Assembly (NCBI GenBank): GCA_019912885.1
Contig: JAIOHV010000091.1
Location: 1-50,141 of the forward strand
Reading direction: 5' to 3'
Length of the DNA: 50,141 nucleotides
Source: a bacterium
GTDB taxonomy: Bacteria > Lernaellota > Lernaellaia > JACKCT01
Shown: positions 1 through 50,141 of the stretch, piece by piece
Numbering within the stretch: the stretch's first letter is position 1
Layout of the letters: every line of letters begins with the position of its first letter
Translations under genes and position numbers: made by a program
The notes under the pieces: generated by a model
Database searches by the model: none
What the model was told of the DNA's origin: nothing
What the model saw: the letters and a program-made list of their open reading frames with translations, nothing else

Positions 1-1
1 G

Positions 2-640
2 CGGCGACGCCGGCGACCTGCCGCGCGCCCGCTGGCGCACGATCAGGCGATCAAAGGCGCCCTCGGCGAGGAGATGGTCCTCATCCCCGCCGGGCCGTTT
101 CGCTTCGGACCCGAGGGCAAGCGCGTCGATCTGCCCGCGTACTACATCGACAAATACCCGGTGACGAACGAGCAGTACGCGCGCGTATTCCCCGCGCACG
201 TTTTTCCGCCGGAGGAGGCGCGTCATCCCGTCGTGAAAATCTCCTGGGAACAGGCGATGCAGTTCGCGCGCAAGATCGGCAAGCGCCTGCCCACCGAGGC
301 CGAATGGGAAAAGGCCGCGCGCGGAACGGACGGCCGCCAATACCCCTGGGGCAATGAGTTCGCTCCCGAGCGTTGCAACACCTTCGAGTCCGGCATGGGC
401 GTCACCACGCCGGTGGATGCCTACCCCGCGGGGAAAAGCCCGATGGGCGTCATGGACATGGCCGGCAACGCGTGGGAGTGGACGGCGACGCGCCACGAAT
501 CCGCCCCCGCGTTTCGCGTGCTCAAGGGCGGCGCGTACGACGGCAAGGCCGACTTCGCCCTGTGCGCGCAGCGGTTCGCCTATCACCAATCCGGGCTCTT
601 CCAGGCATCGGGTTTCCGGTGCGTCAAATCGGCGGAATGA
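2..640 (+). CDS. SUMF1/formylglycine-generating-enzyme-like domain protein (5' partial)
   Basis: The frame is open to the left edge, so the gene probably starts outside the window; the first in-frame ATG is at 74. From there 188 residues form a SUMF1 (FGE-sulfatase) domain: the opening MVLIPAGPF, a YYIDKYPVTNEQY segment, LPTEAEWEKAARG, YPWGNEF, the GNAWEWT signature and a closing GFRC. In true formylglycine-generating enzymes two active-site cysteines lie just after the GGS motif. Here the equivalent stretch after LKGGAY has none; only the later structural-looking CAQR cysteine remains. It is therefore probably a non-catalytic or otherwise specialised SUMF1 protein, the type often found as effector or carbohydrate-linked modules. 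Its stop overlaps the ATG of the next glycosyltransferase gene (ATGA), so it belongs to that operon. The first 70 bases read as Arg-rich in this frame, so the N-terminal boundary is uncertain. Confidence 0.8.
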   Translation, partial: RRRRRPAARPLAHDQAIKGALGEEMVLIPAGPFRFGPEGKRVDLPAYYIDKYPVTNEQYARVFPAHVFPPEEARHPVVKISWEQAMQFARKIGKRLPTEAEWEKAARGTDGRQYPWGNEFAPERCNTFESGMGVTTPVDAYPAGKSPMGVMDMAGNAWEWTATRHESAPAFRVLKGGAYDGKADFALCAQRFAYHQSGLFQASGFRCVKSAE

Positions 641-1779
641 CGGCGAACGACTCCCGCCGCGCGCTCATCATCACGGACGTCACGCAGCCCGGCGGTGTGG
701 ATGCTTACGTGCTCGCGCTGCGCAACGCCGCGCACGACGCGGGGTGGAACGTCGCTGTCATGCTCGACGATTCCCCCGGCGCCGATCGCCTGGCCGTCCT
801 GCTGGCCGGCGCGGGAACCGGGCCCGCGCGCGCGCCGCTCTACCATCGCGCCCATCCGGAGATCGTACGCACCGGCGCGACGCGCGCGGTGATGGATCGA
901 TTCGATCCCCGCATCGTCCACGCTGTTTGCGGCGCGCCGTGGACGACGATCATCCCGCGCGAGGCCGCCATCGCGCGCGGTCTGCCGCTCATTTTCACCG
1001 AACAATACGTTGCGCCGAATTTCACGTTCGACCCCGCCGTGCGTGCGCGCATCGAACGCCTCTATCGAGAGACGCACGCCGTCATCGCCGTCAGCGACGA
1101 AAACGCGCGTCTTTTGACCGACGAATTCGCCTTCCCCGGCGAGCGGCTGCGCGTCATCCCGAATGCCGTCGCGCCCGCGACCGCGCCGCGCAAGCCCGTG
1201 CCGCGCACGGGCGATCTCGTGCGCGTGCTGTGCGTCGCGCGCCTGACGCCTCAGAAAGGCGTCGACGTGCTGCTGCACGCGCTCTCGACGATTGACGTGG
1301 ATACCCGCTCGCGGCTGCGCGTGACATGCGCCGGCGACGGCCCCGACGCGGATATTCTTCGAACGCTCGCGGATGAGCTTGGCGTCGCCCCGCTCGTCGA
1401 ATTCGCCGGCTGGCGCGACGACGTGCCCGCGCTGATCGCGAACGCCGATCTTTTCGTGCTGCCAAGCCGTGCCGAGGGACAGCCCTTCGCGCTACTCGAG
1501 GCGCTCGCCGCCGGTGTTCCCGTCATCGCGACGAACGTCTCCGGCATTCCGGCGGCGCTCGATGGCGGGCGGCTGGGCGCTCTTGTTCCGCCGGACGACG
1601 CCTCCGCGCTCGCCGCCGCCATCGCGAATTTCGCGCGCGATCCCGAACCGCTGCGTCGCGCTGCTTCCCACGGCCCCGCGCACATCGCGCAGCGCCACTC
1701 GCTCGCGGACGCGATGGCCGAGACGCTCGCCATCTGGGACGACGCGACGGGCGCCCCGCCCCGCGCGGAAAACGCGTGA
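637..1779 (+). CDS. GT4-family glycosyltransferase
   Basis: About 380 residues if translation begins at the ATG that overlaps the previous stop codon (ATGA at 637-640). The frame stays open further upstream, but that part is only the shadow of the SUMF1 gene. The fold is GT-B. The N-terminal acceptor half has the typical opening GGVDAYVLALRNAA. The donor half starts near residue 195 with VLCVARLTPQKGVDVLL. The nucleotide-sugar site is EGQPFALLEALAAGVPVI near residue 281, carrying the usual E-x7-E spacing of GT4 retaining enzymes. It should transfer a sugar from an NDP-sugar to a growing glycan in the cytoplasm; donor and acceptor cannot be read from the sequence. The stop overlaps the GTG of the following GT2 gene. 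Confidence 0.88.
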   Translation: MTANDSRRALIITDVTQPGGVDAYVLALRNAAHDAGWNVAVMLDDSPGADRLAVLLAGAGTGPARAPLYHRAHPEIVRTGATRAVMDRFDPRIVHAVCGAPWTTIIPREAAIARGLPLIFTEQYVAPNFTFDPAVRARIERLYRETHAVIAVSDENARLLTDEFAFPGERLRVIPNAVAPATAPRKPVPRTGDLVRVLCVARLTPQKGVDVLLHALSTIDVDTRSRLRVTCAGDGPDADILRTLADELGVAPLVEFAGWRDDVPALIANADLFVLPSRAEGQPFALLEALAAGVPVIATNVSGIPAALDGGRLGALVPPDDASALAAAIANFARDPEPLRRAASHGPAHIAQRHSLADAMAETLAIWDDATGAPPRAENA

Positions 1780-2942
1780 CCGACACCAAACGCCCGCGCG
1801 TCTCCGTCGTCATCCCGACCTGGAACCGGCGCGACGAAATCGCCATCACGCTCGATCGCCTCGCTCGCGCGATCGCGCCCGGCGATGAAATCATCGTCGT
1901 CGACAACGGCTCCACCGATGGCACGTTGGGCCTTCTCGAGACGCACCCGTTGCGTCCGCGCCTTGTGCGCCACGAAAAAAACGATCCCTCCGCCGCGCGC
2001 AACGCCGGCATCGACGCCGCACACGCGCCGTTCATCCTTATGCTCGATTCGGACTCGCACCCGGAACCCGGCGCGATCGACGAGGCCGCGCGCGTGCTCG
2101 CGTCGCATGCGCGCATGGGCGCGGTGGCGATGCGCGTTCTCCTGGCCGGCGGCCACGACGAGCCAGGCGGATCGCGCGGCGTGTTCATCGGTTGCGGCGC
2201 GATGCTGCGCGCCGAGGCGCTGGGCGAAATCGGCGGCTATCCGCGCGGCTTCGGCTACTACGCCGAGGAGTACGACGTGTGCTTCCGCCTCGCCGGTGCC
2301 GGTTGGCGCGTGCGCGAGGCGACGGAGGCGATCGTACAACACCGCCGCTCGCTCGAAGGCCGCGACGAGGCGGAGATCCTCGCAAATCTTGTGCGCAATA
2401 ACATGCGCCTGTACGCCGCGTATCTACCCGCGGACGAAGCCTGGCGCACAATTCGATGGGTCGTCGAGCGCTACGGGCGCATCGCGGCGGAAAAAGGTTT
2501 CGCCGGCGCGGCGCGACGCGGCAAGTGGCGCGGCCTGCCTCGCGCGATGAAAGGCGTCGCCTTCGGACGCACGTTGCCCGACACGGCGCTCGCCGAGATT
2601 TCGCCCGAGCGCGTCGCCGCGCGATTGTGGCGGCGCCTGTTTCCGCGCGGCGAAAGGGACGTGGTTCTCTGGGGAGTCGGAAAGGATTTCGCGTCCATCG
2701 TCCGCGGCGCACGGAAAAACAACGTCGGACTCGCCGGCGCGATCGCCAACGCGCAGCAAAGCTATTTTGCGTGCGATATCCGCGTGCGCGGTGTGCCGAT
2801 CCTCCACGGCGACACGCTTGCCGCGCCGCCCGGTCCGGTCGTCATCGCCTCGCTGTCGCCCGGCGAGACGCGAAACGAACGCAAAGCCCTCGCGCGCCTG
2901 GGGTTCACCGGCGCCGTGGCCTTGCTCGACAAGGACGATTGA
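1776..2942 (+). CDS. GT2-family glycosyltransferase with C-terminal Rossmann-like module
   Basis: GTG start overlapping the upstream stop (GTGA), 388 residues. The N-terminal GT-A domain opens with VSVVIPTWNRRDE (about residues 10-22), then IIVVDNGSTDG near residue 40 and a DSDS metal-binding DxD-type motif at 91-94. The acceptor part has GYYAEEYDVCFRLAGAGWRV, the ED-like catalytic region seen in rhamnosyl- and related GT2 enzymes. After about residue 290 comes a separate segment beginning VVLWGVGKDF and containing the strands RGVPILHGD and PVVIASLSPGET. It looks like a nucleotide-binding Rossmann half. The same kind of module occurs at the end of the GT4 gene at 14076 and at the start of the gene at 11516. 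Donor and acceptor are unknown. Confidence 0.87.
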   Translation: MTDTKRPRVSVVIPTWNRRDEIAITLDRLARAIAPGDEIIVVDNGSTDGTLGLLETHPLRPRLVRHEKNDPSAARNAGIDAAHAPFILMLDSDSHPEPGAIDEAARVLASHARMGAVAMRVLLAGGHDEPGGSRGVFIGCGAMLRAEALGEIGGYPRGFGYYAEEYDVCFRLAGAGWRVREATEAIVQHRRSLEGRDEAEILANLVRNNMRLYAAYLPADEAWRTIRWVVERYGRIAAEKGFAGAARRGKWRGLPRAMKGVAFGRTLPDTALAEISPERVAARLWRRLFPRGERDVVLWGVGKDFASIVRGARKNNVGLAGAIANAQQSYFACDIRVRGVPILHGDTLAAPPGPVVIASLSPGETRNERKALARLGFTGAVALLDKDD

Positions 2943-3138
2943 ATCCAACGGCGATTCATACCCGCTCCCTCACGGTCGCGGTTCCAACCCGATAAGACCT
3001 CCGTGTCCTCCGTGTCTCCGCCGTGCGCGGAGCCTGTCCTGAGCGAAGCCGAAGGGTGTACCGCCGATTTGCGATCCATTCCCAATTCCCAATTTGCGAT
3101 GACCTTTCAGCCTCCCAGCCTTCCAGCCTTTCCGTCTC
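2943..3138. repeat. Intergenic cluster of dispersed repeat fragments
   Basis: The gap between the convergent GT2 and radical SAM genes holds fragments of several repeat families and no coding frame. About 2958-2990 is a minus-strand copy of a GCGACCGTGAGGGAGCGGG element also found inside the glycosyltransferase gene near 5485. About 2997-3030 has repeated CTCCGTGT words. About 3037-3056 has CCTGAGCGAAGCCGAAGG, a member of the CTGAGCGAAGCGAAG family seen near 15770, 36610 and 41750. About 3073-3130 has TTCCCAATT and CCTTCCAGC words that recur in reverse complement near 42960-43040. Confidence 0.7.
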
Positions 3139-4191
3139 TTACAAGAATTTCCCGTGCGGTTTCTCGCCTCGCGCCAGATACGAAAACAAATCGTTGTAGT
3201 GGTCGTACCGCATGTATGACGTATGGCCGACGCAGATATGCCGGCACGTCTTCGCGTTGATGCGCGCGAGCACCTCGCGCCGCTTTTCTCCGTGCCAGAT
3301 CTCCGTCAGCGACGATTCGTAAACGCTGCCGAACGAAAACGCGGGGTTCCCGCGCGTGCTGCAACACGCGTACATCTCGCCATTCGCGCATAAAATGCCG
3401 ATGAGGTGATGCCCCAGGCACAGGTCGTACGGCGTCGCGTTCGGGCCTTTCGAAAAATTGTAGATGCGAAATCCCATCACGCCGAAGCTCGCGTCCTCGA
3501 GGTCCTTTTTCGCGACCAGATAATTCGCCTCGATCGCCATGTATTGCTCGGCGTCGAACAACTCCGCGTCCGCGACCACACGCTTGAAGCCGATGTAGCG
3601 GCAACCCGTCTCCTTCGCGCGTTGCGCCGCGACCGTCATCTCGTGGTACGTCACCGGATGGATGATGTAGATCACGCCCACGTACACGCGGCGCGACACC
3701 GCGTCGATGCCCTCCCAGATGCGCTCATACGCCCGTGCGCGTTTCGGCTGATGCACGCGCCGGTGCGTCTCCGCGCTGCCGGCGTCGAGCGAAACGCGAA
3801 GCCAGGCGCACGTCTCGGCCAGCGCATCCGCGTAGTCGATGATCTTCTCGCCGTTCGTGATGACGCCGATCTCGAAGCCCAGGTCCTTGGCGTGCCGTAA
3901 TAGCCCGTCGAATCGCGGGTAGATCATCGGCTCGCCGCCGCCCTTGAAGACGATGCTCTCAACGCCAAGCTCACGCGCCTCGGTCAAGACATCAAAAATC
4001 GCCTTGCGCTTCAGGTGCGTGTTGTAGGTCGTGCGATTGTCGATATCGATGCACCAGACGCAGTCGTGGTTGCATACGTTCGTCGGGTCGATCTCGAGCG
4101 TCACCGGCGGCGCGAGTTCGCCGCGCAAAACCGCCTGCACGCGATCCAGGTGGTTGATGATCTTGAACTCGGAAAACTCCGGCAGTTCCAT
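3139..4191 (-). CDS. Radical SAM protein with SPASM-like C-terminus
   Basis: 350 residues, ATG at 4189-4191. The radical SAM cluster motif C-x3-C-x2-C is seen as CNHDCVWC (Cys40, 44, 47), binding the 4Fe-4S cluster that cleaves S-adenosylmethionine. It is followed by VFKGGGEPMIYP, the GGEP SAM-contacting motif, and by TNGEKI. The last third contains further cysteines (LCLGHHLIGILC, YACCSTRG, TCRHIC), as in SPASM/twitch domains that bind auxiliary Fe-S clusters. FGSVYESSLTEIWHGEKR is the usual SPASM sequence context. The substrate is unknown; enzymes of this group modify peptides or act on sugars and lipids next to glycan clusters. It lies on the opposite strand between two parts of the glycosyltransferase operon, so it is transcribed separately. 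No strong Shine-Dalgarno sequence is visible. Confidence 0.88.
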   Translation of the reverse strand: MELPEFSEFKIINHLDRVQAVLRGELAPPVTLEIDPTNVCNHDCVWCIDIDNRTTYNTHLKRKAIFDVLTEARELGVESIVFKGGGEPMIYPRFDGLLRHAKDLGFEIGVITNGEKIIDYADALAETCAWLRVSLDAGSAETHRRVHQPKRARAYERIWEGIDAVSRRVYVGVIYIIHPVTYHEMTVAAQRAKETGCRYIGFKRVVADAELFDAEQYMAIEANYLVAKKDLEDASFGVMGFRIYNFSKGPNATPYDLCLGHHLIGILCANGEMYACCSTRGNPAFSFGSVYESSLTEIWHGEKRREVLARINAKTCRHICVGHTSYMRYDHYNDLFSYLARGEKPHGKFL

Positions 4192-4282
4192 GCCACGCCC
4201 TCAAAGGAATGTGCGCCCATTATTGCCGATTGCGCCTCGGCAGGGAAACCGTCGCGTACCGGCTACCCCGTACGGCGCAGCC

Positions 4283-4327
4283 GTCCATGTTGTCCATCGG
4301 GTCCATCCTGTCCATCATGTCCATCGT
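4283..4327. repeat. 9-bp tandem repeat, five copies (GTCCATNNN)
   Basis: Five head-to-tail nonamers beginning GTCCAT, with variable last three bases (GTT, CGG, CCT, CAT, CGT). They lie in the 202-bp gap between the divergently transcribed radical SAM gene and the large glycosyltransferase gene. The fixed hexamer with a free trinucleotide shows a periodic simple-sequence expansion, not a coding frame. The rest of the gap (4192-4393) shows no other gene. Confidence 0.8.
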
Positions 4328-4393
4328 CCCTGGAGAGCGGAAACTTGATCCACAATCCTGTCGCCCGTCACGGGCAAAACGAGAACCGCCGCG

Positions 4394-7300
4394 TTGAACG
4401 ACGTTTTTGAACGCAACCTGCTCGCGCTCGCGAAAACGCGCCCGAGCCTCGTGGACCAGATGGCGCGCAGCCCCGCCGATCCGTCCTACCGATACGCGCG
4501 CGTCAACGGCGCGGTCGTGATCGTGCGCGAGGTGGATGGCGCGCAAACCGCGCTTTCCGTCGTGGAAGACGCGGCCGGGCGCGCGCGAACATTCGCCGAT
4601 GCGCGCCTTGCGGACATCTCGCCCGACGAGCCGATCGCCCTTGTCGGCATGCTCGCCGGATTTGAAATTCGCGAAATCCTCCAGCTCGATTCCCGCGAGG
4701 ACTGGCGCACGCCGCGGCCGATCTTCGTGTTCGAACCCGACCTCGATCTCTTCCGGATCAACCTCGCCGCCGCGGACTGGACCGACGTTTTCGAGTCCGG
4801 CCGCGTCGTATTTTTTGTCGGCGCGAACGCGACGGATACGGCGCGCGACTTTTTTCTCGCCGATCTCGCGCGCCCCCTGCCCACCCGCGTCCTGCCGAAT
4901 CCGGACGTCGAGGCCGCGCAAGGGGTAGCCGAAGCGATCGGCCGGATCAAACGCGAAACCCTCGACCGCGCGGCAAGAGCGCGCGAGGCCGCCGGCGCGC
5001 ATTACGCCGCGCTGTCCGGCGCCAACCTCGCGCGTGCGTTTCTAACGCGCGACGGCATGCGCGTGCTCGTCATTTCCAACGCGCGCTCGTGGTTTATCCG
5101 TTACGCCGTGCGCGACATCGTCGACGCCCTTGAGCACATGAACGTTGGGACGCGCGTCATCGAGGAAAAATCGCCGATCGACCGTCTGACGGTTCCGTTG
5201 CTGCTTGAAACCGTCGCCGACTTTCGCCCGCACGCGTTGATATCGATCAATCTCCTTCGCGGCGCACTCACCGACGCCCTGCCCGCGGGGCTTCCAATCA
5301 TTTCCTGGATTCAGGATTTCATGCATGCCGTCTATCGCGAGGAGAAAGGGCGCACGCTCGGCGAGCGCGACCTTGTCGTCTGCGCTACGCGCGGCCTCGT
5401 CTCGCGCGGCTATCCGCCCGACGCCATCTTCGAACTTCCTGTCCTGACCAACCCGCGCGTTTACAATTTCGGGCAGCCCGATCGGAGCCGCGACCGTGAG
5501 GGAGCGGGTGGTTCCGCCCCTGCGATAAACCCGCCGCCCGACACTCAATCCTCGATACTTAATCCTCGATCCTCGGAACTCGCCTACGTATCCAACATTT
5601 CCTGGACCGCGGAACAGGGCCTCGACCGCATCCTCGCGGAATGCACGGACGAACCATTTCGACGTGCCGTGCGATCCATCGCGGATCGCATTTTTGCCGG
5701 CGATGATGCCGCCGTCGGAGCGTTTGCGGACTTCGTCGAACTTGTGCACCCCATCCTCGCCACGCACGGAATCGCGCCCGAACGCACGGAGGAAATCGCC
5801 TTCCGCGTGCATCACGAGGTCGTCGCGCCGCTTGTCCGCAACGCGCCGCTCGATTGGGCCGCCCAGATGGGCATCGATCTCGCTTTATGGGGACGCGGTT
5901 GGCAGTCGCATCCGCGCCTTTCCAGATACGCGCGCGGCATCGCCGAGAACGGCCCCGCGCTCGCGGCGATCTATCGCGCCGCGAGGATCAACCTGCACGT
6001 CAATCAGTTCGGCATCGATCATCCGCGCATCATGGATGGCCTCGCGGCGGGAGGATTTTTTCTGGTGCGCGAGGCGCCGGACTTCGGCGTTCTCGACCTC
6101 GCCGGCATGACATTCTCGACACGCGACGAATTCGCCGAGCGCCTTCGCTTTTTCCTCGATAATCCCGATGCGCGGGCGGAATGCGTCGCCCGCAACCGCG
6201 AGCGAATTTTTTCGCTTGCGACCTACGATCGCGGCGTGGACGCCTACCTGACCTACCAGGGATTGCGCGTCGCCGCGCGCGAAAACACGGCAATGCCAAA
6301 CGCCGACATTGAGAGCGCCGCGATCGCACGCCTCGTCGACGCAGGCCTGCAAGACCCCCGCGCGCTTGGCGTCCTGCTGCGGATCGAGCACCTCATTGCC
6401 TCCGGCGACGCGCCCGAAACCGCACGCGCGCGCTATGACGCGCTCGCGTCCTATCAACAACAATTCGGCGCTTCCGCCTGGCCTATCGACATGTCCATCG
6501 CCGACGCGCGCAACAACGATGCCGATCCGATATTGGCTCGTTTGATTGACGCCGCGCGGTTCGGCGAAGACGCCTCCGGCGCGGCAACTCGTCTTGCGCG
6601 AAGCGACGCGCCGCTTACGCCCGATCAAAAGGCGCGTGTCGACAAGACGCTCGCGTCATCCCGCGCGATGGCGCCGCTCCATCGGCGCGCGTATTCCGAC
6701 GACGCGATTTGCCGCCGGCGCAAGGACCGCTCCCGCCTTGGCGCTTACCTTAATAATAAGGAAGCCGACGCCCTCACCGCCGCCTTCGCGCTTGTGCGCG
6801 CGCATTGGTCCGGTCATGCGCTATTGCAACTGACGCCTTTCGCCGAATCCGCGCGCGCATCGCGCTGGCTGCTTTTCGAAACCGCTCGCGTGGCTGACGC
6901 CGCCGGCGACCGCGAGGCAGCGCTGGCGTTCCTTGTTCGCACGGAAATCGATTCGCGCCGACACATTGACCGCCCCGTCCTCGCCGGCCGCATCGCGGCG
7001 CAGCGCGCGTGGACGCTGGCGGGATTGTCGCGATTTGCCGAGGCGAGCGGCGCGCTTGCTTTTGCAGGCGACGACGCCTGGACGCGCGATCTTGTCCGCC
7101 TGACGCGTGCACGCCTCGCGCTGGCAGACGGCGACCGCGCCGGCGCGCGTCAGGCGCTCGGCAATATCGATACGTATGAACCCGGCGCGAGGCGCGCGCT
7201 TGCGGCGCGTCTTCTCGCGGCGTTCGAAAAACCGGCGACGTCCGGTCCGTTTTCGATCGCGCTGGGCAACTCGTTCGACCCGCCGCCCGACGGCGCGCGT

Positions 7301-8029
7301 TCGATACGAAAACTTCTTGTCGACAACGAAGGACGCCTCGTCGCGATCACGCACGGCGCGAAGACTTTTTGTTATAGCGAGACCGCCGGCGGCTGGTCAC
7401 GCGTGGATCTTTTTCCATCCGGCGACGAAGCGTACGCAAGCGCCGTCGCATTCGGAAACGGGAAGACGTACATCGCCAACGGCGCTACCGGCGAGATCGT
7501 CTCGCGCGACGGCGACGCCGATTGGCGCACGATGTCCCGACTCGCACAACCGGCGTTTTATGAGGATGCAGCCGTCATCCACGCCGCGAACGCGTTTGCC
7601 GTCATCGACCGCTACGAGAACGCCGTCCGCGTTCTCGATGTCGATAGGGGCCATGAACAGGCCGTGACGATCGACGAGTCCCCGGCACGCCTCGCGACGC
7701 GCGGCGACGGCTTCTCCGTTCTCCAAAACGGACGGTTTCGGTATCTCGCGAGCGCGCGAAACGAATCGGAAAACACCTCGCATACTGATTTGTCCGGCGC
7801 GGTTTCTGTCGCCGCCGGCGCGGAGTTTTATGCGCTTGGAACCGGCGACGGCGAACTGGCGCTTTTCGAAACCGTCGGAGATGAACCGCAAATCGTTCGA
7901 ACTCTTCCCGGTGATATCATCCCGATGGATGCCTCCGCCGTTGTCGCCTTCAAAAATACGCTCTGGATCGCGGATAATCGTTCCATGCGAATCCATCGAC
8001 TGACGGTGACGCGAAAGGGCGCGCGCTGA
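4394..8029 (+). CDS. Large multidomain glycosyltransferase (Maf-like N-terminus, CgeB/GT-B core, helical and beta-propeller-like C-terminus)
   Basis: 1211 residues from a TTG start at 4394; no ATG or clear Shine-Dalgarno is nearby, so the start is uncertain. Residues about 70-140 (ALVGMLAGFEIREIL, FVFEPDLDLFRINL, VVFFVG) resemble the N-terminal region of motility-accessory-factor (DUF115) glycosyltransferases. Residues about 220-360 look like the acceptor half of a GT-B enzyme (VLVISNARSWFIRYAVRDIV, IISWIQDFMH). From about 400 the donor half contains IYRAARINLHVNQFGIDHPR and MDGLAAGGFFLVREAP, as in CgeB/Glyco_trans_1_2 proteins. About 640-960 is helical. About 985-1205 has short beta-strand repeats (DNEGRLVAITHG, FGNGKTYIANGATGEIV) suggesting a propeller. 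Residues about 364-395 are not glycosyltransferase sequence: they translate dispersed repeats inserted in frame. Probably glycosylates a surface component or flagellin-like protein; target unknown. Confidence 0.75.
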   Translation: MNDVFERNLLALAKTRPSLVDQMARSPADPSYRYARVNGAVVIVREVDGAQTALSVVEDAAGRARTFADARLADISPDEPIALVGMLAGFEIREILQLDSREDWRTPRPIFVFEPDLDLFRINLAAADWTDVFESGRVVFFVGANATDTARDFFLADLARPLPTRVLPNPDVEAAQGVAEAIGRIKRETLDRAARAREAAGAHYAALSGANLARAFLTRDGMRVLVISNARSWFIRYAVRDIVDALEHMNVGTRVIEEKSPIDRLTVPLLLETVADFRPHALISINLLRGALTDALPAGLPIISWIQDFMHAVYREEKGRTLGERDLVVCATRGLVSRGYPPDAIFELPVLTNPRVYNFGQPDRSRDREGAGGSAPAINPPPDTQSSILNPRSSELAYVSNISWTAEQGLDRILAECTDEPFRRAVRSIADRIFAGDDAAVGAFADFVELVHPILATHGIAPERTEEIAFRVHHEVVAPLVRNAPLDWAAQMGIDLALWGRGWQSHPRLSRYARGIAENGPALAAIYRAARINLHVNQFGIDHPRIMDGLAAGGFFLVREAPDFGVLDLAGMTFSTRDEFAERLRFFLDNPDARAECVARNRERIFSLATYDRGVDAYLTYQGLRVAARENTAMPNADIESAAIARLVDAGLQDPRALGVLLRIEHLIASGDAPETARARYDALASYQQQFGASAWPIDMSIADARNNDADPILARLIDAARFGEDASGAATRLARSDAPLTPDQKARVDKTLASSRAMAPLHRRAYSDDAICRRRKDRSRLGAYLNNKEADALTAAFALVRAHWSGHALLQLTPFAESARASRWLLFETARVADAAGDREAALAFLVRTEIDSRRHIDRPVLAGRIAAQRAWTLAGLSRFAEASGALAFAGDDAWTRDLVRLTRARLALADGDRAGARQALGNIDTYEPGARRALAARLLAAFEKPATSGPFSIALGNSFDPPPDGARSIRKLLVDNEGRLVAITHGAKTFCYSETAGGWSRVDLFPSGDEAYASAVAFGNGKTYIANGATGEIVSRDGDADWRTMSRLAQPAFYEDAAVIHAANAFAVIDRYENAVRVLDVDRGHEQAVTIDESPARLATRGDGFSVLQNGRFRYLASARNESENTSHTDLSGAVSVAAGAEFYALGTGDGELALFETVGDEPQIVRTLPGDIIPMDASAVVAFKNTLWIADNRSMRIHRLTVTRKGAR
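5483..5577 (+). repeat. Dispersed repeats inserted in frame inside the glycosyltransferase gene
   Basis: About 95 bases inside the gene at 4394 match repeat families found elsewhere in non-coding DNA of this window. The first part, containing GCGACCGTGAGGGAGCGGG, has an inverted counterpart at about 2958-2990. The second part has the CAATCCTCGAT and AATCCTCGATCCTCG words, the reverse complement of the GAGGATC/GAGGATT heptads at 36532-36594 and 49216-49243. The reading frame is preserved through it. It encodes the segment SRDREGAGG through LNPRSS, between the two GT-B halves. Confidence 0.8.
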
Positions 8030-8067
8030 CATCCCGTGACGCCGCCTTCGTCGAACGCTTCGCGCGC

Positions 8068-9300
8068 GTGCGAGACGCCGCTCGAAATGCCCTCTACCTT
8101 TATCTAAACGGTTATCCGTGGCGGAATTTCACGCCGGAAGATGCCTTGCGTCCGCCCTCCGTCGGGACGGCTGACTTCGCCGGGGGTCTTGCGGGTTTGG
8201 CGCGAGAGCACCCCGCTTTTGAACCGGCGTCCTCGTTTGTCGCCAAACGCCTGTTTCTGTCCGAACCGGAAATGCCCGCGTTTCTTACGCGCTTTTACTT
8301 GGCGTGGGACGCCGCCGCGGCGAACGAATGGTCGGCGTCCCGCGGTGATCCCGTACCGGTCGAGCCGCCGGCGCCATTTGACGACGCCGAATATCCGCAA
8401 CGCAACGCACGCGTCGCCAAGGCTATCGACGCGATTCGTTTGATTCTCCTTGCGAATGCGTCTCTGTTCGAATCGGCCGACCTTGCGTGCAGCCTTGCGA
8501 CCGGAGACGCGATCGACGGGTTTTCCGATGTCGATCTTTTCGTCACGCTCCGCCGCGAAACGGTATCCGATCCCGGAGCGCTGCGCGCCGCGCGCACGGT
8601 GCTCATGAACCTCATCCCGCACCAGCTCGCGGTCTGTCCGCTCGCGCTTCACCATACGTTCGCGATGTCCGCGCATGAGCACGATGCGTACGCGCTCACC
8701 TACCGGCCGCCACTTCTCTACGTTCACGCCCGCCGGCTTCTCGGCGAGCAGGCGCCGATCCGCGTTCGTGCGCTTGATGCGCCGGACGCGGCACGCGCTG
8801 CGTTTATCCATAACGCCCACGGCGATTTCGCAACCACCGGCGACCGACCCGATCCGATGACGGCGTTATATGGCGCGACGCCCGATGCGTGGCCGATCAA
8901 GGCAAAGTTCTGGTTCGTGCATCGCGCGCTTTCGTTTCCGCTGTTTTTTACGCAGGCGATCGGCCGCCCTTGCTACAAGCGCGAGGCGTTCGGGTTCGCA
9001 CGTCCGTTTTTCGATCCGGACGTTTTCTCGGTCATCGACGAAATCAGCGCATTTCGTTCCGCCTTCGCTGCGTACGCACCGAGCGGCGATGCGATCGATC
9101 TTGCCGGCGACGCGGCGGACCGAACGTGGTTTGCGCGCGCCAACGGCGAGATCGAAAGCGCTTATCGCGAAGCCGGGACGTTTGGCGACTTCGACCGCCG
9201 CGCCGCGTCGTGGATCGACGCCATGCGCCGTCTGGCGAACGATGCGCTTGCGATCGTCGACCATGCCGGCGTCCCCGTCGAAACCGGAGACGCGCGGTGA
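8068..9300 (+). CDS. Nucleotidyltransferase-fold-like protein of unknown function
   Basis: 410 residues from GTG at 8068. The same frame is open back to the previous stop at 8027-8029 and the extra residues (RDAAFVERFARVRDAARN) look protein-like, so a longer form from a rare start is possible. The only recognisable motif is GFSDVDLFVTL at about 152-162, the G-S-D-x-D-hh pattern of the polymerase-beta-like nucleotidyltransferase superfamily, preceded by an ACSLATGDAID segment. The third catalytic acid is not obvious. The C-terminal half is helical, with aromatic stretches (AKFWFVHRALSFPLFFTQA). The next gene carries a similar motif. The stop overlaps the following GTG, so the two proteins are probably made together. 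Role is unknown: nucleotide-sugar or phospho-alditol transfer to the glycan is a guess from context. Confidence 0.6.
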   Translation: MRDAARNALYLYLNGYPWRNFTPEDALRPPSVGTADFAGGLAGLAREHPAFEPASSFVAKRLFLSEPEMPAFLTRFYLAWDAAAANEWSASRGDPVPVEPPAPFDDAEYPQRNARVAKAIDAIRLILLANASLFESADLACSLATGDAIDGFSDVDLFVTLRRETVSDPGALRAARTVLMNLIPHQLAVCPLALHHTFAMSAHEHDAYALTYRPPLLYVHARRLLGEQAPIRVRALDAPDAARAAFIHNAHGDFATTGDRPDPMTALYGATPDAWPIKAKFWFVHRALSFPLFFTQAIGRPCYKREAFGFARPFFDPDVFSVIDEISAFRSAFAAYAPSGDAIDLAGDAADRTWFARANGEIESAYREAGTFGDFDRRAASWIDAMRRLANDALAIVDHAGVPVETGDAR

Positions 9301-11519
9301 GTGCGTTCGAACTCTTTGACCTGCCCCCGGCTCTCGATCTTGCGGCCTACGACCGCGCCCGCGTTACGATTATCGAGCGTTTGTCCGCGCACGCCGATGT
9401 GTTGGCCGTGTTCGGGTTCGGCGAGGTGCGCGCGCCGGGTGTCAGCGACCTCGATTTTCTGGTTGTGACGAACGACCAGCTGACGTACCCGCTATCCGAA
9501 GCGTTCGCGGCGGATGACGCCGACATCCGCGCCACGATCCGTCATCCTCCGTTTGTCATTCCCGTGTCCGTCTGGCCGGACTACTCCAATATCTTTTTTG
9601 TGAATGGCGCGACCTGCCTTTTTCAGCGCGCCGACATTGCGCCGCCGCACGTTCCTTCGCCCGCGTCGGCCTCGCTGATCCTCTGCGATCTCGTCACATG
9701 GTTTTACCCGGACGTATTTTTGGCGCCCTTGCTGACGCGGCGCATTCCCGTTCGTCTGGCGTTGCAATTTCTGAACGCGCTTCGTCACGCGAACGCTCTT
9801 TTTGAAATCGCGTCGGGAGCTGCCATGTGCCGCGTAACGGCGCTGACGCGCCGCGTGGATGACCTGCGCGAACGAATTCGCGCTGCGCCGGGTGACGCGG
9901 CGAGCGATTTATTCGCCGATGATCTTGCGCGCGCCCTCGACGCCGCGGCCGAGGCGACGCGCGCGATGGCGATCGAATTGGCCCGCGTGTTGCGCGATCG
10001 ATATGACGTTCGCGCCGCGGCGCCAACCGCGCCGGTCGTCGTTGAAGAGACGGGTATCGTCTATGTCGATCTACCCGGTGACGATCTCCCTCGGCGCCGC
10101 GAACGCGCGTTCACCGAAGCGATATTTCGCGAAACGGGCCGCCTGTATCGCGCGATGCCGCTCGCGCTTTCGTTTTCGATTTCTCGCGTCGCACGGGGTG
10201 GCGGGCCCGCGTCCATTGCCGCCAGGCGACGCGCGCCGGACTATCCGATCGCGGGGTCCGACACCATTGAACGCGGCGCGTCCGTTCGCACGGCCGCGAT
10301 GAACGCGCATACGCGTTTTCACCTCCGCGAAGCGGTCGGCGTGCCGATGGTCCACGACTACCATCGTTTTCGCGGAAGCGCGCTGGCGGGGGGCGGATCG
10401 CTTGCAGCTTCGCGCGCCCGCGAACTCGTCGCGTCCATGAGCGGCGCGCCGCGCCTTCTTGTGCCCGAACGGCTGGCACACAACCGAAACGCGGCGTCGA
10501 TCGACGCCGTCATCGAACCTTTGGCGGCGTCGACATCGCATGCGCCGTTGGCGCTTGTTGTCGCGGCGGACGACGACGACGCGACTCCCGGCGTCGCGTT
10601 CGAATGGTACGGCGCGAACGAAGCGTGCATCGAGCGCGCGGTCACGCGAGCGATTGACGCGAATGCGTCCGCTCCCGCGCTCGTTCACTTTTTCAACGTG
10701 CACAATCATTTTCACGAACTTGCGGCGCGGCGGGGAAGGAACGACGCCGCGTTATTCCGCGTTCCTTTCAGCGGCACCGTGCACCAGCCTGTTTCGATTC
10801 TCGAAAGCCTGCCCGGCGCGGCCGACAATCTTCGCGCGCTTGACGCAGCGGTCGTCGTTTCGCAAACGCAATTCGAATACGTGCGCGAGCGCGTGAGCGG
10901 GCCCGTCGAATGTATTCCGCTTGCCATCGATCCGCGTGCCGCGGACCGCGTGCCCGCATCCACGAAGCGCAAGCCGCCGCACGTCGTGTTTGTCGGCCAG
11001 TGGCTTCGCGATTTCGAGGCGACGCGAGCGATCATCGCGCGATTGCGTCGCGAGGGCCTGCGCGTTTCGATTGTTTTGCCGCCGTGGCGCCGCGCACCTG
11101 TCGCGGATACCGGCGCCGCGATCGTCTCGGGCGTCTCCGAGACGTACCTGTATTATCTCCTGAAATCCGCAACGTGCGCGGTCTTTCCGCTCCTTCACGC
11201 GACCGCGAACGCCGCGATCCTGGAGGCGGCGGTCGCCGGGACGCCCATTGTCGCCACGGACGTCGGCGGCGTGCGCGAATATCTGAACGACGACACCGCG
11301 CGCCTTCTCGCGTCGCCTTCGATCGACGACTACCTGGACGCCGTTTTCGAAACCGCACGCCACCCCGACAAGGCGACCGCCATGGCGCTCCGCGCGAGCG
11401 AACACGTGCGCAAAAACTTCGACGCCCGTAAGATATCCGCGATGTACGACGCGTATTTCACCCGGGTCGAGGCATCGTTCGGCGCGCCGCGATTTGGCGC
11501 GCGTGGAGCCGGTGCATGA
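9297..11519 (+). CDS. Nucleotidyltransferase-like domain fused to GT4 glycosyltransferase
   Basis: About 740 residues from the GTG overlapping the previous stop (GTGA at 9297-9300); the open frame upstream of it is only the shadow of that gene. The N-terminus has VFGFGEVRAPGVSDLDFLVV (about residues 37-56), with D51 and D53 matching the nucleotidyltransferase G-S-x-D-x-D pattern. Then come a helical region to about 250 and a poorly conserved middle. The last third is a GT4 domain: VVFVGQWLRDFEATRAII near residue 565, and the donor site NAAILEAAVAGTPIVATDVGG at about 637-657. A nucleotidyltransferase-like domain joined to a retaining glycosyltransferase is uncommon. It may activate or attach a substituent and transfer a sugar in one polypeptide, but that is inference. 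Stop overlaps the next ATG. Confidence 0.72.
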   Translation: MSAFELFDLPPALDLAAYDRARVTIIERLSAHADVLAVFGFGEVRAPGVSDLDFLVVTNDQLTYPLSEAFAADDADIRATIRHPPFVIPVSVWPDYSNIFFVNGATCLFQRADIAPPHVPSPASASLILCDLVTWFYPDVFLAPLLTRRIPVRLALQFLNALRHANALFEIASGAAMCRVTALTRRVDDLRERIRAAPGDAASDLFADDLARALDAAAEATRAMAIELARVLRDRYDVRAAAPTAPVVVEETGIVYVDLPGDDLPRRRERAFTEAIFRETGRLYRAMPLALSFSISRVARGGGPASIAARRRAPDYPIAGSDTIERGASVRTAAMNAHTRFHLREAVGVPMVHDYHRFRGSALAGGGSLAASRARELVASMSGAPRLLVPERLAHNRNAASIDAVIEPLAASTSHAPLALVVAADDDDATPGVAFEWYGANEACIERAVTRAIDANASAPALVHFFNVHNHFHELAARRGRNDAALFRVPFSGTVHQPVSILESLPGAADNLRALDAAVVVSQTQFEYVRERVSGPVECIPLAIDPRAADRVPASTKRKPPHVVFVGQWLRDFEATRAIIARLRREGLRVSIVLPPWRRAPVADTGAAIVSGVSETYLYYLLKSATCAVFPLLHATANAAILEAAVAGTPIVATDVGGVREYLNDDTARLLASPSIDDYLDAVFETARHPDKATAMALRASEHVRKNFDARKISAMYDAYFTRVEASFGAPRFGARGAGA

Positions 11520-12487
11520 ACGCGCTCGCCCGGGCCATCGCCAGTCTGCCCGCGGGTGCGTGTTATGCGCTTTTCGGCGCCGGGCGTTTCACGCGCCGCA
11601 TGCTCGACGATCTGGATCACGGCGATCTGTTCGCGGACGGCCGCATATTGACGGCCGTCCTCGACGATGCTCCGCCGCCGTCGCTCGCCGGCCTGCCGTG
11701 CGCGACCCCCGAACGCGCGCTGGCCGACCGCCCGATCGATCACATCATTCTTTCGACGGACGCGCACGAGGAGGCGTTTCTTACGCGCCTTTCCGTGCCG
11801 GCGCGGCGCGGCTTGCTCCGCGACGCCGTCCGGATCGTTCGCCTTCCGATGCCGGCGTTTGAAGAATGGAAGATCGATCATCCTCCGCCGGACGTCGCGG
11901 CGATCGCCGCGCCCGCGATCGACTTCTACCGCGCGTTGCCGCCCCATGGCGACCGCGTGCTCGAACTCTTCGGCGGCGCGTTTTCGCCGATCGCGCCGGC
12001 GCTCGCGGCGCGAGGCGCGAATGTGGTGGCCGCGGGGTTCGACGTGATCGAAACCGACCCGCGATTTTTTAGCGCGCGTCACGAACATGCGTTTGCGCAC
12101 GCCGCGGCATTTGAGATCGCGCCGGTCTTCGATCGCGTGCGCGCCGCCCGGACGCCCGGCCGCACGCTGCCGTTTTATGACGCGACGTTCGACGCCGTCC
12201 TCGTGTGGCTCGATGCGGCGGCCGCGCGTCGATACGCCCGTGAGTTGGCGCGCGTGGTTCGCCCCGGCGGGCGCGTGCTCGTCATCCATCGCATCTTCGG
12301 CGACGAAGCGGCGGAGCCGTTGTTTGGCCCGGATTGGCGCGAGCTTGACGTGCACACCCTGCCCGCGCCGGCTTTCGAGGCTTTGGCACGGCTGGACGCC
12401 TTTCGCGCGGTGCATTTCGATCCACCGCCGCCGATATCGCTTGTCACCGCGACGTCTTTTGTTCGAAACGGCGACGCGTCCGCATGA
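11516..12487 (+). CDS. Rossmann-like module fused to class I SAM-dependent methyltransferase
   Basis: 323 residues, ATG overlapping the previous stop (ATGA). Residues about 10-95 form a nucleotide-binding-like half: CYALFGAGRFTRRMLDDL, ILTAVLDDAP, HIILSTDAHEEAFL. It parallels the C-terminal module of the GT4 at 14076 (IALFGAGRHTLRLL, VAILDEDD, IVVSSDTYEATML). From about residue 145 a class I methyltransferase follows: motif I VLELFGGAFSPIAPALAARG, the LPFYDATFDAVLVW segment around motif IV, and LARVVRPGGRVLVIHR, typical of UbiE-like methyltransferases. The motif I glycine pattern (ELFGG instead of DxGxG) is degenerate. Presumably it methylates a sugar or glycan end; substrate unknown. It lies inside the overlapping operon. 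Confidence 0.72.
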   Translation: MNALARAIASLPAGACYALFGAGRFTRRMLDDLDHGDLFADGRILTAVLDDAPPPSLAGLPCATPERALADRPIDHIILSTDAHEEAFLTRLSVPARRGLLRDAVRIVRLPMPAFEEWKIDHPPPDVAAIAAPAIDFYRALPPHGDRVLELFGGAFSPIAPALAARGANVVAAGFDVIETDPRFFSARHEHAFAHAAAFEIAPVFDRVRAARTPGRTLPFYDATFDAVLVWLDAAAARRYARELARVVRPGGRVLVIHRIFGDEAAEPLFGPDWRELDVHTLPAPAFEALARLDAFRAVHFDPPPPISLVTATSFVRNGDASA

Positions 12488-14079
12488 GGGATCCAATCGC
12501 CACGGCCGGCGTCCTGTTTGAGAAGGCCGCGTCGCGCGCCGACCCGAACGGCATCGCGCGCGGGCAACGATTTCTGGTCGTACCGATGCGCGGCCAGGTA
12601 TCGTACGTGAACCTGTTTGAGAGCCTTGTCGCGACGGCCATGCGGCTGCGCGGCGCGGACGTCGCGGCGCTGGTGTGCGATGGATCGCTGCCGGCCTGCG
12701 ACAACGCCCCGGCGCACGTGGACAAGGCCGCGCTTTGCGTGACATGCGCGGGCGCGGCGAAGGATTGGTGGGCGCACGCGCGCATCGACGCGGTGAATAT
12801 CGGCGCGCTTGTCGGCGTGAAGGAGCGCGAGGTCATCCGCAGCGCCGCCGAACGCATTCCTGGCCGTGCGCTGTTTTCCGAACGCGAAGCGGGCATTCCC
12901 GTCGGCGAACTCGCGCGCATGTCCTCTTGCCGCCATCTGGCGCGAGGTACGATCGACGCGCGCCACGAGGCGACGATGCGCGCGTTTGCCGAGACCGCGC
13001 GCGTACAACTTTCGGCGACGCGCGAGATGATCCGACGTTTCGCTCCGACGCGCGCGCTGCTCTCGCACGCGATCTACGCGCTGTGGGGCGCCCCCGCCGC
13101 CGCGCTCGCCGAGGCTCGCGTGACCTTCTGGACGTGGGGCCGCGCGTATCTGCGTGACCGCGTCGTGTTGACGCACGACACGAGTCTCCAAGCGGCCCTG
13201 GCGCGCGAGCCCGTCTCGCTCTGGGCGGATTGTCCGCTTTCGGCGCGGGACGAGGCGCTTCTCGACCGCTATCTCGCGTCAAAAGACGACGGCGCGTTCG
13301 ACATGAACGAACACCGCTATCAGACACGACGCGCCGCGCGGGCCGCGCCCGATGCCGCGATCTCCGGGCGCTTGCGTGTCGGGTTATTCACGAACGTCGT
13401 GTGGGACGCGGCGATTCACAGTTCCTCGTCCGCTTTTGACGACATGACCGCGTGGGTGATGCATACGATCGAGCGCCTGAAAGACCGCAAGGACGTTGAA
13501 CTGATCGTGCGCGTCCACCCGGCCGAGACGCGACACCCGGCGCATCGGACGGCCGAGCCGATCCTCGAACAGGTGCGCGAACGATTCGCCTCTTTGCCGC
13601 CGCACATCCGGTTGGTCGGGCCGGACTCGCCTATTTCGACGTATGACCTTGCGCCCACGCTCGATGCCGCGCTTGTGTACACGACGACGCTCGGGCACGA
13701 GCTTGCCGCGCGCGGGATGCCGGTGATCACCGCGGGCGACGCGCGTTACGCAAACAAGGGATTCACGTTCGACGCACGCTCCACGAAAGAATACGACGAT
13801 CTGCTTTCGCGGCTTGCGGACATCGCGCGACCGGCGCCGGAGCGCCGCGAGCGCGCGCGCCGATACGCGTATCATTACAACTTCCGCCGCGCCGTGCCGT
13901 TTCGCGCCATCGACACGCGCGACGGCGCAAGGCTTGCCATCGACGATATCGACGATCTCATGCCCGGCGGCCGGCCGGAAATCGACCTGATTTGCGAGCG
14001 CATCGTCGCCGGCGAGGACATCCTCTGGGACGGGCCAAATGAGTTGCCGGACGCGGACGACGGGACGGACGCGGCATGA
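12484..14079 (+). CDS. Capsule polysaccharide biosynthesis-like protein
   Basis: 531 residues, ATG overlapping the previous stop. The C-terminal half resembles the capsule synthesis (KpsC/KpsS-like, GT-B fold) family: VGLFTNVVWDAA near residue 299, then MTAWVMHTIERL, VELIVRVHPAETRHP (about 340), the SPISTYDLAPTLDAALVYTT stretch, and HELAARGMPVITAGDARY, where the acceptor/donor cleft would be. The N-terminal half (PMRGQVSYVNLFESLVA, then LVCDGSLPACD with CVTCAG) is typical of the unannotated front part of these proteins, which often contain conserved cysteines. In characterised systems such enzymes add Kdo linkers or extend capsule; the substrate here is not readable. Operon neighbours are all glycan genes. 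Confidence 0.7.
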   Translation: MRDPIATAGVLFEKAASRADPNGIARGQRFLVVPMRGQVSYVNLFESLVATAMRLRGADVAALVCDGSLPACDNAPAHVDKAALCVTCAGAAKDWWAHARIDAVNIGALVGVKEREVIRSAAERIPGRALFSEREAGIPVGELARMSSCRHLARGTIDARHEATMRAFAETARVQLSATREMIRRFAPTRALLSHAIYALWGAPAAALAEARVTFWTWGRAYLRDRVVLTHDTSLQAALAREPVSLWADCPLSARDEALLDRYLASKDDGAFDMNEHRYQTRRAARAAPDAAISGRLRVGLFTNVVWDAAIHSSSSAFDDMTAWVMHTIERLKDRKDVELIVRVHPAETRHPAHRTAEPILEQVRERFASLPPHIRLVGPDSPISTYDLAPTLDAALVYTTTLGHELAARGMPVITAGDARYANKGFTFDARSTKEYDDLLSRLADIARPAPERRERARRYAYHYNFRRAVPFRAIDTRDGARLAIDDIDDLMPGGRPEIDLICERIVAGEDILWDGPNELPDADDGTDAA

Positions 14080-15707
14080 AGATTCTTTTTGCCATCACGG
14101 GCTATCTGCCCGAAGTGTTCGGCGGCGCGGAGGTGTACACGCATCACCTGGCGCGGGCACTCACCCGGCGCGGGCACGACGTGACGGTGGCGACGCTTGA
14201 TCTGGCGCAGAAGCGCGGGCGACTTGTCGAGGACCGGTATGACGGCGTGCGCGTCTTGCGCCTGGCCTTCACATTCGACTATCGCCCGCCGGCTCACTAC
14301 ACGATGCAGTATTTCGGCGACCTGGAGGATGAGGCGCGCGATCTGCTTGGACGCGAAAGACCGGACGTGGTGCACGTGACGAATGCGTGGTTCATGTCCG
14401 CGTTCGCGTTCGCCGCGATGTCAATGGGGATCCCCGTCATCGCGACGCACGTCGATTTCATCTGGGCGTGCCGCGAAAGCCATCTGCTGTTACCCGACGG
14501 GGCGGTCTGCGGCGGTTTGCCGGACGCCGATTGCCGCGCGTGCAACCCGGATATTCCCGACGAAATCTGGATGCGCGTTCGCGACATGCGGCGGGAGATC
14601 CACGCGATCCTCGCGCAAGGCTTCGCGTTTCATCACGCGCCGTGCGCGCTGATGGCGAGGCAGATCGAACATGTCGGCGCCAATCCGGCGTCGATCGGCG
14701 TATGGCCGTACGGCGTGCCCGCGCAGTTGGCAAACGATCAGCCGCAGAAATTGACAAGCGATGTGTTACGAGTTGCGTTCATCGGCCGATGGAATCGCAT
14801 CAAGGGTCTGCACGTCTTGCTCGACGCGATGGAACGGCTCGCGGATCGGCCGATCCGCCTGACGCTCTATGGCGAGCGCGAGGTATGGAGCCGCGATACG
14901 TATGCCGACCGGCAGGCGAGGCGCGCCGAGGCGTTGCCGAACGTGACGCTTGCCGGACGGTTTTTTCCGGAGCGGCTATCGGAGGTTCATCGCGAAATCG
15001 ATGCGATTATCGTTTGCTCCGTGTGGCCGGAAAATGCGCCGGTGACGATTCTGGAGTCGTTCGCGCTCGGCACGCCGGTGGTGTGCGCCGACGGCGCGGG
15101 GATGACCGGGATCGTGCGCGACGGCGAAAACGGCCTGCTGTTCCGAACCGGCGACGCCGACGATCTCGCGGACGCGATCGCGCGTCTTGCCGGCGACACC
15201 GCACTTCGCGAGCACCTTGCGAGCGGCGCGGCGATATTGCGCACGAGCGATGACGACGCCTTGACGTTCGAGCACGTGTACGAAAACGCGCGGCCCGCGG
15301 ATGCGGCGATTCTCGAGCGCGCGGCGCGCGCGTCGGCGACCCTTCGTTTTGCCGAGGACATGCACACGAGCGGCGACTTCGCGCGTCGGATCCGGCGGCG
15401 TCTGGTCCGCCTTGCCGCGGGGGGCGCGCGGCGCATCGCGCTTTTTGGCGCGGGCCGGCACACCCTTCGATTGCTGGGGAGCGTCGACATTTCCGGCGTG
15501 CGCATCGTGGCGATCCTCGACGAGGACGACGCCGTTTGCGGCACGAGCGTGCTCGGGATTCCCGTCGTGGCGCTCGCGCAGGCGAACGCGCTTGACATTG
15601 ACACGATCGTCGTCAGTTCCGACACGTACGAGGCGACGATGCTGCCGCGAGCGCGAGCGGCGGCGCGGGAGGGGATACGGGTTACGGGATTTTATTCGGA
15701 AGGTTGA
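14076..15707 (+). CDS. GT4-family glycosyltransferase with C-terminal Rossmann-like module
   Basis: 543 residues, ATG overlapping the previous stop. The GT-B enzyme opens with ILFAITGYLPEVFGGAEVYT, typical of GT4. The donor half begins near residue 230 with RVAFIGRWNRIKGLHVLLDA, and the nucleotide-sugar site is VTILESFALGTPVVCADGAG near residue 323, followed by IVRDGENGLLFRTGD. After the glycosyltransferase (about residue 440 on) comes an extra module: RRIALFGAGRHTLRLLG, RIVAILDEDD, TIVVSSDTYEATMLPRA. It is similar to modules in the genes at 1776 and 11516. This is the last gene of the first glycan operon. Sugar donor and acceptor are unknown. Confidence 0.88.
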   Translation: MKILFAITGYLPEVFGGAEVYTHHLARALTRRGHDVTVATLDLAQKRGRLVEDRYDGVRVLRLAFTFDYRPPAHYTMQYFGDLEDEARDLLGRERPDVVHVTNAWFMSAFAFAAMSMGIPVIATHVDFIWACRESHLLLPDGAVCGGLPDADCRACNPDIPDEIWMRVRDMRREIHAILAQGFAFHHAPCALMARQIEHVGANPASIGVWPYGVPAQLANDQPQKLTSDVLRVAFIGRWNRIKGLHVLLDAMERLADRPIRLTLYGEREVWSRDTYADRQARRAEALPNVTLAGRFFPERLSEVHREIDAIIVCSVWPENAPVTILESFALGTPVVCADGAGMTGIVRDGENGLLFRTGDADDLADAIARLAGDTALREHLASGAAILRTSDDDALTFEHVYENARPADAAILERAARASATLRFAEDMHTSGDFARRIRRRLVRLAAGGARRIALFGAGRHTLRLLGSVDISGVRIVAILDEDDAVCGTSVLGIPVVALAQANALDIDTIVVSSDTYEATMLPRARAAAREGIRVTGFYSEG

Positions 15708-15954
15708 AGGGCTGGAAGGCAATCGACCGACGCTCGCGTGCGGGACAACGCGTTTGCCGGGGCGTGGCCAGATCCTTCGCTTCGCTCAGGATGACGACAG
15801 CCGCGGGATGACGACAGCGGCGGGATGACAACAGCGGCGGGATGACGACAGCGGCGGGATGACGACAGCGGCGGGTCTGCGCCCCCGGGAATTTTCCGTT
15901 GCTCGCGATGAAATCGGGAAATGAATAGAATGCGTCGATGAATTGGGAGGCGCG
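15708..15954. other. Intergenic region with repeat fragments and leader of the GMC gene
   Basis: No gene is seen. It begins with GGAAGG words as near 42965, then GATCCTTCGCTTCGCTCAGGAT (family also at 3037, 36605 and 41742), then the 17-bp tandem array listed separately. Close to the next gene an ATG at 15938 opens only a six-codon frame, MNWEAR, that closes at the TGA overlapping the TTG start region of the GMC gene (15955). This may be a chance frame. Confidence 0.6.
15790..15874. repeat. 17-bp tandem repeat, five copies
   Basis: Five contiguous copies of GATGACGACAGCGGCGG (first copy CCGCGG at the end, third copy ACAACAG). They run directly on from a CTTCGCTTCGCTCAGG element, so the array looks like local amplification of the tail of that dispersed repeat. 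There are no spacers between the units. Confidence 0.9.
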
Positions 15955-17637
15955 TTGAACCAGAATTTCGATTTCGATTACGTGGTCGTGGGCTCCGGAT
16001 TCGGCGGCTCGGTGTCGGCGCTACGCCTGACGGAAAAAGGCTACCGAACCTTGATCCTCGAATGCGGGCGGCGATTCGAGGACGGCGAGTTTCCCAAAAC
16101 AAACTGGAACGTACGCAAGTATCTCTGGGCGCCGATGCTGAAGTGCTTCGGCATCCTGCGTTTATCGCTGTTTTCCGACGTGTTTATCCTTTCGGGTTCC
16201 GGTGTCGGCGGCGGATCGCTCGTTTACGCGAACACGCTCTACGTGCCGCCGGATGACGTCTTCCGGTCGGCCAACTGGCCCGACGGGCGCGACTGGCTCG
16301 CCGAGATGCGCCCGTTTTACCGCACGGCGCAAGCGATGCTCGGCGTGACGCAGAATCGCTTCGAAGGCCCGGCCGACGCGGCGCTGCGCGCGGTGGCCGA
16401 CGAAATGGGGGTCGGCGATACTTACATCCGCACGCCCGTCGGCGTGTATTTCGGCGAGCCGAACCGCACGGTTTCCGATCCGTTCTTCGGCGGCGCGGGC
16501 CCCGATCGAACCGGCTGCAACTTTTGCGGAGGTTGCATGACCGGCTGCCGATTCGGCGCGAAGAACACACTTCGAAAAAACTATCTCCACTTCGCCGAAA
16601 AACTCGGGTGCCGAATCCTGGATCGCCGCACGGTGACGGATATCCGTCCTCTCGAGGACGGCGGGTACGCGATCCACCACGAACGCACCGGCGCGTGGTT
16701 CTTGAAGGACCGCCGGGTGACGCGCGCGGGAGGCGTGGTGCTGTCGGCGGGCGTGCTCGGCACGATGCGGCTGTTGCTCAGGTGCAAGGAGCGCGGCAGC
16801 CTGCCGAACCTGTCCGATCGCCTGGGCGACGAGGTGCGCACGAACAGCGAGTCGATTCTCAGCGTGACGGAGACCGGCGACGTCAATCATTCGCACGGCA
16901 TTGCGATCACGAGTTCGATCTACCCGGACGAGCACACGCACGTGGAGGTGGTTCGATACAGCAAGGGTAGCGATCTATTGGCGGGGATCACAACAGTGAT
17001 GCCGGAAGGCGATGGCGACGGGCCTCGGTTTCGCTCCTGGGCGCGCGCCGTGATGAAACGGCCGGGCGCGTTTTTACGCATGCTGATTCCGTTCGGGTGG
17101 GCGCGGCGGACGACGATCCTGCTCGTCATGCAGACAATCGATAGCTCGATGCGTTTTGTGCTTCGCCGCCGCTGGTTCAATCTTTTCGGGCGATCGCTCG
17201 ACACGGATATCGGCGACGGCCCGCCGATTCCGTCGTACATCCCGATCGGCAACGAAGTGACGCGGCGCTTCGCCGCGCGTCGCAACGGCGTGGCGCGCAC
17301 ATCGGTCACGCAGGCGGCGTTCGGCACGCCGATCACCGCGCACATCCTCGGCGGCGCGGCGATGGGCGCGACCGCCCGGACGGGCGTCATCAGCGACAAG
17401 AACGAGGTGTTCGGCTATCCGAACATGTTCGTGTGCGACGGGTCCGCGGTGCCGGCGAACCTGGGCGTGAATCCGAGCCTGACGATCACCGCGATCGCGG
17501 AGCGCGCGATGAGTTTTATTCCCGCACGCGCTCACGCGCGGCCGGCGATTGATCCGGCATGGATGCAAACGCGCGTGCGCGACATCGAAAACGAAATCGC
17601 GCGGACGGGCAGTCGGAATATGCAATCTCGCGGGTAG
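15955..17637 (+). CDS. GMC-family (cholesterol-oxidase-like) FAD oxidoreductase
   Basis: About 560 residues from TTG at 15955, chosen because GGGAGG lies just upstream at 15945-15950; a longer TTG start at 15943 lacks such a site. The N-terminal FAD-binding motif is YVVVGSGFGGSVSALRLTEKG (glycines near residues 11-16), then the E of LILECGRR that binds ribose. SGSGVGGGSLVYANTLY is the GMC signature region. GCNFCGGCMTGCRFGAKNTL (about 188-207) is a Cys-rich segment typical of the cholesterol-oxidase/GMC branch and may bind a cluster or stabilise the fold. The C-terminus has AHILGGAAMG and CDGSAVPANLGVNPSLTITA, the FAD/active-site region. It oxidises an alcohol, possibly a sterol or lipid; there is no secretion signal. 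It is the first gene of a block of envelope genes. Confidence 0.87.
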   Translation: MNQNFDFDYVVVGSGFGGSVSALRLTEKGYRTLILECGRRFEDGEFPKTNWNVRKYLWAPMLKCFGILRLSLFSDVFILSGSGVGGGSLVYANTLYVPPDDVFRSANWPDGRDWLAEMRPFYRTAQAMLGVTQNRFEGPADAALRAVADEMGVGDTYIRTPVGVYFGEPNRTVSDPFFGGAGPDRTGCNFCGGCMTGCRFGAKNTLRKNYLHFAEKLGCRILDRRTVTDIRPLEDGGYAIHHERTGAWFLKDRRVTRAGGVVLSAGVLGTMRLLLRCKERGSLPNLSDRLGDEVRTNSESILSVTETGDVNHSHGIAITSSIYPDEHTHVEVVRYSKGSDLLAGITTVMPEGDGDGPRFRSWARAVMKRPGAFLRMLIPFGWARRTTILLVMQTIDSSMRFVLRRRWFNLFGRSLDTDIGDGPPIPSYIPIGNEVTRRFAARRNGVARTSVTQAAFGTPITAHILGGAAMGATARTGVISDKNEVFGYPNMFVCDGSAVPANLGVNPSLTITAIAERAMSFIPARAHARPAIDPAWMQTRVRDIENEIARTGSRNMQSRG

Positions 17638-17661
17638 CGGATCATCCGCCCCCGTTTTTTT
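17637..17661 (+). terminator. Possible short hairpin with T-tract after the GMC gene
   Basis: A weak palindrome GCGGATCATCCGC begins in the GMC stop codon and is followed a few bases later by seven T residues (17655-17661). It could be a weak intrinsic terminator. It is short and lies immediately before the Shine-Dalgarno AAGGGACG of the next gene, so this is tentative. Confidence 0.3.
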
Positions 17662-17674
17662 GAAGGGACGTACC

Positions 17675-19174
17675 ATGCGTTGGAGTGTCTTTTTAATTTT
17701 GCTTGCCGGCGCGCTCACGGCGTTTTCCGGCGCCGCGCCCATCGCGAGCGCCGCGCCGATCGCTCCGGAGTTCGCCATCAACACCTCTACGGAACATCCG
17801 CAGGGCTGCCCGGACGTGGCGGCGCTTCCGAATGGCGATTTCGTCGCGGTCTGGGAATCGCACACCATGACGGCGGATCTCATCAATTCCTACGGTCGTC
17901 GCTTCGACACGAACGGCGCGCCACTTTCCGGCGAAATATTGCTCAACACCTCAAACCCGGAGGACCAGGAATATCCCGAGATCGTGATGCGGCCCGGCGG
18001 AGGTTTTCTGGCGGCCTGGCACATGGGGCTGGGCACGGGCGACGCGGACGCGTACGCACAACTGTTCGATGCGACGAACGCGAAAGACGGCGGCGAGTTT
18101 GGGCTCAACGATTACACGGCGCTTCATCAGTACTACCCGCAAATCGGGATCGCACCGGACGGAACGTTTGTCGTGACGTGGTCGTCGATGGATCAGGACG
18201 GATCGAGTGACGGCATCTACGCGCGCATGTTCGAAGCCGACGGCGATCCGGTCGACGCCGACGAATGGCGGGTGAATGTCGAGACCGACAGCTCGCAGTT
18301 TCGTTCGGTGATCGGCATGGACGCGGACGGGGATTTCGTCATCGCGTGGCAATCGCTCGCGCAGGACGGCGACGGCTGGGGCGTTTTCCTGCGCCGGTTC
18401 GACGCGGACGGCACGCCGCTTTCGGCCGACGACGTTTTGGTGAACACGGAAACGAGCGGACATCAGGCGCAGCCGGAGATCGCGATGAACGCCGCCGGCG
18501 ATTTCGTCATCGTGTGGCACTCCGAGGGCCAGGACGGCGACGGATACGGCATCTTCGCGCAGCGATACAACGCCGCGGGCGTCGCGCTGACGACCGAGTT
18601 GCCGGTCAACGTTTACACGGCCGGCCAGCAGTCCGCGCCGCAGATCGCCATCGCGGATGACGGATCGTTTGTCGTCGCCTGGAGTTCGCAGGAACAGGAC
18701 GGCGACGGATACGGCGTGTACGCGCGTAAATTCGACGGCACGGGCGACGCCGTCGGCGACGAGTTTCGCGTCAACGTGACGACCGCGTCGGACCAGAACG
18801 AAGCCACGGTCGCGATGTTTTCCGAGACGCGTTTTGTCGTCGTCTTCAAGTCGTGGGCCGGCGATACGGACGAGCAGGACGTGTGGGGACGAATTTTCGA
18901 GTGCGTTGTCGATCAGGAATGCGACGACGAGGACGCGGGAACGAACGACACGTGCGAGGATGGTTTATGTACATTCACCTCGGTCGATGACGACGACGAC
19001 GACGCGGACGATGATGACAGCGCGGACGATGACGACACCGACGACGACGCGGATGACGACGCAACCGATGACGACGGCAACGACGACGATGCGTTTGACG
19101 ACGACTCCGAAGACGCGGCGGACGACGACGACGACGACGATAATGACGACGACGACGGCTGCTGCGGCTGCTGA
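17675..19174 (+). CDS. Secreted repeat protein with poly-Asp tail ending GCCGC
   Basis: About 499 residues from ATG 17675, preceded by AAGGGACG; the frame open upstream is not needed. A Sec signal peptide covers about residues 1-27 (hydrophobic LILLAGALTAF, cleavage near ASAA). The body is some seven repeats of about 50-55 residues with the consensus P-x-IA-x4-DG-x-FVV-x-W-x-S-x2-QDGDGYG(I/V)YAR-x-FDA-x-G-x-P, ending VN. It probably folds as a beta-propeller and may bind calcium through the Asp-Gly turns. A Cys-rich linker follows (CVVDQECDDEDAGTNDTCED), then about 60 residues almost entirely Asp with Ala/Thr/Asn, and the final GCCGC. There is no membrane helix after the tail. Asp-rich linkers with a Cys-rich end resemble surface-display tails; how it is anchored is unknown. 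Confidence 0.75.
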   Translation: MRWSVFLILLAGALTAFSGAAPIASAAPIAPEFAINTSTEHPQGCPDVAALPNGDFVAVWESHTMTADLINSYGRRFDTNGAPLSGEILLNTSNPEDQEYPEIVMRPGGGFLAAWHMGLGTGDADAYAQLFDATNAKDGGEFGLNDYTALHQYYPQIGIAPDGTFVVTWSSMDQDGSSDGIYARMFEADGDPVDADEWRVNVETDSSQFRSVIGMDADGDFVIAWQSLAQDGDGWGVFLRRFDADGTPLSADDVLVNTETSGHQAQPEIAMNAAGDFVIVWHSEGQDGDGYGIFAQRYNAAGVALTTELPVNVYTAGQQSAPQIAIADDGSFVVAWSSQEQDGDGYGVYARKFDGTGDAVGDEFRVNVTTASDQNEATVAMFSETRFVVVFKSWAGDTDEQDVWGRIFECVVDQECDDEDAGTNDTCEDGLCTFTSVDDDDDDADDDDSADDDDTDDDADDDATDDDGNDDDAFDDDSEDAADDDDDDDNDDDDGCCGC

Positions 19175-19178
19175 TCGC

Positions 19179-20714
19179 GTGCGTTTTTTTGCCGCGTTGG
19201 CCGCGGCCGTCCTTTTTCTCGCGGGCTGCGCCTACACGGACGATGCGGCGACAAATCAGCCGGCGCCGGCACTCGCATCACCCGATGACGACGCAAATGC
19301 CGGCGGCGATGCGTCGATTTTTCCGCCGGACGACGGGCGGCTATACGCGGGCGCGTCGCGGGCGGTCATCACGCCCAATGCCGGCAATCACCCCGAGACG
19401 ATCTATCTGGGCGGTCTGTTTCCCTCGCGCGTCGCAACCGGCGTGCACGACGACCTGCTCGCGTCGGTTGTCGTGCTGGCCCGCGGCGCCCAGCACGTGG
19501 CGATCGTGAGCCTGGATTTGCTCGGATTTTCACGGACGCGCGGGCGCGAGATTCAGGAGTCGCTCGCGGCCTTCGGCATCGATCCCGAACACGTCCTTAT
19601 CGCCGCGACGCACACGCACGAGGCGCCGGATACGCTGGGTGTTTTCGGGCCGGATGTTTTCACGAGCGGCGTTTCGCCTGACTACATGCGTTTCGTGCAG
19701 GACGCCGTCGCGGACGCCGTGCTGCGCGCGTTCGCCGACCTGACGCCGGTGACGCTGACCGCGACGGCGGCGACGGTCAAAATCGACGCCTCCAACTTCG
19801 CGGCGCTGACAAACGATTTTCGCGAGCCGATTGTCGTCGTGCCCGAAATCGGCGCGATGGAATTCGTCGCCGACGACGGGCGCGTCGTGGCGACGGTCGT
19901 CAACGGGCATTCGCATCCGGAGGTGATGCTGAACGAGACGCTCGTGTCGTCGGATTTTCCGAGTTGGCTGCGGCGGCGCGTCGAGGAGCGGCGCGGCGGC
20001 GTGGCCGTTTACATTTCCGGCGCGGTCGGAGGGTTGGCGACGCCGACGGGCGTTTCCGTGCCCGCGAGGGACGAGGCCGGCGATCCGATCGTCGATGACA
20101 GCGGCGATCCGCTGATGTTGACGGCGCCGAGTTGGGATAAGGCGCGAAGCCTCGGCGTCGTGCTCGCGGATTTCGCGGTCGACGCGCTCGACGCGGCGAC
20201 GCCCGAAGTGGATCCGGGGTTATACGTCGATGTCCGCGAGCTGGTCATGCCCGTGGAAAGCATCGTCCTGAAGCTCGCGTTTCTGACCGGGCTGATCGAA
20301 TACGACGCGCGCGATCTTCGCCGCGACATGCCGGGTTTGTGCGGCGCGTTCGGCTGCGCGTCGGAGCGGCTCGCGGTCGTGGGCGTCGGCCCGTTGATGC
20401 TTGTCAGCTCGCCGGGCGAGACGTTTGCGGAGACGTGGATCGGCCGCGAGGAGACGACGATCGATTTTGAGGGTTGGGGCGAGGAGACGTTCGGCGCGAT
20501 TCGCGGGCTCGTCGAGGACATCGCCGCCCCCGTCGCGATGCACATCGGCCTTTGCGGCAACGAGATTGGGTATCTCATCCCCGAGGGCGATTTTCATACA
20601 CGCGCGCACCCGGATTATTATGAAGAGGATTTGTTTCTCGGCTACGATACCGAGACGATCTATCGCGAAACCGCGCGCGCGATGATCTTGCGCGCGAACG
20701 ACGCGGCGCGCTGA
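19179..20714 (+). CDS. Neutral/alkaline ceramidase-like lipoprotein
   Basis: About 511 residues from GTG 19179, chosen because it gives a clean lipoprotein signal (RFFAALAAAVLFLAGC, lipobox LAGC). An in-frame ATG at 19143 or frames further back run through the poly-Asp coding region of the previous gene. After an Asp-rich linker the body matches the neutral/alkaline ceramidase N-terminal domain family: YAGASRAVITPNAG, IYLGGLFPSRVATGVHDDLLA, VAIVSLDLLGFSR, and the metal-site motif THTHEAPDTLG. GHSHPEV and SGAVGGLATP follow. Such proteins are Zn hydrolases of amide-linked lipids or related secreted hydrolases; the substrate is unproven. It starts 4 bases after the upstream stop, so it is co-transcribed with the repeat protein. 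The next gene converges, with 3 bases between stops. Confidence 0.72.
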   Translation: MRFFAALAAAVLFLAGCAYTDDAATNQPAPALASPDDDANAGGDASIFPPDDGRLYAGASRAVITPNAGNHPETIYLGGLFPSRVATGVHDDLLASVVVLARGAQHVAIVSLDLLGFSRTRGREIQESLAAFGIDPEHVLIAATHTHEAPDTLGVFGPDVFTSGVSPDYMRFVQDAVADAVLRAFADLTPVTLTATAATVKIDASNFAALTNDFREPIVVVPEIGAMEFVADDGRVVATVVNGHSHPEVMLNETLVSSDFPSWLRRRVEERRGGVAVYISGAVGGLATPTGVSVPARDEAGDPIVDDSGDPLMLTAPSWDKARSLGVVLADFAVDALDAATPEVDPGLYVDVRELVMPVESIVLKLAFLTGLIEYDARDLRRDMPGLCGAFGCASERLAVVGVGPLMLVSSPGETFAETWIGREETTIDFEGWGEETFGAIRGLVEDIAAPVAMHIGLCGNEIGYLIPEGDFHTRAHPDYYEEDLFLGYDTETIYRETARAMILRANDAAR

Positions 20715-20717
20715 TGG

Positions 20718-21296
20718 TTACGACGCGGGGACGATGGTGACGTGACCGCCGCGCCAGGCGGAAATCGCGACGGGTTCGAGGTTTTCGTCGAGCGCGCTCG
20801 ATTGCTCTTCGTCGAAGGAAATGTCGGTCGAACCGGCGACCTTGATGCGGAATGTCAGCGTCGCGGCGGGCTCGCCGACCTCCAGCATCACGTTCGGAAC
20901 GCGGCCGGCGCGCGACGCGCCGAGGACCGCGCCGGGCTTTGTCGCGACGCCGTGCGCGATCGACTCGCCGTCCGCGCCGAGGGCGGCGTCGGGGGTGACC
21001 GCCGTCAGTTCGATGATGTCGGTTTCGAACGCAAGGCGTGCGCCCAGGCCATAGAGCGAGACGGCATCGCCGACGAGGCGCAGCGTGAACGTGTTCGATT
21101 TGGCCTCGCCGAACGTGAGGCGGATTTCGCCGTCGCCGCCCGCTTCGTCCGGCGTGAATTCGACGGCGAACGCGGGGCCGTCGTCCTTGTCGTCCCCGCC
21201 GCCGTTATCGCCGACGCCGCAACTGCAACTTGCGGCGAATATCGGAAGCGCAACGATGAGCGCAAACAGCGCGATGGTCCGGAAACGCTCAGCCAT
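20718..21296 (-). CDS. Cohesin-like domain lipoprotein
   Basis: 192 residues. The signal peptide (FALIVALPIFAASC) has a lipobox-like AASC, so Cys24 would be lipidated and the protein anchored to a membrane. A short Gly/Asp linker leads into one beta-sandwich domain of about 145 residues with cohesin features: NTFTLRLVGDAVSLYGLGA, RLAFETDIIELTAV, then ATLTFRIKVAGSTDISF and a closing strand GGHVTIV. Cohesins bind dockerins. The gene directly upstream in the same operon encodes a peptidase with a dockerin at its C-terminus and overlaps this gene by 8 bases. The Shine-Dalgarno GGGAGGG lies inside that upstream gene. The likely role is to hold the dockerin-tagged enzyme at the cell surface. The cohesin call is by pattern, without a database search. 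Confidence 0.65.
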   Translation of the reverse strand: MAERFRTIALFALIVALPIFAASCSCGVGDNGGGDDKDDGPAFAVEFTPDEAGGDGEIRLTFGEAKSNTFTLRLVGDAVSLYGLGARLAFETDIIELTAVTPDAALGADGESIAHGVATKPGAVLGASRAGRVPNVMLEVGEPAATLTFRIKVAGSTDISFDEEQSSALDENLEPVAISAWRGGHVTIVPAS

Positions 21297-23262
21297 CGAT
21301 CTTGCCCTCCCGCCCGAAATTGCCCGTTACGAGCGCGACGTCCGCGTCGTCCACGATGCCGTCGCGGTTGAAATCCGTTTCGGCGAAATAATTCCATTTC
21401 GATCCGCTGAACGCCTCGCCGCCCCAGGTCCACGCGGCGTAAACCAGGTCGAGGCCATCCACGACGTTCGACCCGTCTACGTCACCGGCGAGCGCGAAAA
21501 CCTTGTCGCCCCAGATGCGGAAGGAGGGATCGACGGCGGCGCCGCGCGGCCGCCCGTCGAGAGGCAGCACGACATCCGCGACGCCGTTTTCAAGCGGAAG
21601 CCGGATAACGCCCGGCTCGTCGCTCGCGGCGTCATACAGGGCGACCTCCACGGGCAGATCGAACGGCTCGCCGGATTGCGTCTCCTTGATGCGCACCCGG
21701 ATCAGGTTCGGGTTTTGCTCATCCTCGCCGGGGAACTCCATGGCGATGCTGTAGATGGGAAACCCGCGGCCGTACGCCCATCGCTCGAAAAGTTCCGTGA
21801 GATCGCGGCCGGACACCTCTTCGAGCTTTTCGCGGAAAGCGTCCACCGTGGTGAGCGCGCCACCGGCGTCCATCGAGTGTTCGGAGGCGTATTCGGACAT
21901 CGCGACGAAGAAGTCGTCCCCAAGCAGCCATTCGAGGATGCGCAGGAAGTGCGCCCCCTTCCAGTACGTCGCGGCCTGGTATCGCAGGCTGTCGGACGAA
22001 AACGCGCCGTCGCCGGAGAGCGTCGCCTCGCCGTCAGGCGCGATGACGATCTGGAAGTAGCGGAAGTAAAATTCGTAGAGGTAGTCCTGGTAATACGCGG
22101 GCCAGACCTCGTATCCGTACAGGCGCGAGGAGTATTCCGCGAAGCCCTCGTTCAGCCAGGGCGACTGCGTGTCGCCGAGGCGAATCATGTTGCCCCACCA
22201 CTGGTGGCCGATCTCGTGCGAGAAGATCGACTCCGAGGAAAAATTCTCGGGATCGGTGGTGAGCGCGGAGGCGTAGTAGAACGTGGCGGACTGCGGTCCG
22301 ACGCCGCCGCCGAGCTCGTCGATCGTTTGCACGACGTCGTGCTTGTTGAAGATGTAGGGCGAAAAGACGGACTCGTAAAAGTCGATGATATCCGCGCTGA
22401 TATCGGCCCACGCCTGCCCGAAGTCGAGCGCGCCGGTGTGGACGAGCGCGGTCACGGGCACACCGCCCGGCGTGACCGCATCGAACGTCTCGAACGGCGC
22501 GTAAGCGAAACCGACGTACGTCACGGGAAACGCGGCCTCGAAATGATGCACGAGCCGGTCGCCGAGATCCTCGATCTCGACAAGATCGGCCGTGGTGACG
22601 GCGATGTAGCCCGGCGGCGTCTCGATATGCAGCGCCATCGCGGCGTCCATGTAGAGCTCTTCGATGAGATAGGGCGCGGGCACGGCGAGCCAATCGGCGA
22701 TCGGCGTGAAGACGATCTGTTCGCTCACGTAGCAGAACGTCATGCCGAAAAAGTCGTCGGGGTCGCATGCGGGGACGCCGGCATTCGAGACGTGCAGCGT
22801 GACGGTGTCGTTGGCGTTCAGCGTCGCGGGCAGCGTAACGACGGCGACGAAGTCCTCGGGAACCCAGATGACATCGAGCGCGTTGGCGTCGCCGTCCGTG
22901 ACGGTGAGCGTGCCAAGGTTATCGAGATAGAGTTCGGCCACATTGACGCCGTCTTCCTCCGCCGCCAGCACGAGTGTGGTGTCAACGGCGATCGAGCCCG
23001 TGGCTTCGTCGGCGTCGATCGACACGTCGATCGAAACGGCGGAAAGCGGATTGCCGGCCTTGCCCGCCTTGCGATTCATAAGACGCGAAAGGCGCGCGAG
23101 GCGCGCGCGCGTCGCCTGGACCTCAACGGAGGGCGAAATCTTCGGTGCGGCGTCGCGCATGGCGCGAGCCTTCGCCGCCAGATGGCCGCCCGGACCCGGC
23201 GCGGCGATGGCGGCCACTGCCGCGAAAAGCAGCACCGTAAAAGCAGAGAATAGGCGTTTCAA
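21289..23262 (-). CDS. M1-family metallopeptidase with C-terminal dockerin
   Basis: 657 residues from a TTG start with GGGGAT six bases upstream; the signal peptide is about residues 1-20. The gluzincin zinc site is H349-EIGH-353, with the third ligand E372 in NEGFAEY (HExxH-x18-E), typical of M1 aminopeptidases. The exopeptidase motif GxMEN that normally precedes it is replaced by GGGVGPQSATF, so classic aminopeptidase activity is uncertain. The C-terminal 65 residues carry two dockerin type I calcium loops: DVDGSNVVDGLDL and DFNRDGIVDDADV, separated by an aromatic linker. The protein should be exported and tethered through its dockerin, most simply to the cohesin-like lipoprotein encoded by the overlapping next gene. 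Confidence 0.85.
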   Translation of the reverse strand: MKRLFSAFTVLLFAAVAAIAAPGPGGHLAAKARAMRDAAPKISPSVEVQATRARLARLSRLMNRKAGKAGNPLSAVSIDVSIDADEATGSIAVDTTLVLAAEEDGVNVAELYLDNLGTLTVTDGDANALDVIWVPEDFVAVVTLPATLNANDTVTLHVSNAGVPACDPDDFFGMTFCYVSEQIVFTPIADWLAVPAPYLIEELYMDAAMALHIETPPGYIAVTTADLVEIEDLGDRLVHHFEAAFPVTYVGFAYAPFETFDAVTPGGVPVTALVHTGALDFGQAWADISADIIDFYESVFSPYIFNKHDVVQTIDELGGGVGPQSATFYYASALTTDPENFSSESIFSHEIGHQWWGNMIRLGDTQSPWLNEGFAEYSSRLYGYEVWPAYYQDYLYEFYFRYFQIVIAPDGEATLSGDGAFSSDSLRYQAATYWKGAHFLRILEWLLGDDFFVAMSEYASEHSMDAGGALTTVDAFREKLEEVSGRDLTELFERWAYGRGFPIYSIAMEFPGEDEQNPNLIRVRIKETQSGEPFDLPVEVALYDAASDEPGVIRLPLENGVADVVLPLDGRPRGAAVDPSFRIWGDKVFALAGDVDGSNVVDGLDLVYAAWTWGGEAFSGSKWNYFAETDFNRDGIVDDADVALVTGNFGREGKIDG

Positions 23263-23371
23263 GATAGATCCCCGATGTCGTTACCCGGCCTGAATTCGAT
23301 GAATGGAGCATAGCACGACGGCGCACCATTGAAACCGCGACTTCGGCGCAAGAAGCGATTTCGCCTGGGCT

Positions 23372-25126
23372 TCAGGGTTCGCGCACGAGGTCGATTGCGA
23401 TCAGGGCGTGCGGCGGCGCCGTCATCGACGTGCGGGCGCCGGCGCTTGTCCAGGGGATCTCGACCGGCGCCGCGGCGGGTCCGGGCTTATCGACCGTACC
23501 CGGCGCATAAGCGGTCACGCTTGCGACGGACCATTCTTCCGGCGCGTCGATCGTCAGCGGCCGCGGATCGACAAATTCGCGGTTGAGGACGATGACCGAC
23601 GCGTGGCGGTTGATGACATCGACGAAACCCGCCGCGCGCGCGATCGGGTAACTCAGCGTTTTTGTTTTCGAATCAAAGGCGCGAAGCGGGGATTGCACGT
23701 CCACCTTCGCGGATCGGCCATGAAGGCGCTCGGCGATCATGCGCGTGACGCGGTAAGACGGCATCTCGGCAAGCTCTCCGTCGACGATGCGAAACGGGTT
23801 GTACCACGGTTCGAACAACAATTCGCCGGAATCGTCGAAATTGATCGCCATGTGCTGGCACACGTCTTTGATACGCATCTCGTCGTAGAGCAGCAGCATG
23901 TCGGCGATGCCGAGTCCCACGGCCGCCGTATCGCCGAGCTTGAACCCCAGCTTCGAGAACGCGCCGGCGACGTGGTATTCCGTGACGACGATATCGAGCG
24001 GCACGAAGCGGGGAATCGCCGCAAGACCAAGGCGCAGCTCGTGAAAAAGCGGCGCGAAGATTTCGGAGCCGGCCAGGATGATCGCCGGCGCGTTGCGTTC
24101 CGGGTAGCCGAGCTCGGCCGCGTCGTCGACCTGGTAGTGGTGGATCACCACCGCCTCGACCGCTGGATGCTGCAATAAAGGCTCGAGCGCCCCAAGCGCC
24201 TTGTTTAAACCGCCCCACCCGGTCATCGAGGCCTGCGTCAGCGGAACGCGAAACCGCGCGGCGGGTTCGACGGCGAGCACGGCGTCGATGTACGCCAGGG
24301 CGCGCGCGGAGAAGTTCGCGGCGCCTGAAGCGGGGCGGCCGTGCCAGTCCGGATCGCCGCCGCCGATCGCGAGCGGATTGGCGTACGAATACGGCCCATA
24401 GGTGAGAAATCCCGTGTTCCAGAATCCGTACGACTCGTTGCCGATTTCGAAAACCGGCACGTCGTATGGCGCGGGATGGCCCCAATGTTGCCGCGCTTGC
24501 GCCGCGTCGCTCGCCGCCGACTCGCCATTCAGGTGCATGACGTAACGCGCGGCCTCGTCCGCGGTGCCGGAGCCGAAGTTCAACGTCACGCGCGGATCGG
24601 CGTCGATCTCGTCGACGATCGCGAAGAACTCGAACGGCGCCATGTTGTCCTCGGGCGTGACAGCGCGGTCCTGGCGCACGAGATCCCAGAAGTGATAGCC
24701 GTCGCCGCCGAGCGTTCCGTCGATCTGCAATCCCGAAAAACGCACGAGCGGCCGATTTCCGCTCGCGGCGCGAACCTGCGCAAGCCGCGCGAAGGCTTCC
24801 GTCAGCGCGGGCGTGCGCCACTCGGGGTGGACGGGATCGTCCGGCGGCGCGTACCAGGTGCCGCGCCCGACGTTCCACCCAACAAGGTGCGTCGTGGGGC
24901 GCGAGGACGTGGGGTGAAAAACGAGATGGACGTCGCCCTTGGGCAGAACGGGGTCATCCACCACGTCGCCGCCGTCGTCGTCGCCGGCGCCCGCGGTGTC
25001 ATCGCCGGCGAGGTTGGCGCCGTGGAGCGTGGTGTCGCCGCCGGAGGGATCGTCCGCGCATGCCAAGGCGAACGAGATAGCAAAAAGGGCCAGAAGAATG
25101 AAAATCCGTCGTGTGATTTGGCGCAT
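23372..25126 (-). CDS. GH-A clan (arabinofuranosidase-like) lipoprotein
   Basis: 584 residues. The signal peptide with LALFAISFALAC gives a lipoprotein, followed by a Gly/Asp-rich linker. The catalytic part looks like a clan GH-A TIM barrel, closest in style to alpha-L-arabinofuranosidases (GH51). VRFSGLQIDG is followed by FEFFAIVDEID, then FEIGNESYGFWN with the acid/base E231 in the GNE motif. VVTEYHVAG carries the likely nucleophile E383. A small beta-domain closes the protein, as in GH51/GH30. It should cleave a plant or microbial polysaccharide side chain outside the cell; the exact glycan is not readable. Its ATG overlaps the stop of the flavoprotein gene upstream, so they are co-transcribed. 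Confidence 0.7.
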   Translation of the reverse strand: MRQITRRIFILLALFAISFALACADDPSGGDTTLHGANLAGDDTAGAGDDDGGDVVDDPVLPKGDVHLVFHPTSSRPTTHLVGWNVGRGTWYAPPDDPVHPEWRTPALTEAFARLAQVRAASGNRPLVRFSGLQIDGTLGGDGYHFWDLVRQDRAVTPEDNMAPFEFFAIVDEIDADPRVTLNFGSGTADEAARYVMHLNGESAASDAAQARQHWGHPAPYDVPVFEIGNESYGFWNTGFLTYGPYSYANPLAIGGGDPDWHGRPASGAANFSARALAYIDAVLAVEPAARFRVPLTQASMTGWGGLNKALGALEPLLQHPAVEAVVIHHYQVDDAAELGYPERNAPAIILAGSEIFAPLFHELRLGLAAIPRFVPLDIVVTEYHVAGAFSKLGFKLGDTAAVGLGIADMLLLYDEMRIKDVCQHMAINFDDSGELLFEPWYNPFRIVDGELAEMPSYRVTRMIAERLHGRSAKVDVQSPLRAFDSKTKTLSYPIARAAGFVDVINRHASVIVLNREFVDPRPLTIDAPEEWSVASVTAYAPGTVDKPGPAAAPVEIPWTSAGARTSMTAPPHALIAIDLVREP

Positions 25127-26295
25127 CAGATCTCCGCGATCGCGGCCAGGCGCTCGCCCGCGGCGCGAGCGCCGGCGATGTTTCGCGCGGCAGGGCCAAG
25201 TTCGAGCTCCGCAAGCGCACCGGTCACGTGGATACCGTTGCCCCAGGAAAGATCGTAATTAACGCGTGGAAATCCGTCGGGCGCAAGGGGCAGGCCGAAA
25301 TCGTCGATAACGCGATCGAGCCACGCGCCGCCGGGCCGCTTCTCTCCGAATCCGGTGTCGAGAATGACCGAGCCGGCGCGCACCTCGCGGCCGTCGGAAA
25401 GCGCCAGCGTCACGCCATCCGCATCTTCGGTCGCCCGCGTGACCGCGCCGAGCCGATGCGTGACGCGCCCGTCTCGTTCGAGGCTCTCCAGGCGCTCGGC
25501 CGCGTCGGGCGTGACGCTACCGCGATACCGCGCGCGCTCGATGATCTCGCGCCGGCGGACGAGATCGGGCTCTTGATGAAATCCGCGCAGAAATTTCGGC
25601 CCGAGCCAGCCGGGATCGCTGTCGAAATCGTGCACCTCGGATTCGCGGCGCGAGATGAGCGTCACCTCGCCGGGGCGCGACACGGCGTGGTTGATCGCCG
25701 TGTCGTACGCCGAAAGCCCACCGCCGATCACCACGACGGGGCTTTCGTGCTCCCATTCCTCGCGCAAGAAGCCTGGCTCAAAGATGTGCCGAACGCGGCG
25801 CGGGGAAAGATGCCTGCCCCACTCGGGCACGCGCGGCGTGTCGGTCGGCGAAAGGGCCAGCAACACGCGCCGCGCGTCGATGGCGCCCCGATCCGTTTCG
25901 GCGCGCAAGCCGCCGCCCATTCGCGCAAGCCCGGAGACGGTGGCGCGCTCGATGAGCGGCGCGACGCGATAGCGTTCGATCGCCGCCCGCGCGTGCGCCA
26001 GAAACAACGCCAGCGACGGACGGCTGTACGGACCCGCGAAGTCGCGAAATCCGCGACCGCGCGGCGTGGCGACGAAACGTTCGATCGGGAAATCGCGCAG
26101 GGCCACGTGATGCACCGACGGTGAACGCAGATGCGTCATCCCGGTGTTGCTGGCGCATTCGTTGAAGCGCGCAAGCGGCGTGCCGTGCGCGTCGACAAGA
26201 CGAACGCGCGCTCCCGCCGCACCAAGACGCGCGGCGAGCACGACCAGCAGATGAAGGCCGTGAACGCCGCCGCCGATGATGAGCCAATCGATCAT
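25126..26295 (-). CDS. FAD/NAD(P)-binding flavoprotein
   Basis: 389 residues, ATG at 26293-26295. Two dinucleotide-binding motifs are visible: WLIIGGGVHGLHLL at residues 4-17 (FAD) and VVVIGGGLSAYDTAI near residue 195 (NAD(P)H). This layout is that of class B-like flavin monooxygenases and lysine N-hydroxylase relatives. Other family-like points are HLRSPSVHHVALRDFP and the late GIHVTGALAELELGPAARNI, the FAD-contacting end. The substrate is unknown. It is the first gene of the minus-strand pair with the GH-A lipoprotein (overlap TGATG). Confidence 0.82.
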   Translation of the reverse strand: MIDWLIIGGGVHGLHLLVVLAARLGAAGARVRLVDAHGTPLARFNECASNTGMTHLRSPSVHHVALRDFPIERFVATPRGRGFRDFAGPYSRPSLALFLAHARAAIERYRVAPLIERATVSGLARMGGGLRAETDRGAIDARRVLLALSPTDTPRVPEWGRHLSPRRVRHIFEPGFLREEWEHESPVVVIGGGLSAYDTAINHAVSRPGEVTLISRRESEVHDFDSDPGWLGPKFLRGFHQEPDLVRRREIIERARYRGSVTPDAAERLESLERDGRVTHRLGAVTRATEDADGVTLALSDGREVRAGSVILDTGFGEKRPGGAWLDRVIDDFGLPLAPDGFPRVNYDLSWGNGIHVTGALAELELGPAARNIAGARAAGERLAAIAEI

Positions 26296-26351
26296 CGCGT
26301 ATCAGCGTATGCGAAAACGCGCACCGGCGCCCCGTCGGCGCCGGCGGCCGA

Positions 26352-26720
26352 TCAGGCGCCGGCGGCCAGGCTGTAATGGCCCTTGCCGTCGCGCGTGAGC
26401 TTTCCGGCGCGAACGAGGCGGCCGAGCGTCGCGTACATGACCGCGGGCGATCCAACGTAGCCGACGCGCTGCAAACCCTCGCCGATCTGCTTGGGATTCG
26501 CCGGCTTTTTTCGCCCGGAGAGCACCTTCATGATCATCGGCGAGATAGGCTGCTTGCTGCGCCGGCGGGCCTTTTTGACTTCCTTGCGCAACCGTTCGGT
26601 GAGTTCCGTAAGCAGCTCGAGGGACTTTCGTTTTTCGGCCAGTTGAAACTCTAACGCCTCGATATCACGATTGAGATTCCGAATTTCCTGTTGCAAAGTT
26701 TTTGTCAATTCGCCGGCCAT
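26352..26720 (-). CDS. Small coiled-coil / winged-helix DNA-binding protein
   Basis: About 122 residues. The ATG at 26718-26720 is chosen because GGAGGGG lies 5 bases upstream; the frame reads on 75 bases further but without a site. Residues about 3-50 form a charged coiled coil (TLQQEIRNLNRDIEALEFQLAEKR), followed by a basic stretch KKARRRSKQ. Residues about 62-120 look like a winged helix: MIMKVLSGRKKPANPKQIG, AVMYATLGRLVRAGKLTRDG and GHYSLAAG, the recognition helix and wing of replication-initiator/HARE-HTH-like domains. Probably a dimeric regulator; target unknown. Confidence 0.68.
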   Translation of the reverse strand: MAGELTKTLQQEIRNLNRDIEALEFQLAEKRKSLELLTELTERLRKEVKKARRRSKQPISPMIMKVLSGRKKPANPKQIGEGLQRVGYVGSPAVMYATLGRLVRAGKLTRDGKGHYSLAAGA

Positions 26721-27029
26721 ACGATCCCCTCCGCGGAAACGATGAAGTAGGTGGAAAATTAAAGATGATCGAGCGCTATGGCACGCTATCACCAAAACGA
26801 ATCGTCTTTCAAGCGCTTTCGTTTATCGCCGTTCCCATTGGGAATTTTTTGCGCATGGGCGCGCCGCCAGGGCCATTCGCGGCCGGCCTCATTCGGGCCC
26901 GCCAGGCGAATTCGACATCAAAATTGAAGCCGGGCGAGCCGGATAAGTAGAATCCGACTTGCGAGTTCTCATTTTCGGCCATTGTCGTCACAACGCGGGG
27001 ATAATTCCCCCGCGCCGCGAGCGCGCGCT
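26721..27029. other. Intergenic region with a lower-GC segment, unresolved short frames
   Basis: The part next to the winged-helix gene (26740-26765) is AT-rich and may hold its promoter. From about 26765 to 26985 both strands have frames of 57-61 codons: plus 26765-26950 from an ATG, minus 26809-26982 from an ATG. The minus frame reads MAENENSQVGFYLSGSPG and ends in GTAINESA. Neither has a convincing Shine-Dalgarno. Base use differs from neighbouring genes. It could be a conserved non-coding element, a remnant, or one small gene; I cannot decide. Confidence 0.4.
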
Positions 27030-27482
27030 TCAGGCCGTATCCGGTGGCGTCTCGTAAATGGCCAGCGCCTCCATCTCGATCAACAGTTCCGGACGGCACA
27101 GGCGCGCCTCGATGCCCGTGCTCGCGGGAAATGCGGTCAGGCCGACACTCTTGAAAAACTCCGAGCGCAGGCGACTCATCGGGCCGTAGTCGCGATCGAT
27201 GTCGCGAAAGTAAAACGTCGTACGAACGACGTCGTTCCACGATGCGCCCTGGCCCGTCAGCAGTTCGCTGACATTTTCGAACATGCGCGCGGCCTGGGCC
27301 GCAAGGTTTCCCGGCGCGACGGACTCGCCGCGCTCGTTCACCGCCGCGGTGCCGCTGATGTAAAGGTGCGTCACGCCATTCGCATCCACGCGATAGGCGC
27401 GCGAAAACGGAACCGGGTTTTCGTAGTCGTAGGCCTCGTTCAACACGCTTTTCGCGCTGACGGGCCGCTTTTTCAGGGTCAT
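27030..27482 (-). CDS. RidA/YjgF/Rid-family protein
   Basis: 150 residues from the ATG at 27480-27482, which has GGAG five bases upstream; the longer frame upstream is not coding-like. The sequence follows the Rid family: FSRAYRVDANGVTHLYISGTAAVNERGESVAPGNLAAQAARMFENV, then WNDVVRTTFYFRDI, FPASTGIEARLCRPELLIEMEALA. Classical RidA has an arginine in the C-terminal region contacting the imine substrate; here the position near GIEARLCRP has one. RidA hydrolyses reactive enamines/imines; other Rid subfamilies have different, mostly unknown substrates, and the extended length here fits one of those. No functional link to neighbours. Confidence 0.85.
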   Translation of the reverse strand: MTLKKRPVSAKSVLNEAYDYENPVPFSRAYRVDANGVTHLYISGTAAVNERGESVAPGNLAAQAARMFENVSELLTGQGASWNDVVRTTFYFRDIDRDYGPMSRLRSEFFKSVGLTAFPASTGIEARLCRPELLIEMEALAIYETPPDTA

Positions 27483-27573
27483 GGTTTCTCCGAAAGGGGC
27501 GGGATTCGCCGCGATCGGCCGGATCGGGCGAGTTTCGTGGGGCGGCGCGGCCGCGAAACCGCAGAATTTATCG

Positions 27574-28395
27574 TTATTCGTCCGCGATTTCCACCGTGAC
27601 GCGCTCCCAGTCCACTCCGGCGCTGCGAATGCGGATATCGCCCGCCTTGCCGACGATCGTTTCGGAGTTTTCCCGCGCGACGCAATACAGATCGTAGAGG
27701 CCGGCCTTTTTGGGCAGGCGCCAGCTTGTGGCCTTTTCCACATTGAAGTCGATGCCGCGCGTCGCCGAGTACCAGTGAAAGGTGGCGTCGCCGCCGGTGG
27801 GAAACTCCACGTCCGCGACGAGCTTGATCTGACCGGCGCGGCCCACGGGGGTGATGCCGTCCTCGCCGGGCGCCACGTCCTTGCCCTCGACGATCACGCG
27901 GATCTCGTGAAACTCTGGATTTTGCTTGACCGGGGCGTCGGAGACGATGAGCGACTTGATGGCGATCGTCGGATCGGCGTTCAGATCGCCGATCGCCATC
28001 GCGATCGTCAGGACCGTGCCGGCGGGATCGTATTCGCCGAGGCGCTCGACGAAATCACGCCCTTCGGGAACCGTGAACGTAAACGGCGGGCCGTCCGGCG
28101 GCTGCAAATACGCCTCGCCGGCCGGCAGTTCGTCAGGCGTATCGGCTTCGCCGTAGTTGAGGTCGAGCGATCCCGTGACGATCCACGCGACCGGCCCGAC
28201 ATACGGCGTGCCGTCCTTTTCGACGGCCAGACCTTCGATCGTCACCGTATCGCCAGGTGCGGCCTCGCGCGGCTCGGCGCGGATCGCGAGGATGCGCCGG
28301 CTCTCGACGATATTCGGCGCATCGAACTCCGGAATGCCGCAGGAGGCGGCAAACGCCAGGACGGCGACGGCCAGCGGCGCGGCGAATCGACGCAT
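27574..28395 (-). CDS. Lipoprotein of unknown function paired with TonB-dependent receptor
   Basis: About 273 residues from the ATG at 28393-28395, with GGGGAGG five bases upstream. That ATG shares its A with the last base of the TonB receptor stop (TGATG). Upstream GTG codons in the same frame lack this spacing. The signal peptide LAVAVLAFAASC with lipobox ASC predicts a lipidated Cys. The body is beta-rich (ILAIRAEPREAAPGDTVTIEG, VGRAGQIKLVADVEFP, AGLYDLYCVAREN) and may be Ig-like; no known domain was recognised. Because it is translationally coupled to the receptor, it may be a surface lipoprotein partner for capture of the same ligand. Confidence 0.68.
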   Translation of the reverse strand: MRRFAAPLAVAVLAFAASCGIPEFDAPNIVESRRILAIRAEPREAAPGDTVTIEGLAVEKDGTPYVGPVAWIVTGSLDLNYGEADTPDELPAGEAYLQPPDGPPFTFTVPEGRDFVERLGEYDPAGTVLTIAMAIGDLNADPTIAIKSLIVSDAPVKQNPEFHEIRVIVEGKDVAPGEDGITPVGRAGQIKLVADVEFPTGGDATFHWYSATRGIDFNVEKATSWRLPKKAGLYDLYCVARENSETIVGKAGDIRIRSAGVDWERVTVEIADE

Positions 28396-30713
28396 CACCA
28401 CCTCCCCTGCACGCCGAGCGTCGGGTAGAAGGTCGGAAAGGTCACCGCCTCGCGCTCGGTGTAGTCGAAATTGTAGAGATAGCCGGCCGGCTGCCGTCGC
28501 GCGTAGACGTTATGGATATCGAGGTAAGTCGCCAGGGTCCAAGCCTGAAACGGCCAGGTCTTGTCCACGCGCAGGTCGAGCTGATGCAATTCGGTATTTC
28601 GCTTCGCGTTCACGTCCTCCGAAAAGATCGGGATGTAGGAGTCGGTGTCGGCGTTGTAGATCGCGTTGTCGACTTCCGTGTACGGCAGGCCGGTCGCGTA
28701 CGAAAACCGCGCACCCGCGCGCCAGGTTTCGCCGAGCTTGTAGGAAGCCAGCACGACGACGTTGTGGCGCTGGTCCTGATCGAAGTAGCGCCAGTCGTCG
28801 CCGGGGCGGTCGCGGCGCTCGCTGACGGTATAGGTGTACGCGAGCCAGCCGTAGAGCCGGTCGACAAGCTCCTTGCGCACGAGCAGTTCCGCGCCGTGGA
28901 TGCGGCCGATGCCCGCGTTGTCGTACGGCTCCTCATCGTCGGCGCCGGTGCGCGCGACGAGCCGATCGAGCTTCTTGTAGTAACCCTGCACGTCGACAAA
29001 CCACGAATCCTCGAACACGTATTCCGCGCCCGCGGAAAAGGACACCGCGCGCTCGGAGACCAGATCGATCGTGCCGAAGGGGTCGAGCAACTCGTCCGGC
29101 TCGGGGTACTGGTGATAAACACCCGCGCCGCCCTTGAATGTCAGCGCGTCGGTCGCGTAGATGCGCGCGAACGCGCGCGGATCGACGTGCGACAGCCGCC
29201 CGCTTTGCGTGTCCGATTCGAATCCTCCCGTGCTGGCGCGCACGCCTGGCGTGACGGTGGCGACGCCGCCCAGGTCGATGGAGTCCTCGATGTATGCCGC
29301 GCCGTACGCGAAGCGGAGTTCCTCGTCGTAAAGATACGACTGCTCGTTGAAAAGGTCCGCGCCGCCGGGGTTACCTTCCTTGGGCGGGCGCACGATGTCC
29401 GCGCGGACGTTGAAACGCGCAAGCGCGCCCTCGAGGCCGAATCCGATCGTGTTCCACTCGGCGACGCGCCAGACGAGGTCATCGCGGATCTCGATGTCCT
29501 CGCCGCTGATTTCAAAGAAGTTGTCGTCGAATATCGCGATATGCACATCCTGCCAGACCGGCGCGACGGCCAGGCGGTTGTCGAAGGTTGAGGACGGTGT
29601 GAACCCCCAGGAGAGGATCGGCCGATGGAACCAGGCGTTCAGGTCGAAGGACTGCGTCGCCGTGGGGCGCTGTTCGTCCGTTTCCTCCTGCACGAGCCCG
29701 AGCTGATCGTCCGAGCCGAACGCAAAGACCCGCAGGGTGTTCTGTTCGTTCGGCGTATATTCTACCGCCGCCTGATAGTCGTAGAAGCGCGGCAGGACGG
29801 TGAATTGCGCCTCATCTTCCGGGATCAACTCCGGCAGGATGAAGTCGATGAAACTGCGGCGGATCGCGAAGCCGCCGGCGAATTCGCCGTTTTTCGAGAG
29901 CGGCGATTCGATGAGCGCGAAGCTCGCGTAGTTGGTCACATCGATGACGCCCGAAAAATCGTCGTGCACCGGCGGGCGCGAACGCAGATCGACAATGCCG
30001 CCCATCGCCTCGCCGTAACGCACGGCGTAGCCGCCCGCGTAATAATCGAGCGACGAGAGCCACTCGGAATTGACGACCGTCAACAGACCACCGAAGTGGA
30101 AGAGCTGCGGGATGTCGAAACCGTCGACAAAGTAGCGGCTGTCTTCCGGGCTTGATCCGCGGATGACAAGGCCGTTTTGTCCAAACGCACTCGGGCCGAG
30201 ATTCGCGGTGCCCGGCAGCGACTGCACGACGCGGATCGCATCGCCCGCCGCGCCGGGCACGGTGCGGATCTCCTCGCCGGAGAGCGTCTGTTTGGCGACG
30301 TCCACCGTTTCGCGGCGCGCGCTGACGGTGACTTCCGCGAGGCGCGCGCCTTCGGCCGAGGGGGAAAGCAGCATTTCGATTTTCGCCTCGCCGCCCGCAA
30401 CAGTGACGGGCGCGGTGCGACGCTCGAAACCAAGCGCCTCGACGGCGACGACGTATTCTCCGTCGGGGACGTCCTTGAACGTGAAGGCGCCTTCGTCGTC
30501 CGTGGTTTGGGAGAAATCCGTTCCTTCGAGGGAAACCTCGGCGCCGGCAAGGGGAATGAGCGTTTCGTCGTCGAAGACGGCGCCGGTGACGGCGCCCGCC
30601 GCGAAGACTTGCGGCGCCTGCACAAACAGAAAAGCGACCGCCGCAAACCAGGACGCCGCGCGGGCGCGATAAAGGAAGCGGCGCCGGAATACGCCGAAAT
30701 AGGCGAGAATCAC
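28395..30713 (-). CDS. TonB-dependent receptor with carboxypeptidase-regulatory-like domain
   Basis: 772 residues, GTG start at 30711-30713 overlapping the rtcB stop. A signal peptide covers about residues 1-38. Next is a carboxypeptidase-regulatory-like (CarboxypepD_reg) Ig-type domain (GAVTGAVFDDETLIPLAGAEV to about residue 115), a possible TonB box in LAEVTVSARRE, and a plug domain with LVIRGSSPEDSRYFVDGFDI and FHFGGLLTVV. The remainder is a 22-strand outer-membrane barrel with alternating aromatic strands, ending YPTLGVQGRW with a terminal aromatic as required for BAM insertion. It imports an unknown ligand using TonB energy; SusC-type receptors have the same N-terminal extension, but no SusD is next to it. 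Confidence 0.9.
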   Translation of the reverse strand: MILAYFGVFRRRFLYRARAASWFAAVAFLFVQAPQVFAAGAVTGAVFDDETLIPLAGAEVSLEGTDFSQTTDDEGAFTFKDVPDGEYVVAVEALGFERRTAPVTVAGGEAKIEMLLSPSAEGARLAEVTVSARRETVDVAKQTLSGEEIRTVPGAAGDAIRVVQSLPGTANLGPSAFGQNGLVIRGSSPEDSRYFVDGFDIPQLFHFGGLLTVVNSEWLSSLDYYAGGYAVRYGEAMGGIVDLRSRPPVHDDFSGVIDVTNYASFALIESPLSKNGEFAGGFAIRRSFIDFILPELIPEDEAQFTVLPRFYDYQAAVEYTPNEQNTLRVFAFGSDDQLGLVQEETDEQRPTATQSFDLNAWFHRPILSWGFTPSSTFDNRLAVAPVWQDVHIAIFDDNFFEISGEDIEIRDDLVWRVAEWNTIGFGLEGALARFNVRADIVRPPKEGNPGGADLFNEQSYLYDEELRFAYGAAYIEDSIDLGGVATVTPGVRASTGGFESDTQSGRLSHVDPRAFARIYATDALTFKGGAGVYHQYPEPDELLDPFGTIDLVSERAVSFSAGAEYVFEDSWFVDVQGYYKKLDRLVARTGADDEEPYDNAGIGRIHGAELLVRKELVDRLYGWLAYTYTVSERRDRPGDDWRYFDQDQRHNVVVLASYKLGETWRAGARFSYATGLPYTEVDNAIYNADTDSYIPIFSEDVNAKRNTELHQLDLRVDKTWPFQAWTLATYLDIHNVYARRQPAGYLYNFDYTEREAVTFPTFYPTLGVQGRW

Positions 30714-32152
30714 CCCTTGATCACTCCCATGGGACGCAGTCTGGCCACACGCGCCGCGATCCCGGCCTCGTGAATGACGCGAACGACGTCAGCCGCATCC
30801 TTATAGGCTTCGGGCATTTCCTCGGCAAGCGCGCGTTTGTCGTGGCATTCGACAACGATCCCCCTGGCCGCAAGCTCATCGGCGATCGATCGCCCTTGGG
30901 CGATCTTCCGGGCCTGCGTTCGGGAAAGACGCCGCCCCGCGCCGTGGCAGCAGCTCCCGAAAGTCTGCGTCATCGAACCGGGCCGCCCGGCGAGCACAAA
31001 ACTCGCGCGGCCCATGTCGCCGGGAATCATGACCGGCTGGCCGGCCTCGCGGTACTCCTTTGGCAGTTCGGGATGGCCCGGCGGGAATGCACGCGTCGCG
31101 CCCTTGCGATGCACGATCACCGTGCGTTTTTGGCCGTCAATCTCGTGCTCTTCGATCTTCGCGATGTTGTGCGCGACGTCGTAAACGAGGCGCGCGGCGA
31201 GTTCGTCGTCGCCAACGCCGATCGTCCGCTTCAGCGATTCGAGCGCCAGGTGCATGATCGTCTGCCGGTTGGCCCAGGCGAAGTTTGCCGCGGCGCACAT
31301 GGCGTGGAAGTACGCCTGCCCCGAGGGATCGGCAAATGGCGCGTAGGCAAGCTGCGTATCCGGCAGGGGAAGATGCTGTGCCCTGTCGATGTTTTTCATG
31401 CGCGCGACGAAGTCCTGGCAGACCTGATGCCCAAGGCCGCGCGAGCCGCTATGGATGAAAAGCACGAGCTGTCCCTTGCGCAGGCCGAAGGCCCTGGCGC
31501 ACGCTTCGTCGTAGATTTCATCCACCTCGTCGATCTCGAGGAAGTGGTTGCCTGATCCGAGAGTGCCGATCTGATCGCCGCCCCGTTCATGCGCCCGGAT
31601 CGAAACCTCGGCCGGGTCGGCGTCGGGCAGGCGGCCGCCCGCCTCCGTGCGCCGCAGATCGTCCGCACGGCCGAAGCCGTCGTCGATCATCGCCGACGCG
31701 CCCTCGACGAGTACGCGGTCAAGCTGCTTTCCGGCGCGGTGGACGGGACCGCGCTGGTTCAAACCGCACGGGACATCGTTGAACAGCCCGCGCACGACGC
31801 GTTCGAGGATCGGGCGCACGTTCTTCGCGTCGATGCCGGTCGCGGCCAGGCGCACGCCGCAGTTGATGTCGTATCCCACACCGCCGGGGCTGATGATGCC
31901 GTCCTTCGCGTCGAACGCGGCAACGCCGCCGATCGGAAAGCCATAACCCCAATGCGCGTCGGGCATCGCCATGCTGGCGCCGACGATGCCGGGCAGGCGA
32001 GCGACGTTGCGGATCTGGTTCAGCACCTCCTTGTCCTTCCGCGCGGCGTCGAGAAGCGCCCGGGACGCGTAGAGAATGCCGGGCACGTTCATGCCCGGCT
32101 CGCGCGGGATCTCCCAGCGATGCCGGGAGACTTCGCGGAATCCATCGATCAT
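30710..32152 (-). CDS. rtcB: RtcB-family RNA ligase
   Basis: 480 residues, matching the long RtcB class. Signatures: MPDAHWGYGFPIGGVAAFD, GVGYDINCGVRL with metal-binding Cys98, GTLGSGNHFLEI, HSGSRGLGHQV, and FGSCCHGAGRRLSR, in which H403 is the guanylylated histidine. RtcB joins 2',3'-cyclic phosphate (or 3'-phosphate) and 5'-hydroxyl RNA ends using GTP and Mn2+, in tRNA splicing or RNA repair. No archease or RtcR regulator is visible. The stop overlaps the start of the TonB receptor gene, so an RNA-repair gene and an outer-membrane import pair appear to share one transcript. The gene diverges from rfbD across a gap of 50 bases. Confidence 0.93.
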   Translation of the reverse strand: MIDGFREVSRHRWEIPREPGMNVPGILYASRALLDAARKDKEVLNQIRNVARLPGIVGASMAMPDAHWGYGFPIGGVAAFDAKDGIISPGGVGYDINCGVRLAATGIDAKNVRPILERVVRGLFNDVPCGLNQRGPVHRAGKQLDRVLVEGASAMIDDGFGRADDLRRTEAGGRLPDADPAEVSIRAHERGGDQIGTLGSGNHFLEIDEVDEIYDEACARAFGLRKGQLVLFIHSGSRGLGHQVCQDFVARMKNIDRAQHLPLPDTQLAYAPFADPSGQAYFHAMCAAANFAWANRQTIMHLALESLKRTIGVGDDELAARLVYDVAHNIAKIEEHEIDGQKRTVIVHRKGATRAFPPGHPELPKEYREAGQPVMIPGDMGRASFVLAGRPGSMTQTFGSCCHGAGRRLSRTQARKIAQGRSIADELAARGIVVECHDKRALAEEMPEAYKDAADVVRVIHEAGIAARVARLRPMGVIKG

Positions 32153-32202
32153 GGCGGCCCCCTGTGCGCGCCGCGGCGCGTGACCTATTATCGCGCTTAC
32201 GG

Positions 32203-33072
32203 ATGCCGGCTACGAGACTAACGGGGTGCGTTGTGACGGGCGCCACGGGCATGCTGGGGCGCGCCGTCGTTGCCGCGCTCGGCGACGCGGGCTTTGAGCC
32301 CCGAACGCATACGCACGCGGACGGCGACCTCGCCGAAGGCGGCGCGGCCGACGATCTTGTCCGCGCTCCGGGGGTGCGCGTCGTGATCAATTGCGCGGCG
32401 TTCACGGACGTGGAGGGTTGCGAGGATCCCGCGAACGCCGGTGCCGTTCGCGCGGGCAATGTGCTGATTCCCGAACACCTGGCGCGCGCGTGCCACGAAA
32501 ACGGGCGGCGGCTCGTGCATATTTCCACGGACTACGTTTTCGACGGCGAGAAGGCGGAGCCCTACATCGAAGACGACGCGGCGAATCCTCGATCGGCTTA
32601 CGGGCGCAGCAAGCTCGCGGGGGAAAAGGCGGTGCGCCGCGAGTTGCCGGACGGGCATCTCATCGTGCGCACGGCATGGCTTTACGGCGCGGGCGGTCGG
32701 AATTTCGTCGACACGATCCGGCGCCTTACCGACGAGCGCGAGGAGTTGCGCGTGGTGAACGATCAGCGCGGCTCGCCGACGTGGGTCCGCGATCTGGCCG
32801 CCGCGATCCTCGCGTGCGTCGCGAGCCATGCGCGCGGCACGGTGCATGCGACGAACGCGGGCGCGACGACGTGGTTCGGGCTCGCGAGCCGCATTCTCGA
32901 ACTCGAGCCGCACGCGGCGCGCCTGACGCCTTGCACCACCGCCGAATATCCACAAAAGGCGCGGCGCCCGGCGAATTCGGTTCTCTCGTGCGATCGTCTC
33001 GTCGGCCTGACGGGATATCGCCCGCGCGCGTGGGACGCGGCGCTCGCGGACTACCTGGCGTCATCGTCATGA
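32203..33072 (+). CDS. rfbD: dTDP-4-dehydrorhamnose reductase
   Basis: About 289 residues from the ATG at 32203; GTG at 32164 is an alternative but would overlap the divergent promoter space. The extended SDR family is shown by CVVTGATGMLGRAVV, the NAD(P)-binding motif. The catalytic S/T-Y-x3-K is seen as HISTDYVFDGEKAEP and SAYGRSKLAGE. QRGSPTWVRDLA and PANSVLSCDRL are the substrate-loop motifs of RmlD/RfbD. It makes dTDP-L-rhamnose from dTDP-4-keto-rhamnose, the last step of that pathway; rfbA, rfbB and rfbC are not in the window. A TATTAT box lies at 32186-32191, only about 12 bases before the ATG, so a near-leaderless transcript is possible. Confidence 0.9.
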   Translation: MPATRLTGCVVTGATGMLGRAVVAALGDAGFEPRTHTHADGDLAEGGAADDLVRAPGVRVVINCAAFTDVEGCEDPANAGAVRAGNVLIPEHLARACHENGRRLVHISTDYVFDGEKAEPYIEDDAANPRSAYGRSKLAGEKAVRRELPDGHLIVRTAWLYGAGGRNFVDTIRRLTDEREELRVVNDQRGSPTWVRDLAAAILACVASHARGTVHATNAGATTWFGLASRILELEPHAARLTPCTTAEYPQKARRPANSVLSCDRLVGLTGYRPRAWDAALADYLASSS

Positions 33073-33094
33073 CGTACTTCCGAGCGCCCGCGGC

Positions 33095-34636
33095 ATGACA
33101 CGCACGCGCGAGGGCGCCATCGCGGCGGGCGTGTTCGCGTTGTATGTCGTGCTGCGCGTTTGGACCTTCACGCAGTCCGACAACGGCATCGACTTTCATC
33201 ACAACGCTTACGACCGGGGCTTGTTTGTCGCCGAGTGGGTGACAAGCGAACGCATCGTTCCGGACATCACGTACGGGCCGGCGAGCTTTTATCTCATCGC
33301 CGCGACGATGGCGTTTGTGCCGGACCCGACTCTGGCCGCGCGCGTATTGGCGTTCGTTTCTTCCATCGCCCTGTTCATCGTCGTGTGGCTCGTGACGCGG
33401 CGGCTTTGGGGCGCCGGCGCGGCGATCGCGGCGACGCTGCTGCTCGCGTTTCATCCGCATGGGATCCGGCTTTCCGTCGTAGGGCTGGAGATGATGCCCT
33501 ACGCGTTTTTCCTGGTGGCCGGCTTTGCCGCCCTCGCGCGTTTCGAGACGCGCGACGGCCGCGCGTTTGACGCGCTCGCGGCCGGCCTTTTGTTCACGCT
33601 CGCCGCCGCGACGCGTTTCGACGGATGGATCGTGCTCCCCATCGCCGGCGTGTTTGCGCTTGTGCGCCGCGTGTCGACGGGCCTTGTCTTCAACGCATGC
33701 GCCGCGGCGTTTCCGGTGGCTTGGCTCGCGTACAACTACGACTACAGCGGCAGGCCGTTCCATTTTCTCGCGGTCGCCGGGCGCGTCGCCGAAGTGCACA
33801 TGGGCGATCTGTCGGTCGCCGAGCGGATCGTCCAGTGGCCGGTCATCCTCGCCCGCTACGCGCCGTTGCCAACGCTGCTACTCGGGCTGGCGGCAATTGG
33901 GCTTGCGTGGCGCTCGCGAGCGGCGCGCCCTCTCCTTTTTGCGTGGATCGCCACGATTCTGGTTTTCATGGCGCGCACGGCCGGCGGTTCGATGGGAACC
34001 AACGAAACCAAATACGTCATGCCGGTGGTGGTGATGATGATTCCGCAGGCCGGGCGCGCGCTCGAAAGACTCGCGCGCGGATCGCGCGGCGGGCGTATCG
34101 CGGCGGCGGCGACGCTGACTCTTGTCGCGGTGTGGTCGTTGTCCGTGACGGTGAAGGACAATCGCCGCTTCGCCGCCGCGCGCGGTCTGGCCGAGCAGGC
34201 GGCGTTCCTGTCCGGCATCGACGAGGGCCGCGTGATGATCGGGACGAGCGACAAGGGTTATCTGCAAGTCGAGGCCAAACTTGGCGGCGAGCGCGCGATC
34301 GGCGCGGACATCAGCGACGCAACCGGAAGGCTCGACGGCGACCAGGTCCATCGCCGGTTATCGGAAGGCGGACCCATCTATCTCGCGTACCAATACGGGT
34401 CACCCATCGACTTCGCGCCGCTGATGCGCCTGCCGGAACAGGCGCGGCTCGCCACGTGGCGGGGCATCGCGTTCGAGCGCGTGTTCTGGTCGTCGGACAA
34501 AAAATACGCGGTTTACAAGGTGGAGCCCGGCGGTGGCTTGGCGGATTCGGGAGCGGTCGCGCCGGCGGGCGATGGCGTGGGCGCGGCCAAGGATTCGGGC
34601 GCGGCCGATAACACGGGCGGCGCCGACGACGGCTGA
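33095..34636 (+). CDS. Polytopic membrane glycosyltransferase-like protein (PMT/ArnT type)
   Basis: 513 residues with about ten membrane helices in residues 1-370 (AGVFALYVVLRVWTF, LAFVSSIALFIVVWLVTRRLW, MMPYAFFLVAGFAAL, LPTLLLGLAAIGLAW). The first periplasmic loop has the sequence HHNAYDRGLFVAEWV, with the acidic residue expected near the catalytic position of GT-C enzymes (GT39/GT83), which use a polyprenyl-phosphate sugar on the outer face of the inner membrane. A soluble C-terminal part follows. The last 35 or so residues are low-complexity Gly/Ala/Asp and lie over the 3' end of the convergent gene (overlap 34513-34636). It follows rfbD by 22 bases, so it is likely co-transcribed. Confidence 0.72.
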   Translation: MTRTREGAIAAGVFALYVVLRVWTFTQSDNGIDFHHNAYDRGLFVAEWVTSERIVPDITYGPASFYLIAATMAFVPDPTLAARVLAFVSSIALFIVVWLVTRRLWGAGAAIAATLLLAFHPHGIRLSVVGLEMMPYAFFLVAGFAALARFETRDGRAFDALAAGLLFTLAAATRFDGWIVLPIAGVFALVRRVSTGLVFNACAAAFPVAWLAYNYDYSGRPFHFLAVAGRVAEVHMGDLSVAERIVQWPVILARYAPLPTLLLGLAAIGLAWRSRAARPLLFAWIATILVFMARTAGGSMGTNETKYVMPVVVMMIPQAGRALERLARGSRGGRIAAAATLTLVAVWSLSVTVKDNRRFAAARGLAEQAAFLSGIDEGRVMIGTSDKGYLQVEAKLGGERAIGADISDATGRLDGDQVHRRLSEGGPIYLAYQYGSPIDFAPLMRLPEQARLATWRGIAFERVFWSSDKKYAVYKVEPGGGLADSGAVAPAGDGVGAAKDSGAADNTGGADDG

Positions 34637-36390
34637 GCGGCGCCCCACGCGTTCGCGGCGCGCGGGCCGAATGGCCGGAATCCCTTGCGCCGGTAGACGC
34701 GCATCTGGACGCGATCGAAACGGCGCGGCGCCTCATAGATCGGCACGCGCTCGAAACGGTCGCGCACGTTGACGCCGTTGAAGAAGAGCGACATGCGATC
34801 AGTCACGCGATCGTGGCGAACTTCGAGACGACAGGCCGCCAAATCGGGCAAGAGCCGATTCCACGGGACGATCTGCTCGAAGACGCTGTAACCATCCACA
34901 ACGATAAAATCGATTTCGTCGGGTGAACGCGGATTGTCGTCGAGCGCCGCGGTCTCGAGTGTTTCGATATCGAATCCGCAGACGCGGCCGAACATGTAAG
35001 CCCGGTCGGTGAACCGGCAGTTGCCCCAGATGACGCGGCGCGTCCGCTCCTCGTCGCAGCCGGCAAACACGATTTTCGCGGCACGCAGATAGGTGCCGCG
35101 CCCGATCTTCGGCACGTCTTCGATATTTCGATAAGCCGTGAGCCCGCCGCCGACGACGGTCGCCAGTACCAGGACGAGGCGCAGCACCCGATTCATGCCG
35201 CGAAAGGCTGACGCCGCGACGACGACGCCCAACGGAAACAGCGGCGCGAGGTAGTCCTCGAAGGTGCCATAAAAAAAGAGCAGAACGAGTATCCCCGACG
35301 CGGCGACGACGACGAAGGGGCCGAAGTGGTTGTCGCGCCACCTTCGCCGGGCGAGGAGAAAAACGATGAGAAGCGGCCATAACGAAAACGGCCAACTGCG
35401 CTCCAGGAGGATTCGCGCATATCGGTAAAACGCGCGAAACGGCCTCGTGGCGATGAGCGCGTCGTCCGCGTCGTCGAATTCGATGTCGTCGATGATGTCG
35501 GATGCCTCGCGGCCGTATTCGCCCAGAAGCGGGTAGATCGTGTCGGGATTCAGGTAATACGGCGCGCCGATAATGAGACCGATGGCAAACGCAAGCAGGC
35601 CGTTGCGAACGATGTTCCGGCGAAGCCCAGGGGTCGAGGCTCGCCATCGACGCGCAAACGTCAACGCCGTGATCGGAAATATGTAAATGACAAAGAGGTA
35701 ATACGTCATGGCTCCGCCGCCGCAGATGGCCGCGAAGGCGAGCGTCGAGCGGCGCCGGACGAATACATCCATCCGCAGCAACACGAAAAGCGCCGCCAGC
35801 GTCGTCGCGGCCAGGGGCATGGCCGGCGTGAACTGGGAAAGCTCCGGAAGCGTCTCCGGCAACATGGCGACGACGGCCGTAACGCCCGCGGCGTATAGCG
35901 GCGGCGCGTACGCGCGCGCGAGTCCGTATACGGACAACATCAGCAGAAGGAAAAAGGGATATTGCGAGGCGACGGTCGAAACGTAAAAGCCGACTTTTTC
36001 CGCAAGTCGGTCGCGAACGGCGATCGCGAGCACGTAACGGATCGGAGGATAGCGCACGTGCCGGTTGAAAAGGATGTCGAACAGCGGAGGCTCGTAGGCC
36101 TCGCCGCCTTCGTTCAATCGATATTCGATGAGGCGGACGTTGATGAGATGCCCATAGACGTCCTTGCCGGTCGGATACGACGACGATTGAAGCGTCGTAT
36201 AACTCAGGGCGAGAAGGATCAGCGCGGCGACGACGACGAGCGAAAGGCCCGCGGCATCGGATCGCCACCAGGGGATCGCGGCGGTCCCTAACCCGTCCGG
36301 TGGCGCGCCGAGCCCGGCCGCGTCACGTTCGGCGGACAAACGCCGCCCCGTGCGATCGACGGACCGATCGCGATGGGAATCTTCTTGCAT
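34513..36390 (-). CDS. Polytopic membrane protein, glycosyltransferase-like
   Basis: 625 residues with about ten to twelve hydrophobic helices between residues 48 and 430 (LSLVVVAALILLALSYTT, FFLLLMLSVYGLARAY, YYLFVIYIFPITALTF, ILVLLFFYGTF). The first loop YGHLINVRLIEYRL and the architecture are those of PMT-like GT-C proteins, with a soluble C-terminal domain (IDFIVVDGYSVFEQIVPW). The ATG at 36388-36390 stands only 4 bases after the 3' end of the tRNA-Leu gene on the same strand, leaving no room for a separate Shine-Dalgarno outside the tRNA; a TTG 17 codons downstream (about 36339) is an alternative. The C-terminal 42 residues are Pro/Ala/Ser low-complexity and overlap the convergent gene. 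Confidence 0.68.
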   Translation of the reverse strand: MQEDSHRDRSVDRTGRRLSAERDAAGLGAPPDGLGTAAIPWWRSDAAGLSLVVVAALILLALSYTTLQSSSYPTGKDVYGHLINVRLIEYRLNEGGEAYEPPLFDILFNRHVRYPPIRYVLAIAVRDRLAEKVGFYVSTVASQYPFFLLLMLSVYGLARAYAPPLYAAGVTAVVAMLPETLPELSQFTPAMPLAATTLAALFVLLRMDVFVRRRSTLAFAAICGGGAMTYYLFVIYIFPITALTFARRWRASTPGLRRNIVRNGLLAFAIGLIIGAPYYLNPDTIYPLLGEYGREASDIIDDIEFDDADDALIATRPFRAFYRYARILLERSWPFSLWPLLIVFLLARRRWRDNHFGPFVVVAASGILVLLFFYGTFEDYLAPLFPLGVVVAASAFRGMNRVLRLVLVLATVVGGGLTAYRNIEDVPKIGRGTYLRAAKIVFAGCDEERTRRVIWGNCRFTDRAYMFGRVCGFDIETLETAALDDNPRSPDEIDFIVVDGYSVFEQIVPWNRLLPDLAACRLEVRHDRVTDRMSLFFNGVNVRDRFERVPIYEAPRRFDRVQMRVYRRKGFRPFGPRAANAWGAAQPSSAPPVLSAAPESLAAPTPSPAGATAPESAKPPPGSTL

Positions 36391-36394
36391 GCAA

Positions 36395-36478
36395 TGCCAA
36401 GGGCGGGAATCGAACCCGCATGTCCTTGCGGACGCGAGATTTTGAGTCTCGTGCGTATACCAGTTTCGCCACCTTGGC
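36395..36478 (-). tRNA. tRNA-Leu (anticodon CAA)
   Basis: On the minus strand an 84-base cloverleaf can be drawn. The acceptor stem GCCAAGG pairs with CCTTGGC plus discriminator A. The anticodon stem CGAGA/TCTCG holds the loop CTCAAAA with anticodon CAA. A long variable arm (GCGTCCGCAAGGACATGC) is typical of tRNA-Leu. The T arm is GCGGGTTCGATTCCCGC. The 3' CCA is not encoded. It decodes UUG. The gene sits directly upstream of the membrane-protein gene at 36390. Confidence 0.93.
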
Positions 36479-36531
36479 GGCGCGGCGGAAAGGAGTTTAG
36501 TCGCGAGCGTTGGCGTGTCAAACGATCGGAC

Positions 36532-36594
36532 GAGGATCGAGGATCGAGGATTGAGGATTGAGGATCGAGGATCGAGGATTGAGGATTGAGGATT
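36532..36594. repeat. 7-bp tandem repeat, nine copies (GAGGATC/GAGGATT)
   Basis: Nine contiguous heptamers GAGGAT(C/T), in the order C C T T C C T T T, in the 266-base gap between tRNA-Leu and the EamA transporter gene. Shorter runs of the same unit occur at 49216-49243 and, in reverse complement, inside the glycosyltransferase gene near 5543-5576. Confidence 0.9.
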
Positions 36595-36600
36595 GAGTGT

Positions 36601-36672
36601 CTGTCATCCTGAGCGCAGCGAAGGATCTCGCCATTTGACCGCGAAGACCCTTCGCTTCGCTCAGGGTGGCAA
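36601..36672. repeat. Inverted pair of CTGAGCGAAGCGAAG-type repeats
   Basis: TCCTGAGCGCAGCGAAGGATC at about 36606-36627 and, in the opposite orientation, ACCCTTCGCTTCGCTCAGGGT at about 36648-36668 can pair into a long imperfect hairpin. The same element recurs at 3037, 15772 and 41742-41920. On transcription it could act as a bidirectional terminator between the converging and neighbouring units; the rest of the gap to 36744 shows no gene. Confidence 0.75.
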
Positions 36673-36744
36673 GGCCGTGCTCTCAGTGTCTTCTTCGTGT
36701 TGAAATGCGATTCAATCCGCAATCCGCAATCCGCATTTTCTCGC

Positions 36745-37695
36745 TTACCCGCTGCGCGCCTGCTGCTCGAATCCCAGCTTCAGAGTGGCCATCGCGCCGG
36801 CGCCGACGACTAGGAGCGTGCCGACGATCTGCCACGCGCCCGGCAGCTCGCCGAAAACGGGGATCGCCAGGAGGTGCACCATGATGACGCCGATGTAAGA
36901 CAGCGAGCTGATTTTCGCCGCGCGCTCCAGCGAATACGCCGTCGTCATGGCAAGCTGGCCGAGGCCGCCGGTGAGGCCGGTCAAAAGCAGATAGGCCGCG
37001 GCCTCGGCGCTCGGCGTCTCCCAGGTCAGCGCCGACGCGACGCAGAACACGACGGACGCGAAGATCGAAAAATGCAGCACGATGGCCTCGCGCGTCTCGC
37101 CGGGGCCGAGCATGCGCAGCGACACCATCGCGACCGAATACGCCACGGCGCCGGCGGCGGCGACGAGCGCGAGGTCGATCGCCACTTGAAAGGTCGGCTT
37201 GACGACAAGCGCCATGCCCAGGAACGCGAACGGGATCGCCCACGCCACGCGCGGTTCGACGCGCTCTTTCAGGATCGGCCAGGACAACAGCGCGACGTAG
37301 ATCGGGCCGGTGGAGTGGATGGTCACCGCGTCGCCGAGCGGAATGCGTGCGTTGGAAAGCACGTAAAACACCGTGACCGCGGAAAGCGTGCCGAACACGC
37401 TGCGCGTCCAGGCGACCTTGTGATTGACGATCCGAAGCGAGCGGTTGCGCGAAACGGCAAAGCCCCACGCGAGCAGCGCGCCGACGACGAAACGCGACGC
37501 GGCGATCTCCGGCCACGGCACGCTGTTCGCGCCCACTCGGGTGAACACGCTCATCATCGCGAAAAGGAACTGCGCGAGGAGCATCCACGTCACGCCGCGA
37601 TGAAGCAGCGGGATGCGCGCGGGCGCGAGACGCTCGTCGGCGATTTCGCGAGCGGTCTTGCCGGGGGACGATTCGTGGGCGGCGGCTTGAGGCAT
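36745..37695 (-). CDS. EamA/DMT-family transporter
   Basis: 316 residues with ten predicted membrane helices in two homologous halves. The first half starts about residue 34 (GVTWMLLAQFLFAMMSVFTRVG) and the second about residue 177 (LALVAAAGAVAYSVAMVSLRML), the usual tandem EamA arrangement. Signature positions include the PWPEIAASRFVVGALL and RIPLGDAVTIHSTGPIYVALL segments. It is an inner-membrane drug/metabolite-type exporter or nucleotide-sugar-like transporter; the substrate cannot be told. It appears to be transcribed alone. No strong Shine-Dalgarno is seen ahead of the ATG at 37693-37695. Confidence 0.85.
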   Translation of the reverse strand: MPQAAAHESSPGKTAREIADERLAPARIPLLHRGVTWMLLAQFLFAMMSVFTRVGANSVPWPEIAASRFVVGALLAWGFAVSRNRSLRIVNHKVAWTRSVFGTLSAVTVFYVLSNARIPLGDAVTIHSTGPIYVALLSWPILKERVEPRVAWAIPFAFLGMALVVKPTFQVAIDLALVAAAGAVAYSVAMVSLRMLGPGETREAIVLHFSIFASVVFCVASALTWETPSAEAAAYLLLTGLTGGLGQLAMTTAYSLERAAKISSLSYIGVIMVHLLAIPVFGELPGAWQIVGTLLVVGAGAMATLKLGFEQQARSG

Positions 37696-38225
37696 ACGAG
37701 GAAGCGCCCGAACGCATTTCGCGCGGGCGGGCTATTCCTAAGCGATGCGGCGCGGGGATGCAAGACGCGCGGGGCGTGCGGCGATGGTCGTGCCGTAAAC
37801 GCCAGCGACCGGCCTTCACAGCTTGCCAGGCGATTGCTACGCTGCGACGTCAGTGCCGCAAACGCAGCGAAGCGGAGTGCGCGGTCCGCACCGCCCCGGC
37901 ATACCGATTTCAAATACCGCGTCGCTTCGTCCGAATCGCGACGGCTACACTCCGCGACAGGGGGTTGCCGGCGCGCGGTATCCTCGGCACGGGGCCGCTG
38001 CCGATCCGCACGGAACACCCCAACCCCGCTTCCGTCGCGACGCGCAGAAATGAATGCACGCGCCTCCAACCACTACGCGCCCCAACTGCGCCTGTTGCGG
38101 CTCCCCGCTTTTTTTGCAACGATCATCGATCGAAAACGCCAAAAGGCGATCGTCCGGTGGCCGTTCCGAACCCGGAACGAGTCGTTCGAATTCGGAGAGC
38201 ACGTAGATCAAAAGGAAATTTCGTC
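37696..38225. other. 530-base non-coding stretch with one diverged hairpin repeat
   Basis: No convincing gene. The frame of the downstream CDS is open through here but Arg-rich and lacks coding character. About 37844-37890 is a single copy of the element that is tandemly amplified at 49433-49798: GCGACGTCAGTGCCGCAAAC, then a short variable centre, then GGAGTGCGCGGTC. The segment 38060-38225 becomes AT-richer, leading into the two-gene block, and ends with AAAAGGAAA ahead of the GTG at 38226. A promoter for that gene should lie here but no clear -35/-10 pair stands out. Confidence 0.6.
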
Positions 38226-39335
38226 GTGACGAGATTACGCGAAGACTTGCTAAATTTTCTTCGAACAAATCCTGAGGCGATCTATCGACGACTCGACCCA
38301 ACGCCCGAGGCATTCCGTTTGGTGGTGCGACATCTGCGCCATGAGAAGCGGTGGCTGGATTCGGCAATCGTCCCCGTCCTCGCTAAACTAGCGGATACTC
38401 AGCAGCCCGTCGCCAATTTAACGTTCACCTACGATCCGCCGCTGCCGCCCGCTCTCGTTGACGAGTTGCAAGACCTCTATCGTTATTCCTTGAACCGGCA
38501 ACTGATGGACCGAAGAGGGCGATACGGTCAAATGCGGCGTAGCGCGAACAAGATGGCGCCTGCGAATCCGGCGTTTTGTTGCGCGTTACTGAATCTCCTT
38601 GAACGGGCAAGCAGCGTGCGCGTGGCCGACCGCGCGATCTGCGAGGCACTGGCCGCGGATAACCCGCAACTCGAAATCTCCATGATGTCCCAGTACCTCG
38701 TAATGGTGAACCCGTATGTCTACACGACCATGAACCGGAAAAGCGAGGCCATGGTGCGCGCGGTCACGCATGACGACGTGACGTCGCTTCACCCGCGCGA
38801 CTACTTCCGCATAATTCCGAGCATGCGCAACGCCCTGATGAAACTGACACGATGGCTGGCCGTTCCGGAGCGAACGCTCGTTGATTTCCCAACCTTTGAA
38901 TTGATTCTCGAAACCTTCGGCCACAGAAAGCTGTTTCGCGAGGCCGGTATTGAGTTTTCTCCGAAGGCGCCTGGGTCCAACGACGACCCGCAGACCGTTG
39001 CCATCCGAGACGACTGGTCGAATGAGCCGACTATTCGCACCAATTTGGTTGAGGCCGCAAAAAAGTATTTCGTGGACAAGGTTGGAGTAACGTCGTTACT
39101 TCACATTCCGCGCTCCGATCGCTCGGTTCACGATTTTGAGGTGAAATCAAACGACGGCAATCTGTTCGTATTGGTTGGCGATCGCGCTGCTGGTGAAACA
39201 CTGGCCCCGCTCACGACGAGACAGCGGAACTTTGTTAATGCCTTGCTTCCGACCGGCGCGGTGCGCGTGGCATACGTAGAATTGCGTGCCAATGGCGAGA
39301 CCAATGTGTGGGTTACGAGTACAATGGAAGAATGA
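38226..39335 (+). CDS. Unknown protein with possible E-x-K nuclease-like C-terminus
   Basis: About 369 residues from GTG at 38226, with AAGGAAA about ten bases upstream. I do not recognise the family. The N-terminal 240 residues are helical and charged (LREDLLNFLRTNPEAIYRRL, LLNLLERASSVRVADRAICE, HPRDYFRIIPSMRNALMKL). The C-terminal part has alternating strands and HDFEVKSNDGNLFVLVG with E305-V306-K307, followed by TTRQRNFVNAL and VRVAYVELRANG. That resembles the (D/E)-x-K strand of PD-(D/E)XK or DUF3883-type nuclease-like domains, but the preceding acidic residue is not firmly placed. Base composition is more AT-rich than its neighbours, suggesting acquisition by transfer. It converges on the J-domain gene, with 50 bases between stops. 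Confidence 0.55.
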   Translation: MTRLREDLLNFLRTNPEAIYRRLDPTPEAFRLVVRHLRHEKRWLDSAIVPVLAKLADTQQPVANLTFTYDPPLPPALVDELQDLYRYSLNRQLMDRRGRYGQMRRSANKMAPANPAFCCALLNLLERASSVRVADRAICEALAADNPQLEISMMSQYLVMVNPYVYTTMNRKSEAMVRAVTHDDVTSLHPRDYFRIIPSMRNALMKLTRWLAVPERTLVDFPTFELILETFGHRKLFREAGIEFSPKAPGSNDDPQTVAIRDDWSNEPTIRTNLVEAAKKYFVDKVGVTSLLHIPRSDRSVHDFEVKSNDGNLFVLVGDRAAGETLAPLTTRQRNFVNALLPTGAVRVAYVELRANGETNVWVTSTMEE

Positions 39336-39385
39336 TGTGCTTTCGAATCCAGATTCACTTTCGTAATCCAAAGTTCTCGGGCCGC

Positions 39386-41233
39386 TTATAACGCCAATTC
39401 GTTCACGACGACTTGGTGCTGGCGCGTTTGCACGACCGCACCTCCGTCGACAGCGTAAATTGCCCGGATCGGGTCACGCGTATTCAACTCACCTATCTTT
39501 TCGCCAGCCTTTGTGAACCACCTCAATCGTTTGCTTGTAAGGAGCCCAAACCCCGTCCGTGAAATGATCATTCGTCCTTGATGGAAAACGTCGAGGAAAG
39601 CAGCGAGTTTGGTCTTGTTCTCGACGACGTATAGCCGGGTCGGCGTCAAGAAGTAAGTGAACTGTCCGACGGCGACAATTTCGGTTGGACAAGTCCCAAC
39701 ATCGTATACGATTATCGGTTCGCCCTTTCTTGAAACCAGAATCACCTTGCCGGAATATGTTGCCAAGTAACTTCCACCATCGTCACCAGAGAAGCTGGCT
39801 TCGTAAATCCAATCCTGAGGCGTCCCACAGAAAAACTCCAACCGGGCGCCATCGATTTCCCAAACATAATCGGGCGCCGTACGAGCGAAGTACGTGACAT
39901 CAGATTCGTCGAAACTGAGTGACTTCGGGTCGACACCTGTCAGAACCTCGAACGCTCTGTTCAACGCCTTCATTTTTTCTGCCGCCGCCGGATCGCCGGG
40001 ATTCCGGTCGGGATGGCAAGTGAGAGCCAAAGTGCGATATCTTCGCTTGATTTCCGCGGGACTAACAGGCAGCGATAAACCAAGGAGCTGAAGTGCCGCA
40101 TCGACTTCCCAACCTACTCCGAATCGTTCGCTGCGTCCGACAACCCGCTTCCAGCCCTCGTTTAGCGGCGTCACCAAACCCCAAACGGCGCGACCATCCA
40201 ATGTGCAACACCACGCCTCGTCAGCTAACGTGAATAGATAACGGTCGCCCTCTTGGGCGATGTCAACCGCTCGCACCTGAGATTTGAACTCCCCCCAATA
40301 ATTCGTATCAATCGTCCGGAAATGCTCGACGACTCGCGGATCGTCGCGAAGGTTTGTCTCGACGACGATTTTCAACGCGGCGTCGTAAACGTGAAGGAAT
40401 CCGCTCGAGTCCATAATCGCGATACTTGAACCCGCAGCACCAATCCCTGTGCGATACGCGTCATGTTGCAACCCAAGTTCCCCGACGACGCGCCCGTGCC
40501 GGTCAACGCGGCGAAGGACGCATTTTACCGCTCGGCGTTTTACGCTCGAGCCCGAACGATCGAGAAACCAAGTGCCAGCCTCGTCGATTGCCGCGATCTC
40601 GAACGCCGGGTCGGGGCGCTCGTCTTTATTGAGCGCTCGTACCCTCGCAAGACTCCAAGGTGATTCTTCCGACACCGTGAATAGCGGCAACGACGACCGG
40701 CCTAGAACGTCAACGGGAGTGTAGTCGTGCTTTGTTCCGGCCTTGTCCATTTGCGCAAGGATCTTATTAAATCGGTTGCGATCGACATCTTTGACGTCAT
40801 CGGGAACCAGCTCAAATAGGTCGACGCACTGTTTCGCAGCAGCGATTAGTTTTCCGGACTGCATCCGCTGGAGGATGAGCTTGCGGTACGCCTTACCAAT
40901 TATGTCGCCGACATAACCTTGTCGTTGTTCGCGGGACAAGTTCGCGGCGAGCTTTACGACTTTCGTATGCTCCCCATTAAACCCTGCCCGAATCACTGGG
41001 CCAATCAACGGATCGTCGTATTCGCGGTTGAATTCGTCGCGACCGTCAACTTCCCAGGGGGGTGGGGACGGCGGAAGTGGGATGTATTCTGCTTTTGACC
41101 AATCAAGCTCGGTTGGCGGCTCCCGCCGTCCAGAATTCCTATTTGAAACAGATGGGCGGCGCTCCAGCCGCGAAGATTGAGGCGACTCTTCTTCATTGGC
41201 CTTGCCGAAAAGCCTTGACAGTTGGTCGGACAT
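39386..41233 (-). CDS. J-domain protein embedded in beta-propeller-like sequence
   Basis: About 615 residues from the ATG at 41231-41233, with AAGGGG upstream; a TTG at 41284 would lengthen it. Residues about 1-75 are polar and Pro-rich. About 75-170 are helical. About 180-370 and 440-610 have short strand repeats (FEIAAIDEAGTWFLDRSG, SSIAIMDSSGFLHVYDAAL, GGSYLATYSGKVILVSRKG, TPTRLYVVENKTKL) that look like beta-propeller blades. Between them sits a J domain: ALQLLGLSLPVSPAEIKRRY, then the HPD motif at H407-P408-D409 and AAEKMKALNRAFEVLTG. J domains recruit and stimulate Hsp70. The central placement is unusual for a co-chaperone. No Hsp70 is adjacent. Base composition is AT-richer than the surroundings. 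Confidence 0.72.
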   Translation of the reverse strand: MSDQLSRLFGKANEEESPQSSRLERRPSVSNRNSGRREPPTELDWSKAEYIPLPPSPPPWEVDGRDEFNREYDDPLIGPVIRAGFNGEHTKVVKLAANLSREQRQGYVGDIIGKAYRKLILQRMQSGKLIAAAKQCVDLFELVPDDVKDVDRNRFNKILAQMDKAGTKHDYTPVDVLGRSSLPLFTVSEESPWSLARVRALNKDERPDPAFEIAAIDEAGTWFLDRSGSSVKRRAVKCVLRRVDRHGRVVGELGLQHDAYRTGIGAAGSSIAIMDSSGFLHVYDAALKIVVETNLRDDPRVVEHFRTIDTNYWGEFKSQVRAVDIAQEGDRYLFTLADEAWCCTLDGRAVWGLVTPLNEGWKRVVGRSERFGVGWEVDAALQLLGLSLPVSPAEIKRRYRTLALTCHPDRNPGDPAAAEKMKALNRAFEVLTGVDPKSLSFDESDVTYFARTAPDYVWEIDGARLEFFCGTPQDWIYEASFSGDDGGSYLATYSGKVILVSRKGEPIIVYDVGTCPTEIVAVGQFTYFLTPTRLYVVENKTKLAAFLDVFHQGRMIISRTGFGLLTSKRLRWFTKAGEKIGELNTRDPIRAIYAVDGGAVVQTRQHQVVVNELAL

Positions 41234-41961
41234 TGAAAAAACCCCTTCAATGCGAGTCACTTCATCAATGCCGGCGTAATTCAAGCAGGCAAAACCGTCG
41301 GTAGTGGCGCGCGTGTCTTGGTCGGCTCCCGGTCTGCCGCGTTGGTTGGGCTGCTTTCCGTGATTGCGTTGTTATTGTCGCGCCACACATCGCACATCAT
41401 CGCGAGCCTCGTGTTTTCGTCGGAGCAGACGATAACACGGATCCTCGAGTTGCGGGTATAGGCGTTTTTCGCGCGAATTGACGGTGCTTCCGGGCGAACA
41501 AATGCCGAGCTGGAACTCGGCGTTCCCGGGCTTTCGGGAAGTGCGAGGCTCTTTCGACAGCCGACTTGTCAGGCGAATGGGGCGACCGCTTGCTTACCCG
41601 CCTTCGCTGAAGCTTCGGCACGGCGGGCGCGCGCGGCTCCGTTCGACGCGCTCCGCTCACTCCGCAGCTGGGCGTGAACAAAATTGCGGTGGTAAAAACA
41701 GGCGGGACCCCGTTCCGAGAGCGGCTGTGCCAGGGCGGGGCGAGATTCTTCGCTTCGCTCAGAATGACAAGACGGTCAGAATGACAGGACGGTCGGGCGA
41801 GATTCTTCGCTTCGCTCAGAATGACAGGACGCTCAGAATGACAAGACGCGAAGAATGACAAGACGGTCCCAAGGGAGGCGGAGCGAGATTCTTCGCTTCG
41901 CTCAGAATGACAGGACGCGAGGAATGACGAGGAGCAAAGGTGCGTGCCCAACAAGGCGGCG
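41234..41961. other. 728-base non-coding stretch, repeat-rich towards galE
   Basis: 41234-41460 should hold the J-domain gene's promoter; no clear boxes were identified. About 41596-41626 contains the self-complementary words CCCGCC, CTTCGCTGAAGCTTCGG and GGCGGG, able to fold as a hairpin. About 41742-41930 carries three direct copies of a GAGATTCTTCGCTTCGCTCAG element (listed separately). Short frames in this region translate repeat DNA and are not genes. Confidence 0.6.
41742..41930. repeat. Three copies of the ATTCTTCGCTTCGCTCAGAATGACA element with degenerate tails
   Basis: Direct copies start at about 41742, 41799 and 41885. Each contains ATTCTTCGCTTCGCTCAGAA and continues ATGACA(A/G)GACG. 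Extra GAATGACA(A/G)GACG fragments sit between them (for example at 41778 and 41832). The family is the same as the elements at 3037, 15772 and 36606-36668. Confidence 0.85.
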
Positions 41962-42939
41962 TCAGTCCGGGTAGCCGTCCGGGTGTGCCTTCGCCCACTG
42001 CCAGGCGGAGGTGACGATCTCGTCGATTTCCGGGTGCGCGGGTTCGAATCCCCAGGCGTCGCGGATCTTGCCGAGTGAGGCGACGAGTTCCGGCGGGTCG
42101 CCCGCGCGGCGGGGCGCGTCGATCGACGGAATGGCGTGGCCGGTGACGCGGCGCGCGGCGTCGATCACCTCGCGCACGGTGTAGCCCTTGCCCGCGCCCA
42201 GGTTGTAGTGCTCAAAGCCCTCCCCCGCCTTTTCGAGCGCGAGGCGGTGCGCCTCGGCCAGGTCGCGCACGTGGATGTAGTCGCGGATCGCGGCGCCGTC
42301 GCGCGTGTCGTAATCCGTGCCGTAGACGCTGATCGCCTCGCGCTTGCCGAGCGCGACCTGCAGCACGAGCGGGATGAGGTGCGTTTCGGGCCGGTGATCC
42401 TCGCCGGTCTCGCCGAACGCGCCGGCCGCGTTGAAGTAGCGCAGCACCACCGCGGAGAACCCGTGGATACGCACGTACCAGTGCAGCATGCGCTCGAACA
42501 TCAGCTTGCTTTCGCCGTAGGGGCTTTCGGGATTTTTTCGGTCGTTCTCGGCGATGGGCACGCGCTCGGGCACGCCGAAGGTGGCGCACGTGGACGAAAA
42601 GACGATGCGTTTGCAGCCGGCCGCGCGCATCGCCTCCAGGATGACGAGGCCGGTGGCGACGTTGTTGCCGAAATACAGCTCCGGCTTTTGCATCGACTCG
42701 GGCACGAGGCTGTGCGCCGCGAAGTGCATGACCGCCTCGACCTTGTGCGTCAGGATCGTGCGCGCCAGGATGACGGCGTCTGCCAAATCGGCCTCGACAA
42801 ACGCCGCGCCGTGCGGAACGGCGGCGCGATGCCCGCGCGAGAGGTTGTCGTAGACGACGACCTTGTGGCCCGCGCCGAGCAGGACCTTCGCGGTGACGGA
42901 CCCGATGTATCCCGCGCCGCCGGCGACAAGGACGCTCAT
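41962..42939 (-). CDS. galE: UDP-glucose 4-epimerase
   Basis: 325 residues, ATG at 42937-42939 with GGAG seven bases upstream. Extended SDR: VLVAGGAGYIGSVTAKVLL binds NAD; IVFSSTCATFG gives the catalytic Ser/Thr; SPYGESKLMFERML is the Y-x3-K; YFNAAGAFGETGEDHRPETH and DYIHVRDLAEAH are diagnostic for GalE. It interconverts UDP-glucose and UDP-galactose (or the GlcNAc forms) to feed surface polysaccharide synthesis. It is the last gene of the minus-strand cluster and separated from the UDP-xylose synthase gene by a 196-base repeat-containing gap. Confidence 0.93.
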   Translation of the reverse strand: MSVLVAGGAGYIGSVTAKVLLGAGHKVVVYDNLSRGHRAAVPHGAAFVEADLADAVILARTILTHKVEAVMHFAAHSLVPESMQKPELYFGNNVATGLVILEAMRAAGCKRIVFSSTCATFGVPERVPIAENDRKNPESPYGESKLMFERMLHWYVRIHGFSAVVLRYFNAAGAFGETGEDHRPETHLIPLVLQVALGKREAISVYGTDYDTRDGAAIRDYIHVRDLAEAHRLALEKAGEGFEHYNLGAGKGYTVREVIDAARRVTGHAIPSIDAPRRAGDPPELVASLGKIRDAWGFEPAHPEIDEIVTSAWQWAKAHPDGYPD

Positions 42940-43135
42940 GGGAGGGCTCCGCGGACGGAGACGGAAAGTCTGGAAGGCCCGAAGGCTGGAAGGTCGCGCG
43001 AATTGGGAATGGGGAATGTGGTATTGGGAATTTCCGTCGCAAGTTGCGTTGCGGGAGGTTCGGCGGACCCGGACCCTAAGCAGGCGGGACGCCTGCGCTC
43101 CCAGCGTTCGGCGGACCCAGAGGTGACAGGAACGC
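42940..43135. repeat. Intergenic repeat fragments between galE and the UDP-xylose synthase gene
   Basis: About 42958-43035 has GGAGACGGAAAG, CTGGAAGG words and GAATTGGGAATGGGGAAT, which match the reverse complement of 3073-3138. About 43079-43103 has CAGGCGGGACGCCTGCGCTC, a palindromic element (GGCGG-GAC-GCC core). No gene is seen. Confidence 0.7.
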
Positions 43136-44098
43136 TCACGCGGTGGGCCCCTTTTTCGCGGAGCCGTTCAGCGCCTCGGCGAAGTAATCGAGCGTGCGTT
43201 TGAGGCCATCTTCCAGCGTGACGCGGGGCTCCCAGCCGAGCAGCTTGCGCGCGAGCGCGATATCCGGCTGGCGCACCTTGGGGTCGTCCTCGGGCAGCGG
43301 CTTGAAGACGATTTCGCTCGTACTTCCCGTGATGGCGAGGATGCGTTTGGCGAACTCCAGCACGGTCATCTCGCGCGGATTGCCGACGTTCACCGGCTCG
43401 GCGTAATCGCTCATCAGCAGGCGGTGGATGCCGTCGACCAGGTCGGAGACGTAGCAGAACGAGCGCGTCTGCGAGCCGTCGCCGAACACGGTGAGCGGCT
43501 CGCCGCGCAGGGCCTGCGTTCCGAAGGCGGGCACGACGCGGCCGTCGCGCAGGCGCATGCGCGGGCCGAAGGTGTTGAAGATGCGCACGATGCGCGTCTC
43601 GACGCCGTGGAAGCGGTGATACGCCATCGTGATCGCCTCGGCGAAGCGCTTGGCCTCGTCGTACACGCCGCGCGGCCCGATGGGATTGACGTTGCCCCAA
43701 TACGACTCGTTTTGCGGATGCTCGAGCGGATCGCCGTAGACCTCGCTCGTGCTGGCAAGCAGGAAGCGCGCCTTTTTCGCCTTGGCGAGGCCGAGCGCCT
43801 TGTGCGTTCCGAGCGCGCCGACCTTCAGCGTCTGGATCGGCAATTCCAGGTAGTCGATCGGCGAGGCCGGCGAGGCGAAGTGCAGGATGTAGTCGAGGGG
43901 GCCGTCGACGAAGATGTAGTTCGTCACGTCGTGCTTGATGAACGAGAAGTTTTCCTGGCCCGACAGGTGCGCGATGTTCTGCATGTTGCCGGTCAGCAGG
44001 TTGTCCATGCCGATTACGTCGAAACCGAGGCCCGTGTAGTGATCGCACAGGTGCGAGCCGATGAAGCCCGCGCAGCCGGTGATGAGAACGCGCGGCAT
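43136..44098 (-). CDS. uxs: UDP-glucuronate decarboxylase (UDP-xylose synthase)
   Basis: 320 residues from the ATG at 44096-44098, two bases after the ugd stop; the upstream open frame is only ugd shadow. SDR signatures are [20 protein letters not shown] (NAD) and the segment [20 protein letters not shown], followed by [18 protein letters not shown]. This combination of catalytic T/E and Y-x3-K is the UXS hallmark that separates it from epimerases and from Arn[11 protein letters not shown] and [19 protein letters not shown] follow. It converts UDP-glucuronate, made by the upstream ugd product, into UDP-xylose. So the glycan probably contains xylose or a derivative. Confidence 0.92.
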
Positions 44099-44100
44099 GT

Positions 44101-45438
44101 TCAGGAGGGCCGCCCGATGCTGTGGTACTCGAACCCGGCCTCGCGCATGAGCGCCGGTTCGTAGATGTTGCGCCCGTCGATGACGACGGCGCCTTTCATG
44201 GCGGACTTCATTTTGGCGAAGTTCGGGCGGCGGAACTCGTTCCACTCGGTCACGACGATGAGCGCGTCGGCGCCGGCGAGCGCGGCGTAGTTGTCTTCCA
44301 CGAGCGTGACGGCGCCCGCGTCAATTTCTTCCCTGAACATGCCGGCGGCCACCTCGAGCGCCTGCGGGTCCGTCGCGCGCACCTTCGCGCCGGCCTTGAT
44401 GAGCCCGCGGATGGTGACGATCGAGGGCGCCTCGCGCATATCGTCGGTCTGCGGCTTGAACGCGAGGCCCCACACCGCGAACGTCTTGCCGGTGAGATCC
44501 TCGCCGAAAACGCGATGCGCCTTGCGCACCAGCACGGCCTTCTGCTCGGCGTTGACGTCATCCACCGCGCGCACGATGTGCATGCCGCGGCCGTTTTCCT
44601 CGCCGATGCGCAAGAGCGCCTTCACGTCCTTGGGGAAGCAGCTTCCGCCGTAGCCCGCGCCGGGAAACAGGAACTGGAAGCCGATGCGCCGGTCGTGGCC
44701 GATGCCCTTGCGCACCATGTCCACGTCGGCGTTGACTTCTTCGCACAGGCCGGCGATCTCGTTCATGAAGCTGATCTTGGTCGCGAGCAGCGCGTTGGCG
44801 GCGTATTTGGTCATCTCCGCGGAGCGGATGTCCATGACGATGATGGGGTTTTCGGTGCGTACAAAGGGCTTGTAGAGAAGCTTCATCGCCTCGCCGACCT
44901 CGCCGTCGTCCGTGCCGATGACGACGCGGTCGGGCTTCAGGAAATCGTCGACCGCGGCGCCTTCCTTCATGAACTCGGGGTTCGAGACGACGTGAAACGG
45001 CTTGTCGGTGTGCCTTGCGATCGTCTCGCGCACCATGTCCGCGGTGCCGATCGGCACGGTGCTTTTGTCGACGACGATCTTCGGGAACGCTTCGACGTCC
45101 TTGCCGTTCATCGCGCGTCCGATGTCGCCGGCGACCTCAACGACGTAGCGCAGATCGGCTCGGCCGTCCTCGTCCTGCGGCGTTCCAACGGCGATGAAGA
45201 TGAACTTCGCCTTGCGGACGCCCTCGGCCAGATCGGTCGTGAAGGAGAGCCGGCCGTCATCGGCGTTCCGCCGCACCAGCTCCTCGAGCCCCGGCTCGAA
45301 GATGGGGATTTCGCCCTGATTGAGCTTGTCGATGATGTCGGCCCGCACGTCGACGCACACCACGTCGTTGCCGGTTTCGGCAAAGCAGGTGCCGGCGACA
45401 AGCCCCACGTAACCCGTGCCCACAACGCAGATATCCAT
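44101..45438 (-). CDS. ugd: UDP-glucose 6-dehydrogenase
   Basis: 445 residues, ATG at 45436-45438 with AAAGGAC upstream. The N-terminal NAD motif is [38 protein letters not shown] and [11 protein letters not shown] follow. The catalytic cysteine C267 lies in [12 protein letters not shown], and [18 protein letters not shown] opens the C-terminal domain. It oxidises UDP-glucose to UDP-glucuronate using two NAD+. The product is the substrate of the UDP-glucuronate decarboxylase encoded two bases downstream, so the pair is a complete UDP-glucose to UDP-xylose module. Confidence 0.95.
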
Positions 45439-45465
45439 GTCGATCGCGTCCTTTTTCCACGCGCC

Positions 45466-46872
45466 TCAATACGCGTTTTTATCGAAAAAGCCCCGAACGA
45501 GCGTCATCCAGATGATGCGCAGGTCCAGGGCAAACGACCAGTTTTCGATGTAGTAGATGTCGCATTCGATCCGGCGCCGCAGGTCCGTATCGCCGCGCCA
45601 GCCGTTTGCTTGCGCCCAGCCGGTAATACCAGCTTTCACCCGGTGCCTCAACATATATTTGGGGATCTCGCGCCGGAATTGCTCGATGAAAACGGGCCGT
45701 TCCGGGCGCGGGCCGACAAGGCTCATCTCGCCTCTGAGCACGTTGAGAAGCTGTGGCAGCTCGTCGATGTTCGTCTTTCTCAAAAACGCGCCGAAGCGCG
45801 TGCGCCGCGGGTCGCCCTCTTTGGCCCACACGGCGCCGGTCTGCGCCTCGGCGTCCTGACGCATCGAGCGGAATTTCAGGATGTCGAACACGCGGCCATC
45901 CAGGCCCATGCGCTCCTGGCGGTAGAATATGGGGCCGGGACTTGTGAGTTTGACGAGAATTGCCACGAGCGCGAACAGCGGCGACAGGACGATAAGACCG
46001 AGCGCGGACGCGACGAGGTCGAACGCGCGTTTTTGAAGCGCCTTCCAGCCGTAGAGCGGCGACTCCTTCAGGCTGATGACCGGCAGGCCGTCGAACTCCT
46101 CCACGCCGGCCCGCAGCGTGACGTATTGATACAGATCGGGCACGACCTTCACATCGACCATTTCCTCGCCCAGGCAATCGAGCACCGCGCGCAGGCGGTC
46201 GGAAGCCGAAAGAGGCAGCGCGACGAACACGGTCTCGACGTTTTGCGCGGCGATCACGCGCTCCACGTCCGTCGGCGCGCCGAACACCGGCAGACCGTCG
46301 ATGCTCGGGGCGCCCGGCGACTCGTCTGACAGAAAGCCGATCGGCAGAAGGCCAAGCTCCCGGTGACGCGCAAGGCGCGCGGCGACCTCGCGCCCGAGAT
46401 CGCCCGCGCCGACGACCAGCACGCGGCGCACGCCGATACCGCGCCGGCGGCGCGCGAGAAGCGCCTGGCGAAACGCGGCACGATTGGCGGCGATGCCGAT
46501 CGTGGAGATCAGCGCGAAGATCGCGTACACGACGCGGCTCGGTTTGTACTGCGCGAGGAAGAACGTGGCGACGACGAACAGCGAAAACGCGATCGCATGC
46601 GCGCGCAGGGCGCGATAGACCTCGCGAAACAGCGACGGAATCGTCTTTTGCGCGTGCAGGCGCGAGCCGAAAAACACGAGCGTCCAGATGAACGCGACAA
46701 GAAGACCGAGCCACGCGTATTCCGAAAAGCGCGGGACGTGATCGACAAAGAGCGGAATGACGCCGAGGTCGAAACGAATCGGATACGCGGCGAGCCACGC
46801 CGCCACGACGATGGCGATATCCGCGACCGCAGCCAGCGAAAGCACGAACGTGCGGCGCCGCGCGATCGTCAT
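45466..46872 (-). CDS. Polyprenyl-phosphate sugar phosphotransferase (exopolysaccharide initiating, WcaJ/WbaP-like)
   Basis: 468 residues. The first 130 residues hold four membrane helices ([69 protein letters not shown]). About 150-250 is a CoA-binding-like Rossmann domain ([20 protein letters not shown]). The catalytic bacterial sugar transferase domain starts near residue 270: [63 protein letters not shown] with the catalytic D-E pair, and a closing [13 protein letters not shown]. It loads a sugar-1-phosphate, commonly glucose or galactose, on undecaprenyl phosphate, the first step of polysaccharide assembly. The ATG overlaps the stop of the double glycosyltransferase gene. Confidence 0.92.
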
Positions 46873-49280
46873 GACGCCGCCCTGGCCGCGGTATCCACGA
46901 TCATACCGCGCTCGTGCATTTTCGCCTCGACAAACGCGCGGAACTGGTCGCGGAAGCGGTCGCGCGCAAACGGCAACGCGTTGGCGCGAATCGCTTCGGG
47001 GTCGAACGCGGACTCGTTCGCCTCGAAAAACGCGATCGCGCCGATGAGCGATTCCACGTTCGGCTCATCGAAGAAAACGCCCGTCGCATCTTTCGGAATC
47101 GCCTCGCCCGGGCGCACGCCGCGCACCGTCTCGAGCGCGCCGCCGCGCGCGTAGGCGATGACGGGGCGGCCGGACGCCTGCGCCTCGAGCGGGGTGATGC
47201 CGAAATCCTCCTCGCCCGGAAACAGGAACGCGCGGCCATTCGCGTACAGCGCCGGCAGCGCCTCGTCGGATTGCCAGCCCAGGAACGTGACGTTCGGCCC
47301 GGCCATCGCCTTGAGGCGTTCCATCTCCGGCCCGGTCCCGACGATTTTCAGGCCGAATCCCGCAATCGCCGCCGCACGCACGGCCAGGTCGATGCGCTTG
47401 TACGGAACGAGCGCGGAAACGATGAGATAGTCACGCCCCGGCGTTTTACGGATCGCGAATCGCGCGATGTCCGCCGGCGGCCAGATGACGGTCGCCTCGC
47501 GGCCGTAGCAACGGCGGATGCGTTCCGCGACGTGCCGGCTGTTGCTGACGAAGTGATGCACGCGATCGGCGGTTGTCGCGTCCCAGCGGCGCAACCACGC
47601 CGCCACAAGGCCGATCGCCCAACGCGCGGGCGCGAATGGGATTCGCTCCGGGCCGAAGTAGGCGTCGTACATATCCCACACGTAGCGCATCGGGGTGTGA
47701 ACGTAGCTGATGTGAAGCGCGCCGGGCCGCACTTTCACGCTCTTGGCGACGCAGTGCGAACTCGAAATCACCACGTCGTAGGGCGACATGTCGAACCGCT
47801 CGATCGCAAACGGAAACAGCGGCAGGTAGTTTCGGTATTTGCTTTCGGAAAACGGAAGGCGCTGCACAAAGCTCGTTTTGATGCGCCGATTCTCGATCGT
47901 CTTCGAGACCTTGCCGGGGATGTGCAGCAGCGTCAGCAGGTCGGCGCTCGGCCACAGCTCGCCGAAAACCTCCAGCACCTTTTCGCCGCCGCGCATACCG
48001 GTCAGCCAGTCGTGCACGAGCGCGACGCGCGGCGCGCGTCTCGCGAGCGCATCGTTCGTCTCGCGGCCGATCGCCAACACGCGCGCCGTCCAGTCGTGCC
48101 GGCGCGCCTCCTCGCGGCGCGTCTGGACGACGCGTTCATCGCCGGGATGGGCGAGCGCGTCGCGAACCGCGGTGACAAACGCATCGGCCCCGCGCGCCAG
48201 GCGCACGAGGTCCGGCCGATCCGCGTAGTCGGCGAAGCTCGGCAGTTCAGTCGCGACGATGGGCTTTCCCGCGGCCATGTATTCGTAGAACTTCATCGGA
48301 AAGCTCGCCCGCGTCGATTCGTTGTCGGCCAGCGGCAGAATCGCCACATCGAACGCGGAGACGATCGCCGGCAGGTCATCGTAGTCGGCGCGGCCGGGCG
48401 AACGCACGTTGGGCTGCGCGAGCAGGTCGCCTACGTTCGTCGTCGGGTCGCCGACGCCGATCGGACCGACGAGCAGAACGAGGTCGTCGGGAAAGGCCCT
48501 GGCGACCTTCGTGAGAAGCGCGATGTCCGTCTTGTACGCGCTGATGTTGCCCGCGTATCCAATGACACGCCGCCCGCGCGCAAGATGCGCGACGCCGTCG
48601 GGAAGCGCCGTCGGCGGATTCGCGAAGTGCTCCGCGTTCGCTGCGTTCGGCGAATACAGGCAGCGGCGCGCGCGATCCTTCAAGCGATCGTACAACACGG
48701 GGCTCGTCGCGATGACGAGATCGGCCTTATCGACCATGCGCGCCTCGGCCTCGCGGATCGCCACGAACGGCGCTCCGGGATTGGCGGCGTAATCGTCGAC
48801 GCATTGATACACGACGAGCTTTTCCCCCAATGCGCCGACGAGCGAATCGGCCGTCGGCAGGAACGACCAGAGGATTGGGCGCGTCATGCCGAGGCGACGC
48901 GCGTGGCGGCGGATGCGGCGGACGAGCAGCCACCGGTTTATCGCGCGCACGCTTTTGAACTGGTGGAACGGCAGCGCGATCGGCGCGAGCGCGTGCAGAT
49001 TGGGCGTCACCGGCCGCGCACCCGCCATCCACGTGCGCACGCGGCGGACAATTTTGGCGAGATCGCCACCGGTGGCCGCCGGCGCGCGCAGGCCCATGTT
49101 CTCGACGTAAAGCACGCGATTGCGTTCCGCCAAACGCGACATCAGATGCTGCGCGTTCACCCAGAGACCATCCCAGTTCGAGGACGCGACGCATACGATG
49201 TCGTGTCCTTTTAGGGAGGATTGAGGATCGAGGATTGAGGATTGAGTGGAGTCCCCATGGTGCGGGCGCGTATCGGTCAT
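46869..49280 (-). CDS. Double GT4-type glycosyltransferase (fusion of two GT-B enzymes)
   Basis: About 803 residues from the ATG at 49278-49280; other in-frame ATGs at 49289 and 49316 are equally possible and none has a Shine-Dalgarno. The true N-terminus is obscured because codons about 12-22 translate GAGGAT heptads. The first GT-B domain (about 30-375) starts GHDIVCVASSNWDGLWVNAQ and has VIGYAGNISAYKTDIALL and SFPMKFYEYMAAGKPIVATE. A second complete enzyme (about 415-790) starts VALVHDWLTGMRGGEKVLEV. It has YLIVSALVPYKRIDLAVRA and the donor site FGITPLEAQASGRPVIAYAR, the WcaI/mannosyltransferase-like subtype. Two catalytic units in one chain would add two consecutive sugars. The gene lies upstream of the initiating transferase gene and overlaps it. 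Confidence 0.82.
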   Translation of the reverse strand: MTDTRPHHGDSTQSSILDPQSSLKGHDIVCVASSNWDGLWVNAQHLMSRLAERNRVLYVENMGLRAPAATGGDLAKIVRRVRTWMAGARPVTPNLHALAPIALPFHQFKSVRAINRWLLVRRIRRHARRLGMTRPILWSFLPTADSLVGALGEKLVVYQCVDDYAANPGAPFVAIREAEARMVDKADLVIATSPVLYDRLKDRARRCLYSPNAANAEHFANPPTALPDGVAHLARGRRVIGYAGNISAYKTDIALLTKVARAFPDDLVLLVGPIGVGDPTTNVGDLLAQPNVRSPGRADYDDLPAIVSAFDVAILPLADNESTRASFPMKFYEYMAAGKPIVATELPSFADYADRPDLVRLARGADAFVTAVRDALAHPGDERVVQTRREEARRHDWTARVLAIGRETNDALARRAPRVALVHDWLTGMRGGEKVLEVFGELWPSADLLTLLHIPGKVSKTIENRRIKTSFVQRLPFSESKYRNYLPLFPFAIERFDMSPYDVVISSSHCVAKSVKVRPGALHISYVHTPMRYVWDMYDAYFGPERIPFAPARWAIGLVAAWLRRWDATTADRVHHFVSNSRHVAERIRRCYGREATVIWPPADIARFAIRKTPGRDYLIVSALVPYKRIDLAVRAAAIAGFGLKIVGTGPEMERLKAMAGPNVTFLGWQSDEALPALYANGRAFLFPGEEDFGITPLEAQASGRPVIAYARGGALETVRGVRPGEAIPKDATGVFFDEPNVESLIGAIAFFEANESAFDPEAIRANALPFARDRFRDQFRAFVEAKMHERGMIVDTAARAAS
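49216..49243. repeat. GAGGAT heptad repeat, four copies, in the start of the double-glycosyltransferase frame
   Basis: Four 7-bp units (GAGGATT, GAGGATC, GAGGATT, GAGGATT), same family as at 36532-36594. On the minus strand they translate to SSILDPQSS just ahead of the conserved GHDIVCV opening of the glycosyltransferase. Confidence 0.85.
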
Positions 49281-49329
49281 CGCGGACATTGTGTGCATGG
49301 CGGATGTTTTGTCCATGCGAACGGTTGAG

Positions 49330-49390
49330 GCGTCAGGGCCGCAAACGCAGTCGCCCCGCGCCAGCGGGGCGGCGAAGTGCGCGGTCGATA
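49330..49390 (+). repeat. Single copy of dispersed hairpin element with strong stem
   Basis: Flanks GCGTCAGGGCCGCAAACGCA and GAAGTGCGCGGTCGATA match the reverse complement of the array at 49433-49798. The centre is a 7-bp perfect stem, GCCCCGC (49353-49359) with GCGGGGC (49364-49370), and a four-base loop. The stem sequence differs from that in the array but remains paired. Confidence 0.8.
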
Positions 49391-49432
49391 CCGCCCCAGC
49401 ATCGCCGATCAATATACCGTTCCGCCTGATGC

Positions 49433-49798
49433 GTTGCCGACCGCGCACTCCACCGCCTGCGGCGGCTTCGTTTGCGGCCCTGACATCGCGACCGTTGCCG
49501 ACCGCGCACTCCACCGCCTGCGGCGGCTTTATTTGCGGCCCTGACATCGCGACCGTTGCCGACCGCGCACTCCACCGCCTGCGGCGGCTTCGTTTGCGGC
49601 CCTGACATCGCGACCGTTGCCGACCGCGCACTCCACCGCCTGCGGCGGCTTCGTTTGCGGCCCTGACTTCGCGACCGTTGCCGACCGCGCACTCCGCCGC
49701 CTGCGGCGGCTTTGTTTGCGGCCCTGACTTCGCGACCGTTGCCGACCGCGCACTCCGCCGCCTGCGGCGGCTTCGTTTGCGGCCCTGACATCGCGAAC
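49433..49798 (-). repeat. 61-bp tandem repeat array, six copies, each with a hairpin
   Basis: Copies start at 49433, 49494, 49555, 49616, 49677 and 49738, exactly 61 bases apart, and differ at only a few positions. Each unit reads GTTGCCGACCGCGCACTCC, then the palindrome CCGCCTGCGGCGG, then GTTTGCGGCCCTGAC. There are no unique spacers. Because 61 is not a multiple of three the reading frame shifts from copy to copy, so it is not a protein repeat. The array ends one base before the stop codon of the GT4 gene at 49800. Confidence 0.95.
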
Positions 49799-49799
49799 G

Positions 49800-50141
49800 C
49801 TACATTGGCTCGGCGACGTGCAGCGCCGCCGCGATCTCCCGCGTCATGGCTTCGAAGGTGAAAACCTCCGATGCCAGGCGCCGGCCCTCGTCGCCAAGGC
49901 GGCGCGCGAGGGCGCGATCGTCGAGGATGCGCGCGATTTTGCCGGCGATATCCGCGGGGTCGAGCGGATCGGCCAGAAATCCGCTTTCGCCGTCGCGCAC
50001 GGCCTCCGGCACGCCGCCGGATCGCCCGCCGACGACCGGTACGCCGAACGCGCCCGCCTCGACAAACACGATGCCGAAGCCTTCGACGTCGTCGCCGTCG
50101 GAACGGCTCGCCATGACAAACGCGTCGGCACGGGCGTAGAG
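49800..50141 (-). CDS. GT4-family glycosyltransferase (5' part outside window)
   Basis: Only the C-terminal 113 codons are present; the frame continues past the right edge (LYARADAFVMASRSDGDD). The donor-site motif EGFGIVFVEAGAFGVPVVGG with E-x7-E spacing is followed by SGGVPEAVRDGESGFLADP and the typical closing helices (ILDDRALARRLGDEGRRLAS, FTFEAMTREI). It is a retaining GT4 enzyme of the second polysaccharide cluster and presumably the gene upstream of the double glycosyltransferase, separated from it by the repeat array. Confidence 0.88.
   Translation of the reverse strand, partial: LYARADAFVMASRSDGDDVEGFGIVFVEAGAFGVPVVGGRSGGVPEAVRDGESGFLADPLDPADIAGKIARILDDRALARRLGDEGRRLASEVFTFEAMTREIAAALHVAEPM

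Follow-up and report, generated by a model that had tools for sequence, protein, structure and literature searches.

A secreted M1-fold metallopeptidase with a C-terminal dockerin and a cohesin lipoprotein encoded by overlapping genes in Lernaellota and Myxococcota

Two overlapping genes of a bacterium of the Lernaellota encode a secreted zinc metallopeptidase of M1 fold that carries a dockerin and a lipoprotein that carries a cohesin, and the two genes are co-inherited in two phyla. They lie in the window, by which the whole analysed stretch of 50,141 nucleotides is meant. Cohesin-dockerin pairing is known from cellulosomes. Judged from sequences and structure models, the pair is very probably a minimal, non-cellulosomal cohesin-dockerin tether in which one lipoprotein holds one secreted metallopeptidase on the cell envelope.

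The features of the pair are collected in Table 1. The open reading frames originally proposed to overlap by 8 bases are both present on the minus strand at the positions listed there.

Table 1. Features of the metallopeptidase-lipoprotein gene pair (window coordinates; residue numbers are those of the respective protein).
Feature	Position	Strand	Basis or remark
M1-type metallopeptidase with C-terminal dockerin	21289..23262	-	657 aa, TTG start
Sec-type signal peptide (residues about 1-20)	23203..23262	-	by eye, MKRLFSAFTVLLFAAVAAIA-APG
GGGVGPQS (318-325) replacing the M1 exopeptidase motif GxMEN	22288..22311	-	Glu replaced by G322
Zinc-binding HEIGH (349-353)	22204..22218	-	invariant 31/31
Third zinc ligand E372	22147-22149	-	invariant 31/31
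Dockerin module (residues 590-657)	21292..21495	-	sub-threshold Dockerin_1 match, matches of relatives, model helices
Dockerin calcium loop 1, DVDGSNVVDGLD (594-605)	21448..21483	-	D594, D602 and D605 invariant in 31
Dockerin calcium loop 2, DFNRDGIVDDAD (630-641)	21340..21375	-	D630 invariant; D641 is D in 30/31
8-base gene overlap ATGGCTGA	21289..21296	-	lipoprotein start / peptidase stop
Cohesin lipoprotein	20718..21296	-	192 aa, ATG start
Lipobox AAS-C (residues 21-24)	21225..21236	-	sequence LPIFAAS-C24
Asp/Gly-rich linker (residues 25-42)	21171..21224	-	sequence; residues 11-34 of low pLDDT
Cohesin domain (residues 43-190)	20727..21170	-	AlphaFold2 and Foldseek

The peptidase is assigned to the M1 fold by its sequence and by its predicted structure. 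The Pfam model Peptidase_M1 matches residues 287-495 (E=4e-19), and the AlphaFold2 model (mean pLDDT 86.6, pTM 0.85) retrieves with Foldseek the M1 aminopeptidases ERAP1, ERAP2, IRAP and PSA as the best matches listed (best E 1.8e-37). The HExxH-18-E zinc site that defines the family (H349, E350, H353 and E372) is invariant in 31/31 paired peptidases together with Y433, the likely catalytic tyrosine. Cys166 and Cys177 are conserved in 29/31 aligned members; they fit an exported protein. The likeness to the M1 aminopeptidases ERAP1, PSA and PepN consists of the fold, the HExxH-18-E zinc site and the Tyr, whereas these enzymes have a length of 850-900 aa compared to about 657 aa for the window peptidase.

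The second difference concerns the exopeptidase motif. The original prediction had remarked that GGGVGPQS stands in place of GxMEN, and the motif with its Glu that binds the substrate N-terminus, characteristic of M1 aminopeptidases, is indeed absent from the window peptidase and from all 31 paired members. The GAMEN of puromycin-sensitive aminopeptidase is aligned by phmmer opposite GGVGP of the window peptidase, and the Glu position is occupied in the 31 paired peptidases by Gly (20), Ala (8) or Ser (3), never by Glu (0/31). These residues and the dockerin found at the C-terminus distinguish the paired peptidases from ERAP1, PSA and PepN. The GxMEN Glu of PSA is the proposed binder of the substrate N-terminus (PMC10343166). 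Since the zinc site is intact but Gly stands in place of this Glu, the paired peptidase is unlikely to be an aminopeptidase of the classical kind; it may cleave within chains or act on a different class of substrates. An altered specificity is to be expected from the sequence, with internal cleavage as one possible form of it. Note that NosP and AplP are M1 enzymes that have the motif, yet display both endopeptidase and aminopeptidase activity (PMC13039773). The loss of GxMEN was also considered as a special trait of the pair and this was rejected, as the strict motif is missing in 54/78 other M1-like ORFs: many other bacterial M1-like proteins are without it, and its absence is not diagnostic of the pair by itself.

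The two calcium loops that the original prediction had read at the end of the peptidase follow the canonical pattern. Loop positions 1, 3, 5, 9 and 12 are filled by D594-D596-S598-D602-D605 and by D630-N632-D634-D638-D641, which gives the two 12-residue F-hand calcium loops of a type I dockerin (594-605 and 630-641), with key aspartates kept in 31 relatives. The Pfam model Dockerin_1 (PF00404) aligns to residues 592-646 of the window peptidase at E=0.026, its 15.1 bits staying under the cut-off of 22.9, and it matches 13/31 paired peptidases, the best relative reaching E=3.4e-6. In the AlphaFold2 peptidase model the module has helices at 603-612 and 639-647. Only one or two dockerin proteins are detected in the window's genome. 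The second one, encoded at C204:12659-12826 (L001), is above the Pfam cut-off; its loops are separated by a linker that contains Cys, and it has no recognised cohesin partner. C-terminal dockerin-like repeats are also found in M1-like proteins of Fimbriimonadia/Armatimonadota (L023, L031, L037 and L084) and of Phycisphaerales (L078). No cohesin-like gene was found within up to 5 kb of any of these loci, so that a dockerin tail can occur without an adjacent partner (e.g., L023, L031 and L078).

The second gene codes for a bacterial lipoprotein, as defined by a signal peptide and a lipobox Cys, and a crude scan finds the lipobox in 24/30 paired lipoproteins. The cohesin-like beta-sandwich of the original prediction was put to an AlphaFold2 fold check, with an alignment of four sequences only as the basis of the model. 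A beta-sandwich is predicted for residues 43-190, with a pLDDT of 81-97 in ten-residue blocks that exceeds 90 for the greater part of residues 41-190. When this model was compared with the PDB by Foldseek, the 50 best matches listed were all cohesins (50/50, E 3.4e-6 to 8e-4), among them type I and type II scaffoldin cohesins, Clostridium perfringens modules and the non-cellulosomal Archaeoglobus fulgidus 2xdh. The target-normalised TM-scores are mostly about 0.45-0.65 and the identity to PDB cohesins is 9-18%, which makes the domain a divergent cohesin. The window lipoprotein sequence alone has no match in Pfam, NCBIfam or the PDB and does not reach the curated cut-off of Pfam Cohesin (PF00963). 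This model matches 13/26 paired lipoproteins (best E 3.3e-10), those over the cut-off in the same gene position including the G117, G038, G018, G047 and G203 loci, and a profile of the 26 paired lipoproteins finds PDB cohesins at 1.5e-8. The PF00963 membership of the window lipoprotein is thus by homology to proteins that pass the cut-off and not by direct score. The outcome that would have spoken against the original prediction, a non-cohesin fold of the lipoprotein, did not arise: the 50 best PDB matches listed are cohesins, and half of the homologues match Pfam Cohesin. The single domain of the lipoprotein is a cohesin.

The residue at +2 after the lipobox Cys is Ser in the window lipoprotein and Asp in several Myxococcota members; to our knowledge, no rules for lipoprotein sorting have been established for these phyla. 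In genomes G000-G006 many lipoproteins per genome have a lipobox with a Gly/Asp-rich tract right after the Cys. This combination may direct export to the surface, as the corresponding signal does in lipoproteins of Bacteroidota.

The pair is kept in genomes close to that of the window. Both genes are present in four of the seven genomes sampled from the window's small phylum and neither is present in the other three, and the lipoprotein gene directly follows the peptidase gene in 4/4 peptidase-bearing genomes of the phylum. The fifth close pair is that of STA_58 (L021), which the tree tool labels Myxococcota. Both genes, with 8 bases shared between them, are found in five close genomes at a peptidase identity of 46-58%, the overlap reading ATGGCTGA in the window, ATGGATAA in G001, ATGACTAA in G002, ATGAATAA in G005 and ATGACTGA in L021. 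The recurrence of the pair and of its overlap in five genomes argues that the arrangement is not due to chance. Outside the pair, the neighbouring genes vary from one close locus to the next. Note that the reading frames of both the peptidase and the lipoprotein are broken in G002, which is taken to result from assembly errors.

The original prediction had proposed to search for the same pair in related genomes. The search was strongly positive, revealing the pair in two phyla and in two gene orders, and both genes are absent together. A peptidase homologue (E<1e-30) is found in 29 of the 379 Myxococcota genomes sampled, giving 30 loci. At 27/30 of them the peptidase ends in a dockerin and a cohesin gene lies beside it, a proportion that describes this subfamily and not all M1 peptidases because the loci were picked by similarity to a dockerin-tailed query. 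One of the remaining three loci is cut by the contig end where the partner would lie and two have neither feature. The cohesin gene is downstream of the peptidase gene in one Myxococcota clade and upstream in the other; this gene order maps to a single change on the tree with a clean split (16 and 14 rows, support 98/95). Most of the neighbouring pair genes in Myxococcota overlap by 4 bases, and two pairs that are paralogous to each other (L123 and L150) occur in the same genome (G342). To avoid circularity, the first neighbour search used a profile built from four close sequences only. It matches 24/29 Myxococcota loci (E<=1) compared to 1/78 control M1 loci (E=0.68), which together hold 4.5 times more ORFs than the Myxococcota loci. 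No cohesin-gene neighbour of this kind is present at these 78 other M1 loci, with a profile that may miss more divergent cohesins near dockerin-tailed M1 proteins of other phyla. A broader profile finds L134 and L135, both outside its training set, at 8.6e-16 and 6.6e-12.

Two Myxococcota M1 homologues (L144 and L148) lack a dockerin and a cohesin neighbour. Both fall into a Glu-containing subgroup, reading GAVEQ instead of GxMEN, and their C-terminal tails recall MYXO-CTERM (GGDCGC...RRR, and GGGC followed by a hydrophobic stretch). A swap of the anchor to MYXO-CTERM is only suggestive for these proteins, considering that the NCBIfam model gives 11.6 versus 15.85 bits for L148 and no match for L144, and that both are of the Glu-containing subgroup.

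These data can be assembled into the following scheme. The gene overlap would couple translation of the peptidase and of the lipoprotein, and both proteins would then cross the inner membrane. The lipoprotein would be anchored via a lipid on Cys24, its cohesin being held out on the acidic linker. According to established cohesin-dockerin biology, the dockerin is expected to fold with two calcium ions and to dock into the cohesin of the lipoprotein, such that the peptidase would stay on the envelope (putatively on the outer membrane and probably surface-exposed) instead of diffusing away. One-to-one pairing within the window's genome is likely from the sequence data. Of the one-to-one claim in the original prediction, the part that stands is the count of cohesins: apart from the paired lipoprotein, the genome has no domain-length cohesin match. 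Candidate second cohesin-like proteins were rejected because the other matches of the lipoprotein model span the signal and linker part only. Exclusivity of the pairing is the part that does not stand as proven, on account of the second dockerin protein encoded on C204 of the same genome. This second protein, above the Pfam cut-off, also suits a lipoprotein that acts as a general socket, a small scaffold for several dockerin proteins with the peptidase as one client. Such a role is improbable given that only one or two dockerin proteins are found in the genome and that the cohesin is gained and lost together with this particular peptidase.

Somewhat less improbable, but still unlikely, is that the cohesin-dockerin contact serves regulation or folding and is not a permanent anchor, the lipoprotein being a regulator or dedicated chaperone that holds the peptidase inactive or aids its folding in the periplasm. 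The strict gene coupling and the 1:1 pairing would be expected of a cognate regulator no less than of an anchor, and the peptidase is without the usual exopeptidase Glu. The lipid attachment signal found in nearly all members nevertheless points to anchoring, and the known cohesin-dockerin pairs are structural connectors. The mirror-tree comparison of dockerins and cohesins yields a correlation of 0.78 that drops to a partial r of 0.13 after removing the peptidase distance, so that no coupling beyond shared ancestry is detected. It would fit two genes that are neighbours by operon inheritance, with no binding between their products; the loops would then only stabilise the peptidase C-terminus and the beta-sandwich would bind something else. 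The adjacency of cohesin and dockerin at 27/30 Myxococcota loci and at all close loci, maintained across the switch in gene order, renders that explanation very unlikely indeed. The tether of the metallopeptidase to the envelope is thus the reading that we retain.

The predicted tether shares with the cellulosome of Clostridium, Acetivibrio and Ruminococcus the principle that the C-terminal dockerin of an enzyme plugs into the cohesin of an anchored protein. It differs from it by having just one lipid-anchored cohesin and one enzyme, in diderm bacteria. The multi-cohesin scaffoldin that characterises cellulosomes has no counterpart in the window's genome, with its one domain-length cohesin match, and the dockerin is borne by an M1-type peptidase and not by a carbohydrate-active enzyme. 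Cohesins and dockerins that do not belong to a cellulosome are known from, among others, archaea and ANME (PMC9012536). The cohesin/dockerin of Archaeoglobus fulgidus (PDB 2xdh; Voronov-Goldman et al. 2011, cited in PMC9705933) likewise belongs to an organism without a cellulosome, and the pair has served to fix an enzyme on the surface of E. coli. It is an archaeal system and is not known as a lipoprotein and M1 peptidase pair conserved across phyla. The cohesin-like modules of Clostridium perfringens (PDB 2jh2, 2vo8 and 2o4e) are also non-cellulosomal cohesin folds, but they are part of large secreted glycoside hydrolases, whereas the window cohesin is a stand-alone lipoprotein domain. MYXO-CTERM/myxosortase (PMC11980579) is another C-terminal device that keeps secreted proteins on the surface in Myxococcota; there the tag is itself processed and lipid-anchored, whereas in the window pair a separate lipoprotein is predicted to receive the enzyme non-covalently.

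No earlier description of a pair of M1 peptidase and cohesin lipoprotein was found in the literature searched, which did not cover the key survey of non-cellulosomal modules from 2009 (PMC3035643). It is conceivable, and put forward here tentatively as less probable than the tether itself, that these pairs form an undescribed and widespread class of one enzyme and one anchor, present in Myxococcota and Lernaellota, that tethers a GxMEN-less metallopeptidase to the surface with release and re-capture controlled by calcium. If so, the class would represent the simplest form of cellulosome logic, applied to protein instead of cellulose. Cohesins and dockerins outside cellulosomes often have no known partner, which leaves their role open. 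In the present case every cohesin is encoded beside its dockerin in a conserved two-gene unit, making partner, stoichiometry and function directly testable. The tether would show that diderm bacteria can also use the dockerin plug as a general means of retaining a secreted peptidase at the envelope, and the gene pairs provide a large natural set of orthogonal partners for displaying proteins on the surface of Gram-negative hosts.

Immediately upstream of the pair, 23372-25126 (minus strand) codes a 584-aa protein that weakly resembles an arabinosylfuranosidase model (E 3.9e-7, well under the cut-off). Convergent with the pair, 18834-20714 (plus strand) codes a lipoprotein-like product with weak similarity to neutral/alkaline ceramidases (Pfam E 1.3e-5, below the cut-off), whose probable start is downstream of the start of the listed ORF. 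The protein encoded by 17549-19174 (plus strand) has a long run of Asp at its C-terminus and then GCCGC-stop (19120-19174). This ending looks like a phylum-wide C-terminal tag, which differs from MYXO-CTERM in that no transmembrane helix follows it. At the DNA level, the Asp-Asp...CGC-stop pattern has 80 occurrences in the window's genome when overlapping starts are counted. Four other genomes of the same phylum have 68, 63, 65 and 36, and its two sparsest ones 15 and 5, compared to 0 and 2 in two Myxococcota genomes; the reversed version occurs 0-4 times.
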